NCBI GenBank assembly: GCA_037447655.1
Contig: JBBHKE010000660.1
Coordinates: 145,067-209,066, forward strand
Reading direction: 5' to 3'
DNA from: Zygnema cylindricum
Lineage: Eukaryota > Streptophyta > Zygnematophyceae > Zygnematales > Zygnemataceae
DNA: 64,000 nt
Shown here piece by piece: positions 1 through 64,000 of this stretch. The position numbers were made by a program, and so were the translations under genes. Numbering within the stretch: position 1 is the first letter of the stretch; every line of letters begins with the position of its first letter. A model generated the notes under the pieces. It saw only the letters and a list, made by a program, of their open reading frames with translations, did not search any database and had not been told where the DNA came from.

Positions 1-23
1 TTTTAGTTTTGGCTTTTTGGATC

Positions 24-75
24 CCCTCTCCCTCTCCCTCTCCCTCTCTCTCTCCCTCTCCGTCTCCCTCTCCAG
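24..75. repeat. (CCCTCT)n simple repeat
   Basis: Polypyrimidine microsatellite built of CCCTCT units. The same motif recurs near 12.8, 23.9-24.9 and 54.3 kb. Open reading frames across it are low-complexity Pro/Ser products and I do not treat them as genes. Confidence 0.9.
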
Positions 76-233
76 ATGTTTCCCGTCATTGTCACTCTCT
101 TCTGCATGTCAGCGGTTGTCGTGATCATGGTTTTTGGGAACCAACCAGGAAGCTTCCCCCAGCACATCCGGTTCGACGGTTCCATGCTTCCGTCGGAAGT
201 TCAGAAAGGTCACAATTTCCGTCAGGCGGAACG

Positions 234-560
234 GATTCTGATGGCGGTGAAGGCGAGGGAGGGATTAACGGAAGGTTCAGGTGAGGAGTTTTTTTGGTCT
301 TTTTGGTTTTTGTGGTTTTTGTGGGTTTTGGTTTTAGGTTTTTCGGTTTTGATTTTTTTATGTTGGTTTGGAGGGAGCAGGAGCGGGAGAAGGAAAAGGG
401 AGAGGGAGAGGGAGAGGAATGGATTCTGATAGTGGTGAAGGCAAGGGAGGGATTGACGGAAGGTTCCGGTTGAGGAGTTATTTGGTTTTTTTAAGTTGGT
501 TTGAGATTGGTTTTGGAGGGAGAGGGAGAGAGGGAGAGGGAGAGGAGAGGGAGAGAATGA
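234..560. repeat. Short segmental duplication with GA-rich tract
   Basis: A stretch of about 58 bp at 234-291 (starting GGATTCTGATGGCGGTGAAG) is repeated with a few changes at 420-479. A GGGAGA-type purine tract lies at about 385-416, just before the second copy, and another at about 519-556. No coding function is evident. Confidence 0.75.
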
Positions 561-814
561 GAGGGAAATCAGAAAACCGAATATCTTTGGTTTTTTTCTT
601 AACTTGATACAAAGGTGTTTGCAAAACTCTCTTTGGAAACATTGTGGGTAATCCTTAGGAAACATTTTGTTAATGTCGAGCGATGTTAACCGTCATGAGA
701 ATGTCGATGATCAAATCTCACTAACTAGAGGATAAATTGTTGTCAAGCTTTTTTTGGCCTGTAAGTTGCATTGATAAGGTTTTTGTCAGAAAACTACATT
801 GCTAATGGTTATTA

Positions 815-985
815 GTGTTAGTTTTATTCTGCCACTTGAAACACCTTTTCTCTGTGCACACTTAACGGGTTGTCAATCGAAGACCCCAATAAGACGGTGA
901 GAATCTTGTGCTCAATAGCAACCGTTGGATCGGCAATTGGACATGTGTGCACGAAGAAAAAAATGTTTTAGGCAGCAAAAACCTT
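815..985. mobile_element. Relic of pogo-family foldback MITE
   Basis: Two inverted arms are visible. The left arm has the words CTTTTCTCTGTGCACACTT and the right arm has the reverse complement type ATGTGTGCACGAAGAAAAAA. They match the arms of the much better preserved MITE at 48266-48484. The terminal CACCG-type ends are eroded, so the limits are approximate. Confidence 0.5.
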
Positions 986-1985
986 TGAAACACTAAAAAC
1001 GACTAGCCGTGTAGTCGAAATGGGTTGAACACCTGAGAAAATGTAAGCAGTCACTGTGGGTGGGATGTTGGTGTTTCCCGCCGTTATTAGAGTTGTTTTT
1101 TCATTGCATGTTAGTTTCTTTGGTACTGGAAAAAAACAAAATTCAGACATATCAACATTCACCACAAATTAATAGACGATTAAAAAAAAAATAGATAATA
1201 AACTTATATAGGAACTGAAAACAATTAAAAGGGAGAGACAGAAAATGAATTAAAGAAAAAAATGAACCATAAAAAAAATACAAAAAAATATTAAGAAACA
1301 ATAAAAGCGTAGTTTGAAAAAACGTTCTGTCTCTCCGTGTGTAGTTTTCCAGCTTCATCTTTGTCATCCACGTTTTGGTTCCCGTGTTCTAAGATGGCAT
1401 ACCATCGAGCTTCTTAATAAAGTCGCATATACTCTCATTAAAGCGAATGGAAGCAAATTGGAAGGTAAAATTGTGTAAAAGAAATTAGCAGGCAAAAGAG
1501 GGCAGGCCTACACTGAAAGGAACACCAATTGCAAAATTTACAACACAAAACTGTACCCAAAACAATAATTACCTGACCAAAACCCCGACATAGCTGAGGA
1601 ACTACTAACACCAAACACTTAACATCCGCGAAGCACAGTGAAGGACGTTGGGGGGGTTTCAAATGACGTTGACAATCGATAACAACAATAGCCGATCGAA
1701 AGAGGATAGAATCTTACAAACGTTGTAAAGCCACTATAATCGTTGACGATAAAAGAAAGGAAAGAAGCGGTGGGGAACTTAGAGCCCCACCTCTTGTAAG
1801 AACGTTGGGAGCTTACGGATGAACTCGTCTAAAAAAAATTTGTAAACAATCGAATATCTTGACCACCATTTAAATAAAGTCATCCAAAACATTGCGGTGC
1901 GCACAATCACGATGCTTCTTCCTAGCAATGTCACCCGAAACCACTTGAACACCACTAGAACACGTTGAGCCTCCTGTGGGGAAAA
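986..1985. other. Intergenic, nothing recognised
   Basis: AT-rich sequence with short A-runs around 1180-1320. I see no domain-bearing reading frame, RNA gene or repeat structure that I can support. Confidence 0.5.
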
Positions 1986-1989
1986 ACTC

Positions 1990-2150
1990 ATCACTGAAAA
2001 CCACTGTAAGGACGCTAACTGTTGTTAATAGTGTTTTTTTTTTTTTTGCCACTTAAAACATCTTTTCTCTGTGCACACTTCTCCTATTGTCAATCTAATG
2101 GTTGCTACTGGAAGGCGAGATTCTCACCTTCCAATTGGAGGTATTCGATT
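1990..2150. mobile_element. Half of a pogo-family MITE
   Basis: One arm only: AATAGTG, a T-run, then CACTTAAAACATCTTTTCTC and GTGCACACTT, in the same order as the left arm of the MITE at 48266. The opposite arm is not evident, so this is probably a truncated copy. Confidence 0.4.
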
Positions 2151-2617
2151 AACAATCCTTGCCTCTCCTTCACTCCAAACCTCACTGGTTCGTGGCACCA
2201 ATGGAGGAAGGCAGAATGCTGAGGGCTGCCGCACGTGCGCGCACCGAGCCATGCTAATGTTTCTTTAATTTTGCAGGGGCCTCAAGAATTCTATGCCCAT
2301 TCATGGCGACCGGACAGGAGAAGCAAACACAACAGCATGTTGATCAGCCATGGCTGGAAGGCGTACATTTACGATGTCATTCAAAGCATAGTTCAAAAGT
2401 AGGTGAAAGTACATCCATACAATATGCCTATTGTACGCAAAAAACACAATATACCCTTAAGACCCATATTGTATTGGTTGCAAAATGAAATAAAATAGCA
2501 ACAGGGTTGATTTGCACATGGATCGATAGAGAATTAAACGTCATGTCTAAATTTGAAAAAAAAAATGGACAAAAAAATCTTTTCCTGTGAGTTTTGAGCG
2601 AGTTTTTATTTAAACCG

Positions 2618-2791
2618 TCAGATTCGGACGATCAGGCGGTCGCTGATCAAAGTAACGATCTAAGAAGATCACATGAAAAGCCCATAACACAACTTACGAT
2701 AGGACTATCGTCAGATTTGGACGATCGGACGGTCGCTGATCAAAGTTGCGACTCAAGACGATCACATGAAAAGCCATAACACAACTTACGA
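2618..2791. repeat. Tandem duplication, 93-bp unit, two copies
   Basis: The segment beginning TCAGATTCGGACGATC at 2618 repeats as TCAGATTTGGACGATC at 2711. Both copies continue through GGTCGCTGATCAAAGT, GATCACATGAAAAGCC and ACACAACTTACGA. Differences are scattered substitutions. Confidence 0.8.
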
Positions 2792-3985
2792 TGAAGGCGC
2801 CGACAAAAGACCTACAATAGAAACTCCTACTTTTGAACTATGATGCAAAGACATGCGACGTACCAGATCGCTTCAAAAAATACGATGTGTCTTGCGACGC
2901 TCCAAAAGGTTTCGAAAAATATGGTGCGTCAAGTTAGATTGTATAAGCTAACAACCGTCAGGGGCATTGTCGACGTATACAATCGTCACACCCGTTAAGT
3001 AACTATTTCGTTATTACACATTGGGACATTCGAAAACTGTGTACGTGGAATCTGCTCTAGAATACAAAGTAATTTTGCTAAGTTACAATTACATGGGGCC
3101 GTACCCTTAGTTAGGGTTCTGGTTTTCTAAAGGTAAAACGACATTATATCAGGGCGCCCTTCGTCAAGCTTGTCTTATGCTGGTTCGAATAATAGAATCC
3201 TACTGGTTAAAAAAAGAATATTCGAGAGGAAGCTTAAACGGCTCCGTAATTTTTACGTTAACGATTTTTTTTTGTCACGATGACGTTTCACCCTAAAGTT
3301 CCGCATTTCCTACCTAGTATATCCCTATCCGAGCTCCTATTGGCCGGGAAGTTTCCGTGACTTCCGTCCCAGCCCATCTTCGCGTAGCCACGATTCCAAG
3401 AAGTCAACGAATTTTGTTGGGACAGGTGGAGGATTTTGGTGGTGATGTACTACGACCAATGGAATCTTTGTTGGTGATATTTGTCTTCTTCCTATAACTG
3501 TACAGTACTGTAGTCCTAGTTTTTGTCGTAATGTCATGTATGGGTATAGCACCCGTCATAGTTTAAAGTACTAAGAAATTGTCAATTTAACTTTAAACCG
3601 AAAACCCTTTAAATACCAGAGCATAAAAATGTCGGCTGGGTTTATGGCGTTTGTTCGCCGCAAAAACATTTGTCTATTATTTTTTTTTATAATTTTATTC
3701 TGTCACCTGCCACGTCAGCAATACTGGTGTAAATTCGCGAGCAGATTCCTCCGTTGGTATAATGATAACAAAACGTGATAAAAACGCACAATGGTAAACA
3801 ATCTGAGTACATGGAAACTAACGGATTAAAAATCCGTAACGGAACTGGAAAAATGTCATAGAAGCATCCACAACACCAGTAAATCGGTATATCGGCATAT
3901 CCTACTATCGGGTGCATCGCACATTTGGTATTGTCGTGTCAACTATGTTTAGAAAATCAGCAATTTTGTGTACATCGGTCATTGG
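2792..3985. other. Intergenic, nothing recognised
   Basis: Mixed-composition sequence with no coding region, RNA gene or transposon terminus that I can support. Confidence 0.5.
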
Positions 3986-3993
3986 GTCATTGG

Positions 3994-4558
3994 CAGAGGT
4001 CGCAAACGGTCAACCGAAACCGTGACCGACCGTTAACCGACCGCCCGCGCCGGATCCGGAACGGATTCGGCTGCCAAATTTTGGGGGCCGAGCGGTTGCG
4101 GTCGGTTGATTCACCAGAAAAAATAAAATGGTCGGTTACGGTCGGTTAACCAAAAAACAAAAAAAAAATGAAAAATTTGTAGTCCATACAATCCAACATT
4201 ACTGTACTGTGTACTCTTTGGTATGGTGGAAGTACGTGACATCATGATTAGCGTCGCAACTCTGACACGGTAGTAACACTATTCGTTTCGCAAATCTTAG
4301 GGAACGCGACAAATCGTATTTATTGGCTTATTCATACGTCGTACGTTAATTAATTTTGTACTTTTTCGGTTACGGGCGGGCACGGTTAGTCGCGAGAAAT
4401 CGAGCTTCGGTTAACTTTTGTTTTCGTAAACGCCGGTCGGTTAACGGTTAACAATTTTGGAGCGTGACATAACCCGGTCGGGCGTCGGTTACTCAGATTT
4501 AAGAAAAAAAAAAACTGTCGGTTTCGGTTATGTAAAAATTTGTCTTTTGCAACCTCTG
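3994..4558. mobile_element. hAT-type MITE, copy 1 (565 bp)
   Basis: Non-autonomous element starting CAGAGGTCGCAAA and ending TTTTGCAACCTCTG, which are near-perfect terminal inverted repeats. It is flanked by an exact 8-bp target duplication GTCATTGG (3986-3993 and 4559-4566), the hallmark of hAT transposition. The interior is rich in GGTCGGTTAACGGTT-type words and has no coding capacity. A second copy with its own 8-bp duplication lies at 57583-58329; the two share their ends and most of the interior, so both derive from one family. Confidence 0.93.
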
Positions 4559-4566
4559 GTCATTGG

Positions 4567-6125
4567 CCAAGAAAACATATATCGGTTGTATCGGACATTG
4601 GTCCAATGCGGTATGATTCGCAATGCGAATTATAAGTTGACAATTTCTTAGTACTTCATCCATGTCAGAGGCAGTAACTCTTATGTGATCAACTTCTATT
4701 GTTACTGGAAAAGACTCTAATTGGCAATAAGCACAAGTATGTGAAAAGGTCCTTTGGCGTTTTTCTTTAATTATACGATTTCTCATATCATGTCCTCAGA
4801 AAATAACAGAAGCTTTAAAAAAATATAATGCATAGGATCACAATTTTCTCATAGATCACTTTTGCAGTTCCACGCATCCGAATAAATAATTGAAACTTGG
4901 GAGCATTAGTTCTGCGCCTTATACTACTACACTGCAATTCTCTTTAAGTGTGAAGTGGTAATGAGTGCAAGGACTGATTTGGCGAAACTGTTTTTTCATC
5001 CTGTAACGTGGGAAAAATTCTGAATCACGAAACCAGTTAGCATCGAGAAGAAAACAACATGTAAATTATGCTATTTCTCATTCAGGGGGCCATAAACACA
5101 GTGAAAAACTGGAGTTTCAAATATTAACAGCGGTTCACTGTGTAGTGCTTGCAAGCGCCCTGCTTTCATTTGCTGTCTGGTTTTGACAATTAAATTAGTA
5201 TATGAACCCCGCTAGGATTATTAGGGTAACAACAAAATACAGCTTGCAGATTCCTTTAAAAATCATATCAAATCAAAATAAAGAATCAAAATCTTCTTAC
5301 CCAACGACCTAAAAAATATCATTAGTTTCCAAATCAACCATATAATTGATTGATCGGTCTTCATGAGGAAGTAAGCCATTTACCACCGCATTACCGTGCA
5401 TTTTCACACATCATGCATCTCAACTATTTCGAGCATTTTAACCGGTTTTATTACCGTTACTGTAAAATCAACTGCCATGATATTATAAAAGGACTGCAAG
5501 GCGCTGGTACAAATTCCTCATTGCTTTTAATTGCATGCACTACAAATAATTGGATTTTCCCATGTTTCCGGCTATCCAGTTTTTTAAATTACAGAACCTC
5601 ACAAGAAACCCACAAGCACAAGATACTGCTCTGAACTGACCCAAAAAAAGATGTAGTTCTATAAATAAAATCACAATCAATAAATTGAATTTCTGTACCT
5701 GACAATGGTCGTCAAGCGTACTAACATCCTACCGTAAAACCCTAAAAAACTCTTATAGATCAGCTTGCCTTATGAAGATTCTTCATTTATGGCAACTTAT
5801 TTGAACCATTGTCTCAAACATAGAAAATGCCCGGTCTGTTCCGTTCTGATGATTCAGTTGAGGTAAAAGTCCTTATGGACAAACAATCAAAATCATAATT
5901 AGTCTTCTGGACTGATATCTCCAATTTATCCATAAATAAACCTAAAATAAGCGAGGATTGCTTTACACATTTTCATGCATACATTGTACTCTCACTCTCT
6001 CTCTCTCTCTCTTGGCTCGCTCTCTTCTCGCCTCACTTTCTCAGGTTTTATCAATTCACATTTGTAGTTTCTGACATGAAAACACTGTCATTTTATCACC
6101 TGTCGTTTGACCTTTCCGGTACTTT
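4567..6125. other. 3' flank of the COBRA-like gene, intergenic
   Basis: AT-rich DNA downstream of the minus-strand COBRA-like gene. It should include that gene's 3' untranslated region, but I cannot place the polyadenylation site. A CT microsatellite lies at about 5990-6012. No other coding region is supported. Confidence 0.5.
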
Positions 6126-9100
6126 TTACAAAATCAAAACAGTCGATATTAGAAAGGCAGCCAAAGCTCCCACAAGTAGAGCAGAAAACCCAGGAAGTCG
6201 CGAAGCTGAATTAGGGAGAGTGGGGAATTCATCGGGCATGACACACTCCTCTCCATTGAAAATAACTCGCTGCAAAGACACGATTCGATTCAGAGTGAGA
6301 CAGAGGGCAAAGAGCGGAAGAGAGGGAGGCAGGGAGAGGGAGGCAGGGAAGGATGGAGGGGCAAACACAGGGTAGCAATTTAAAAAACCATAAAAAACCC
6401 TAAAAACCCAGTATGAACTGTCGAAACAAAGTGAAGCAGTAACACCATTACTCACAGAACTAGAGAGATCCTGCAAGTGTTGCTCATTATTAAAAGAAGC
6501 AGTGTGATAAGAAGTAAAATAAAAACGTAATCGTAAAACTCAAATTTTCAACCAAACAAAAAGAGAAACAAGGAAACAACAAGGAACAGACTTACTCGAG
6601 GAAATGCCCATCCTTCTCTAAACGTAAAGTCGGGTATCTTTGCAAACAAAAGCTCTGATTGCACATTCCCATTGCTTCCCGCCGGAGACAAAATTTTGTT
6701 GTAATCCTTTCTTCCCCACATTATGGCCGTATTGTTCACATCAAAGGGCTGAATTTGCATAATGTCGAAGCTGAAGGCCTCGGTAAGATTTGCAAAGTTT
6801 GGATGCTGTGACGTGTACCATAAAGACCTTGGAATTAGTGTTGCACAGAGAGGGAGGGGGAGGGGGAGGGAGTAGGAGTGACAGAAGGAAGGAAGAAGGG
6901 AGGGCGGGAGAGAGGGAGGGAGAGAGGGAGGGGGAAAGAGAAAAAGACAAGGGAGAGTGAGAGGGAGGAAAGGAGAGGATAAGAGAAGAAGTTTCAAGGA
7001 GTGGAGAGGAGAGGAGGGGGAGGAGTGGAAGGGGAGAGGGCTTCTATCGTCTAATGACATTCAGATAAAACTAATAATCGCTTTTAACCCTAGACATAGT
7101 ATTGTATACAGCATTCCACCATACCTCAATGGCCAAATTCCAATCAGTCCAGTTATTGTACAATTCCCGGTTGATAATCGTCACTTTGGCTCGCCAGTAG
7201 TCTTCATAGTTTTGCTGCAAGCCATAGGTTCAACACCATCTTAACTCTAAATTCCATTAAATGCAAACATGTGCCCTTCAGTTGCTACAATAACAGGTAA
7301 AAGCAGTCTCCCAACCAATGAAAGGTCTTGTACAAGTGAGAGAAGGGAAATTCCTAATCTATTCCATATACAGCTTTGTGTTTCCTGGCAAGTCTCACCT
7401 TAACGTGATAATGTATGCTGACAGGACAGCCATCAGGACTGCAGAGTCGAGCAGTTTTTTCTCGTCTCAAAAGTTTTTGACTCACATCAGCGCTAAGGAA
7501 CGGTGTGTCTGGGTCACCTGTAAACAAGATTGCAAACAAAATGGGAATCCAGTTGGCTTCAAAAAGTGAAGGGTAACAGCACATCAAGGTCTTGAGAATC
7601 ACATAAGTGAAATTTAGCAATCATGTTTCAGTTCCAAATCTACAAAATTTAAAAGCAGAATCGAAGTAATTTGAGCTCTCTGCAGCTAGAGAACATAATC
7701 AAGAAATATCGCATAAGAAGCAAGAGTTAATTCGTATTTATACAGCACCTGTAATATTACAAATATTTGCTTTCGAGGAATAATTCCCACAGGCACAGGC
7801 GCAAGAGGCGCAAGGAATAATGGTGTCGTTATAGAATGCGGACATTGAAACGCAGCAGGTAGGAATTGGTTTCGCCACCACCGTAGTATAGGTACAAACC
7901 ACCTCTAATGTTACCAAAGCCTGGATAAAAACTTTTCCAAGTTACATAGGAACTAGGATCTTCCTAGTGAACTTTTTCAGAAGTCAAGATTAAATATTGG
8001 TTGCTCTTTTCTTCCAAAAAAATTCCAGCAAACATTAAAAAATAGAAGTCCTTTCAAGTAACCTGGTCTCACATCAATGCCAGTATCCTGCAGTTAAAAC
8101 ATGGCTGAGGAAAGTGATAACTAACCTGAGTTCTAGTACCCTTGACAAAGGTAATTGTGGGAGTTACTGAGATAGGGGCTGTACATGTGTAGCCATCATT
8201 CAAAAGCCTGATATTAATGGATGCGCCCACAGAACCCCAATGAAAGGTCAATAACAATGACAATAAAACCGACAATAATAATAATGACAGCAAAGGAACA
8301 ATAACAATAAGAGAAACACAGCAATAAGACTCACAATAACAATAGAAATGACAAAAACACATACGACAATAATAACAACAACAGTGATAATAACGACAAT
8401 AACCATTGACAGACTTCTCTGTAGTATGACAGATGAAATCGTGACCAACGTAACAGATGTAATTAGCTATGGTCCTGTGTAAAACCCTGTTTCACAATTG
8501 CTATATAAACATTGTAATCTACCGCTTTATCACCAGGACTGTTTTTATCAAAATCCGTTCCAGGCTGATAGACAAAACATCTCCATCACTTCAGAACACG
8601 ATAAAGCTGCAAAACTCCCATGGTACAGTGGAGACAAATCTGACTACTCACGTAAAGTTTGTCGGAGGTTTGAAACCAGCTACAGAATTCAACTTAGATG
8701 CGTTCCCAACCTGAAGCTGTTAATCCACACATACAGCTCTCCACCAGCATTAGCATTTACTTTTAAACCTCCATAACCAGGTAAACAGCATTTCCACAGC
8801 TACACAAGAAAGCTAAATGGTGCTTCTGTAGTAGAAGTAGAGACCGCACACTTGAATAAAACACCATAAGAGGAGCAGCAAAACCTTGAGATAACTGTTA
8901 GGGTTGAAAAAACTAGCCCGTAAGACACTTGCGCCTGCTATCATGAAAAAACTGTAAGACCAAATTACTGGAATGTTTGGCCATAAACTACTCAAGAACA
9001 TGCAGATAAAGCATAATAGCTAGAATAAGAAATGTGTCTGTTTAGGATCTGAACAAACCTTCCAACTGGTGAAGGAATTATTGGAGTCCTGTGCCCATGC

Positions 9101-10091
9101 AGTCAGAATGCCATTCTTGCAGCAACCTGGAACTTCTCCAAAGGCGTCAGAAGGCTTATCCATGATTGTTGGAGTAAGCGCACAACTGCAAAATTCACGA
9201 ACACACAAATGAGCGACAGTGCCTTTTCTTGAGAAAGCAAAGAATTAAACAAGTCTAATCTCTCCATGTTCTGACACAAGTTACCACAAGTCACCTATAC
9301 AAGTGCCTTGGGAGCCTGCAACCTGAATATTCAACTATGCAATAATAGTACTGCCTTTGTCAGACCAGAGCAAAAATGCCTGGTAAAACCAGCTGACAGC
9401 CAAATTGGAGCAGAGGATATCCATATTCATTCTACCCCTAGTTCAATGTGCGAGAACAATCAGAAACGCCAAATGTGGTGTATCTGGATGATACCCACAA
9501 AAGCCACATGATACACATGTTCGTCAAATGTATATTTTCCAATTGTTTTTGCACATTTGAACTACAACAGGAAATGAATCTCTGATAACTACGATGAAGC
9601 AAAATCAAGCAGAAACAGCCGCCGCATAATGACCTGTTGTACAATATGAACGCAAGACAAAACTGCAGTTACCAGTAAGGGAAAGCACCGCCTGCAACAA
9701 CAATTTTGGAGCAGTTTCCCTGCTCAGTAGTCACAGCACCCTGCAAGATAACAGGAATTGCCATAAGGACCAGAGAAAGGTTAAATTTAAGATCAAGCAT
9801 AAAACAACAAAATGACCGAGGGCTTGAAAGACAGTAAAACATATGGTAAACATAAGTCAGATGCAACAACGATGAAAGACTAACGCAATGATACAAAGAC
9901 TATTATGAAATCTCATTCCTCTCCGGCCAGACGTCATGCCATTTGTCCTTTAAACCTTCCACATTTCAGACCATTTCTTATTCCTTCAATCCCGCACACC
10001 ACAACATCTATGCCATTCCTTCTCCAAAGAGATATCCCCCCCCCCCCCCCCCTCCCGGGTGTCCTCTCTCTCCACGGGCTCTCTCCTGTTT

Positions 10092-10180
<89 letters not shown>

Positions 10181-10765
10181 GATATATATATATATATATT
10201 TTATATTTATAAGAGAGGAGAAACGTGGTTGGAGGAGAGAGGGCGTGTATATGATCAATCACTGGAAAAAAAAAGCCACAAAGGCGCCAAGATCAGCTCA
10301 AAAACGAAATTGCCAACAATCTTGACAGTCTTCAATCCTTGCCCATTGCTTTCTTGGAAGAAACAAAAAAGCTCTCCAAACAGTTCTCTTCAAACTTTTC
10401 TGCTTTCCAACACAAACCAATTGCATGTTCTTTTTGAAACGTCAAAGACACGCGAGAGACTTCAGAATGGACAGAAAAACGTACTTGCATATTCCAGATG
10501 ATTTCACCATCTGTCCATGTAAAATTCAGGGCCCAACCGGGAGGGTTGATCTTTCGGAACTTCTGGTAGTTGAACATATCCACTTGTGCGATATAGCCAT
10601 CACCTGTCCACGTGTTAATGTTCCAACGAATAGTAATGTTGCCAGTAGGATCCAGGCATCAAAAGCTTCTGCAGATGATGGCAGAAGCACCAAAACAACT
10701 ACTGCAAAGAACAAAACAGAACTCAGTCTCCAATGACAACCATTCGATCTTTGTTGGAGATTCAT
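6126..10765 (-). CDS. COBRA-like GPI-anchored cell-wall protein, 10 exons, one-base frameshift in exon 1
   Basis: Exons on the minus strand: 10765-10485, 9740-9673, 9185-9059, 8710-8652, 8207-8126, 7920-7749, 7517-7399, 7214-7125, 6805-6596 and 6269-6126 (TAA stop). All nine introns are GT-AG and all phases agree. The product is about 450 residues, normal for the family. It has a signal peptide (residues 1-33); COBRA-domain landmarks NPPGWALNFTW, GAVTTEQGNCSK, PGCCKNGILTAW and PTCCVSMSAFYNDT; a Cys-rich CASCACAC block; HPNFANLTEAFSF; GNVQSELLF; GWAFPR; and a hydrophobic C-terminal tail fit for GPI attachment. COBRA proteins guide cellulose microfibril deposition at the plasma membrane and wall. 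Oddity: exon 1 is 281 nt, one short of 94 codons. At about 10657 the expected Asp-Ala-Leu-Asp-Pro runs out of frame because a C is missing in a GCC(C)TGG context. This is either a consensus error or a true null allele. Assignment to COBRA versus a specific COBL subgroup is open. Confidence 0.9.
6838..7035. repeat. GA-rich tract in COBRA-like intron
   Basis: GGGAGG/GAGAGG purine repeats lie wholly inside the intron between exons 7214-7125 and 6805-6596. On the minus strand this is a long polypyrimidine run upstream of the acceptor CACAG at 6806. Long frames through it are Ser/Pro/Leu artefacts. Confidence 0.85.
10036..10205. repeat. C17 run plus (TA)n microsatellite in COBRA-like intron 1
   Basis: A run of 17 C at 10036-10052 is followed by a roughly 110-bp TA/TG-type dinucleotide tract from about 10093. 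Both lie in the first intron (9741-10484) of the COBRA-like gene. Tyr-Ile repeat frames here are artefacts. Confidence 0.9.
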
Positions 10766-11139
10766 ATTGAAAATCCTGAAAAAGACCAGGCTTTTCTTCC
10801 TCTCCTGCTAATACACGATTCTAAAGACAATACTCCGAATACAAAGTCAAAAAAAATCAATTTGAAAGAAAAGAACTAATAAGATATTCTGATCGCCTGT
10901 CTAAAATTAGACAGTATGGCGCTTTAATAACCTAAAAGAACTCCTTCGCAGAAACAGATCGGAAAGGCATCTGCTGGAGAATTGCATCAGCAACATAAAC
11001 TGTTCGGGCAATTCATAAAACTTTTGTGAACTCCCTGCATCCGTACAGGGCATCTTTCAAACGTGCGAAAACAACTGGAAACTCTATATGTAGTACTTCC
11101 ATACGCTATGCCCGAAAAGTCAGTAAATTACGCGTATAA
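10766..11139. other. Upstream flank of the COBRA-like gene
   Basis: Should contain the promoter and 5' UTR of the minus-strand COBRA-like gene. I cannot identify a convincing TATA element or transcription start here. Confidence 0.4.
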
Positions 11140-11706
11140 TACGTACCTATCGCATATAGTGTTGCCGATTGTTTTCATATTGGGCCACCACACAAAAACG
11201 CGTGCATTTAATTAAGAATTTGAAATTTTTGAAAAAAAACATACATTCTAATTGTTTAATAATTCTAATTTGGGTCTTTGAAAAAAAAAAATGTCGGTCG
11301 CAAACATGCTTACACTAATATAGGTATTCGTACAAAATATGACAAATCGTACACAAATCGTACGTTCACACAATCGAAACGTGGTTGCTGGACGAATATG
11401 TGCGAACGTGATATTTGACAACCCGATTAAACCCCCTTTTTAGAGCGCACATTCTCATGCATCCGCGGCTACCAAAACTCATTAATTATACTTTTTCACT
11501 TAAAACGGTACAGTTTTGTACGGTCTGATCCTTTTCGTACACCACACTAATTAACTGATGGCGTACTTCCATTTTGTAAGGTACTAAAAAAATCAACCCT
11601 AAATAGAGTAAAGAAAAAAATAGAATGAACTACGCTAATGGAGAATTAAAAAAAAAAAAACGCGGGACGGAATTAGCGTACACTACGCTAATAGCAATTG
11701 GCGGTG
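11140..11706. mobile_element. Pogo-family MITE B
   Basis: The right end is clear: ACGCTAATAGCAATTGGCGGTG followed by TA at 11707-11708. The interior (AATTAAGAATTTGAAATTTT, then TCTAATTTGGGTC, then GTACACCACACTAATTA) follows the same order as MITE A at 22019-22565. The left end is degraded (ACCTATCGCATATAGTGT) and its coordinate is approximate. It abuts pogo element 1. Confidence 0.65.
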
Positions 11707-12834
11707 TAGTGTATTGAAAAAAACCTGTCAGTACAGTACACCGTGAATCGTTATTAGCGTACTGTACGCTATATCGGCACCCCAAAATTTTGACATTGAT
11801 ACCCGAAATACAGTGATTGAATCTAATTTATCTTTGACATTAATTAGGGTTCTAGTAAAATAGCGTCAAGTGTATGACCGTACTGTATTCATTAATAGTG
11901 TGGTGTACGGAAGATGTTTGTTCGTACAGCCGTGTACTTCGCTACCGACATCCGTACGGAAATACTGGTTAATTTATGTCGGTCACATAGAGAGTGGCGC
12001 TTATAAAATTAGCGGAATCCAGTTTCCAAAATAGACGTTCGCATACATTTAGAAGTTCCCTTTTTTGTGTGTCAGTGTGAATTGATAACGTGTGCACATG
12101 CTGAAAACTGTCCATGTTACACAAACGCAGTGTTGCACCCTTACACATGTTCATAGTTGAAGAAAGATAAGTCTAATACGGTGCCCCGTTAACTCTATTT
12201 CCGATCCCGCGAGATTATTAGTATATATGTTTACATTATTATAGGGTTTTTGAGGGTACATAACGGTAATAACAGACCTTTAAACAAACGAGACGCATAT
12301 TAGAGTTATGTTTTATTGTAAAATGGGTTATGTTTCACAAAACAACAACAAATTAGTGTCATATTGTGTACATATTAGAGTGAATTTACAAAATTTAGAA
12401 TTGAAAAAACGCGGCGCCTAGAAAACGAGGATTGGAACAATCTAGCGGCATATGCGGACAGAACACAAAAAATAGATTTCGTGGTCAGACAAATCTCAAC
12501 CACATCCTCATTTTATGACGGCATGCTTTTCAATCTCGCATATCCATTTTTACACGACGTCGCTATTTTTTGGGCAGGATGCGTGTCATCGCCCCGCCGC
12601 CTCGCTTCGTCTATAGGCATCCATTAATCTATGCCTCTTTTTAGGGTTCCAACAGTGGTAGGGTAGACTGTAATATGGCGGAACAAGAAGGAAGTCCGAG
12701 GCAACGTCGTCGCTAAATTTCTCCAAGATTATTAGGAAATCATTGGTAAGTGCGCAGCCAGCACGTTGAATCATCTCTCTTGCGCTCTATACCTCCTTGT
12801 TGTTCCCTCTTCGTTTTCTCTTCCTCTCTATCCT

Positions 12835-12960
12835 TTAATCTCTCTCTCTCTCTCTTTATTCTCCATCTCCCATATTTCTTCCCATTAACCCTCCCTACCC
12901 TTTTCTCCTGTTCACTTCTTTCAAGTTTCTCTCTCTCCCTCTTTCTGTCTCATATATTTT
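12835..12960. repeat. CT-rich tract in pogo element 1
   Basis: Polypyrimidine sequence in the non-coding left part of the transposon, equivalent in position to the 1-kb CT array of element 2 at 23.93-24.9 kb. Confidence 0.7.
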
Positions 12961-13979
12961 CTCTGCTTTTCTTTGAGAGTGGTTTTTTTCCTATGTCATT
13001 CTCGTTTTCGTTCTGTGTCATTCTCTGTTCTTCTTCTTTTTCACGTTATATTTTTCAAAACCACCTACCCAGTACTAATCTGTTTTATATTTTTTTGTTT
13101 ATGTATTATGAATTGTCATCGATGATGAGGATATATACGACGGCCTGTTGTATTGTACAACACCCCATGGAAACATGCGATGTAAGGAAGAATAAAATAC
13201 CTTGTTGAAGGTATTGGACTGTACGAAAGCGCATGGAGTATACTGTTAGGAGCTTTCCATGGATCTATATTTTTTTTTTACGAATGGGGGATAGTTAGTT
13301 AGTGTGTGTAAAATATGAGGGTTTTTAAATCCATTTTTAGAAAAGTTCCTAGTTACAAGCAGAAAAGTTAATACTTCATGACTATTTAGAGCTTTGTTAG
13401 TACTGCAGATTAATAGGCCTTAGGTGTTTATTTGTTGTAGTTCAATGTTGTAAACAGAGTTTACCATGAAATATAAAATTGATGTAGTACTTTTCCCATT
13501 GTTTCAAATGAATGCACGTATTTGTGTCAATTTTTGGTGTATTTTCTATTCAATGTGTGTTTTGTACTTGCTTTGATGTTGTTTCGTTTATATTTCCGCA
13601 TTTAAATATATTTTATATACTTTGCATATTTCCGTTGTGGACATCTGTATATGCTCGAAATATGATTTTTATTTGTGTTTTTTACTTCAGACCGCATATT
13701 TTCCTTCATCTTTGATTTTCCTGTATGAAATATTTTGGTTTGATTTTCACTACTTTATTAATGGTTTTTGTCTAGTGAAAATGAGATTCTCGACCTAGGA
13801 TTAAGGATTTTATTTGATCACAATATAATAATATCCATGTAAATTAAAAACTCAAAACTGTCTGAATCAGCGACGAAACAACCTCGGAGCTGAAAGGTTT
13901 CCACCAATGCTCTCATGATTGAATTCAGCGATGACTGACTCTGCTTTGTCGGAGATGGTGAGAACGTTGTCTTGTCGTT

Positions 13980-14425
13980 GATATCCTTTCTAGCGACAAA
14001 ACATACTTTATTTTCTCAACTATGATAACGATGTTGTGTCGTCGCTAAATTCCATTTAGCGACGACATAGCCTCTGCATTGTCAGCTATGATTATAATGT
14101 TTTTATGCCGCTAAATTAATGTCTGTCGCTGAAATTCCTTCTAGCGACAAAACATACTTTATTTTATCAACTATGATAACGATGTTGTGTCGTCGCTAAA
14201 TTCCATTTAGCGACGACATAGCCTCTGCATTGTCAGCTATGATTATAATGTTTTTATGCCGCTAAATTACTGTCTGTCGCTGAAATTCCTTCTAGCAACA
14301 AAACATATTTTTTTAGGGTAATATATGATAACGATGTTGTGTCGTCGCTAAATTCCATTTGGTTACGACATAGCCTCTGCTTTGTCAGCTATGATTATAA
14401 TGTTTTATCGCCGCTAAATTACAGT
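13980..14425. repeat. Three-copy tandem array, about 150-bp unit, with TCGTCGCTAAA hairpins
   Basis: Units begin near 13981, 14133 and 14283 with CTTCTAGCGACAAAACATA and contain the palindromic pair TCGTCGCTAAATTCC / ATTTAGCGACGACA. The array sits downstream of the transposase stop, inside element 1. Arrays of the same GCGACGA words occur at 18.8-19.1 kb and in element 2. In DNA transposons such subterminal arrays are often transposase-binding sites; here that is inference. Confidence 0.8.
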
Positions 14426-14915
14426 CATGCGACGACAAATTTTCGTTGCTGCAAGAGCAACCATTATTCAGTTCGATGAATATAGTGTTTATGAAAATAA
14501 GCAATGAAAATTTTTATAGAAGAATGATCAACAAACGACGAAACATGGTCGTCGCTGATACGAGTATGTTGTAAATTGCGACAAAATATAAAATTCCATA
14601 ATAAAAGCACACTGGAATGTTCAACACCACAATAACAACAGCTAAAGGTAAATACATGATAATTTTGTAACATATATCAAAATTCACGACACACAAGGTT
14701 TTTTTACTTCATAAAAAACAAAATCATATATTTCCATATAAAAGACCATACACACATACGAAATCTGCTCTATCCTAAGAAGTCAAATAATACTAGACTC
14801 TTTGAACTGTCTACATTCATCTGGCACCAGTTTAACTACTATTCCTTCACTATAATTAAACTATCAACCCAAAACTAATACATATTAAAAAATAAAACGG
14901 AATCAAGTATTATGT

Positions 14916-17900
14916 TTAAAACTCGTTGCCACTCATCCCTCCCTCATTGAAACTGTTGTCTTGTTGACTGTCGGCATCTTCAATATTTTGGAGGAATTCC
15001 CTTGCCCTCGGGCATGGAGGTTCCACAGCTTCGCCTTCGAAGTGGTTGCGATATTTGCTGATTATGCCTTGCAGTTGTTGTGTGAGCATGTCTTCTTCCC
15101 ACTTTCCGTCGCGTAGAGACAAGCCACATTGAATCATGGCTTTTCTCGCATAACTAATTCCATTTTTGTCTCTCATCGCATTGACCTCTCGGATGGAGTC
15201 CCTCGCCAACTTTAAAAAAAACGCTTTACCGGGTCCAACCAATTTACCGGACCATCCACGGCTAGAAGGTTTAGCCCATTGACCGTTCTCAATTCCTTTC
15301 GCCTTCCAACTATCCCAAATGCGACTCCATACGTCCTTGATTTTGGAAATCACGAACGAGTCGGCCGGTTGAACAAGATGTGTTGCATTAGGTGGAAAAT
15401 AGTGTAACACGGTGTTCTTGGCCTCTAGAACTCGCTCCAACTCGTCGGACGTGTTGTGACCCCCGCAGTTGTCCAAAAATATAATTTTTTGACGTCCTTC
15501 TCGATCCCCTTGGTAAGACCTTGCCTCTTCGACCCATTGTGGGAACACCGTTTTATCATTCCACCCCTTCGGACCGGTCCGGTAACAAACGCCTGCAAAT
15601 ATATACAATACACAAACAAAGGGAAAAAAATTATCATATTGAAATGCTTGCTTACATATGCATTACAGGGAAAGTAAGCTACGCATTCCATTGAAAGCTT
15701 AAAAATGTGAGTCATTACTTTAGATAAGAGAAATCAGAGTGTTCAAGAAAAAATAAACCCATGTTTTGTAGTAGGAGAAGGGGAGAGGAGGTATGCGAGA
15801 ACTAGGTAAAGAGACATACAAAAAAAGATTAAACACAAAAACATGGTTAGAGATAAATGGATAAATCTCCGTTAAATCTAAGAAGACATAATACATATAA
15901 CGAAAACATTAGACGAGGGTGAAAAAACACACCGGGTACGTTGTCCGGTAAACCTTGTATCGGGTAACTTCTTGCTCGATTTGCAAAAATTATCATTGGG
16001 TTCTCGATACGAGCGTTCATCCCTCCACTTAGTCGCACCATGAGAGTCATGGACTCGCCTCCTCCGGCAACATCAGCGTATTTCACCACTTCGTCCCCTC
16101 TAAACCCCAAAGTTTTTCCATTATCGGTGTTGACTATCATGTGTGTTTCATCCATGTTTTCCATCAGGTCTTCGTTAAAAAGTCCTGTTTTATATTTGCC
16201 GCCAAGCCAAAACAAAAGTAGTTATTTTGGGTTTACGCCGTCAAGTATGGAATACAACGATAACAATACAAAAAAATAAACAAACGTCATTAAACTATAT
16301 TTCGTAATGAAACTCACCGGATTCAAACCCCCGCTTTAGAACGCCCATATGGAACGATACGGTACGCTCAATGTATTCCTCTTTCTCGGGACTACATTGT
16401 AGTTTCCCCTTTTGTGCACGCACCACGATGTTGTGCTTCTCTTGACACCTCTGCACCCACCTTTTATTTATGATTGGATGTATTTCCGACCCGTCCTTGT
16501 TGAACCATTCCGGGCCATACTCTTTCCTCCTCTCTCTTATTATGTCCCTAGCGATGTCCCCGAGAATTGTGGTGGACATCTTCATACCCGCTTTCTTAAA
16601 ACGTTCGAAATCCGAAAGTAACTCCTCGTGTATAACCGTGACCCAAGCGGCTTCCTTCCTTCCTCGTCCCGGCAAAGCCTTGGTAACTGCCACCGATCTC
16701 GTCCCAAAACTAGAAGTAGAAAACGTACGGGTTGTCTCTCGTATTCCGTCAAGCGTGGACCTCCTCTCTACCCACCATCGCTTCGCCTTTTGGTACCCTG
16801 TAAAAAATAAATAATGTCAAAAGTATTAGTCCGATTCCTGAATGGAAAGTCGTTTAAAAAAATGGAACTAATCAAAAAGGAAACAACAATTTTCAGCGAC
16901 AAAAATTTGCTGTCGCAGATTCAGCGACGAAAGAAACTCGTCGCTATATCTGCAAAATTACATTTTTAATTAACAACATCGTTGATACGTCCTGGGCTGC
17001 CAATGAGAATTCCTCAATTCGCCGACGAACCAGCGACGACCTTATGTCGTCGTTAAGCCGAGAAAGATGAATAGCAATTACAATGGCTATATCAGAAAAA
17101 CCAAAAGTACAACTAAAAGTCGAATTTAAATTCATTTTGTGAAAAAAAGGAAGAGAAATATGAAATTCACCCTTGCATGAAAAAAAAAAAAAAAAAACAA
17201 AAAAAACATTATGGCACCCAATAAAGGCTGAGAGATAAATCGGGGTACCTCTCCTTCGAATGAAATACACGAAATTGACCTTCGTCATCTCCCATCAACG
17301 TCGCCTAATGGCAGCAAGCTCTCGAGTTAAATTATTAATTAAGCGACGAACCGTTATCATCGCTATTTCTTGCGCCTCCAAACGACGATGGAGATTTTGA
17401 ACTTCATTCCTCAATCGGTCTACTTCCGGTGGTGGAGGGGGCTCATCAACATGTGGGACCCTCGGAATTTCCCAAAGATACGTACGCCTCACTTGCACAT
17501 TTCGGAACGTTGTAAGACCGTACTTCGAGCATCTAAAAATTCGTTTAGCTCCGGAGTACGAATTGCACGACGTAGAATGGTAAATAACCGTGGGTCCCAA
17601 GGGTGATAATGTCGGATTAATTCCGGGACATCTATCTCAAATCCATTTGGTCGGCGTACAATCCATGTGAAACGTTCGTCATTAGGCTGAAAATGCCTAA
17701 TGTATGGGAAATTTGACGCATGGTTGTATGATGCGATGTACAACCATGTTGGGTGGGCAGGGACATCCGGATGGATGTCGAGAATTTCCGGGACGGGGTT
17801 CAACCACCGGTCAATAGGCCTCGCCTCTCCAAAACGCCAATAGTCCGGCCAATCCTCGACCGGGATGTAATGGGCAGCTGTCGGTCGGAAGCCATCCATG

Positions 17901-19781
17901 GCCTCATCTCCGACTGGAGGCGGAAAAAACCAATCAGGTTCTTCCTCCCGAATTACCACATCACGCTCTGCCGGAATTTGTGGTCCTTGTACCGCCACGA
18001 GAGCTCTATCACGATTCGGTGATGGTGGAAAAACAACAATCTCGTCGTCGTCTCCATATTCTTCTTCCATGCGTCTTTCCGAGCTCTCCGAAGATTGTTG
18101 ATCTGAGGTTGAGGGATCGTCGTCGTATCTTGCGACCGGAATGTCTGAAGATTCGGTTTCTTCCGGTTCTTCCTCCTCTTCCGTAGGCTCTTCCCCCTCC
18201 TCGATTGGCTCGTCCGACGCAGTACCTGAGGGTTCATACTCCGCGTCTACCTCCTTACCCTCTTCTACTTCGCGGACACCTTCTTCGTCCGCTATAATCC
18301 CTTCATTTAGTAATTCCCCTTCCGGCACACTTCCCCTTACTACCCTCTCTGTGCCCGTCCCTTCCCTCCCCACGGCCTCAGTTTCCCCCATATCATCTAT
18401 GTCAACACTCGATTCTTCCCCCTCCCTCAAAACCAGCTGAATTCCAACCCTTTCCCTACCGCCCTCTTCTGGTTCCACCCTATTCCCTAACACTCCTTCG
18501 GTTGCCCCCCTTTCCCTCTCTAAGTTATCCCCTCCACGTATGTCACCCCCCATCGCGGTTGCCGTTGGTAGTGGACGAACTCGCCTCGGAATGGCAGAGC
18601 GCGCTCGTTTGAATGGTCGTTGGCCGCCCTCCATTTAAAAACAAAACTATTGTTTAAGCGGAAAAAATGAAAAAAAAACAATTGTGGGAGTGAAACACAA
18701 CCTAAAAGACGCTCTTTTATTCAGACCTTAACCCAGACAGTCCAACTGTAAAAATAGTCCAATATTCACAGTTAGGAAATTGAACCGTTGGACCTGCGAA
18801 TTATAAACCGACGAACGAGCGACGACATAATGTCGTCGCGCGTTCGACTCTATTCGAATTTCCCTATATTAGTTCGACGAAACAACGTCGTCGTCCGCGA
18901 ATTTCGTTCGAGAATACCAACGTTGGATAATTTGAACTAATGTCGTCGCTGGTTTGGTCTCAGCGACGAACCACTGTCGTCCGTCATTTGCACTTTCGAC
19001 CTAACGAGGTATCCTCATCCATTAAATTATGTTTGTCGAATCCATCATTGAAGTGCCGACATGGTGTCGTCGCGTTCACCGCGACAAAGACACGTCATCG
19101 CTAGTACGCTGTCGCCATAAAGATCGCAAGACACTCGGAAAATAATACTAAAAAAAACAAAACAAAACAATGTAGTCGACAACATAGAAAAACTCGCACT
19201 AATGGAGGGATAGTGAGTAGTCAGTATGGAGTTTGAGAGAGAAAGGCGACGTTCAAAAATATTACTGTACAAATAAATTCAAAGTACAACAAATTTAAAA
19301 TATAACAACGCATTGTGAATGACAATAATAACATAAAAGGACGGAGGAAACGAAATCATTTAATAAATGGGAGAACGTTTGCTTGAAATGTCTTACTTGT
19401 ACCGTACACTCCGGTAAAATGCTCAGGAAACTTTCTTATGGTCCTTGGAATGAGTTCAGCTGAGCCGTTATTTTCACAGTCCCTCAGCATCCAGTGTATT
19501 ACTCGCATCCGAGTTGCCTTGGTGGACACGTGTTGAACTTTACGGTGGGAGACACGTCCTCTGGTATTGGCCGTAGACGGAAAGAAACCTTCCACAATGG
19601 CCGCCGGGTCTACCGACGTTTCGATTTCCGCCTCACTCTCATCCTCGTTCGGAAATGCGTTTTCCTCGTCGTTCCTCTCAGTTTCCTCATCGTTTTCAAC
19701 CTGAGCGTTATGGGGATTGTTGTTGTTATTGCTCGGGTTGGCGCCCCAAATTCTATTTAGGGTCCACATACTCTCAAACAC
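14916..19781 (-). CDS. Pogo-type transposase (CENP-B HTH + DDE_1), 4 exons, 597 aa
   Basis: Exons: 19781-19397, 16797-16318, 16184-15933 and 15592-14916, with TAA stop. All introns are GT-AG with matching phases; the spliced length is 1794 nt with no internal stop. N-terminal acidic stretch, then a psq-like HTH split by intron 1 (HWMLRDCENNG, KFPEHFTGVYGT, YQKAKRWWVERR). A CENP-B-type HTH follows (INKRWVQRCQEKHNIVVRAQ). The catalytic core has first Asp in ENMDETH, second in IFLDNCGGHN and third in LVQPADSFVISKIK, with 36 residues between the last two, as expected for pogo DD(~30-36)D enzymes. It would excise and integrate elements at TA. The first intron (2.6 kb) holds another gene on the same strand. 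The related copy in element 2 confirms both the donor after ...ACAA and the acceptor before TACCAA. The enzyme appears intact, so it is a plausible source of activity for the MITEs around it. Confidence 0.88.
17295..18634 (-). pseudogene. Second gene of the pogo element (unknown function), one frameshift
   Basis: Encodes about 446 residues. A basic N-terminus (KRARSAIPRRVRP) is followed by a very acidic Glu/Asp/Ser-rich middle, a conserved core (HPTWLYIASYNHAS, IRHYHPWDPRLFTILRR) and a C-terminal coiled coil (VDRLRNEVQNLHRRLEAQ). Comparison with the homologue in element 2 (LRHHHPWDPRLYNILK, ARTTILQKCRNV) shows a one-base loss near 17508. The long frame therefore ends early at 17489 and the tail continues in another frame. 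I do not recognise the family. It lies wholly inside transposase intron 1 on the same strand, in both large copies, which suggests it is a real element gene. A role as accessory DNA-binding or dimerisation protein is a guess from composition only. Confidence 0.7.
18800..19115. repeat. Cluster of GTCGTCGC / GCGACGAC inverted words
   Basis: At least six pairs such as GCGACGACATAATGTCGTCG occur between the second gene and transposase exon 1. The same words recur at 13.9-14.4, 16.9-17.05, 25.6-26.1, 27.8, 35.3 and 45.9-46.2 kb, always inside pogo-family DNA. They look like a family-specific binding or structural motif. Confidence 0.75.
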
Positions 19782-19893
19782 TTAATATCACCTAACAAAT
19801 AAGAAGTAGGGGCAGCCGAAAAGGTAGGAAACGGCAACCCAAGCAAACGAGGAAGAACGAGCGATAGTAATGTTGCCATTATCACAAATACAT

Positions 19894-19902
19894 TTATATA
19901 AT
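19894..19902 (-). promoter_or_regulatory. Candidate TATA box of pogo transposase
   Basis: ATTATATAA on the minus strand, about 115 bp upstream of the transposase ATG at 19781. Element 2 has TATATATA in the equivalent place, upstream of its exon 1. Confidence 0.5.
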
Positions 19903-21204
19903 ACACGAAATGCAAATGAAAATGATTTTGCGCGGTAATAATGGAGGGATTTGCCATTTTACAAATTTCGTTTAAAATTCAAATTTTGAATTTTAGCACG
20001 GCTTTCAATTTAAAAATATTTCAAAACGCGGGAATAGAAGCGGGATCCCGTAAAAATTTGCTTCAAAAATGCCAAAATATTTCAAAACAAACGTCGTCGG
20101 TGTAATGTTTAGAGCGCCATGGAAACACCTCCTGCTTACATGTTGTACGGCAAAAATGTGATTGGATCAAAAGCGGCGTCGTTACCCCGGCAATCGGTTG
20201 TTCTAACGTCATCTATGAAACGCGACGAACTTTGGGAATGCGTGGATGATAAACATGCCACGTGTTTTCGGCAACAGCCAATGATAATCTTACGACGGCG
20301 CATGATCAGCTTTCGTCGCTGGATTACCGCCAATTAGAGTTAACATGTATCCTAATATGTGTTTTTTGGTCGTTTTACGCTCAATTAGAATTAAGAGTGA
20401 TACTAATAAAAGGTTGGTTTGCGTTTGTTCTAAGTTACGCATCATTATTAGTCTTAAGACCCAATATTACAATGCATTGATTCTAATAGAGCAACCCACC
20501 GGGCACCTTATTAAGATCAAGGGTCCTCATTTAACGTCACACAACATTTGTTCTCTCCGCGAACGACAAGGAAATGAAAATCGATCACTGAGTTCAATGT
20601 ACGTTATGTGGAACGAAACGTGCTCCTATAATACCTCCCGTTATAGTTTCGTTCATCGTACAATACAAATTTAACTGAATGAACATATTGAAATTGTACG
20701 GTTTCATAGCGTTGTAACGTAACTGCGTTTTACAGCCCGATGCATAGAGTCGACTATACGACGTGACAATGAACGTTTCACATTTGTTGTAGTCGCACTT
20801 ATTTTAGTGTAATCATATTCACCGCGTGCGAAACAAATGCGTATTACAGTCACGAATGAACTTAAGTGAAAGTACACATACACGTACATTTTGATAATTT
20901 ATACTCGTACCTATTTTAGTGTATAATTATGCACGGTGTAATGATTGTATATTCACAACCCAAAATAGAATTATGGATTTTTAAACGGGACAGACGCCAC
21001 GTCGTACGGATTGTCAGATTTTGTACTTCCACCTTATTTACCGTATATGCTACGACGGCGGATCATGTATACCCAAATCAGCGTTATGGAGAAATTACAA
21101 TTAAACATTTTTTTGAAAATGGTATTGATACACAAATTAGAGTACATGACACTAATTCATTATATACACTAATAATTTCTATACGCTAATAACGATTCAC
21201 GGTG

Positions 21205-22018
21205 TACTGTACCTTAACTGTACCATTCAACAGAATTTTGTAACTTTCTCGTGTGGTACACCGCGTCGAAGACGGAAAGACGTTAAAGGTACAGTAACTT
21301 ACGGAATCGGTGGTCGTGGCCAGCAATTAGTAATGCGTCTCGTCCAACGGCTTGGATCCCATCGTGCAGAATGGCGCTAGCAACTACAGTACAGTTTCTG
21401 TACGGTACCGACAATTTTGAAATAGAGGCGTACCGGAAGAGCTGTTAGTTTGCAACTTGCATCGCGTCGGTGATACGAGATTTGTGCTTTACGGGCCAAG
21501 ACTGCTACACGGGCGTACCGCAAAGGTACAGTACTGTACAGAAGCGAGTACGGAATAGGTTCCCGAACCGGAACACATACGGGACACGCCGGCACGACCG
21601 TGAGTGGTGCTCAGACCGGTTCGGTTCGGCTCCATTTGGTCCGAACGAAGCTGAAAGGTACAAAAGTTACTGTACTGTAGCTTTAGAACAAACCAACTGG
21701 GACCGAAACGCTCAAAAACAGTTAAAAGCTAAAAAGTAAAAACCATGTAAAACTCTATAACGACCTAAAAGTTTTGTACTAACGTCAAATTTAGCGAAGC
21801 GCTCGGCTGGTGTAGCTCGGTTCGGTTGCGGTGTGGGGCCAAGCTAACGGTTCGGTCAAACACCGAACTTGATATTTGTAAAACCAAACCAAACCCTTTA
21901 GCTGTGCCGAACCAGCCAAATCGAACCGTTAAACCTGTCCAAATTCCCAATAATAAAGTCCTGCAATGACGTGTCGTCGTATTCAACGTTCTTTTTCTAT
22001 TAATACTGTACAATGGTA
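21205..22018. other. Spacer between pogo copies, no gene
   Basis: Rich in GTACTGTAC and GGTTCGGTTCGG-type words, with no coding region. It may hold further MITE debris, but I find no matched ends or target duplication. Confidence 0.5.
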
Positions 22019-22565
22019 CACCGCGAATCGTTATTACTTATTAGTGTCAAATTCTAAATAGTGTTGAATAAAATTTACCGTCCTTGATGCTAATTAAGAA
22101 TTTGATTTTTTTCAAAAAAAAGGTGTATTCTAATTTCGGCGTTAATGCTAATTTGGGAACAACAAAAATGGAATATTCGTCGTACGATTATATACATTAG
22201 TATATGTATCCGTACAAAATAGAAGAAATCGTACGCCATCGCAAAATTTAAATATCCGTACATGCCATACTAATTTACGTGTCAGACTAATCTCGTCTTG
22301 TTGAGCGCACGTTCCTATGCGTGCGCATCTGATTTAATACATTTTTTGTAAATTTTCACTTAAAAAGGTACATTAATGTACAGTCTGACATTGACCGTAC
22401 ACCACATTCTTTATATTTTATTGTATTTTCGGGCTTTACGCTATTTTGAAAGGTACCTTATTTAACGTCAAGGAAAAAATAAAATCATGTATCCTATTTG
22501 AAAAATAAAATAAAAAATTTAAGAACCCAAATTAGAGTTATTGACACTAATAACGATTCGCAATG
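22019..22565. mobile_element. Pogo-family MITE A (547 bp)
   Basis: Flanked by TA (22017-22018 and 22566-22567). The left end CACCGCGAATCGTTATTA and the following roughly 180 bp match the right end of element 2 read inward from 47886. The right end, read inward from 22565, matches the left end of element 2 (22867 on; shared words CTAATTTGGGTTCTTAAA, TTTTCCTTGAC, GTGGTGTACGG). It is therefore an internal-deletion derivative of the large element. Confidence 0.88.
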
Positions 22566-23929
22566 TAAAATCCTTAAAAGTTTGTAGTCTATTAAACGGT
22601 GTATCCGTATATTCGTCAAGTTAATCGAATCAGGTTTGGAATGACCAAACCGAACCAATTTGTTTTCCGAATTGATCAAACTGAACCACGCTGGTTTAAA
22701 CCATCAACGAACTCACGAGACCTAACTAGGAAGAAACCGATTTGGAGAGTTTCACAACTCCACTATCCCATCGGTAAATACTAGGCCAGATAAATTAAAA
22801 AGCACGATGGTAAACTATCTGAGTCCGGGGTACAAAAAGGGTGGCATGGCCAAAACCGAAAAACTACACCGCGCATCGTTATAAGTGTTAACGACACTAA
22901 TTTGGGTTCTTAAAATCAATTTTTTTTCCAAAAATAGTATACGTGATTTTAATTTTTCCTTGACTTTAATTGAGGTTCCGTACAAAATAGCGTCAAGACC
23001 GAAAGTACAGCAATATATAATTAGTGTGGTGTACGGATGATGTCAGACCGTACAAATTTGTAACTTTTTACTTGAAAATATTAAAAATTGATTATAAATT
23101 ATACACGCATGCATATGAACGTGCGCTAAAAAAATGAGTTCACTCTCGTCGCCAAAAACCTCGTTCGCACACGATCTCCTGTAATCGCCTGTTTTGCAGT
23201 GTGAACGTAAAATATGTTTGCATGTGCGAAGTCATGATCTTACAGTTAAAGAAGTGAACTGTTTTTATTTTACACGTCCACATAAACCCTCTTAAAACTG
23301 TGTACTCTTGCTTCATGTGATTTTTTCCTATTCAGTTTATATAAACATTATAACATGTATTTTGTCCAATTAGCGTCAATATGTACTCCATTTTGGTGCA
23401 ACGAACAAATTTACCGTAAATATTTACTCTAATATGGTGTCTATATGTGATTTCACTCCCAATTAGAATTAATGTATACGTTAATAAGGGGTCGAAGTGA
23501 CAATGGACCACAAATTACAGTGAATGAATTAAAATAAATGGAAAAAAAATACAACATTTGGCGTTGATGATATTTGGGACGGCTTAACGCCAAATGCAAA
23601 CAATCCACAGAAAAATAGATCCCTTATTGAACGAATCTTATCCATCCATTTTTGTTTTGTTTTTTTAGGGATCTGACGTTGCGCCGTCCTTTTGGCAAAC
23701 AAACATATCTCATTGGTTTCATGAAAAACAAGCGAAAATACCGCCGCCGCCTTCATTTCGTTTCCATGGATTCGAGGTCGCATGTGGCGGCTCCTTCTCC
23801 CTCTGCATATGGCGCGTCACTCTATTTACCTCTTCATTGCCTCCGCCCCTCTTTCACGCTCCCTTTTCATCCGAACCTACCTATGCTGATCTCCCTCTTT
23901 TCTTTTTGAAAGTTTTTAAAAATGTGCTC

Positions 23930-24900
23930 TCTCTCGTTTATGCCCTCTCCCTCTACCTTTCTCTCTCCCTCTCAATCTATCTCCATTCCCTCTCCCTTTC
24001 CCTCTCCCCCCCCTCCCTCTCCCTCTCTTTTTCCCTCTCCCTTCTCTACTCTCTCACATTCCCTCTTCTTTTCCCTTTCCCTCTTTTTCATACCCTCTCG
24101 ATTTGCCGCACTATCTCCCTTCCCATATTTTTCACCCTCTCCCCACTACCTCGATATGCCGCTATCTCTCCCTCCCCCTTTCCCTCTCCCTTCCACATTT
24201 TCTCTACCTATCCCTCTCCTTTTCCCTCTCCCTCTCCTTCTCGCCCTCTTCGTCTGGCGCATTATCTCCCTCCCACTCTCCTTATCCCTCTCCCCCTCCG
24301 TCGATATGCCTCTATCTCTCCCTCTCCCTTTCCCTCTCCCTTTCCCTCTCCCTCCCCCCTCCCTCTCCCTCACTCTTCCCCTCTCCCTTCCCTACTCTCT
24401 CACATTCCCCCTCCCTTTTCCTTTCCCTTTCTTTCACACCCTCTCGATTTGCTGCACTATCTCCCTTCCCATATTTTGCACCCTCTCCCCACTCCTTCGA
24501 TATGTCGCTATCTCTCCCTCCCCCTTTCTCTCTCCCTTCCACAATCTCTCTACCTCTCCCTCTCCTTTTCCCTCTCCCTCTCTTTCTCGCCCTCTTCGTC
24601 TACCCTCTCTTTCTCGCCCTCTTCGTCTACCGCATTATCTCCCTCCCACTCTCCCTCTCCCTCTCCCCCTCCCTCTTTCTCCCTCTATCTCTCCCTCTCC
24701 CTCTCCCTCTCCTTTCCCCTCTACCTCTCCCTCTCACCCTCTCAATCTGCCGCACTCTTGTCCTTTGCCTCATACTCTCCCTCTCCCTCACCCTCCCAGG
24801 CTGCCTCCTCTCCCATTCCGTCATCCTCTCCCTTTTACTCTCCCTCCCTGTTCAAATTGTCGTACTCTCTAACCCTCGATCTCCCTCTTCCTCTCCATTT
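23930..24900. repeat. CT-rich array with 346-bp higher-order repeat
   Basis: About 1 kb of CCCTCT-type sequence. Within it a longer unit repeats: CTCTCGATTTGCCGCACTAT at about 24095 and CTCTCGATTTGCTGCACTAT at 24441, followed in both by CATATTTT, TCGATATG and CGCCCTCTTCGTCT words. Long Ser/Pro/Leu frames on the plus strand are artefacts of the composition. Confidence 0.85.
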
Positions 24901-25601
24901 TCGTTTCCCTACACTCAAAATCATGTGGTTTCTCCTTCCCTTTCTCCCTCTCCCATTTACTCCCCCATTAAAATTACACATTAATGTCACTATTTTTTTG
25001 AACTAATTCTAATGTTGTATTTTTTTCTTTGTTGTAGGCACGGGAATTCATTCAGTTAGTTGATTGTGATGGAGGAACAAATGCACGGATTGTGGGAATG
25101 TCATGGAGTTTTCTTTACTCCATTTAATATTAGTACTTCTAAACACAATTTTACATGAGTTAGAGAAGGTTATTAAAATATCATTTGTTACAAAGGATAA
25201 TTTTTATGGGCGATGTACATTTCGTTCATGTAGACTAATATTTTATTTAAGTTTGAAAAATAGGTTGGTTGTACATATTGTAGTTTTTTTATGGTGGACC
25301 TCTTTGTCATTTTTAGGCGAAAATGGTTGAATTTATTTCCAAGTGTATTATTGTAATATATTTATAATTGTAATTCATTTTGATGTTGTTACAATGACGG
25401 GTCATGTGATTTTAATTCTTCATGTTTTGTAAATGTTAAGCGATACAATTGATGAAGGGTTGTGGGCATTCTTAACTATTTTGGTTGTCACACATGTGAT
25501 TGTTCTTTCTCCCTCTTTTTTTCCCTAGTTGTCACACTATTTTCATTTTATTATTTATTTTATCTCAGTTAATTTTTTTTTTTTTTGTCTCTCTCTCCCT
25601 T

Positions 25602-25875
25602 ATGGTACTCAGTGACGAGACAGTCTTGTCGCTGAATGGTATGTTTTTCTTTTTGCCAGTCAACGACGAGAATTTCTCGGTGTTGAATGGCATGTTTCGT
25701 TTTTCACCATTCAACACCGACAGTGTGTCAAAACAAGGTCTTATGGTAGTCAGCGACGAGACTGTCTCGTCGCTGAATGGTATGTTTTTATATCTGGCCA
25801 GTCAACGACGAGAATTTCTCGGTGTTGAATGGCATGTTTCATTTTTCACCATTCAGCACTGACACTATGTCAATA
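25602..25875. repeat. Two-copy tandem repeat with GCGACGAGAC...GTCTCGTCGC hairpins
   Basis: A unit of about 139 bp starting at the GTGACGAGACAGTCTTGTCGC word recurs as GCGACGAGACTGTCTCGTCGC. Each unit also has AACGACGAGAATTTCTCGG. It is the element-2 counterpart of the array at 13.98-14.43 kb. Confidence 0.75.
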
Positions 25876-26094
25876 CAACAGTATCCGTCCCTCTAGTCTT
25901 CATATTCTCCAACTTGTGTTTTTATGTTTCACAATTTTTTTTAACATCTTTAAAATCCAGCTTCGTGGTTCTCTCTTTTCCTATCTGTCTCTATCCCAAT
26001 CTTTCTTTATTTTTCTGTCCTTTTCTCTCACATGGTCTCTCTACTTCATATCACTGTGTGTCTTATCCTTGTTGTCTTTATGTTATACTAGAAT

Positions 26095-27690
26095 TCATGC
26101 CATCCAACGACGATGCTGTGTCGTCGCTGAATGGTAAATTCGTGCATATCCCATGCCATTTTTGTCCTTTATTTCGTTCACCTCTCGTATCGAATCGCGT
26201 GCCAACTTTAAGAAAAAGGCTTTACCCGGTCCTACTAACTTACCACACCATTTTTTGCCCCTTAGGGACTTGTGGCTCTCTACCCCTTTCATCTTCCAAT
26301 CTTCCCATTTTCTTGACCACACCTCTTTGATTTTAGAAATTACAAATGAATCGGCAGGTTGCACTAAATGCGTTGCACACGAATGAAAAAATTGGAGTGT
26401 TGTTCTCTTTGTGTGTAAAGCGCTGTTTAATTCCTCCGACATATTGTGAACGCCATAATTGTCCACAAATATTACCTTTTCACGTCTATCACGGTCTCCT
26501 TGGTATGACCTCGGTTCAGCGATCCATTGTGGGAAGACCGTCTTGTCGTTCCAATCTTTCGCCCCGGTACGGTAACTGACTTCTACAGAAGAGAGTGGGA
26601 AAAGATATTGAGTGAGGGAGGGAGAGAGAGGGCGACAAGTGCATAGGGAGAAATCAATATAAAGAACATATCACTCCATATATAATATTTTGGGTGTAGA
26701 GTACAATGGTGAATAAGTGAGACAATAACGTTAATATTTATAAGGAAAAAGATTCATAGGGAAAGAAAAACACCTGGTATGTCATCGTGGATGCCCTTGA
26801 TCGGGTAATTACGGAGCTTGTTGGCGAAGATTAACATAGGAGATTCAATTTCGGGCGCTCACTCCGCCCGTGAGTCGAACCATCAAAGTCATTGACTCTC
26901 CACCTTTGGCAACATCCGCGTATTTGACCACCTCGTCCCCGCGAAAACCCAACGTCTTTTTGTTATCCATATTTACAATCACGCGGGTCTCGTCCATGTT
27001 TTCGACTAGATCCTCGTTGTAGCGAGCTATAATCAAAATATCACTTAAAATTGTAAGAAAAACACAACATAGAAAAGTATGATGGCCACGGCAACTACTT
27101 TTATTCGCTTATCTGCATTTATATCCCTAGAAAACAAGATTTAAATAATAAATTTAAAATATATCACATCATATAGCAATGAGTTGTAGAAATGTTGAGA
27201 AAACTTACCCGATAAAAATCCTTTTTTTAATTCGCCCATGTGATATGCTACTATTTTTTTCGATGTATTCCTCATGCACCGGGCTTAATTGTAACATTCC
27301 TTTTTGAGCCCTCGTCATAATACTATGTTTTTCGCAAAACCGTTGAGTCCGTCGTTTTGTCATTTTTATTTTTATCTCCTTACCATTTTTCTCTATGAAT
27401 AGTCTCCTATTCTCCTCTTTCATAAGTTTAATGATATGAGCTGCCATGGTCCCTACAATGGTTTGCGACATTTTCATACCCTCCCTTCTTAAAGCGGTAA
27501 AACTCCTCCACCAACTCCGAGTGCACTGTTGTGACCCATGGAAATTCCTTCCTTGCCCTACCCGGCAGTGCTTTTGTCACCACCACACTTCTTTTTCCAA
27601 ATCCCGCAGACGACAAAGTATGTTTTGTCGCCCGTATGTCTCTCAATGTCGTAACCCGACCCTTCCACCACCGACTTGTTTTTTGGTATT
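26095..27690 (-). pseudogene. Pogo transposase of element 2, exons 2-4, decayed
   Basis: Exon 2 starts at 27690 after TTGCAG and encodes a region homologous to element 1 (KALPGRARKEFPWVTTVHSE, MTKRRTQRFCEKHSIM). It has a one-base insertion near 27478 and another in an A-run near 27255. Exon 3 (about 27025-26785) keeps ENMDETR and GFRGDEVVKYADVA. Exon 4 (about 26580 on) keeps VDNYGVHN and LVQPADSFVISKIKEVW, so the catalytic Asp positions survive. The C-terminus is lost after NGMGYARI, where the frame runs into TCGTCGC repeats. Its exon 1 is about 19 kb away (46804-46405) because of nested insertions. Confidence 0.85.
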
Positions 27691-28082
27691 CTGCAACAAA
27701 AGGAAAGAAAAAAAAAATGCCAGTCCTAATTCATATAAAAAAAATTATATATATCATAAAAAAATTGGTTCAACGACGACCTGCAATCGTCGCTAAATTT
27801 AGCGACCAATGTTGGTCGTCGCTGGTTCAAGTATCAAGAGCCATTTCAAGATTCAGCGATGACAGATTATCGTCGCTAACTCAGCAACGAGTTGAAGATT
27901 TCGCAATGCCAAACATACAACAAGTGAAAAAAAAATACATGTCAGTCCTAATTAATATTAAAAAAATTATATATATCATATAACATTTGTTAAATTCGTC
28001 GACGACATTAAACAAGTAAATGAGTGGGTAAAACATGGGAAGTGATAGAGTGGAGTAAGAGTTAGTAAACAAAACATAGCAA

Positions 28083-28622
28083 TTACTGTTTTTTTTTTCG
28101 ACAATGCCCGTGTGAGCCTCATCAATTGCTCTCGATCCGCTCTTATTTGTTCTTGTTGAGCCGCTACTTGTTGAGTGAGTGCGGCAATTATTAAAGGCAA
28201 ATCCTTTCCTCTCGGTGGTGACGGTGGCCTAATCGGTGGCAGAACCCTTTGTATTTCCCATAGGCAAGAGAGTGGCACTCTGACATTGCGACATTTTTGC
28301 AATATCGTCGTACGAGCATCTCGGAGAGCAAGTACCTCGGAAGTTACTCGACAATATTTTAGGATGTTGTACAACCGGGGATCCCACGGATGATGATGAC
28401 GTAGGAACTCCGGGACATTCACCCGAAAATCGTCCTCCCCACGAACAACCCACGTTAACCGGGGATCCGCTGGATCAAATTGCCTTATGTGGGCAAAAAA
28501 TAAGCCTCGGTCCTCAAGCGAGATAAACAACGATGTTGGATGTGCGGTGACATCGGGGGGAATGTCGATAATTTGCGGAAAACGATTCGCTTCCGGGTTT
28601 AGGGGTCAGGGTTCACCATACC
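28083..28622 (-). pseudogene. Second pogo gene of element 2, C-terminal piece
   Basis: Homologous to residues about 270-446 of the element-1 second gene: IDIPPDVTAHPTSLFISL, FLRHHHPWDPRLYNILK, NVRVPLSCLWEIQRV, then a Gln-rich coiled-coil segment. An in-frame TGA occurs at the upstream edge near the solo-LTR junction. This copy reads straight through the site where element 1 has a frameshift. Confidence 0.75.
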
Positions 28623-29590
28623 TGTAACAGGATCTCCTACCTCTCAAAAATCCCATTACTACAAACAATCCCAACCACACATTCCACACATTGGAAAATA
28701 CACATCCACATTGGACAACACTCACACAAGGATAAACTTTAAATTAGAAGAAGCTTTTGCCACATAACATTAGCTTGGTCTTTTGCCCTCGTGGCTCAAC
28801 CCTTCTTATTAAAGTGTTTTCCACTACTCTCCACTCTTACTAATTCTATCTCTTAACTTCTAAAACACTATTTAGTTAGTAAGAGATTTCAATGCAAAAA
28901 TGCCTTTTCTCCAATTTGGTATTAATCTCTCACGACCAAAATCAGCCGCAATTTCCACAAAACTTTCCAAAAGGAAAAGATGTCTACTCTCCTCTTACAC
29001 TTCACTATTTATCCATTATCGCCCTAGACTCGCCAAGCCAGAGTCAATGCTCAGTTTGAACAGGCTTTTACCTGGGCCAATCATTGATCAGCAAGGACTC
29101 GGACTGACCAATGCGAAAACGTGAGCAATATCTTACTAACTACTTAGCACTTTAATAACCAATCAAACGTTACGTTTCACTACGTAACATTTATGTGCAA
29201 AAGTGCGCGCCAAATGAAACGAGACTTCGCACGATCGTGCGTAACAAATTTCGCACGCAAAGCTTCCTACGAAATTCCCTTAAATGAAAGTGACGTTTCG
29301 TACTAAAATTTGTACAAAATGAACCACCGTGCATACTAAACGTTTCACTAAAAATTTATGAAACGTACACGCGAAATTTCGGTACTAATTTGACCCTTAA
29401 CCCGTTTCAATGATACCCACTTGTTATTTAGACTGCACGCTGTCACCTAAAGACACCCATCACTATAACTTTTAAAATATAACTCCAAATAGCGTGATTC
29501 TTTCGCGCAAGTCTACCTAATTTTGTACTCTATAATCATAACACCTAAATACCCCTTTATAAACAATTTTGATCAGCTATTACTGTTACA
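28623..29590. mobile_element. Solo LTR (968 bp) with 5-bp target duplication
   Basis: Starts TGTAACAG and ends CTGTTACA, the TG...CA ends of an LTR with an 8-bp inverted terminal match. It is flanked by ATACC on both sides (28618-28622 and 29591-29595). It splits the second pogo gene between the HYIPVVEWSEHW and IIDIPPDVTAHP segments, which are contiguous in element 1. No internal retrotransposon sequence remains, so it most likely arose by LTR-LTR recombination. The parent family is not present in this window. Confidence 0.88.
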
Positions 29591-30010
29591 ATACCTCCAA
29601 TGTTCCGACCATTCGACAACCGGAATATAATGTTCGCGTCGACGCACGAAGCTGTCCATTTCCTCCCTTTCGTGGGAGGAGGAAAATACTAATCGGGATG
29701 CTCAACCATGTATGGAGGTTGAGGATGCGGAGGATCCATTACAATGGCTCTCTCCCTATTCGGCGTGGGAGGTGCCCCGAACACGTCGTCGTCATCATCA
29801 AATTCCTCCTCACGTTGTTTTTCCTCACTATCCGGGGTTTGTTCGTCCTCGGTGGTGGGATCATCACGTTTTTCCACACCACGATGTCGATGGGTTCCAA
29901 AATTTCAGGTTCGGGCATGTCTTCCGGCGGTTTTTCACCATCCTCGATGCTCTCGTCGCTATCCAAAGACAAAGGAACGTATAATTCGTCATTGTCATCT
30001 TCACTTTACG
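29591..30010 (-). pseudogene. Second pogo gene of element 2, middle piece
   Basis: Minus-strand frames encode acidic segments SLDSDESIEDGEKPPEDM and DDPTTEDEQTPDSEEKQ, then APPTPNRERAIV. These align with the acidic region and the PPSPNRDRALV motif of element 1. Frames shift within the piece. It is bounded on the left by the solo LTR and on the right by the gag-only LTR element. Confidence 0.7.
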
Positions 30011-31105
30011 TGTTCAAATTTATGTATTTTCTAGGTCTGTATTGGAAAAATAAATAGAGTGTTGGAAAAAGGTAATTAATAGTTCAATTCTATATTTTAG
30101 TTAGAATGTAAAGAGAGAGAAAGAGAGGACCAAAGGCAGGCCATGGTTGCTACGTCATTTAGAAAAAGGCAGAATGAATTAGAAGGTATTTTACTAGTTT
30201 TAGTAAAATAGTGCATCTGACCGGATTTGAACCAAGGTCTGCAGACAACTATGAAGACATACGCCTTATCCATTATGGCACTAACGAAACGATATAATGA
30301 TATGTTTCACGCATATATATTTATTAATCTAAAGGACTAATTCGCAACAGACTAACAAAAACGCGCATTAATCAATTCATGCATAGAAGCGAATTGAAGC
30401 CGTATAAATACAACTGATTAGACGGCCACCATTACAGCCGCCACCCACAATAATATTTCGGCGGCCTTTGGGGATAGCCTCACGCGGTGCCACGTTGGGC
30501 CATATTATTTGATATCGGAGAAGATGGGAGGAGGAACCATGGCTCCCGATTTGGCAAATGTCACCTTGTAGACCATGTCTTACAATGGCCGTAAAATAAG
30601 TACATCGCCCATCGTACCTTCTTGTACTATATAGTGTTCCTATTGGACTAGGGTTTAGTAGTAGGTAGTCGTGAGTAGGCAAACCAAGACTTAGTGATAT
30701 TTAGGTACCTCTCTCTAAAAGAGCTTGTAACTAAAAAGATCATCTTGGACCAGCCATAACTTAATGCTTAGGTGAGCAAATTCAGTGATTCTTTTTGCTG
30801 CTGACTCAGGGGTGTCTAAGCTACACAGGGGTGTAGTCATTCAGAGTCTTTGCGTGCCAGGGTGGCACTTATATAGTGGGAAAGTCAAAGTGGGGAATAT
30901 TGTCCAAACATATATTTAAGCTTTGCATTCTGTGGTGGAACTGAGCACACAGAAGGTCTTCTCTTCACTGGGGTGAAGGTGTATTGGGGTTTTGATTGTT
31001 AAGGCATCATTCATTTGGGTTTATATCAACTTGGAGTCGGCACTATCTAGATTAGCTTATTTTGGATCTCCGAAATCTGTGGGCAATGGAGCCTATAAAA
31101 TTTCG
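30011..31105 (+). repeat. 5' LTR of the gag-only element
   Basis: Begins TGTTCAAATTTATG and ends AAAATTTCG; the 3' LTR ends AATTTCA. The two LTRs have equal length and look more than 90% identical by eye, which suggests a moderately recent insertion. Confidence 0.85.
30213..30285 (-). other. tRNA-like sequence (Arg-type) inside the 5' LTR
   Basis: On the minus strand it reads GTGCCATAATGGATAAGGCG (A-box and D-arm like), then a roughly 30-base middle, then GGTTCAAATCC (canonical B-box/T-loop), about the length of a tRNA. The head resembles plant tRNA-Arg (TAATGGATAAGGCG). The anticodon arm does not pair cleanly and the acceptor ends do not match well, so I call it tRNA-like, not a functional tRNA. 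A diverged copy is in the 3' LTR at about 33265-33337. Confidence 0.5.
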
Positions 31106-31108
31106 GTT

Positions 31109-32365
31109 ATGGGCCCACCATCTAGGGTGCCTATGTTTGATGGAAAAGACTTCACTTATTGGGAGTTTACGATGGAGGGATTGCTTTTCGAAAAGCATTT
31201 GTGGAGAATTGTTTCGGGACAAGTGAGATGTCCGCCACCTGGCTTTGGTGGAACTCATTATGGAGAATTATCTGGGGCTTCCCAGAAAACTAACTAGTGT
31301 TCAGTTGTTACGGAAGGTGAAGGGAAAGTCATTGCCAAGGAAGGGAAAAAATGGGAGAAAGATACAGGGACACTTATGGAGAGGGGAGCTATGCTCTTCG
31401 CCACAGCTCCACTTAGAGGGGTTATAAGTAAAACTGAAGAAAATGATAGTAAAATTTGGGAGTATAAAAACACTATAGCAAAACATCTTATACCTAGATA
31501 TGTGTCTAAGTCCATAGCTATCACTCTTTTAAGTCTAACCAAGTCTTCAAAAATCTGGGAAACACTAAGTCAGATTTATAAGAGTGAGACTATTCAGAGG
31601 CAACAGTTAGTAAAACAAGAAATAGAGGCCTATGTTTATAAAGGCGGTAACATGATAGAGTTTTGTAATGATATTGTTGCGTTATATGTTGAGCTTGCTA
31701 GTGCGGGATATGTAGAAAACGAGGGGAGAAAGATTAATACACTACTCATAAAACTCCCTGATGAGTACGAAAACATCATTTATCGTATGCAGGCAATGGG
31801 TGGCTCCTCATGGACTTGGAGCTTTACCATGGGGATAATTCTTGTGAGAGAAAGCACCTTGGAGCTTCGTAGGGGAAGTGAGAGGGTGACTGCATTCACA
31901 GTTGGTGGTGATTGGCGGAAGCGTGATGAGAGGAACGGCAGTGACGAGCAGAAGCGTGATGAGAGGAAGAAAGACAAAGGTAAACCTTATCGAAACTTCG
32001 GTGGTAAGAGAGGGAGAGGAAAAGAAAGGGGAGCTTTGAAAAAGGGGGTTTGCTTCTTTTGTAGGGAACCGGGTCATTATATGGAGAGATGCCCTTGTTC
32101 GGAAGAACTTATAAGTTGGAATGTGGATGAGGAGGAAGAAAGGGAAGAGCAGAAAGAGGATAAAAAAATCTTAGAGCTTCTCCACATCGGTAGAATTGAG
32201 AAGAGAGAAAAGTACACAAAAATTCCACGAAAGCAACCGTGTGCTTTTGGAGGTATAAGGGAAGTAAAGGGAAGTGAGGTACTTAAAGGAGTTAGACATG
32301 ATGTGAATGTCAAGGAGTATAGAAAGCAAGATCTAGAATCTACAATTGAAAAAGGGAAAAAATAA
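31109..32365 (+). pseudogene. Copia-type gag, one internal TAG
   Basis: ATG at 31109, just inside the 5' LTR boundary. N-terminal gag motif PMFDGKDFTYWEFTMEGLL, typical of copia UBN2-type gag. An in-frame TAG sits at 31295-31297, and the same frame then continues with SKSIAITLLSLTKSSKIWE and NTLLIKLPDEYENIIYRM to a CCHC zinc knuckle CFFCREPGHYMERC (about residues 318-331) and a Lys/Glu-rich tail. Without the TAG it is 418 residues. The TAG could be a CAG-to-TAG change. Gag would package element RNA into particles. Confidence 0.8.
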
Positions 32366-33023
32366 AAAAAATGAGGATAATTTTATAGATATTTTGGAAA
32401 CAGAAAAATGGTCGAAAAGGGAGACTTCAACAGATTCCGAGGAAAGGGGAGAAGTAAATCTAGAGGGGGTTTTAAAAGATAGGGGAGAAGAGGTATATTT
32501 AATGAAAGGTTTAGGGGAGGAGAAATACTCTTTGGGAATCATTATAGAAAGTGATAGTGGAAAGAATTCCATAGGAGAATGTGAGGAAAGTTCAGAAAAT
32601 GGGGTAAGTATCATGGATAAAAATATGAGTACGGAAGACGTAGATCTTATGAGGAACTTAGTGGGGACACTTGTTTTTTGGGAAAATTTAGGGGGTAATG
32701 GGTTTGACATCACTAATGGGAGTGATGGCATTTATGAAGGTGTGCTTGTAAGAGGGTTAGCATCTGGGTGTGTGTTGCAGATTGGAGATGGGGCTGGCTG
32801 TTTGAATTGCAAGAGGGAAATTGGATTTAGTGTGGATGGAAAAGAAATGAGGTGGATAAAGTATTTTCTCGGATTTTTGAAAAATTGCATGCAAAATAAA
32901 ATGTGTGATGTAATTATTATTTCGGTTCATCTAATGCACTTGTTTAAATACGATTGTATTCACTTAAAGTTTTATGAAGAGAAAAGAAAGAAGAAAAAGA
33001 AAAGAAAAAAAAAATGTGTTTAG
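32346..33023 (+). CDS. Unrecognised acidic ORF in the gag-only element
   Basis: 225 residues if started at the ATG at 32346, overlapping the end of gag by 20 bases in another frame. The first 130 residues are Glu/Asp/Lys-rich; the rest is more hydrophobic (VRGLASGCVLQIGDGAGC, MRWIKYFLGFLKN) and it ends in a poly-Lys/Arg tail. I find no retroviral enzyme motif. It could be a captured gene fragment or remnants of a deleted pol. No function is assigned. Confidence 0.4.
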   Translation: MKKGKNKKNEDNFIDILETEKWSKRETSTDSEERGEVNLEGVLKDRGEEVYLMKGLGEEKYSLGIIIESDSGKNSIGECEESSENGVSIMDKNMSTEDVDLMRNLVGTLVFWENLGGNGFDITNGSDGIYEGVLVRGLASGCVLQIGDGAGCLNCKREIGFSVDGKEMRWIKYFLGFLKNCMQNKMCDVIIISVHLMHLFKYDCIHLKFYEEKRKKKKKRKKKCV

Positions 33024-33062
33024 TGGGAGTTGAAAAGAAAGTAGACTAGAAAATAAGGGGAG

Positions 33063-34157
33063 TATTTAAATTTATGTATTTTCTAGGTTTGTATTGGAAA
33101 AATAAATAGAGTGTTGGAAAAAGGTAATTAATAGTTCACTTCTATATTTTAGTTAGAATGTAAAGAGAGAGAAAGAGAGGACCAAAGGCAGGCCATGGCT
33201 GCTGCGCCATTTAGAAAAAGGCAGAATGAATTACAAGGTATTTTACTAGTTTTAGTAAAATAGTGCATCTGATCGGATTTGAACCAGGGTCAGCAGATTA
33301 CTATGAAGACATACGCGTTATCCATTAAGGCACTAACGAAACGATACACTGATATGTTTCACGCATATATGTGTATTAATCTAAAGGACTAATTCGCAGC
33401 AGACTAACGAAAACGCGCATTAATCAATTCATGCATGGAAGCGAATCGAAGCCATATAAATACAACTGATCGGACCGCCACCATTACAGCCACCACCAAC
33501 AATAAGATTTCGGCGGCCTTTGGGGATAGCCTCACGCGGTACCACGTGGCGCCACATCATTTGATATCGGAGAAGATGGGAGGAGGAACCATGGCTCCCG
33601 ATTTGGCAAATGTCACCTTGTAGACCATGTCTTACAATGGCCGTACAATAAGTACATCGCCTATCATACCTTCTTCTACTATATAGTGTTCCTATTGGAC
33701 TAGGGTTTAGTAGTAGGTAGTCGTGAGTAGGCAGACCAAGACTTAGTGATATTTAGGTACCTCTCTCTAAAAGAGCTTGTAACTAAAAAGGTCATTTTTG
33801 ACCAGCCATAACTTAATGCTCGGGTGAGAAAATTCAGTGATTATTTTTTCTGCGGACTCAGAGGTGTCTAAGCTACACATTGGTGTAGTCAGTGAAGGTC
33901 TTTGCGTGCCAGGGTGGCACTTATTCAGTGAGAAAGTCAAAGTGGGGAATATTGTCCAAACATATATTCAAGCTTTGCATTCTGTGGTGGAACTGAGCAC
34001 ACATAAGGTCTTCTCTTCACTGGGGTGAAGGTGTATTGGGGTTTTGATTATCAAGGGATCATTCATTTGGGTTTATATCAACTTGGAGTCGGCACTATCT
34101 AGATTAGCTTATTTTGGATCTGCGAATTCTGTGGGCAATGGAGCTTATATAATTTCA
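33063..34157 (+). repeat. 3' LTR of the gag-only element
   Basis: Starts TATTTAAATTTATG (TG decayed to TA) after a purine tract and ends ATAATTTCA. It carries the second copy of the tRNA-like segment (about 33265-33337). Confidence 0.85.
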
Positions 34158-35106
34158 CTTACCCTTTGTTATCTTCTTCTTCCTAGCAATCTTTCTCTGT
34201 GCGTCAATCCCCCTACCTTTTTCGACATTCGCCTCTCCCCCCACTCCATCCTCCTCCACGGTCTCACAAAACTCTATTAATTTTTTTTTTATTATCATTT
34301 TTTTTTGTACCTGATCTTCCCCTAACCTCACTCGACCCACCCTCTTCAACCGTCGCCGCCTTTCCCTTTCTTTCCTCTCCCAACTCTGTCTTCCCCTCCC
34401 TCTCCTCACTCAACAACTTCTCTTCTCTAAAACCCCCACCTCTTTCCTCCTCATCGCCCTCATCAAAGAGTATTAATTTTTTATTTTTATTTTTATATTT
34501 TTTCTCTACCTTTTCCCGTGCCTCACTTCCCTCACCCTCTTCTAGCGTTGCTTTTATCACCCCCTTGTCTACACCCATTACCGTCTTTCCACCCTCTTCC
34601 TCTAATGAAATATTTTCTCCCATACTCATCTCACTTTATAACGCCTCCCCCCTCCTCACATCTACCGATTCACCCCTTTCCTCCCTTCCCTCCTCCGGTA
34701 AAATCCCCTCCTTTGGTACCTCATATAAATTTGTCTCTTCCCTTCCTCCCCCAACTTGTGTCAATCCTTCCACCTCTACCTCTTCTCTCACCTTCCTTTC
34801 ATGGTCCCTCCCCTCCGGCGGCACCCAACCGATTTGTAGCGAAGTGGCCGCCTCCCTTTCTCTCGCTAAGTCCTCCGCTGTACCCCTTACTCCTACTATG
34901 GTTTCCAAGACATCTCTTTCCCTCTCTACCCCCCTCGGTGTTTGCCTTTCCTTTATGGGGTTTTCTCTCCCCACTCCATCCCTTTGTGCCTCTTCCCTTT
35001 GTACTATTGGTCGACGTCGTATATTACGCCGAGGAAATGGAGGGTAGCGATGACGATACGGCAAGACAATACGTTGTCGAATATACGACTGCATGTTGCC
35101 CTCCAT
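34158..35106 (-). pseudogene. Second pogo gene of element 2, N-terminal piece
   Basis: Minus-strand frame from the ATG at 35106 encodes a basic N-terminus (RHRYPPFPRRNIRRRP), then a long acidic Glu/Gly/Arg-rich segment (DVLETIVGVRGTAEDLARER, LFDEGDEEERGGGF). It resembles the basic-then-acidic start of the element-1 gene. It is cut at 34158 by the 3' LTR of the gag-only element and continues beyond it at 30010. Confidence 0.65.
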
Positions 35107-35249
35107 GTAAATCAGCCACACGTGACAAAAAAAAAAAAAAAAAAAAGGCGGCTACACAAAAGGATGAGAGAATACAGGAGTTTGTCTTAAAATGGTTGTA
35201 CGTAAAAAATAACGCATGAGGTTTTAACGCATCATATGCATTTAAAATA

Positions 35250-35365
35250 TACTTACAGATTGTATTTTCGCGACGGCACGAAGTCGTCGCTAATCCAATC
35301 AATTTGATCATTCCAACAGTGTGGCGACGAAACGAAATTAGGAGATGTCACGGTTCACTGCTTAT
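35250..35365. repeat. Segment homologous to 45835-45955
   Basis: Shared words in order: AAATATACTTACAGATTG / AAATACACTTACAAACTG, AAGTCGTCG / AAGTCGTCG, CCAACAGTG / CTAACAGTG, GACGAAA, CACGGTT. Identity is roughly 65-70% by eye. Both lie in pogo element 2 DNA on either side of the gypsy element. On the minus strand each contains GTAAGT, a possible splice donor. This could be an old internal repeat of the pogo intron. Confidence 0.5.
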
Positions 35366-35379
35366 AAGATTCTAATAGT

Positions 35380-35660
35380 GGCAACGTGTCATGCCGCATG
35401 GTATCGGACGCATGCGCGCACAATATTTTGCATGCGTACACGATATCGCGCACGCACACGCACAATATTGTGCTCGCACGCGCGATATTCTGCATGCGTG
35501 CACGATACGGTGCACGCACACGCGTTATTGTGTCCACGCGCACGATATCGTGCACGCGTTCACGATATTCGGCGGTGCGCGTGATTTCATTCACACGCGC
35601 ACGATATCATTCTCGCACGCACGATATTTTAGCGTGCGTGTATGATTTTCGGTCGCACGT
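35380..35660. repeat. Degenerate CACGATAT / CACGCACACGCG array
   Basis: About a dozen imperfect units mixing GCACGATATCGTGC, GCACGCACACGCG and ATTTTGCATGCGT. Long alternating purine-pyrimidine stretches are present. No conserved coding frame is evident; His/Arg/Ala frames are artefacts. Confidence 0.75.
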
Positions 35661-35972
35661 GCGACCGCGATTTATTTATGTTAGATGTGTACGCTATTCG
35701 CGTACACGTCTAATAGAACACATACTAATTTCGTGCGTGGGTACCATGTCGTTTCGTGCGCAGGTACACATTTTTCAAGTATTTCGTGCGATACCATATA
35801 TTTCGTGCGATATGTTTCGTTTCGTGCATACGCACGCGATTTGGGGAGTATCGACGTGAAGTATCGTTTGGAGGCGTATCGCGATTTCCGGGCGACGCGT
35901 CGATTCATATGTTTATTTAAGTCGCGAACCCATGTAGGTTCGCGCATACATGTAGTTAGGGAGGGTTTTTAC

Positions 35973-36243
35973 TAGTGTTGGGTATCGAGGACCCATTGCC
36001 GATATTCGATATATATCGAATTTCATGTACCCGATATTCGATATATCGCTTCGATATATCGAATTTCAAATTATCGCGATATATCGCCGATATATCGCCG
36101 ATATATCGCCGATATATCGCCGATATATCGCCGATATATCGCCGATATATCGTATCGACGATATATCGAATATGAAAATTTTAAATTTTTTTTTTTCAAA
36201 ACCCACCCCCCCCCCCCCCCCCCCCCCCCACTGAGCGCTCAGT

Positions 36244-36285
<42 letters not shown>

Positions 36286-36505
36286 AATCCGTACGATTTT
36301 TCGTACGATTTGTCGTACGATTCTCCGTACACTTTTTCGTAAGGTTTTCCGTACTCTGACTGTACGGACACGAAATTTTTGCGATATATATCGCGATAAT
36401 TTATGTTGGTCTCGGTACGATATATCGAGGATCCTCCTCGATCGATATTCGATATATCGAATATCGAAATTATCGCGATATGAATCTACCCGATACCCAA
36501 CACTA
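35973..36505. mobile_element. hAT-type MITE (533 bp) with GATATATCG satellite and C24/G39 hairpin
   Basis: Terminal inverted repeats TAGTGTTGGGTATCG...CGATACCCAACACTA, flanked by an exact 8-bp duplication GTTTTTAC (35965-35972 and 36506-36513). The interior has about seven tandem CGATATATCGC units (36070-36150) and an extreme palindrome: C24 (36206-36229), ACTGAGC, GCTCAGT, G39 (36244-36282). Non-coding. Confidence 0.93.
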
Positions 36506-37484
36506 GTTTTTACCCTCGGACAGTGGATTATGCGGAACGTGCGGCAGACAATGTTGGCCGCCTATTGGCCAACATTTTAAGTAGTTCTTTCATGTGAACT
36601 AGTCTAGACTTAGGTTAGGGTTTGCGTAGGCGTAGCGTAGCTAATACTTAGTCTATTTTCAGACTTAGAATTTCTAGCTTTTGGACAAGAATTTTCTCTT
36701 GGCGGCGGAGCTTTCTCTTGCTCTCTCTCTCACCGATTGCTCAAGTTTCCTCCTTTCTTTTGCTAGCTAGCTGTAGAGGCTAGATAGTTTACGTACATTC
36801 TCCTTTGTAATTTTGCCCACGCTTTTAATCGACGCGGCTCAAAGCCAAGTCCGGAAGGTTTCCCTCCAACTTGTGTCATTTTTGGGAAGTGGTGGATTGG
36901 AGTTCGTGTGGAGAAGCATCCGGATCCGGCTGCCCTTCCAACGGACAGCTAGACGGTTTGGGTGTTTGTTTTGTGTTGTTTGTATTTTCGGTTGGGAATG
37001 GAAGGGTGAATTTTGGCTGAATTTTGAGTTTTCCTTGTTTTTGGTTGGAATTATTTATTTTGCTTCGTTGCTTTCGTACGAGATAACTCTTGTAAAGAAT
37101 ACGTTGAAGACCCAAGAGCCTAGTGGCTACCTTGTGGCTTAGTATTCTTGTCCAAAAGGCTTCGCATTTCAAAGGCTTTTATTTGAATTAAATTATTAAA
37201 AATATCAAATTTATTTTATAAAAAGAAAAAAATATCACCTTTCATTTTCAGTTTTAATTCATAGCTTGGTCTCTTCTATTTTCTTTCCAAATTACATTTC
37301 GTTTTCAGTTTTGCTTTGAAATAAAAATATTACAAAATTAATTAATTTTATAAATTTTATTTTATAAAAAAAAAAAAAAAAAAAAAAAACATAATGTTTT
37401 TGTTTCCGCTATTTCTTTCTTTTAATCTTTGTCTCTTATTCTGTCACCACTATATTTCTTGGCTTTAGTGTTAAACCTAAATTT

Positions 37485-37722
37485 TGTTCGAATTTAGGGT
37501 TGATCTGCAAAATTAGGGTTAATCTACAGAATTAGGGTTCGGAGGCAGAATTAGGATTTTGGCTGCAAAATTAGGGTTGCAGCATATTTAGGGTTTATTC
37601 CTTTTGATTCCAGTCCTTAGGTCAGTATCCTTTTATTCTTTGGCTGCAGATTTGGAGTCTTGGCCGTCTAGAATTAGGGTTTTCCTTTGGAATTAGGGTT
37701 TTCCAAGTGGAATTAGGGTTGA
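37485..37722. promoter_or_regulatory. Cluster of TTAGGGTT (telo-box-like) motifs
   Basis: At least seven TTAGGGTT words (reverse AACCCTAA) in about 240 bp of the gypsy leader. In plants telo-box motifs (AAACCCTAA type) bind TRB proteins and occur in promoters. A regulatory role here is inference. Confidence 0.4.
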
Positions 37723-38548
37723 CTGCTGGCTTTGGATTATTGTGGTCACAAGTTGGGCTGTATATCTGGAGTTTGAGCGGCCTCGTACTTTATTCTAACA
37801 CACGTTCCCTATCTATCGTATTTGTTTGTCTTATTGTTTATTTTTCTTCCACCGAACGCTATCTTCCCTCCCTTCCATTGATCCCCTAACATTCCACGAC
37901 ATACATCTTCACGGTACAAACGGGTCTTGCGGAGGATTATTTTGGAGACGTTGCTCGGAGCGAATTTCGTGGAGTGAATTTTATCACAGGGAGCTGTGCA
38001 AAACCCGACTTGCTTCGAACAAGTTCGGTTCACCCTTAGTGCTCACCAAAGCACTAAAGGTGTCTGTAAGTAGCCGATGCCTTGCGGGTGCAAGAGCGTT
38101 CCGATTTAGTGTGGACACTCGTGTAGGGGATCGGTGTGGAAGGGTTCCATAGTGAACCTTTTTTATAGAGCATTTGCATTTTCCGGCTTTCCCTGCATGC
38201 TATCTGGCCCTAAGTGGCCTTGGATTTTCTTGTGACTATCTGGAGTGGGATTTCTTGCTAGATCTTGCCGTGGGTGGCACTTTGTAGACCTTTTCCCGGC
38301 TGTGTTCTTGTAGATCTGCACCCTAGGGTGCCTAGATAGCAATTTTCTTGTTTTTATAGATCTAGCCCTTTGGCCTTGCCAACTGTTTGCAGGGTAGAGG
38401 TTTTGGTAAACCGACTTCTTGCTAGATACGACCATCGGGTCTTGATAGTGACTGGTGTGTTGACTGGACGAGTGGATTAGTTTGACATGTGTTGCATCTC
38501 GATTAGGTCTTGCCAAACATTTCATTATTGTAGTCAGGGTTTTCCCCT

Positions 38549-39934
38549 TTGTTTGTGCCCACAGATTGGGATAACCTTCATTATTTATCCGAGTCCACCC
38601 AAAGAGGTACACTGTATCGTCCTCCGCAGATAAATCCTTCGGATTTTCCCGAATCATGGACCACATCCGATCCGATTACGAATCGCAGATCGTCGTCAGT
38701 GCGGTCTGGTCTCACATCTACGTCATCTGTGTCCTCGGTTTCATCTAGGTCACAACTAGAGGGGACCGAAGAAGACTTCCTAGAGGAAACCTTTCCTACT
38801 CCTCACACTCGTAGGTCCCCTATCAGCCCATCTTTGGCACAACCGGCCAATCCTTCCCTTTATGACATGGCTTTCTCTTCAGAGGGATCCATGGGAAGGA
38901 TGCAATTCTGCTTTTCCAGATTAAAGGACACCATGTCCTTGTCGCATTTCCGTATGTTATACAATACGGAAATGAGGGATTTAGCATTTAGATATCAGGA
39001 TAGGTTTGACCTCTGTGTCGCTTTTTCCCTACACGGTCGATACCTTCGTGGTACGGCCCGCACACTCTACACTCGCAAGTACAAGGATGTGCTTCCGATG
39101 ACAAAGTACGTGGCTCCCTTTGCGGGGTTACCAGAAGTCTTAGGCCAAGTGGATATCCCATATCAGGCACCAAGACCAGTAGTATTAGATGCCAATGGGG
39201 ACGAGTTGTATCCAGCTATCCCCGAGGTTCCCCGTCAGTATGCAGTGGCTGCCCGAGCGGCGGTCCCAGCTAGAGCGGGGGGCACCATTCCCTTACGTGA
39301 CCCTCTCTCAGTCATGTTTGACATCCTCCAAGAGGAGTACCAGATGCAAAATCCGGATCAGATCAAAGAGTTAATGAACTTCGAGCGTAGGCCAGGTGAA
39401 ACTGCCCCTGCCTTGCGAGATCGGATGGAAACTCTGCGTGAAGCATTACCGGACCTCATGTCCGATGCGAAGGCTGCCCAAAAATTTGTGGGACAGTTTC
39501 CAGGTCCTTCAAAGAGGTTTATCCCAAACCACCTCAGCCAGATGTATGGACTGAAATTCACCTTTAAGCAAGTGGCTCAGTACGCGGTAGAGTATGAGAT
39601 GCAGACATCGTGGTGGGATGCCCATGAGCGTTCCAAACCTCCTCACAGAGAACCGGTTAATCTATCTCCTCCTCCACCTAAATTCCCATGGCCTCCTAAT
39701 AGGCCCCAGAAGACGCCGGCCATAAGAACTCCACCCGTTAGTCCCGAAAACCGAATGTGTTTCCGATGTGGAAAAACCGGGCAGGATGCCCGCATGTGTC
39801 TTGACTAGGTGGCCACTTGCACTCATTGCCACCAAAAGGAACATTATGTCAATCGGTGCCACATCAAGGACCCTAATTTCACCTATCAAAATCAGATAAA
39901 GAACGCTGGAATTCCAACCCGTTCCGCGAAACCA
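38549..39934 (+). pseudogene. Gypsy gag with two zinc knuckles split by TAG
   Basis: Open from about 38549; the first in-frame ATG is near 38866, so the true start may lie upstream. A Ser-rich N-terminus is followed by the capsid-like region (DPLSVMFDILQEEYQMQNPD, RDRMETLREALPDLMSDA, FVGQFPGPSKRFIPNHL) and a Pro-rich linker. Knuckle 1 is CFRCGKTGQDARMC (His replaced), then TAG at 39806-39808. The same frame continues directly with an intact CCHC knuckle CTHCHQKEHYVNRC. In the ancestor gag probably ran on into pol in this frame. The TAG is more likely a nonsense mutation than programmed readthrough, given the other TAGs. Confidence 0.8.
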
Positions 39935-40499
39935 GTCACTCCGCCTAAGGAGACTGGGAAAGAGGAAGCTCCCCCTAAGATCTCTTGTAGAGAGAGAGAG
40001 AAGGCCGAGCTTCAAGCCACAATGGCGGCCATGATAAAAGAGCAATTTGCAGCTTTCATGGCGGAAATGAAACCTCAGTTTACTGGGATGGCCAGGACCG
40101 TTGTCCACATGCCGCCGTTGGCTGGGCGAACCCTTCGGGATTCCACCGTCCAACAACGGGTTACCACATTTGAAAAGGGCTCAGCAGATCATAACGGAGT
40201 GGGCAAATTACAAAATTCTCGTGTCCCACTCTCATTTGCAAAAGAGCCTCTGCCTTCCCTACCGGACACAGTTTATACCATCGCGGCAGAGGCACTGACC
40301 ATATTGGATGGCACTATTCATGAGGCTCATCGGGTAAAGGAGCGATTAAGTATTCTTTCTGCAATGTTGGAAGATGTACCGAAAGCCCTTCCCCTCGTTG
40401 ATGAGGTCGCAGCAGCAGCCGCTTTGAGGGCTCTGCAGTTAAACCGCAGCCTCTCAGCGGTTCAACCCGTTACTACGGAAGAGCGTGGTAATCTCGATC

Positions 40500-40930
40500 C
40501 CCATATCAGTTTCCTTGATAACTCACGGGGATCATTCTCAGTGAACGGTGTTCACCCCACTCTTCCTCTCATGGACACCGGGGCCAAACCCGTGATCCTC
40601 GGATCCGGATTTGCGCTCAAGCTTGGTCTGACAGCAGACAAGCTTCAGGCGACCACTACCCGTCTTCTTACTTCGGCTGGGACCACGGAGCCGGTCCTCG
40701 GAATCACAAAGGACCCGCTCATCTTTCGGTTTGAGACAGGAACCGAAAATGAGTCCGTTGAAATTGTTGTCAGAGCATTAGTCACTAAATGTGACGACTA
40801 TGAGTGTTTGGTGGGTCAAGACGTTATATTCCGAATTGGCGGTGGTGTGGACATGCACGACCAAACATTTTCTTACCGACCGACACACTTTCCGGAGCGC
40901 AAAATCTGCCTCCCTCTCATTTCAGCCCGC
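40500..40930 (+). pseudogene. Gypsy aspartic protease region
   Basis: PLMDTGAKPVILGSGFALKL carries the retropepsin DTGA active site at about 40570. It is followed by LLTSAGTTEPVLGITKDPLI and YECLVGQDVIFRIGGGVD, the latter resembling the I-L-G-x-D end of gypsy proteases. It lies in the gag frame. The frame then changes before the methyltransferase domain, around 40.95-41.05 kb. Confidence 0.75.
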
Positions 40931-41169
40931 CGACCTTTGCCCACTATGGCTCACTCGGCTACGGCTCTTCCCGCATTTTTGGGGAACTCCGTTGGGGAGG
41001 AAATTTTCCACTCTCTTCGGCCGAAGAAATTATACGGGATAGTTCTCCCTTACCCGAGCTCTTTGCGGAATCGGGTTTTCTTATATATTCTCACACCTTT
41101 GACAATATTTACAAGTCCACATTATCTATTCCATTAACAACTATCCCTTCTATACCTACGGTTGCAACC

Positions 41170-42240
41170 GATCCTTCGGGTTTCTTTCCAATCAGTTGGA
41201 AGCCTGTACAGTTGAATCCTCATACAGACGGGGTCGTTATTTTAGATCTATTCGCTAGGATCGGAACTTCACTATTGTCATGTTTACGGAATGGTTTCCT
41301 CATCCGTCACTACTATGCAGTAGAAATTGATGCATTAGCTAGAAAAGCACAATTGCACCGCTGTAATCTCCTGCATTCACAGTATCCATAGTTGTTTCCA
41401 AAATCAGCCTTTCTACACATGCACACTGCTCTTCCACAAGACATCCGCATCCTTAGTAATCATCACCTACGGGATGTCGAACCGATAGACCTTGTTTTCA
41501 GGGGGTGGGAGTGTCAAGGCATGTCTCGGGCCGGCAAAGGTCTTGGTTTGGCGGATCTCCGTACCAAATTGTTTTTTGAGCTTTTGAGGGTTGTTCATTT
41601 TCTTCAAACCATGGCCAAGCCTGTCGGATACATTTTAGAGAACGTTGTTGCTTATAATGATCTTCGGCCTACAGTCTTGGCTGACTATAAACGCATAGAA
41701 CACCTTATCGGACCCCCGCTAATTATTGATGCCGCTCGGCATGGGTCCTTGGCACATCGGGTTTGCTCTAAATGGACAAACCTAATCGATGTTGGTCGTC
41801 TTCGTGAGGCTAATTTGTTTGTAAGACCTCCCACTACAGACATTACGACCGTTTTGCTTCCCTTTCACCAAGTCCAATCATGTGTCCAAACTGACTACCC
41901 TCCGAATTACAACATTAATGTACCCTGCCAACCACTCAAGGTCCTTCCTACTTTAGTGTCTTACCCTAATACCCATGCAAGCTCTCATAACAATCCAGGC
42001 ATGCTTCAGAATAATGTTACTGGAGAGTTAGAGGAGCCTAGGGCCACAGAACGGGAGCATCTCATGCATTTTTTTACAAGCACTGTGCGGCCCCCGGCCT
42101 TACGGATAGACAGCGTTGCACTTTGTTGGGTAGGGTCACCGATCCTTAGTCGTTATCATTTGTCTTAGGTCGCGGCCTTGCAGCTGGTCGCTACGCACAG
42201 AATCAACCCGTGCAACCAGCTGGGGGGGGGGGTACGATGG
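41170..42240 (+). pseudogene. C5 cytosine DNA methyltransferase domain inside the gypsy pol
   Basis: Motif I GVVILDLFARIGTSLL (AdoMet binding; about 41230); motif II HYYAVEIDALAR; motif IV DLVFRGWECQGMSRAGKG with the catalytic Cys (about 41519), although the usual Pro before it is Glu; GLADLRTKLFFELLRV; motif VI YILENVV (about 41630); then RATEREHLMHFF and LLGRVTDP...SLSFVLGRGLAA, like motifs IX-X. The order is I-IV-VI-X, not the permuted DRM order. The KLFFELLR and ENV spacing is nearest DNMT3-type enzymes. Breaks: TAG at 41389-41391, a frame change near 42.11 kb and TAG at 42147-42149. A working copy would methylate cytosines in DNA, perhaps the element's own cDNA or target chromatin. The family assignment is firm; the subfamily and role are inference. 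Confidence 0.88.
42222..42232 (+). other. G11 tract after AGCT (possible central polypurine tract)
   Basis: AGCT followed by 11 G, at the junction of the methyltransferase and RT regions. The 3' end of the element has AGCT followed by 9 G (45615-45627). Retroelements that use a central polypurine tract carry a copy of the 3' tract inside pol. Confidence 0.3.
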
Positions 42241-42540
42241 CTCCTTCACGTCATGTTTCCTCTGGCACCTCTCTTTGTCTCAAGGGAAATCCATTGCAAT
42301 ATTTTCTCTTCCCTTCTCTCACAACTGCGGTTAAGGACATCTCTATCTATGATTTCCACAACTCTAGTCATGTGTCTTGTGAAATCCCGGCCCATATAGC
42401 CGTTCAATCCACAATATCATCGTTTCCCGGTCTGGCACCACACTGGACATCTGCATTTCCGACGCGTAGCTGGCACCACAGGGTGAACTACTTGCAGCAG
42501 ACATCGAAAATGCGAGTTAGGCCTCTCCCTTATCGCCGAT

Positions 42541-44220
42541 GAGCAAATTGCATTTGCTCAGGCAATGGAAGCTTTCACTATTAAGAGTCCGGAGACGCCC
42601 AAGTGGAAGTTCGGTTCCAGTCTCACAATGGCGGAACAGGCACTATTAAGTGACACAGTCACCCGTCATATAGATGCGTTTGCTTTCTCCATGAATGACC
42701 TTGGACGTCATTCTACTTACAAAATGTCTATCGACCTTGAAGACGATCGACCTATCTTTAAGCCGAAACACCGTCTCTCTGAAATGGAATGGGAGATGGT
42801 GGACAAAAGATGCGCTGAATTGGAAGAAGCCGGTCTAATCTATCGGTCGGATTCCACCTTTGCCGCCCCCACAGTCATGCCTAGGAAGAAAGATTCCGAC
42901 GGAAATTTTACTGAGCGAAGAATGTGTGGGGACTATCGAGAGCTCAATGCTCGGACCGTTCAAGACCGCCACCCTATGCCTCTAGCGGAGGAAATATTTG
43001 ACCATGTAGGTGGTGCAAAGTTCTTTAGCATTCTTGACTTGCGTCAAGGGTTTAACCAGATTGAAATCGAGGAAAGAGATCGGCATAAAACTGCATTTTG
43101 GGGCAGTGATGGTCGGTGGGAATGGGCAGTCATGCCTTTCGGTCTTAAAAACGCACCCGCCGTGTTTCAAAAAGTCATGGATTCGGTGCTGGGTGGATGT
43201 AAATTTGCCCGGTGCTACATCGATGACTTGATAATCGCTTCCGCCACGGTCGAGGAACACGCCCGCCATATTGAGTGGGTTCTCACCGAGTTGAAGAAAG
43301 TCGGGCTGAAGTGTCACCCAGCCAAGTGTACGTTCGGTGCGGAGGGAGTGCCCTACCTCGGCCATTTTATTTCGGCTGAGGGCATCACCCCCTTGGAAGC
43401 TAAGGTAGAGGCAATCACGAAATTGCCAGCTCCCACAGATCTCACTAGTCTGAGGGCTTTTCTCGGACTAGCCAATTATTACCGTCGGTTTGTACTAAAT
43501 TTTAGTACGATTGCTTCTCCCCTCAATGACCTTCTCAAAAAAGAAGTGCCTTTTGTTTGGGGACCCGCCCAAGTAGAAGCGTTTCAAAAACTGAAAACCG
43601 CCCTCTCTAGCGCTCCCATTCTTCGACCTCCTAACCACAAGCTTCCCTTTTGCCTACAAACCGATTTCGGGAAGCCAGGCATTGCGGCTATTTTAACGCA
43701 AAGAGAGTTGAATGGAGAGGAATACGTAGTGGCATACGCTAGCCGGAGCAATAACCGAGCTGAATCTAATTACAGTAGTTATGAGGGTGAATGTCTCGCG
43801 CGGTATGGGGTATTGTTCATTTTCGACATTATCTTTACGGCAAGCCATTCACGCTCCTAATTGACCATCAACCCCTTCATTGGTTGATGACCAACGATAA
43901 GCTTTCAGAGAAACAAGCCCGATGGGCTTTAATTTTACAAGAGTACGACGTTGAGATCATCTATCGGCCCGGTTTGTTAAGCTTGAACGCCGACAGGATT
44001 TCTCGGAATCCACTACCCCGGACCACCGATAACGGTGTCCGGCAAGATTTCGCCGAGGACGAGGTACCGGCCATGTCGGCTGGTTCCTATATCACTTACT
44101 GTCTTTCTTCTATTCCTCATCCTCGGCCGGCCACAGATCCGTGGCGCGACGACCCATTAATCCTCTTCCTCTCCTCTCAAACGTTTCGGCCCGGTACTAC
44201 CGCCGAAGAGGAAGACCAGT
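42541..44220 (+). pseudogene. Gypsy reverse transcriptase and RNase H
   Basis: RT is open from about 42541 to 43860. It has KPKHRLSEMEWEMVDKRCAE, CGDYRELNARTVQDRHPMP, FSILDLRQGFNQIEI, WAVMPFGLKNAPAVFQ and the catalytic YIDD at about 43215 (ARCYIDDLIIAS). PYLGHFISAEGI and LRAFLGLANYYRRFV follow, then RNase H (LPFCLQTDFGKPGIAAILTQ, YASRSNNRAE). A one-base loss near 43800 shifts the frame; RNase H continues as HFRHYLYGKPFTLLIDHQPL to about 44100. Another shift near 44210 precedes the integrase. These motifs place the element in Ty3/gypsy. The domain copies RNA into DNA and removes the template. Confidence 0.9.
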
Positions 44221-45420
44221 AAAGAAACGAGCCAAAAATTATATGTGGCTCGGCGGATCTTTAGTTCGATTGCTGGCGGACAGCAGTCATCGGCATGTCC
44301 CCCCTGCCAACCGAGCGCTTGTCTTTGATTGAGCAGATACATACCGAGCTTGGCCATTACGGGACCAAGCGTACTTTGAGCCTTGTACAGGCACGCTATT
44401 GGTGGTCCGGAATGCAAGCGGATGTGGGGGCCATTCTCCACAAATGCGCCACATGCGACCGGCTACTCACCTCTTTCTCTAATCGGCAGGCGTCTCTACA
44501 GCCATTGCCTATCAGAGGATTGTTTTATCGCTGGTCCGTGGATCTCGCCGGACCGTTTCCCTTATCTCGAAAGAGGAAACAACACATCATGATAATGATT
44601 GAAAATTTTTAGCAAGTGGGTAGAGGTGGTCGCTCTTCCCCACAAGACCGCTAAATTGACCACTGCTGCTTTTAAAGAGCACGTTCTCATGCGTTATGGA
44701 GCTCCTGCGGAGGTTCTTACGGACCAGGGTACGCAGTTCCGTGGGGAATTTCAAGAGATGTTGGATGAAGCTTTAATTGATCATCGCCGGACGAGTCGTG
44801 ATCACCCACAAGCCGATGGCTTGGCGGAACGAGCTGTCCAAACTTTGAAGCGGGCCCTCCGAAAGCATTGTTTAGAGAAACACATCTCCGTTTGGGACGA
44901 ATCCTTGGGCTATATCACCATGGGATACCCGATGTCCGTACAGGCTAGCTTGGCTAATTTCAGCCCGTACTATATTCTCTTCGGTCGAGCACCCTTGCTC
45001 GGTCGGAATATTTAGAAAGCAACAAGTTTACCTTTGCCTCTAATGTTTGACACCATATTTTTGGAAGAACTAACTCGCCGTGCTTTGCTTTTCGCTCGTG
45101 AGATGCCCATGGCTTTTGATAATTTGTAGATTTTCCAACATCGGGATACTTTACGCTTTGCCACCACGCGAAGTGGCAGTTACAAGCCTCAACAGAAATC
45201 TTACCGAGTCGGAGATTACGTGTACCTTCGACGACAATCTTTCGACACTTTGGACACGGATGTTTCACCACACATTCTTCGTGTGGTGGAAATGGATGCT
45301 AATGGGATGTTGAGTTTGCAGGGTGCGGATACAAGGATAATTCGAGAGCATTCGAAGAACTGTGCACCTTGTTACTTACCAGATTTGTCACAGGATATGG
45401 ATCCGATGAGGATGCCAATC
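44221..45420 (+). pseudogene. Gypsy integrase
   Basis: HHCC zinc module (IHTELGHYGTKRTLSLVQAR, HKCATC), then the catalytic D,D,E core: WSVDLAGPF (Asp about 44541), LTDQGTQFRGEF (Asp about 44722) and DHPQADGLAERAVQTLK (Glu about 44826). A C-terminal region follows with YRVGDYVYLRRQSFDTLDTD. Breaks: frame changes near 44.3 kb, one extra T near 44610, TAG at 45013-45015 and TAG at 45127-45129. The integrase runs directly into the PHD finger in the same frame. Confidence 0.88.
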
Positions 45421-45612
45421 ACAGAGGCGACAGAATGTACCATTTGCAGGCGAACAGACGGCGAGACTTCCATGCTCTTGTGCGACCATTGTAACCAAGG
45501 GTTCCACATGGAGTGTTTAGTTCCTCCATTGACTGCTGTGCCAGGTGGCCATTGGTTTTGCCATGGCTGTCGTGAGCTGCCAGCGGTTTTGACCAGCTCC
45601 TCCGCAGGCTAA
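45421..45612 (+). pseudogene. C-terminal PHD zinc finger of the gypsy polyprotein
   Basis: The Cys4-His-Cys3 ligand set is complete: CTIC, LLCDHC, GFH, MEC, WFCHGC (about 45436-45570), with the Trp before the last Cys pair typical of PHD fingers. It ends in TAG/TAA-proximal LTSSSAG and a stop at 45610-45612. PHD fingers bind histone H3 tails. At the end of an integrase it occupies the place where chromoviruses carry a chromodomain that steers integration. A targeting role is inferred by analogy. A RING or B-box is less likely because of the ligand spacing. Confidence 0.88.
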
Positions 45613-45830
45613 GGAGCTGGGGGGGGGAATTATAGGATTCACTTATTGCTAAGGGAGTATTCTTCCCTTTTTATTCTTTCGCCATCTTCACCTTTATTCT
45701 TTTGCATGTTGTATATACATTTTGACCATCTCATTCATTTTCGTTTGTATATATGTTTGGAGCATGACTTTGCTGGTTGGGATGCATGTTCGCTCTTTCT
45801 AGTCTCTCATGCACGACAAACGACGTGCAA
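45613..45830 (+). other. 3' end of gypsy element
   Basis: G9 purine tract (45619-45627) followed by AATTATAGGATTCACTT and about 200 bp of T-rich DNA, then the pogo element resumes. No TG start and no matching 5' copy are seen, so if this is U3 of a 3' LTR it is truncated. Confidence 0.4.
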
Positions 45831-45834
45831 AATA

Positions 45835-45955
45835 CACTTACAAACTGTGTGGTCCACGACAAAGGAAAGTCGTCGTGTCTCTAATTTTTTTGGATAATCT
45901 AACAGTGCGTTGACGAAAGTGAATTGAAAAATCACACGGTTTAATGATTCCGCGA
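45835..45955. repeat. Segment homologous to 35250-35365
   Basis: See the 35250 entry: about 110 bp of diverged direct homology flanking the gypsy insertion. Divergence is too high for an insertion-site duplication. Confidence 0.5.
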
Positions 45956-46404
45956 TTCCAACAATAGGACAAAGACAAAGCCTCGTCGACCATACGAAGG
46001 TTCATACTTATTGTACTAACTAAAGACAACAAATTAAAATATGCTCGATATTGTAGTTTGTCACTTTTATCATTGTCGCGACGACAAATTGTCGTCGCCA
46101 GTTCGATTTCTTCATCCACGCGTCGGCACTTCAATGTGGCCGCCTGCTAACAATATTAGTATATTACAACCATAAGCGACGACACGCTGTCGTCGGTGTT
46201 TCACGACGGTGCACGAGGATCCAACATAACAACATTAAGAAAATGTGGTGGGGGCGTGGAAAAAATATATATAAATTCTAACGAACACATAAAGGTAGAG
46301 ATAAACAAAATGCCACATTATAAGCGAATACTATATTGAGACACACAATTTAAGCAGCCGTAAAAAGTCATATAAGGTAGGAATAAAAAGGTAAGATTGC
46401 TTAC

Positions 46405-46804
46405 TTGTATTATATTCGCCGGTAAAGTGTTCCGGAAACTTCTTGACGGTCCTCGGTATAAGGCATTGCTTTCCGTTTGTATGACAATCCGCAATCATCC
46501 AATTGATAACACGAACGCGTGCAGCCTTTGTCGACACGTGTTGGAGCTTCCATCTCACCACCGGGCTGATACCGTGGTCCACACGGGGTGAGTCTGGCGG
46601 TGAGTTTGGAGGTGAATTTGGGGGTGAGCCGAAATCATACCCACCGCCTTCCATGAGGGTGTCATCATTTTGTGATCCAATCCTTTCACCTGCCTCTCCC
46701 TCCCCCTCTTTATCGCCCCACTCCATCTCCTCCTCAGCCGGAGGTGGGAAAAATAGAGCGGGAGCTCTGGCTTTCGCCGCAAAAAAAGTGGTAATGGGCC
46801 ACAT
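46405..46804 (-). pseudogene. Pogo transposase exon 1 of element 2
   Basis: ATG at 46804, acidic region with a repeated PPNSPPNSPP, then KLQHVSTKAARVRVINWMIA and LIPRTVKKFPEHFTGEYNTS, matching exon 1 of element 1. The donor ACAA|GTAAGC is at the same codon position and phase (400 nt, phase 1; element 1 has 385 nt, phase 1). The exon itself is open, but its partners (exons 2-4, 27690-26095) are broken and 19 kb away. Confidence 0.88.
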
Positions 46805-46926
46805 ATTTTCTTAAGATAGTCACGACAACTTGTCAAAGATAAATATGAAGCAACAAAAATAAAATGCAACAACAAAGGTGGATGCGAAGAGAGGAAAAAA
46901 GTGCCCTTGTTGAATTCAACAACGAG

Positions 46927-46934
46927 TATATATA
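46927..46934 (-). promoter_or_regulatory. Candidate TATA box, pogo element 2
   Basis: TATATATA about 123 bp upstream of the exon 1 ATG on the minus strand, at nearly the same distance as in element 1. Confidence 0.5.
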
Positions 46935-47389
46935 GGAGGGGAAGGGAATCTCTTGTGAAAAAAAGGAGGGAGAAGCTTGGTCAAAATTTGAACATTCAAA
47001 AATTTAAATCAATATTTTGTTTGAAAGTCAAATATTTTGATTTTAAAAACGACACGGTGATAGTGGGAAAGTTTTAAAATTTACGTCAGGTTTCAACCTG
47101 AGAGTATGCACGTGGTTGACAATGGACGTTTTTCATGAAAATGGCGTGAGAAAACATGGCAGCTCGTTTAATGTACGGATCTTTTTTTGGAAAGGCAGCG
47201 GGTAAGACAGGCGTGTTTTGATGGATCGTAAAAAAAGCCATAATGTTTGTGTGGATAAAAAATAGGACACGTGTAATCTTTGGCGACCAATCACGTGACG
47301 TGAATTATTATTTGGTTGGTCAGTATGTACTTTTTGGTTCATTTTAGTGTCATCATTTACTCTAATACGGAACAACGTTGACGTTAATA

Positions 47390-47886
47390 TAGGTGAGACG
47401 TCTGAAAGACAGACGAGGTTACACCCTTATTACAATTAAGACACATATTAGCATTTTTACCACCCAAAAGGGACGTTATTAGAATACATGAGATACGGAC
47501 GAACGGAACTACGACCATACGTCCAAGTTACATGTAGAAACGACGTGGCGTGTTAACCCTTTTCGTAAACGTCAAACAAAAAAATTGGAAATTAAACTTC
47601 ACGTTACGCGGTATAGCGTTGACACGTAACCGCCGTAAAATTGTCTGGTCGGTACGGATACTCGATTTGGCGCCGTCGTACAATTTTTAAGATTGTGTAC
47701 GGTTACATATATTAATGTGTACAATCGTACGGAGAATATTCCATTTTTGCTGTCCCCAAATTAGCGTTAACACCGAAATTAGAATAAACCTTTTTTTTTC
47801 TAATTTTCAAATTCTTAATTAGCGTCAATGACGGTATATTTACTTCCACACTATTTAAACTTTGACACTAATAACGATGCGCGGTG
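47390..47886. other. Right terminal region of pogo element 2
   Basis: Non-coding. Read inward from 47886 it matches the left half of MITE A (words AATTAAGAATTTGA, TCTAATTTCGG, AAAATGGAATATTC). Confidence 0.75.
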
Positions 47887-48265
47887 TACCAGCAGGGGAA
47901 TAAACAAAAACAGGAAGAATTATATGTGTTAATACTAAAACTACTTATATAATAGCATAGTAAATAATAAGATAATAGTATAATAAAACTATAGTATTAT
48001 AATAATACTATAATTTTAGGCCATATAAAACTTGGAAGATATCAGTACACTTAATTTAGAAGTGTAGGTAACACCTTTATGATTTCCAACCCAAAAAAAG
48101 TTGAAAGAACAAATAACAATGGGCAATTCAACTGTTGTGTATTGTTGAAATTCATATGACGATAACTTTGACAACCGATATTATCGTTTACGGAATATAA
48201 AGGGACCGGCGTATCCCTGTGCGACAAATAAATTTGTTATCGTCGATATATGCAAAAATGCAGTA

Positions 48266-48484
48266 CAACCGTGAATCGTAATTAGCGTTAATGTTTTTTT
48301 CGTCTCTTAAAACGTCTTTTCTCCGTACACACTTGTCGGATTGGGAATCTGACGGTTTCGATTTGAAGGTAAGGTTCTCAGCTTCCGATTGGCGGTCTTA
48401 AATTGAAAACTGGACAAACGTGTACGGAGAAAAGATGTTTTCAGTGGCGAAAAAAATATTAACGCTAATTACGATTCACGGTTG
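48266..48484. mobile_element. Foldback MITE C of the pogo family (219 bp)
   Basis: Flanked by TA (48264-48265 and 48485-48486). Inverted arms of about 75 bp start CAACCGTGAATCGTAATTAG and run through CTTTTCTCCGTACAC, leaving a loop of about 60 bp. The termini differ from element 1 by one inserted A. Confidence 0.88.
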
Positions 48485-49500
48485 TAGTAACTAGTAACAA
48501 GTATGAAACTCAAAAACGGACCGTGCAACAATATGGTTTGTATTCGAGGTCGGTTGGAGAGAATTTGCAGCCAAGATAATCTAGGAGATGGCTGAGAGTC
48601 CTCGAAAGCCACAGAAGTTGTCCGCATGAGATAAAATACATAAACACAAAAAAAAATAGGTCACAATATACTCTAAGCCAAACGAGAAGCTTAACAAGTG
48701 AGTGCCCTCAGATAAAGTTTGGGATTCAAAATTATTAAAGGCGAGTGAGTACGGATTTGAGCCAATTTGAGCATTGTCAGTGGATGTAAATAGGAATATT
48801 TTTCAGGAATGTGAAAGATTTTTAAAGCGCCTCGCTTTCCGTTTGGCCTCCTTGTTTCTTAAAGCACTATTATTGGAATGGTTAAGCCCTATTAAAATGG
48901 TCAAGGCCGATGACTTTTTATTTTTATTTATTTTTATGCTTTTAATGACTTCCTGATTTTGTATTGTCGTTAGTACACAAAAGGACAAGGCGATGGTATA
49001 TATGTGTTGCAATTTCAACTTAATCGAAGATAGATGTATGAATAGAATTTAGATTCACTTCCCGGCTGCCGTACAGCTGCCGTACATTTACCGTACACAT
49101 TGTCGACATTTTTTTCCCCAAAATCACGAAAAAAATCTCAAAATCTGCCTAAATTCTTTCTTTTTTTCCCGCAAATCTACATATTTTATTTCAGATTTTC
49201 CCGCCAACTCCTAACGCTCATTCCGTACAACCTAACTTTTCTAACTTATTGTACTGAAACAAAACAGCCTGAAAAATATGACTTCCCTCCTCCCTTCCCC
49301 TCTCTCTCGCTTTTTTCCTCTTCACTACATATAGAGTTGATGGACTGGTGGGTTCTACAGCTCGCCATGAGTGTTTGAAAGCAATTGGAGTGTCTGCCGA
49401 TTCTGCCGATTCTGCCGATTCTTTTACACGAAACGGGGAAGCTTTTGCGCTTTCCGACATTTCCTTCAAATACGTGAAACCCCTCCGGGTACTCATAAAT
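48485..49500. other. Intergenic, nothing recognised
   Basis: Contains three TGCCGATTC units near 49400 and short CCGTACA repeats near 49070-49100. No coding region is supported. Confidence 0.5.
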
Positions 49501-49504
49501 GAGC

Positions 49505-49845
49505 TAAACCTTTTCATATATGAGCTTAACCTTCTCATTATGACCTAAACCTTTTCATATATGAGCTAAATCTTCTATATATGAGCTAAACCTTCTATAT
49601 ATGAGCTAAACCTTCTATATATGACCTAAACCTTCTCATATATGAGCTAAACCTTTTCATATATGAGCTAAACCTTCTATATATGAGCTAAACCTTCTAT
49701 ATATGACCTAAACCTTCTCATATATGAGCTAAACCTTTTCATATATGAGCTAAACCTTCTATATATGAGCTAAACCTTCTCATATATATATGAGCTAAAC
49801 CTTTGATATATGAGCTAAACCTTTGATGTATGAGCTAAACCTTCT
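49505..49845. repeat. Minisatellite, about 20-bp unit, roughly 17 copies
   Basis: Units of the type TATATATGAGCTAAACCTTC, with variants CATATATGAGCTAAACCTTT and TATATATGACCTAAACCTTC. Higher-order alternation of the variants repeats about every 100 bp. Confidence 0.92.
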
Positions 49846-49879
49846 TAGTATTATGTCGTTGTTGTGTTGTTGACATCCC

Positions 49880-50280
49880 CTACCTTACTCTATCTCTCTA
49901 CCCCTCTACCTCCAATCAGCCGGCCCTTCCTAATCCGCCCCTCTTTTTCCCCTCACCTTCTTCAATTCCCCCTTTTCCTTCACCTTCTCCTTCCCCCCTT
50001 CCTTTACCGGCTGCTCCCACCACTCCTGCCGGCCTATCAGCCGCTTTTCTTCTCCATCCTGTCACAAATTCCGAGGATCCTACTTCCTCTCTCTCCCTTT
50101 CCCAAGATGATCCTCTTTTTGAAAATCTTTCCCCCACAATTTCCTACTTCCTCTCTCTCCCTCTCCCAAGCTGATCCTCTTTTGACAATCTTTCCCCCAC
50201 AATTTCTCACTTCCTCTCTCTCCCTTTCCCATGATGATCCTCTTTTTGACAATCTTTCCCCCACAATTTTTTCCAACTCA
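49880..50280. repeat. CT-rich region with 63-64 bp tandem repeats
   Basis: TCCTCTTTTTGAAAATCTTT, TCCTCTTTTGACAATCTTT and TCCTCTTTTTGACAATCTTT start at 50111, 50175 and 50238. Unit lengths of 64 and 63 change the frame, so a conserved repeat protein is not supported. Confidence 0.75.
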
Positions 50281-50340
50281 CCTCTTCCTAAGCCTTCGCC
50301 TCTTCTTGAGCTTGGTTTTGTCTGTGGTTGCTAAACGTTC

Positions 50341-51860
50341 GTGGGTTTTGTTGTACAATTACCACATGTGGAAGCGGATTTCTAAGTTGTTATGTGATTT
50401 AACAAAAGCATCGAAACACGATGAACGTGTGAACTCTACTTCTAATTACGTTTTTGGGTGCTTCCTACCATAGCAAAATATGAAACGTAGAACGACAGTG
50501 ACAGATTGAAGCTTGTATACAGCAAAGTGTACTATTGGGAAAAAAGAAAAAGAAGAAGGAATTGGGGTTTGTTTTGATGTCGAACTGAAGCCTTGTGAGG
50601 TGGGAGACGCAGACAGAGTGGTGAAGAGCTCATTGTGACAGCTCGAGTAGCCGGGTCATCTCCGGCTAGGGTTTTCTTTGAACAATTTATATCTAGCCTG
50701 CCTGAGAGAGAGGTAAGCGGTTTCCTATCCATCCATGCCAAAGGAGGTCAATCAAAGTTATAAATGTCGGACAAGGTGAGATACATTGAAGTTCACATTA
50801 GCATAAAAAGGGTGGTAAGAACCCCTACACCTTTGTACTTCACCTTTTTCTTATAGCAACACGTCTTTGTGGTTTCTTTTTTCATTTTTTAATGCGTTAA
50901 GATTCTTTGATGGCTGAGAGATTATATGAGTATGGTTGGAAGAGGATCTAGATGTCGAGTATTCGTATGCGATTTTTTCATTTTTCGCAGTGAGTGACAT
51001 GAAAGCAACATATGGGAAAAGAGGATCTAAAATGTGTCTGATGCATGTTTCAGCTTGTTGGTTTATGTCAATGCTGTAAGATTTACTGCACTTTCACTCT
51101 ACTAATGGCTATTGTAGAGTCTGGTTTTTCCATTTCTAACGCGTGAAGGTAGTCTCATCGGGTAATTACATGAATATGAACAAAATTTACACTCACCCAT
51201 TGACACAAAAAGTACCGGTAAAAGTCCATTTGTCACACCTCTTTACTCAGAAATGAAATAATGGGTGATCACATTAGAACGGAAGTAAATGAACAGTACA
51301 GGCTATGTGTAAGTGTTTTTTCACTGGTCATGCACCGCTCGAACTTTAATATCGACTAGCTTTATCAAGGTTAAAATTCATACTAATCTTATCTTTTCAC
51401 CTAAAAAGTCGAGTTTAAAATTACGTAGTCTTAAACTACCCACGTTACTCTAGCCTCTGTTACACCATAACTGCTTCAGACACAACTGTTTCCGGTTACC
51501 ATACAGAAACTGGTAAACAGAAAATTGATATTTTACTGGTTCACTCTCGAAACGAGATTAAGTCTTTTGCGTGATTTCCCTATCATTTTGTGCCGGTTGA
51601 TCAATTCTCTTTATATAGCTCATTCTCTTTATATAGCTGTTTGGTTAATCTGGACTGTGGGATATTTGTTGTGTGGATATGATGGATTCTGTATACAACT
51701 GATACAACCAAGACTTTTACTGAAACTGCACAGTCCGAACTTATTCTACACATTTCCAAAGAAAACCACGCAGTTGTAACTACAATATGCGGTTATTAAC
51801 TGAAACTTTGATGTTGTTCTAATTGAAACCATGCTATAGAAACGACATTGTTATTCTAAT
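50341..51860. other. Intergenic, nothing recognised
   Basis: Mixed-composition DNA without a supported gene, RNA or transposon end. Confidence 0.5.
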
Positions 51861-51864
51861 AACT

Positions 51865-52160
51865 GCTACTGCACGGTTCTAACTGAAATTACATCGCTAT
51901 CCTAACTGAAACGACTCATTTCTAACTGAAACCAGGGAGTTCTAACTGAAACCGCACGGTTCTATCTAAAACTACACAGTTCTAACTGAAACTACACATT
52001 TCTAACTGAAACTGCTCAGTTCTAACTGAAACCGCACAGTTCTATCTGAAACTACACAGTACTAACTGAAATTACACAGTTCTAACTGAATCTACACAGT
52101 TTAATTGAAACTGCACAGTTCTAACTGAACCAACATAGATCTAACTGAAACTGAGCTGTT
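51865..52160. repeat. Minisatellite, 20-bp unit (TTCTAACTGAAACTACACAG)
   Basis: About 14 imperfect copies, some with CTATCTGAAAC or CACGG variants, decaying toward the left edge. Confidence 0.9.
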
Positions 52161-53819
52161 TTGCTGAAACACGTGCAGGTGGTGCTCGAAGCAAAAGCCA
52201 CCGTGGTTTTTCTCGACAAGAGGTACCGCCCTGTCAGGATGCCCACGGAACTCAAGTCAAAGCTCGTCTTGTGCTTACGGAACCAGTAGGATGCGGGCAC
52301 TTGGGTTGACGAAACAAGTTGAACAAGTATTGAATTTAGTCGGCAATTGCAGATCGCTAATTGTTTTTTTTTGTACATGAAGACTAAATCATTTCTTTGT
52401 TTCCAGGTCGAGGTTCAAGGGAGAGCTATTATGTGAATTTGAGTGTTCAATTGTCAATTTTCACTATTTAAGTTTGAATCATGGGTAGTATAGGTCTTGA
52501 ATGATTCGATTGATATTGTGAATTATATTGTTGGTTTGAATTTGTGGTATGTTTACTTTTAAAAAAAATCCTTTTGTGATTAATCAGGGTCTAGAAGGCT
52601 GTTTTCCTTCGCCCATATCTCAATAATAATTATTCGCCAATATTGCACGGGTAGGTTATGGTGGACACACGTTTTTCGGTGAAAATAGCGACGTTTTTTG
52701 TCAATTTGTTATGTTGTTTTGTTTTTTCGTTTGTGTTATTATTTTTATTTTGCTATTTCGTCAATTTGTTTTCCGAAGTTTCGATATTTTGTTGGTCTGG
52801 GCAGCCAAACTTTGTTGTCGACGTGATTTCACATGTTGAAAGCCTTTTTACACATGCCCCATATTGATTTCCATTCATTTCCAAAAATAATAAGACTTCA
52901 TTAAAAAAGCATGATGGAAAAACCATCTGAGTAATTGAAACAAAAGACATCAATGAAAAAACCAAAACAAGAGCAAAAGCTCAACTAAAATCCTGCGGTT
53001 GTAAGAAAATTGAGCTTTATAAGAAAAGTGAGATGGTCGATTATATGAATTACATGGGAAAAAAGCAAAGGAAATGTCAAAAGGGAAAACTGAAAAACAT
53101 TAACACCAATAAACGATACACGGTGTAGTGTGTTGTAGTTAATGATTCAATGACATGCAAAAAGCGAGGCAAATACATTTGAAGGACATGTGTTTGACTA
53201 AAATATATGTGACAGGTAAATATGCTTCAGTTAAACATGTCAAAATGAGCTCTCTTTAGTTGTTATGAGATGCCCATCACTATTAATGTTGACATTTTTT
53301 TCTGGAACTCGAACAATGTTAACTTCACACTGTCTTGTATGTCATTTTATATTTTTTAAACCAACGTAAATCGCTACATACACTCACACAACTAACAGTG
53401 ATTATTTCCACCCACTTTCTCGCATTTGTCTTCTTTAGACTATAAACAAATCTTTTACCATAGTAATTATAACCTCAGATGGTTAACCATCACGCATTTA
53501 AAATAAAGCTTCTAATCTTTAAGCCGTAACGTCCGCGAGAATGTTATGTCAACCACTCCTTTTTAAAACCACACCTTCCAAATGACTCCAGCGACCACAA
53601 ATGTAATGCAGCAAAATTGATAAATTGTACCGCAGCAAAAGACTGATGAACATACGTGACACATGACAAAGCAGTCTAAAATGGCAGTTATAAAAATATC
53701 AATTGACTTTGCAACAATTCCAGCACAAAAATAGCAAAAGAGAAAAAAGAAATTGATTTACAGATGGTAAAAAAATAAATATGAGTGTGAAGTAGAACGA
53801 ATATAGGGCCAAAACAGCA
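52161..53819. other. Intergenic; one lone pogo-family terminus
   Basis: CCAATAAACGATACACGGTG followed by TA at about 53107-53128 resembles a pogo-family right end, but I find no left partner. Otherwise nothing is recognised. Confidence 0.4.
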
Positions 53820-53821
53820 AC

Positions 53822-54055
53822 GGGAGAGTGAAAGAAAGAGGAAGATAGAGAGAAAGGGGAACTGGGAGAGAGAAAGAGGGAGAGTAGGAGAGAGGGCGAG
53901 AGAGGGGGGCATAGAGAGGAAGAGGGGAAGATAGAGGGGGAGGGAGAAAGAGTGGGACAGTGAGGGGGAGAGAGAAAGAGGGGGGGGGGGGGGGGGGGAG
54001 GGAGAGAGAGGGAGAGGGAGAGAGAGGGAGAGAGAGGGAGAGAGAGAGAGAGACC
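53822..54055. repeat. GA-rich tract with G18 run
   Basis: GAGAGGGA-type purine repeats with an 18-G run at about 53981-53998. Confidence 0.9.
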
Positions 54056-54287
54056 TAGTCACGTCCGAGGAGGAACGAGGGAGGCGCAAGGAGGGGAGAA
54101 AGGAAGACAGGGCGGCAGAGGATAGAAATAAGAGGGCAGCCAAGAGTGGAGACAAATGGGCAGGGGAGAGAATGGAAGGGAAGGGAAGCAGAGCAGAGAG
54201 AGATTACATACATTCAAAGAGAGAGTTAGGAAGGCGCAGCCTGAACTGTTCATTAACAATAATAAGATAACAATTTCACCTTTTGAT

Positions 54288-54391
54288 CGTATCCCTCTCC
54301 CTCTCTCTCTCCCTCTCACTCTCCCTCCCTCTCCCTCTCCCTCTCCCTCTCCCTCTCCCTCTCCCTCTCCCTCTCCCTCTCCCTCTCCCTG
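54288..54391. repeat. (CCCTCT)n microsatellite
   Basis: About 100 bp of CTCCCT units. Together with the GA-rich tract at 53.8-54.05 kb it forms two arms of opposite strand composition 230 bp apart that could pair. Confidence 0.9.
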
Positions 54392-55028
54392 CGGTTTTAG
54401 AACTAGTGACACCCGGCAACCCCTAGTCTCCAACTCTTGACTAATTCTGCAATCCTGTTTTGATTTGTCACAATTTCCAAACTATTCAACCACAAAAACC
54501 GTTTTTTCCAAGTGAATTAAGCTAGATTCCCCAATGTTGCAACCTTCAATATGTAATGTTCGAAAATGTGTGCAAAACGAAAGTTATTTGAGTCCTCTTA
54601 CCGATTCCAAAGCTCTACATATCATTAAATTTGGACTCTTTTCGAATTAAAAACGAGATGAACTTTTTGAAGAGGTGTACAAATTGAAAGCAACTTGAAC
54701 AAACCGTCATAGGAAGTTTCTCCAAAAGATGCCCTCCATTATTCTTGTAAGAACAGCACTCTTGTCGAGAATTAGTGGTTGAATCCGAAATCAAAAACAT
54801 ACAAAATCGTTTCTTGAAAAAAAAACCCAAAACTGCATTTACATTTACATTATCAATATTTTGGTCCCTTCCATCCCTCATTCCTTCGACAGACAAGATC
54901 CTCTCCACCATGGCTTTTTGCACTTGCGGTTGTGAACCGGACGATTGGAGAGAAATAACTCCATAATTATTGTTGACATAATTTCCCCAAAAAGGCCTTT
55001 GTCCTCGTCCGATGGTTTAGGTTTAGGT

Positions 55029-55976
55029 TCACAACGGGAGAACGAGTATGGACTTGAAAGTTTTGCAATTAGAAAGTGTCTCGCGAATACGAGCCTCATC
55101 CACTTCGTCATCCTTGATATTTTTCATTCGATTCCAATTAGAAAAACTGTTGCATTTCGCAATCCTGATTACCACATCTTCCAAAGGAGAACCTGTCTCA
55201 ACAAGTGATTGAATAAAATGATCCAAAACATAATTCGAATGATCGTCAAAATCCAGAAAATTGACATGTAACTCACGAAGATGATTCATTTTGAAGCCCG
55301 TAGAGCTATGATCTTCCTCGAAGTCTGAAGTCTCATGGTTAAAATCCTCATAATCCTCAATTAACAAAAATGTTAGAGTTGAACATTTTACGACAACTAA
55401 CATTGGATCTTCGTAAAAATAATTACAAGAAAGAGATAGTCGACGTAGTCCAAAAGAAGAATTCAAAAGGAGATCGCTTAGACCCTTATTACTAAGATCA
55501 CCGCTGCACGCTATAAGAGATAAATCTTGCAAGAGCTTACAACTTTGTCCTATCTGCGCTCCAATTTCGTCGTCCAAAAATACCCCATAGAGATGCAATA
55601 CTCTCAATTGAGACAAAGTTTTTACACAAGCCGATATTGGTCTTTTTTCTAAATAACAAGGAAGCAAATCACTACAAGTGTCACCTATTTGCAAAACTTG
55701 CAAATTGGGTAGTTTACTAATAATTGTAAAAACGGAATCGTCGATATTTTTCGCAATCGGGCGGAGGTCAAGTTTCGTTAAACAAGGAAAGTTTTTGGGT
55801 ATTTCCTCGATCTTGTCCATGTGTAGACACGTAATTCGTTGTACGGAACCAAGTACGATTTGACGATGAAGTTTGGACACTAGTGAAAAGTTGAGGAGGT
55901 TGTTGTGGCCTTCAAGGAAAGAAGTGATGTGAGAGAGGAGGTTGGAATCGTGGACTACTTGATCCATGGACTCCAT
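55029..55976 (-). CDS. F-box-like leucine-rich-repeat protein, 315 aa, single exon
   Basis: I start at the ATG at 55976 (MESMDQVV). The open frame upstream to 56297 is a Pro/Leu/Phe artefact of polypyrimidine 5' leader. The N-terminal F-box-like helix region is LLSHITSFLEGHNNLLNFSL plus VSKLHRQIV (residues about 13-42). Irregular LRRs follow: LTKLDLRPIAKNIDDSVFTI, LPNLQVLQIGDTC, LRVLHLYGVFLDDEI, LLQDLSLIACSGDLSNKGL, LRRLSLSCNYF and LRELHVNFLDFDDHS. Stop is TGA. F-box/LRR proteins bring substrates to SCF ubiquitin ligases. The substrate cannot be told from the sequence. The length is shorter than many FBL proteins but adequate. The F-box match is moderate, so a plain LRR protein is the alternative. 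Confidence 0.75.
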   Translation of the reverse strand: MESMDQVVHDSNLLSHITSFLEGHNNLLNFSLVSKLHRQIVLGSVQRITCLHMDKIEEIPKNFPCLTKLDLRPIAKNIDDSVFTIISKLPNLQVLQIGDTCSDLLPCYLEKRPISACVKTLSQLRVLHLYGVFLDDEIGAQIGQSCKLLQDLSLIACSGDLSNKGLSDLLLNSSFGLRRLSLSCNYFYEDPMLVVVKCSTLTFLLIEDYEDFNHETSDFEEDHSSTGFKMNHLRELHVNFLDFDDHSNYVLDHFIQSLVETGSPLEDVVIRIAKCNSFSNWNRMKNIKDDEVDEARIRETLSNCKTFKSILVLPL

Positions 55977-56999
55977 GGCTAAACAAAGGTAAAGGAGAAG
56001 GGACAAAATAAAAATACAATCAAAGAATGAAGGAATGTGCAAAGTAAAGAGAAGGGATAAAGTTGTAAATAAGAAAGTAAAAGGAGGAGGAATGTACAAA
56101 TGAAAGGGAAGGGTCAAAGTAACAAAAAAGAAAGGAAAAGGAGAAGGTATATATAATAAAAAAAGAGGAGAAGGAAGAGGTGATGGAGGAGAAAGAGTTA
56201 AAGGGAGGTCAAAGGACGAAAGGAAAAGCGAACGAACTTTCCACGAAGGAGAGTCCAGCAGTACTAAGGCTGAAGTTCCATCAGACGAAAAGTGCAACTT
56301 GTTTACAAAATCCCGTAGATTTTCGTACCATAACGTATTGTTTATCTATGTGTTTTATTTTTCGAGAAACGGGATAACAGAAGATCCCACCGACATTATC
56401 CAAAGGTTTGGGAGGTAACAATGACCATGGGATTATGTTTGGTTATTCATCCGCGGAAAAACCGCTCCATCCGGTTCTCTATTTGGCTGCCCACCTGGGG
56501 GAGGTAGCTACAGTGGTCAACTACAAAACGTGTAAAACTGAAATACACCGTGAATTGATACACGTTTCACGATGGGGAAACCAGCAGAATTTTTCACAGG
56601 TCGCACAGGTCATGTGCCTTCGGTCAAAGGTAGACACGAGTCCACCAAAATCCAGCCGAATTTTTTCTGCCGAAATATTCGTAATTATTCGTAACTTTTC
56701 TTTCGTCGCGCTCTTTCTGCCATCCTTCAGGTTCGCGGATTCCCGCGCAAAGAGCAAGGATTTCTGTGGTACAATGACATATGCGCAAAGTACATTGTAC
56801 CTGGTAAACAAATATATGGTACGAAAATTGATTTTACGCAGTGAAATTGGTCGTTTTGTAAAATCGTCGTCGCGCGCGACCAAATCAAGCCACATTATTT
56901 AACAGCGCCAATATTTTGCTCTCAAAGTGGAGCTCACGTAAAGTGAGAAAGTGTCTGCGCCAACACTTTTATGTTCATGAGGTTGCCGCAGTTTCGCTA
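55977..56999. other. Upstream region of the F-box/LRR gene and intergenic DNA
   Basis: A purine-rich plus strand (pyrimidine-rich on the sense strand) to about 56230, with a TATATATA-type word at about 56146-56154 on the minus strand, 170 bp upstream of the ATG, as candidate TATA box. Beyond it nothing is recognised. Confidence 0.45.
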
Positions 57000-57216
57000 C
57001 ACCGCCAATCGCTATTAGCGTTGTGTACGCTAATCCCGTCCCGCTTTTTTTTGTTTTTATTCTCAAATAGAATTATCCACACTATTTAAAAAATGCCCTA
57101 ATTCCTAAATAGAGTAATCGATTTCTTCCAAAATTTCCAAATTCCCAATTAGCGTACACCACGCTAAATAATAGTATACGCTAATCAAACCTACACGCTA
57201 ATAGCGATTGGCGGTG
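57000..57216. mobile_element. Pogo-family MITE D (217 bp)
   Basis: TA-flanked (56998-56999 and 57217-57218). Ends CACCGCCAATCGCTATTAGC and GCTAATAGCGATTGGCGGTG are perfect inverted repeats over at least 20 bp. The interior is AT-rich and non-coding, with further GCTAAT words. Confidence 0.9.
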
Positions 57217-57582
57217 TACCGTAAACATTGGCCGGCCATGTGAATTGTTGATTTTCTTATGACGAACGATGTTCATAAGCGAGTCAAAATTGTAACCGGT
57301 TGTTACCATGTCTCGCAAATCACAACTATCCATCAGATTGACCGTCAAATCGATTAGGATATTGGGCGAATCGGCGTCGGCCGAAATCGCGGTGCAAATG
57401 TTATGTTCGGTTCGCGTCAGTTAACGTTTTGTTTCGTTCGATACATTTGTCGGTTCGCGCGTATGCTTGGTACTTTACGGTTCAATTGTACGAATCGGAC
57501 GTTGGTTCGAATTCAAGGAAATGTTGGTTCGCGAAGCGTGACGCGATATTTTTTCGTCCGCGTGAATATTATGTGTATGACG

Positions 57583-58329
57583 CAGAGGTCGCAAACGGTC
57601 AACCGAAACCGTGACCGACCGTTAACCGACCGCCCGCGCCGGATCCGGAACGGATTCGGTTGCCAAATTTTGGGGGTCGGGCGGTTACGACCGGTTGACT
57701 CACCAGGAAAAAAAAAACGGTCAGTTACGGTCGGTCAAACAAAAAACCAAAAAAAATGAACATTTTGTACTTTTTTTTTCCAACATTATTGTTCTTTGTA
57801 CTTTTGGTATCGTGGAAGTAAGTGGTATCATGATTAGCGTCGCAAATCTCACACGATACTATAGTAAGCTATTTATTTTGCAAATCAAAGGGAACGCGAC
57901 AAAGCGTCGCAAATCTGACACGTTAGTACACTATTCATTTCGAAAATCTTAGGGAAAGCGACAAAGCGTCTCAAATCTGACACGGTAGTACAATATTCAT
58001 TTCGAAAATCTTAGGCAACGCGACAAAGCGTCGCAAATCTGACACGGTAGTACACTATTCATTTCGTAAATCTTAGGGAACGCGACAAATCGTAATTATT
58101 GGCTTATTCCGTCGTACATTGATTAATTTTGTACTTTTTCGGTTACGGGCGGGCACGGTTAGTCGCGAAAAATCAAGATCCGGAAAATTTTTTTTTCGTA
58201 AACGACGGTCGGTTAACGGTTAACAATTTTGGAGCGTGACAAAACTCGGTCACGCTTCGGTTACTCAGATTTTGAAAAAAAAAAAAGGTCGGTTTCGGGT
58301 ATGATTTTTTTATACTTTTGCGACCTCTG
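57583..58329. mobile_element. hAT-type MITE, copy 2 (747 bp)
   Basis: Ends CAGAGGTCGCAAA and TTTTGCGACCTCTG, with an exact 8-bp duplication GTATGACG (57575-57582 and 58330-58337). Same family as 3994-4558. It is longer because an interior segment of about 70 bp (GCGTCGCAAATCTGACACGG through CTTAGGGAACGCGACAAA) is present about four times (57836-58090), against once in copy 1. Confidence 0.94.
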
Positions 58330-58553
58330 GTATGACGAAGCGGCAGTACCTTTTGTACAGCCGATCCTACTGCGATCCTGCACAATCTTGCCACAGTTTG
58401 TTTCGATTCAAAGTGCACTTGGTTGTAATGCTTAGGGACTGTTTGCGATGTATGGTTTTCAATAGTATTTGTTCTTTATCATTGTAGAGAGTATTTAGTG
58501 TGTGAGTAGAATTAGGAAATATATCAATATTGTGATCATCAAAATGTATTCAA

Positions 58554-58583
58554 TGTGAGTGTGAGTGTGAGTGTGAGTGAGAA
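58554..58583. repeat. (GTGAGT)n microsatellite
   Basis: Five short units of GTGAGT/GTGA type. Confidence 0.8.
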
Positions 58584-58589
58584 TATGTG

Positions 58590-59110
58590 ATAAATGTGAG
58601 TTAGGAATCTGAGTGAGTTAGATTGGTAAGAGTGAGAGATTGTATTGGAAAAGCTTCGGCTTAATATATTTATATTTTGTCGATGCGATTTGTTATGTGG
58701 TGATTTAGATTTATTTGTGTGTAAGCTTCCGCTGTGCATTATCTTGGTTTGTTGTTTGTGAAGTTGAGTCGATCCTATTATAGTGTCTTTTAACAAAATC
58801 CAAACTCAAATGTGCCCCCAAAGTTTACCCTCGAACCTAGAATAGGATTAATTACCATAATTGTCGCACGAGGGGTTGTGAGGCCATGGTTTTCGATGTT
58901 TGATCTTTGATGGGTATTAATCTAGTTTGGTTAATCTTCCAATTTTATATTTTACATGGATTTTATGTGCCCTTTCCTCAAAAAATTATTGTTTTGCAGA
59001 TATTTTATTATTTCACTAAATGCCTTTTATTTTGAAATGAGAATTGCTTCATTTCCCTTTTCTCGGCGTCTCGCACCTAAAGAAACTTGTTTACCAAACA
59101 TTTTACAAAG
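58590..59110. other. Intergenic, nothing recognised
   Basis: AT-rich DNA between the hAT MITE and the copia element, with no supported feature. Confidence 0.5.
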
Positions 59111-60144
59111 TTGTTCATTTGTCCCCTTATGATACCCCTAGTTGTAAGGCGGATTTCGATATTGGTCTTGTACGGGATTTCAGGATCATGTGAAATGTCG
59201 GTTCACGTACGCGTGCGGGTTTCACGCGGTCATACACTTAAATGTAGACATTGACATTTGTAATTGAAAATGATATATAATTGAGTTAAAACGGGTGTAT
59301 TCTGGTGACTTTGTTCTCTTGCGTTATTGTGGTTCAAGTTTTTTGTGTTTCAATTGGTATCGGAGCTGGTTACAATCCAAGACGTAGTATTAACAACTAG
59401 GCTAGGCAATGGCTCTAAAGAAATTTAGTAGATAAAATTCAAAAAGCAATTTGCAAGCCGATCCCTTTGAAATCGACTAAAAAACCGTAAATCTCAATGT
59501 TGAATTATTTGATGAATGCGCAGAATTTACGAAAGATAGAGAAAAGAAAAACGGAAAAAAATGAAGAACCTAGTGACAGTGAAGATGACTTTAGCTATGT
59601 CTCCATAGATGATGACCTTTAGATCATCCGGAAATCCTATCATGTTTAATGGAAGCACTTACGCCATTTGGAAACGATACATTTAATGAACGTTTCTGAT
59701 GAAAAAGTTTTAGAAGATTACCATTAGATAAGAAACTAAAGCTACGGATCCAAAGAATAGAAAAAAATGGATGGTAAGGGATATGGCGACCATAAATACA
59801 CTCGTGCAAACTTGTATAAGCTCGGTACATAATCACTTTCTTACTCATGACATCGCATTCAAATGTTAGACGACATTACGAAGAATATCACCAAAATAAA
59901 ATTTTGTATTCAACGATTACATTCAATTTAAGTTGAAGTTAAACGAGTCACTAGATGACAGTGTCAAATGCTTTAATGTCTCAATCGAACAATTGAATTG
60001 TTTGGGAAATTCTCGGTAAAACACGAGCGGGTTTGAGTTTTCTTAAATGCCTCACCAACTAGGTATGAAATGTCAAAGGAAGTTACTACGGAGAATTCTA
60101 ATCCATCCTTTTCATTTGTTGTGAATCACCTTAAAATGTAAAAA

Positions 60145-60429
60145 ATGATTAAGGCATGCTCTTCCAAGAAAGCTGATAGCGAAAGAAATCTCAATATAAA
60201 TACCACTAATTATTCGGAAATTGATGCAATCCGGGGTCAAAGTGGTATTAGTGGTCAAAATAGAGGGAATCGAAGAAAAAAACTTGACAAAAACAAATCA
60301 AATTCGAGAAACAAAACTTGTTTTAGATGTCATAAGCTAGACCATTACTCGTCAAGATGTCTTGGCAAAGAGAAACAGTGCCATATATGTCAACAATGGG
60401 GACATATGAGTACAATTTGTTATGATTGA
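60145..60429 (+). pseudogene. Copia gag C-terminus with two zinc knuckles
   Basis: CFRCHKLDHYSSRC and CHICQQWGHMSTIC are both complete CCHC knuckles. They follow a basic Asn/Gln-rich linker. Upstream gag sequence from about 59409 is interrupted by many stops. Confidence 0.8.
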
Positions 60430-61299
60430 GGTGATGGCGAAAGATGTGACAATTCGACTTTTTACATAAGCAGAGGTCGCGGAAGAGGAAGTGGCGCGGC
60501 AGAGGTCGTAATCAATCCAGTGGAGGACGTCATCAATCCTATTACAGTGACTATTACGATGACGATAATAATTACACTTTTCGAACCTTTGTTACCATGA
60601 TTCAAAAAGGTGTACCTTGCAAAGTTAACATTATTGACAAAAACGCACTTACAAATGATTGAATTGTTGATAAAAGTGCCATCAGGTGTGAACGGACATG
60701 AGCTTGTTTAGCGATATGCAAAAGTTAACTGTACCCAAAAATGTTACAGAGTTAAGTGGACACGTCATACCTGTCGACAACGTAGGTATAGTTTAATTAG
60801 ATCTAACTGTATATGATGCATACAGTAATCTAAAGTTTCAACCTGTCAAATTTCAAAATGCATTTTATATTCTTAACGGCATTATCAATCTCTTAAGTGT
60901 CCCACAAATTCAATGTAGAAACTAATGGTTTTATTAGTATTTTCTAGGTCTGAAAAGAAATATAGAAGTCGAGGCAGTCTATCTCTAACTTCTCTCTCCA
61001 ACTCTCAAACTTGTCGCAGTCACTGAGAAATTGGAGAAGTTTTCAAAACAAACTTATGCGGCGAAAAACAAAAAAAATAATCATTTCAGTCAACCTCACA
61101 AAACGCACTAATGACAGTTTAAGTGTATGTCATCACCAAATTATGTCATTGGTCAGAGTTTTTGTCTGCCAGGGTGGCAGTTATTTTTGCTTAAACACAA
61201 AGGGGTCAGGATTATCCTAGAGGCTTCTTGGAAGCTGTCCACTCTGAGGACTTATGGAGGTCTCAGAGTTTCAACGCAAACTGCATTCGGTCAAAGGCG

Positions 61300-61610
61300 T
61301 CAAACATAAGTTTAAAGCCCCACTTCACTTAGTATATGTAAATCTTTGTGGAAATATTACCCCAACAACTTTGGGCGGCAATCAATACATTTTTGTCATT
61401 ATTGATGATTTCGATCGTAGAGTTGGGTCTACTTACCGAACGAAAGCTTGAGGCATTAATACATTCCGAAAATTTGTTCTTTGGCCGAAAAAATTATTTG
61501 GGCGTAAATTGAAAGTCGTACGCTCAGATAACAGTTGTGAATTTGTCTCGTTCAAAGGATTTTGTGAATACAGGAGAATCCAACAACAATTTACAACACC
61601 GTAGTCAAAA
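61300..61610 (+). pseudogene. Copia integrase fragments
   Basis: FKAPLHLVYVNLCGNITPTT plus GGNQYIFVIIDDFDRR match the start of copia integrase, but the first catalytic Asp is Asn. After stops, KVVRSDNSCEFVSFKGFCEY plus RIQQQFTTP match the second catalytic region. Inactive. Confidence 0.75.
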
Positions 61611-62479
61611 TCAACATCCGGCTAATGACTTTATTCTATGTGAAGCGGTGATCTTTTAGAGTTCGAGATTGCAACCGACCGTGGCTTTAGATTTAACTGA
61701 GGTAGAACATATGGTTGTTTTTCATGCGGCAAAAATATCAATTTGGATAAAAGAGAAGATGAGTGAGCTTGGAATTCCGGAATGACTGCATAACTATTTA
61801 TTTTTACAATATGACTAGCATTGCTCTCGCCAAAAATCATGTCTTTCACGAAATAAAAACATATTCAAATTTAGTGGCATTTTGTTTGTGATTTAGAGCA
61901 GGCTAAGGAGATTGAGTCTGTTTTTGTGCCTAGGGGCGAAGAAGCAGCTCAAATATCAACTAAATGTTAACTAAGTCTGTTATTGGTAATGTGTTTGTAA
62001 GAGGTAGACCTAGACTTGGGTTGTTTTAGATTGTACGAATTCTCCCCTTAAGATAGGGAATGTTAGTTTTGTTACAATGGTACAAATCCGTACGTGACTT
62101 TGTTTCATGCGAGATGGATTTCGGTCTTGGTCGTGTAGGGAATTTCAGGTTCATGTGAAATGTGAAATGTCGGTGCGTGCCACGTGCGGTTTTTACGCGG
62201 CAATATATTTCAATGTAGACGTTGTAGGAGGGAATATTCAGTGACGTTTGTAGTTAAATATGATATATAATTGAGTTAAAATGGGTTTATTTTGGTGACA
62301 TTATTGACTTGCATTATTGTGTTTCAAGTTTTAAATGTTTAAAACGGGAACGAAGAAATTAGCTTTATTAAATCAACCTTCTCTTTTAGTTATCATTCAG
62401 AAAAAAAATGAGAACATAGCAACAATAAGAAACTCGACAAATTAGATGAAGGAACAGTAAAGAGAATAAGTGTACTCAC

Positions 62480-63432
62480 CATGTTGACAATAATTAGCAT
62501 ACACTGCATTATTCCCACCGCCACATTGGTCCAATTCATAATCGCGTATTTTTAATTGTACCTCAAATGAGGTAGATATTTTGCGACCGCAAAATGACAA
62601 ATGAATAAATTAAACGCAACACATTACTCAATAATTACTAAAAAATGAAGATTAAACACCGAGTTTATGTCACATATTGTGAAAGAAAAACGTACCACTA
62701 ACGATGTTGGTTCCTTGACACTTTAATTAGAACAAAAAGATAATGTTTACAAACTCCTTGACTATAACTTGTGATAAAATATAAACTAAAATGACAGAAA
62801 ATTTCAAAAAATCACGGTTATCAGAACATTTTTTTTGTGCATCAATATTACATTCAATAGCAAAAAAAAACATACACAAAAAATCATAATATACATATTG
62901 TATACACACACACGTGTGTATGTGTGTGCGTACATGCGTGCGTGCGTGTGTGTATGTATGTATAACATGTATATCTATGGGTTTAGTATAAACCTTTGTT
63001 AGTGGTTCAACATAATTAGTAGTGTCGACGTACCATATATTACGGAGGACGATTTTAATCATCCCACTCCACACGTCATTATATGAGAGCACCTTTTTGT
63101 ACAACAACCCCACATCGTCAACAGCTGACACGAGCCTCGATATTCAATGAGAAACTTGTGGTATCAAACTACTCCTAATTTTTTCGGAATGACCTGTGTG
63201 CGGAAATAGATTGGAGCACCGCGAAGTAGATCAGATGGGTCGGTTGTGGTTGCACACTGTTTACTAATGTAATAATATTTTTTGACCAATAACGTAGCTT
63301 TCCTATATAGGAACGTCTTTCGTTTCCATTGGGAGACAACTGATAGGAATATTGAGGTCTAAGTTCTCCATCGCAACCGTCAAATAAAAAAATTGGCATA
63401 TGCATAAAAGAGAAATGCGAGGTCATTGGCAT
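62480..63432 (-). CDS. Unrecognised spliced gene, three exons, partial
   Basis: Exons inferred on the minus strand: (a) ending at 63194 (CACACAG|GT), with coding ...GNERRSYIGKLRYWSKN... ; (b) 63135-62994, SAVDDVGLLYKKVLSYNDVW then SGMIKIVLRNIWYV; (c) 62561-62480, VQLKIRDYELDQCGGGNNAV then YANYCQH. All junctions are GT-AG and the phases agree (2, 0, 1), which argues for a real gene. The start of exon a and anything past 62480 are not resolved, since the next sequence downstream is the copia 3' LTR. I do not recognise the family. The gene may have been truncated by the copia insertion. A (TG)n tract lies in intron b/c. Confidence 0.45.
62905..62962. repeat. (CA/TG)n microsatellite
   Basis: ACACACACACGTGTGTATGT then GTGCGT/GTATGT units, in the inferred intron between exons b and c of the unrecognised gene. 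Confidence 0.85.
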
Positions 63433-63824
63433 AAAAAAGATGGCAATGCTAATGTCGATACGACATAGACTCTATAGTAGTTGATTACATAGTAAAACAT
63501 ATGATTGTACATAGTGAGTATCACACAAAATACAGAGCTATTTGCGCTTTTATTTTCTGTTGGTTTTGCCTATTTGTGTCATATGTTTTTAAAAGTATAT
63601 ATATTTTTGTGTGACGCAAAATTTGAAGCGACGTAAATTTTGTAGCTGAACAATGAAAACTATCGTTGTTTTGACATTGATTTATTTCAACCGTCTTACA
63701 CAACTTTAGGATTCATTGGGGAATTAATCACTGCAGTGACTATTTTGGTTGCACGCAGTCACCTGCGTCAACTAGTGAAGGATTGTACATCTTAAGTACA
63801 CGTTGGTACAAGTTAAGGACACCG

Positions 63825-64000
63825 TGAATCACTATTTGCGTTAAGAAATAATTATTGTAAAAAACAAATAGTGTTGTTAATTATAACTTAGGTTCAAAGC
63901 CTTTCGTCAATTTCTTTTACTATAATTTTTTTAATGACGCTAATATGGGTATACTTTTCCCACAGTGTAGCCGATATAGCCTGTGTTCACACTGAATACG
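63825..64000. mobile_element. Pogo-family MITE relic at the window edge
   Basis: CACCGTGAATCACTATTTGCGTTAA near 63821 resembles the family left end, and GACGCTAATATGGGTATA near 63934 the interior. The right end is not clear within the window. Confidence 0.45.

Follow-up and report, generated by a model that had tools for sequence, protein, structure and literature searches.

A Gypsy-Type Retrotransposon Lineage of Zygnema with a DNA Methyltransferase, a PHD Finger and Split Repeats: Probable Self-Priming and Insertion from DNA Circles

Organization of the Element

The window, i.e., the whole stretch of 64,000 nt of Zygnema DNA that was analysed, holds a Gypsy-type element at positions 35387–45818, as delimited by repeat alignment and sequence reading, with a 4-bp target-site duplication (TSD), AACG. 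Its features are listed below, the E-values being those of Pfam matches on the window frames.

35383–35386 (+): left copy of the TSD, AACG, matching 45819–45822
35387–37143 (+): repeat A1, starting TGTCATGCCG and interrupted by a nested insertion; 98–99% identity to A of copy C1063
35973–36505 (unstranded): nested 533-bp insertion within A1, where it interrupts the A1 alignment, bearing inverted repeats TAGTGTTGGGTA...TACCCAACACTA at its termini
36678–36692 (+): self-primer stretch CTTTTGGACAAGAAT, candidate RNA 5′ end, exact complement of 37144–37158
37144–37158 (+): primer binding site adjoining the A1 end, assigned by complementarity to 36678–36692
38534–39808 (+): gag frame, matching gag in other copies, with a CCHC-like knuckle (by eye) towards its end
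39809–41137 (+): remaining gag and aspartyl protease, DTGA at 40574 (PF13650, 3.4e-5)
41204–42168 (+): DNMT3-like C5 DNA methyltransferase (DNMT), in-frame stop at 41389–41391 (PF00145, 1.5e-7)
42217–42232 (+): candidate central polypurine tract CAGCTGGGGGGGGGGG; a similar tract stands at the same place in 18 of 20 loci
42487–44222 (+): reverse transcriptase (RT; RVT_1, 6.2e-30) and RNase H (Pfam), YIDD at 43216, frame change near 43800
44265–45012 (+): integrase, H2C2 zinc domain (PF17921) and DDE core (rve, PF00665), in two frames
45130–45405 (+): integrase C-terminal domain, without a chromodomain match
45433–45570 (+): PHD finger, C-x2-C...C-x2-C...H-x2-C...C-x2-C (PF00628, 6.9e-12)
45611–45627 (+): 3′ polypurine tract adjoining the B1 start, from sequence reading and comparison of copies
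45628–45818 (+): repeat B1, ending CATGCACGACA, which is the right end of the window copy; 99% identity to B of C1063
45819–45822 (+): right copy of the TSD, AACG, matching 35383–35386

The window copy is dead. Besides the stop within the DNMT there is another at 39806, between gag and protease, and the frame shifts before the DNMT, in the interval between DNMT and RT, within RNase H and within the integrase. Pfam gave no match in the gag frame at 38534–39808, and scans of the 64,000-nt window for tRNAs and with Rfam gave no matches. The nested insertion in A1 is bordered by an 8-bp repeat, GTTTTTAC, read from the sequence.

An earlier note on this DNA had described a DNMT and a PHD finger in a Gypsy polyprotein, and this observation is confirmed: Pfam places the DNMT between protease and RT and a Cys4-His-Cys3 PHD finger after the integrase, in the order and on the strand given there. 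Some of its details must be corrected. The span it assigned, 41170–45612, is too short, as gag lies upstream of the protease; the PHD finger does not adjoin the D,D,E core but sits behind the integrase C-terminal domain; and the methyltransferase is indeed of the C5 type, but its motif IV reads W-E-C-Q and not P-C-Q. As a whole, the interpretation in the earlier note is partly supported.

The Family in the Host Genome and in Protein Data

The host genome contains well over a hundred relatives of the window element. In one of them, the intact copy L009, gag, protease, DNMT, RT, RNase H, integrase and PHD finger follow each other in one reading frame that runs for 2,395 codons from stop to stop. 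Both DNMT and PHD finger are present in 17 of the 20 copies fetched (the PHD of L016 is partial), the downstream part being cut off or rearranged in the other three. Genome-wide, a scored PHD place lies downstream of the DNMT place on the same strand within 12 kb at no fewer than 55 of 147 scored DNMT places, with a distance of 3.3–4.2 kb in 47 of these pairs, as against one case of the control arrangement (PHD upstream or on the opposite strand). The figure of 55 is a lower bound, since 147 of 1586 DNMT and 150 of 1606 PHD candidates were scored; three second pieces had been removed from 150 DNMT rows before the pairs were counted. In the survey of the genome with PF00145, host DNMT genes and element copies were not separable. 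These counts, together with the L009 frame, rule out that a single dead copy acquired the two domains by chance insertion, and the DNMT of L009, in one open frame with protease and RT, is not a separate insertion; these were the two outcomes by which the earlier note would have had its reading fall.

The combination is not unique to the window family, as many polyproteins from algae and from environmental samples show it too. Public protein data yielded 111 relatives that include an integrase core, and 68 of these carry both domains, in two layouts. Counting against the reading that we prefer below, 36 have a PHD finger without DNMT, although most of those with an RT begin near it, and five have a DNMT without PHD finger. 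Both domains occur together in 17 of the 21 integrase-core proteins retrieved by DNMT search. This survey excluded 12 PHD-RING proteins (P0121–P0132), of which ten bear the name PHRF1 or PHD and RING finger protein. With the broken DNMT piece of the window copy as its only query, a protein search gave 498 candidates, none at E 0.001.

Properties of the Encoded Domains

Judged by its sequence, the element DNMT is a DNMT3-type C5 DNA methyltransferase. In the intact copy it matches PF00145 at 1e-12, its best match in the PDB is DNMT3A (1e-10) and its nearest solved relatives are DNMT3A/3B; the predicted structure is confident, with a mean pLDDT of 90.4. The catalytic Cys of motif IV and the Glu of motif VI are kept in all 71 aligned DNMT domains, domains of less than about 250 residues having been dropped from the alignment. 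The motif IV triplet is ECQ in 42 of them, PCx in 19 and another in 10, so that the ECQ of the window copy is common across the lineage. Median Ka/Ks is 0.35 for the DNMT, 0.26 for the PHD finger and 0.09 for the RT (dead copies included; pairs outside set limits of synonymous change, saturated ones among them, dropped). The looser constraint on the two added domains speaks against our preferred explanation.

In the DNMT tree, the window family branches with P0001, P0002 and P0048 (support 100/98). Two other groupings remain below the star threshold, namely that of P0008 from Klebsormidium nitens with a second family of the Zygnema genome (89/84) and that of nine rows of the protease-side layout (88/91). 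The DNMT3 reference is a 121-aa stretch of DNMT3A only, with which two Closterium rows fall (80/82). The RT tree is unrooted, because the outgroup RT, that of locus L013, holds stops and was left out.

The best PDB matches of the PHD finger, which follows the integrase C-terminal domain, are PHF12, BAZ2B and the KDM5-type lid; its Cys4-His-Cys3 pattern is present by Pfam, by coordinates and in the protein survey. PHD fingers that read H3K4me3 have a Trp two residues before the His. This position holds Gly in 92 of 104 aligned PHD fingers and Trp in one. The finger resembles readers of unmodified H3, a likeness that suggests histone binding. By sequence, the closest PDB integrases are those of the prototype foamy virus, PFV (1.2e-17), and Ty3 (3.8e-17). 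Pfam found neither a chromodomain nor a tyrosine recombinase in the window frames or the L009 pieces scanned, and the L009 piece equivalent to the integrase C-terminal domain gave no Pfam match of any kind. We therefore reject an identity as a chromovirus, for which a chromodomain at the integrase C-terminus would be the mark.

Ends of the Element

The element ends, which the earlier note had not covered, are split direct repeats instead of ordinary LTRs. The integrated form is A1-body-B1-GC-A2-B2, with outer ends TGTC...GACA. A1 and A2 are 100% identical over 931 nt and 99.6% over 1,212 nt in the repeat maps, and the order B1-A2-B2 was found in nine of 20 loci (L009–L012, L014, L018, L019, L023 and L028). 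Ordinary LTRs at both outer ends were considered and are rejected by these maps. Since there are no identical outer LTRs, the element is filed as Gypsy-type by its pol only, and not as a canonical LTR element; the pol order is protease, RT, RNase H and DDE integrase, with the DNMT as an extra between protease and RT. The window copy has a single A and a single B, that is, the form A-body-B.

All four copies readable at both ends have 4-bp TSDs (AACG, TTGG, TTGT and TAGA), placed at the A start and the B end. Between B1 and A2, the spacer from CATGCACGACA to TGTCATGCC is exactly 2 bases at 199 of 199 sites; allowing 0–12 bases gives the same count, and the reversed-pattern control gives 0. The A2/B2 joint, by contrast with this fixed spacer, differs in all eight copies compared: A is shorter by 226 nt in L010 and by 80 nt in L012, as measured against C1344 and C1063, B is shorter by about 100 nt in L023, and small additions or losses are seen in L009, L011, L018, L019 and L028. 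Two results count against our reading: a second B was recognized in only two (L036, L039) of five further right ends, and the left end of C1407 was not found within 1,100 extra bases.

Priming also appears to be unusual. Self-primer pairs of 14–16, 18 and 21–23 nt, with different sequences, occur in three subfamilies, the primer site lying 465–474 nt downstream of its complement in two of them and about 575 nt in the third; it directly follows A1 in the first two. This complementarity would fit Tf1-like self-priming from a putative RNA start. Against it, the match was no better than a shuffled control in six of 12 loci tested; among these negatives, L012 and L019 start past the binding site, whereas L028 covers the site and shows none. 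The 3′ polypurine tract adjoins B1, with the candidate central tract as a further one, and primer site and polypurine tract together would set the cDNA ends at the A end and the B start. An LTR of the form B-GC-A exists only as a deduction from these two signals.

Proposed Insertion Route and Alternatives

We think that the element is probably a Gypsy-type retrotransposon that primes itself, has split repeats, belongs to a lineage with both DNMT and PHD finger and inserts by way of circles, as its unusual ends suggest a DNA circle rather than a linear copy as the inserted form. The element RNA would fold back on itself and prime reverse transcription, giving linear cDNA with LTRs B-GC-A. Imprecise end joining of the cDNA ends would yield a two-LTR circle and leave the variable A2/B2 joint. 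The integrase might then cut the palindrome GACA-GC-TGTC inside one LTR, with loss of two bases, and insert the opened circle; a closed duplex with GACAGCTGTC is a candidate substrate. The window copy, which is of the form A-body-B, could derive from a one-LTR circle or from later recombination between B1 and B2.

A linear route has to be weighed against this. Reverse transcription itself might yield linear A-body-B-GC-A-B, integrated as usual with no circle being opened, and the outer TGTC and GACA ends with their 4-bp TSDs do look like ordinary integrase ends. We consider this unlikely, because the cDNA ends indicated by the primer site and the polypurine tract lie elsewhere, and a joint that is variable and sometimes shortened fits end joining and not a copied template. 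Even less can be said for split repeats that arose secondarily, by ordinary LTR integration and then recombination among neighbouring or circular LTR copies. Recombination could well produce the window copy with its one A and one B, but it sits badly with a spacer fixed at all 199 sites, with TSDs at A start and B end in four of four copies and with the finding of no B-GC-A outer left end among the four left ends read, so that we regard it as very unlikely. DIRS and PAT retrotransposons have split direct repeats A1-body-B1-A2-B2, the same layout as here, and 4-bp target duplications are not expected from integration by a tyrosine recombinase. A DIRS-type cycle, its tyrosine recombinase supplied in trans by another element, would explain the layout, and the legend of Fig. 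4 in PMC5890265 likens the repeats of the related KnitGypsy-Dnmt3 to DIRS; with a DDE integrase encoded in the frame, no recombinase found by Pfam in the pieces scanned and 4-bp TSDs, it strikes us as highly improbable.

For the two added domains, we infer a role in chromatin: the PHD finger would anchor the integrase at nucleosomes whose H3 tail is unmodified, while the DNMT might methylate freshly made cDNA or the locus of insertion. Self-methylation, histone reading and the circles themselves are likewise our inference for this family. The two domains may instead have other functions, such as methylating RNA or helping to assemble particles, or they may hold the element in check to the host's advantage. 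In yeast, no methylation was obtained with the KnitGypsy DNMT, a result called inconclusive in PMC5890265, whose authors raise RNA methylation (for a LINE class) and slower transposition. We hold such roles to be rather unlikely, given the catalytic residues kept throughout the alignment, the joint occurrence of both domains in most integrase-core proteins found by DNMT search and the position of the PHD finger after the integrase, like that of chromodomains.

Taken further, and only tentatively, this green-algal lineage may have turned a retroviral dead end into its normal route, the integrase cutting a palindrome within an LTR of the circle, and the PHD finger on the integrase side and the de novo DNMT together delivering a closed circle, perhaps methylated beforehand, to nucleosomes whose H3 is unmodified. 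Retrotransposons that carry a DNMT were known already, yet they are unexplained. That the methyltransferase travels with a second chromatin-type domain by the integrase, across many elements and in two layouts, points to a joint, testable role at or after integration. Whether a circle can become a provirus is a question that retrovirology has left open, and the termini may preserve such a route in some 200 junctions that can be read in a single genome.

Comparison with Known Systems

Tf1/sushi elements prime themselves by an 11-nt pairing. The window family shares with them a putative primer site complementary to the element's own repeat, but its pairing is longer (14–23 nt) and its termini differ. 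With chromoviruses it shares a chromatin-reader-type domain after the integrase C-terminal domain, which is a chromodomain there and a PHD finger here. From DIRS/PAT elements, and from SymbioDIRS-Dnmt3, which also carries a DNMT (PMC5890265), it is set apart by a DDE integrase and 4-bp TSDs instead of a tyrosine recombinase.

PFV integrase is reported to cleave a palindromic LTR-LTR junction with loss of two bases (PMC1180852). A closed palindromic junction as integrase target would be common to both systems, although the PFV palindrome is the LTR-LTR joint, while in the window family it would lie within the deduced LTR and the LTR-LTR joint would be A/B. Ginger1-9_HM has a PHD finger at the C-terminus of a Gypsy-like integrase (PMC2836005), but it is a DNA transposon with Ulp1, and the passages on it mention neither RT nor DNMT, both of which the window family has.

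A literature search, with subscription journals and supplements outside its scope, returned no recognisable description of DNMT plus PHD in a Gypsy element. The closest known system is KnitGypsy-Dnmt3 of K. nitens (de Mendoza et al. 2018, PMC5890265), which has a Dnmt3-like DNMT, under purifying selection, in a Gypsy-type Pol and thus bears out what the earlier note says of DNMT-bearing retrotransposons in charophytes. Its repeats, compared here by description only, are given as DIRS-like with Gypsy domains, and split repeats are also found in the window family. The PHD finger is named nowhere in the main text of that paper, and its passages on the element do not mention self-priming, the fixed GACA-GC-TGTC junction, 4-bp TSDs or a variable A2/B2 joint, all of them features of the window family. 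In P0008, a protein of K. nitens, a CCHC knuckle (Pfam) is followed by protease and DNMT.

A family of elements with DNMT and PHD domains

The retrotransposon in the window, on the plus strand, has its Pfam domains in the expected order, namely protease, C5 DNA methylase (DNMT), RT, RNase H, integrase zinc domain, integrase core and PHD, which confirms the claim of an earlier note that a Gypsy pol carries both a DNMT and a PHD finger. This copy is formed by a coding body between two terminal repeat parts (A-body-B) and is dead, as its frame changes at four places (before the DNMT, in the DNMT/RT interval and within both RNase H and integrase) and is interrupted by stops. The features of the window are:

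35387–45818, plus strand: retrotransposon, with limits set by comparison with other copies; AACG on either side (target duplication)
35973–36505: 533-bp insertion splitting the left repeat, flanked by an 8-bp repeat GTTTTTAC and ending in inverted repeats (TAGTGTTGGGTA); presumably a hAT-type MITE
39806 and 41389: stops
42217–42232: second, central polypurine tract in the DNMT/RT interval, near-identical to the 3' tract
42508–43800: RT, its protein 99.5% identical to that of five copies (L011, L012, L014, L018, L019), against 85–90% for the DNMT
14919–15662 and 26098–26670, minus strand: two related open stretches, the former with a DNCGGHN motif, which we take to look like pogo-like DDE transposases

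The high RT identity relative to the DNMT may reflect selection or gene conversion.

The DNMT piece has at least 147 scored places in the same genome (352.8 Mb, 2,689 contigs) and the integrase-tail-PHD piece at least 150, out of about 1,600 candidates each. Among the matches listed, at least 55 of these 147 DNMT places are followed by a scored PHD place no more than 12 kb downstream, and one pair is in the wrong orientation. Both domains, with RT and integrase core in between, are present in 17 of 20 fetched copies (18 chosen for long open frames, 2 for identity), counting L016, with a partial PHD, and L026, where a frame change is needed to reach it; in L013, L024 and L025 the downstream part is cut off or rearranged. 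Other copies do have both domains, and the DNMT is no separate insertion in copy L009, which encodes the whole series in a single stop-to-stop frame of 2,395 codons. The element is a family and no accident of a single copy. Another copy, L010 (C1407), has a long open DNMT frame (1,757 aa), but its left end was not found, as 1,100 bases of added flank contained no recognisable left repeat. This genome has a second Gypsy-type family, of which one copy was read (C1374:24600-32500; L040, L041); besides RT, RNase H and integrase it has a DNMT with canonical P-C-Q and a PHD that has diverged.

Relatives in public proteins

When 5.8 billion proteins were searched with the DNMT, 30 matches were obtained, with Klebsormidium nitens, Closterium, Haematococcus and the code Mesvir1, which we read as Mesostigma, among the source names. 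Such named relatives suggest that the host belongs to the green algae or their near kin. PHD is present in 17 of the 21 matches with integrase core; P0003, P0004, P0027 and P0028 have the core without it. The search with integrase tail plus PHD, biased toward PHD bearers, gave 105 matches, 12 of which were PHD-RING proteins of another kind and were set aside. When both searches are pooled (P0001–P0120), an integrase core is present in 111 proteins, of which 68 have DNMT and PHD, 36 PHD only, 5 DNMT only and 2 neither. As most PHD-only proteins with RT start near it, a DNMT further upstream may be missing through truncation; in P0047 and P0077 no DNMT was found in the more than 500 residues ahead of RT.

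Two layouts occur among the relatives. One, protease-DNMT-RT, is that of the window element; the other, RNaseH-DNMT-integrase, is the majority among those found. An unrooted RT tree of 72 rows splits them with support 100/98, with rows without DNMT on both sides and five DNMT-bearing rows on the window's side. A single DNMT branch (100/99) unites the 59 rows that have the second layout; RT or RNase H was seen in 50 of these and integrase only in the other 9. In the DNMT tree two Closterium rows join the DNMT3A stretch (80/82) on long branches, and thus a separate DNMT acquisition is possible there.

DNMT and PHD domains

Among solved structures the DNMT is nearest to DNMT3A/3B, and its structure model is confident (mean pLDDT 90.4, pTM 0.90). 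All 71 aligned relatives keep Cys in motif IV and Glu in motif VI, and the residue preceding that Cys is Glu in 43 of the 71 (ECQ 42, ECS 1). The nearest matches of the PHD are PHF12, BAZ2B and KDM5-type fingers, which bind H3 with unmodified K4. Fingers that read H3K4me3 have a Trp at a position where 92 of 104 PHDs have Gly. Median Ka/Ks among copies, with saturated pairs excluded and values pushed up by dead copies, falls from 0.35 (DNMT) through 0.26 (PHD) and 0.17 (integrase) to 0.09 (RT).

The interpretation in the earlier note is partly supported, in that the pair is widespread among copies and relatives. Judging from domain class and from proposals for related elements in PMC5890265, the PHD may serve for tethering and the DNMT for marking the cDNA or the insertion site.

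A Gypsy-type retrotransposon with DNMT is already known, and the DNMT-PHD pair is a variant, apparently undescribed within the papers searched. The closest described element is KnitGypsy-Dnmt3, which according to PMC5890265 has a DNMT in Pol and repeats like DIRS, whereas the main text there makes no mention of PHD. The pol of the window element is Gypsy-type, but the outer LTRs of Gypsy are missing, and Pfam found neither the chromodomain of chromoviruses nor the recombinase of DIRS in the window frames and the L009 pieces scanned.

Split termini

More surprising than the domain pair are the termini. Copies C1344, C1063 and C2234 have the layout A1-body-B1-GC-A2-B2, with target duplications TTGG, TTGT and TAGA, respectively. 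In C1344 and C1063 the outer ends are TGTC...GACA, A measures 931 and 1,212 nt and B 242 and 191 nt. The order B1-A2-B2 is found in 9 of 20 loci, the rest stopping before B2 or having lost the right end, and a second B was recognised in two (L036, L039) of five further right ends fetched. Moreover, CATGCACGACA and TGTCATGCC stand face to face, two bases apart, at 199 sites in the genome, counting exact motifs and thus leaving altered copies uncounted; the count is still 199 when spacings of 0–12 bases are allowed, and the reversed-pattern control in the same genome gave 0. Among 100 junctions listed the spacer is GC in 65, AC in 17, GT in 11, AT in 2 and other in 5. The 28 with AC or GT instead of GC would fit C-to-T decay at methylated CAG/CTG sites.

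The A2/B2 joint differs in 8/8 copies compared (L009, L010, L011, L012, L018, L019, L023, L028), five of which share one subfamily. In three of them about 80–226 nt are missing from one side, and in the others a few bases, partly derived from the polypurine tract or the primer site, are gained or lost. L014 also appears to have a gap at this joint.

Proposed priming and integration

The stretch following A1, a candidate site for self-priming, is the exact complement of one upstream within A1. The pairing is 15 nt long in the window element and 14 nt long in C1063, both 465 nt apart, and comprises 18 nt of other sequence in C1344, 474 nt apart; a third sequence of 21–23 nt occurs in L015, L017 and L022, at about 575 nt by reckoning. 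The three sequences have only their last bases (GAAT) in common. Self-complementarity exceeded the shuffled maximum in 6 of 12 loci, and two of the six below it begin past the primer site.

With the candidate primer site after A1 and a polypurine tract before B1, the cDNA would end at the B start and the A end, and therefore reverse transcription would produce an LTR of the form B-GC-A. The ends of the inserted element, A start and B end, thus differ from the deduced cDNA ends and would lie in the middle of this LTR, at a palindrome resembling a retroviral circle junction. We think that the termini are most simply explained, on sequence grounds, by a joining of the cDNA ends into a circle with a variable A/B joint; the integrase would open this circle at GACA-GC-TGTC with loss of two bases. 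The integrase of foamy virus, which by sequence is closest among the solved ones, is reported in PMC1180852 to cleave a palindromic LTR-LTR junction with removal of two bases; the same paper states that, for other retroviruses, closed circles had been reported to serve as integration substrates but that this was not substantiated. The central polypurine tract is present in 18 of 20 loci.
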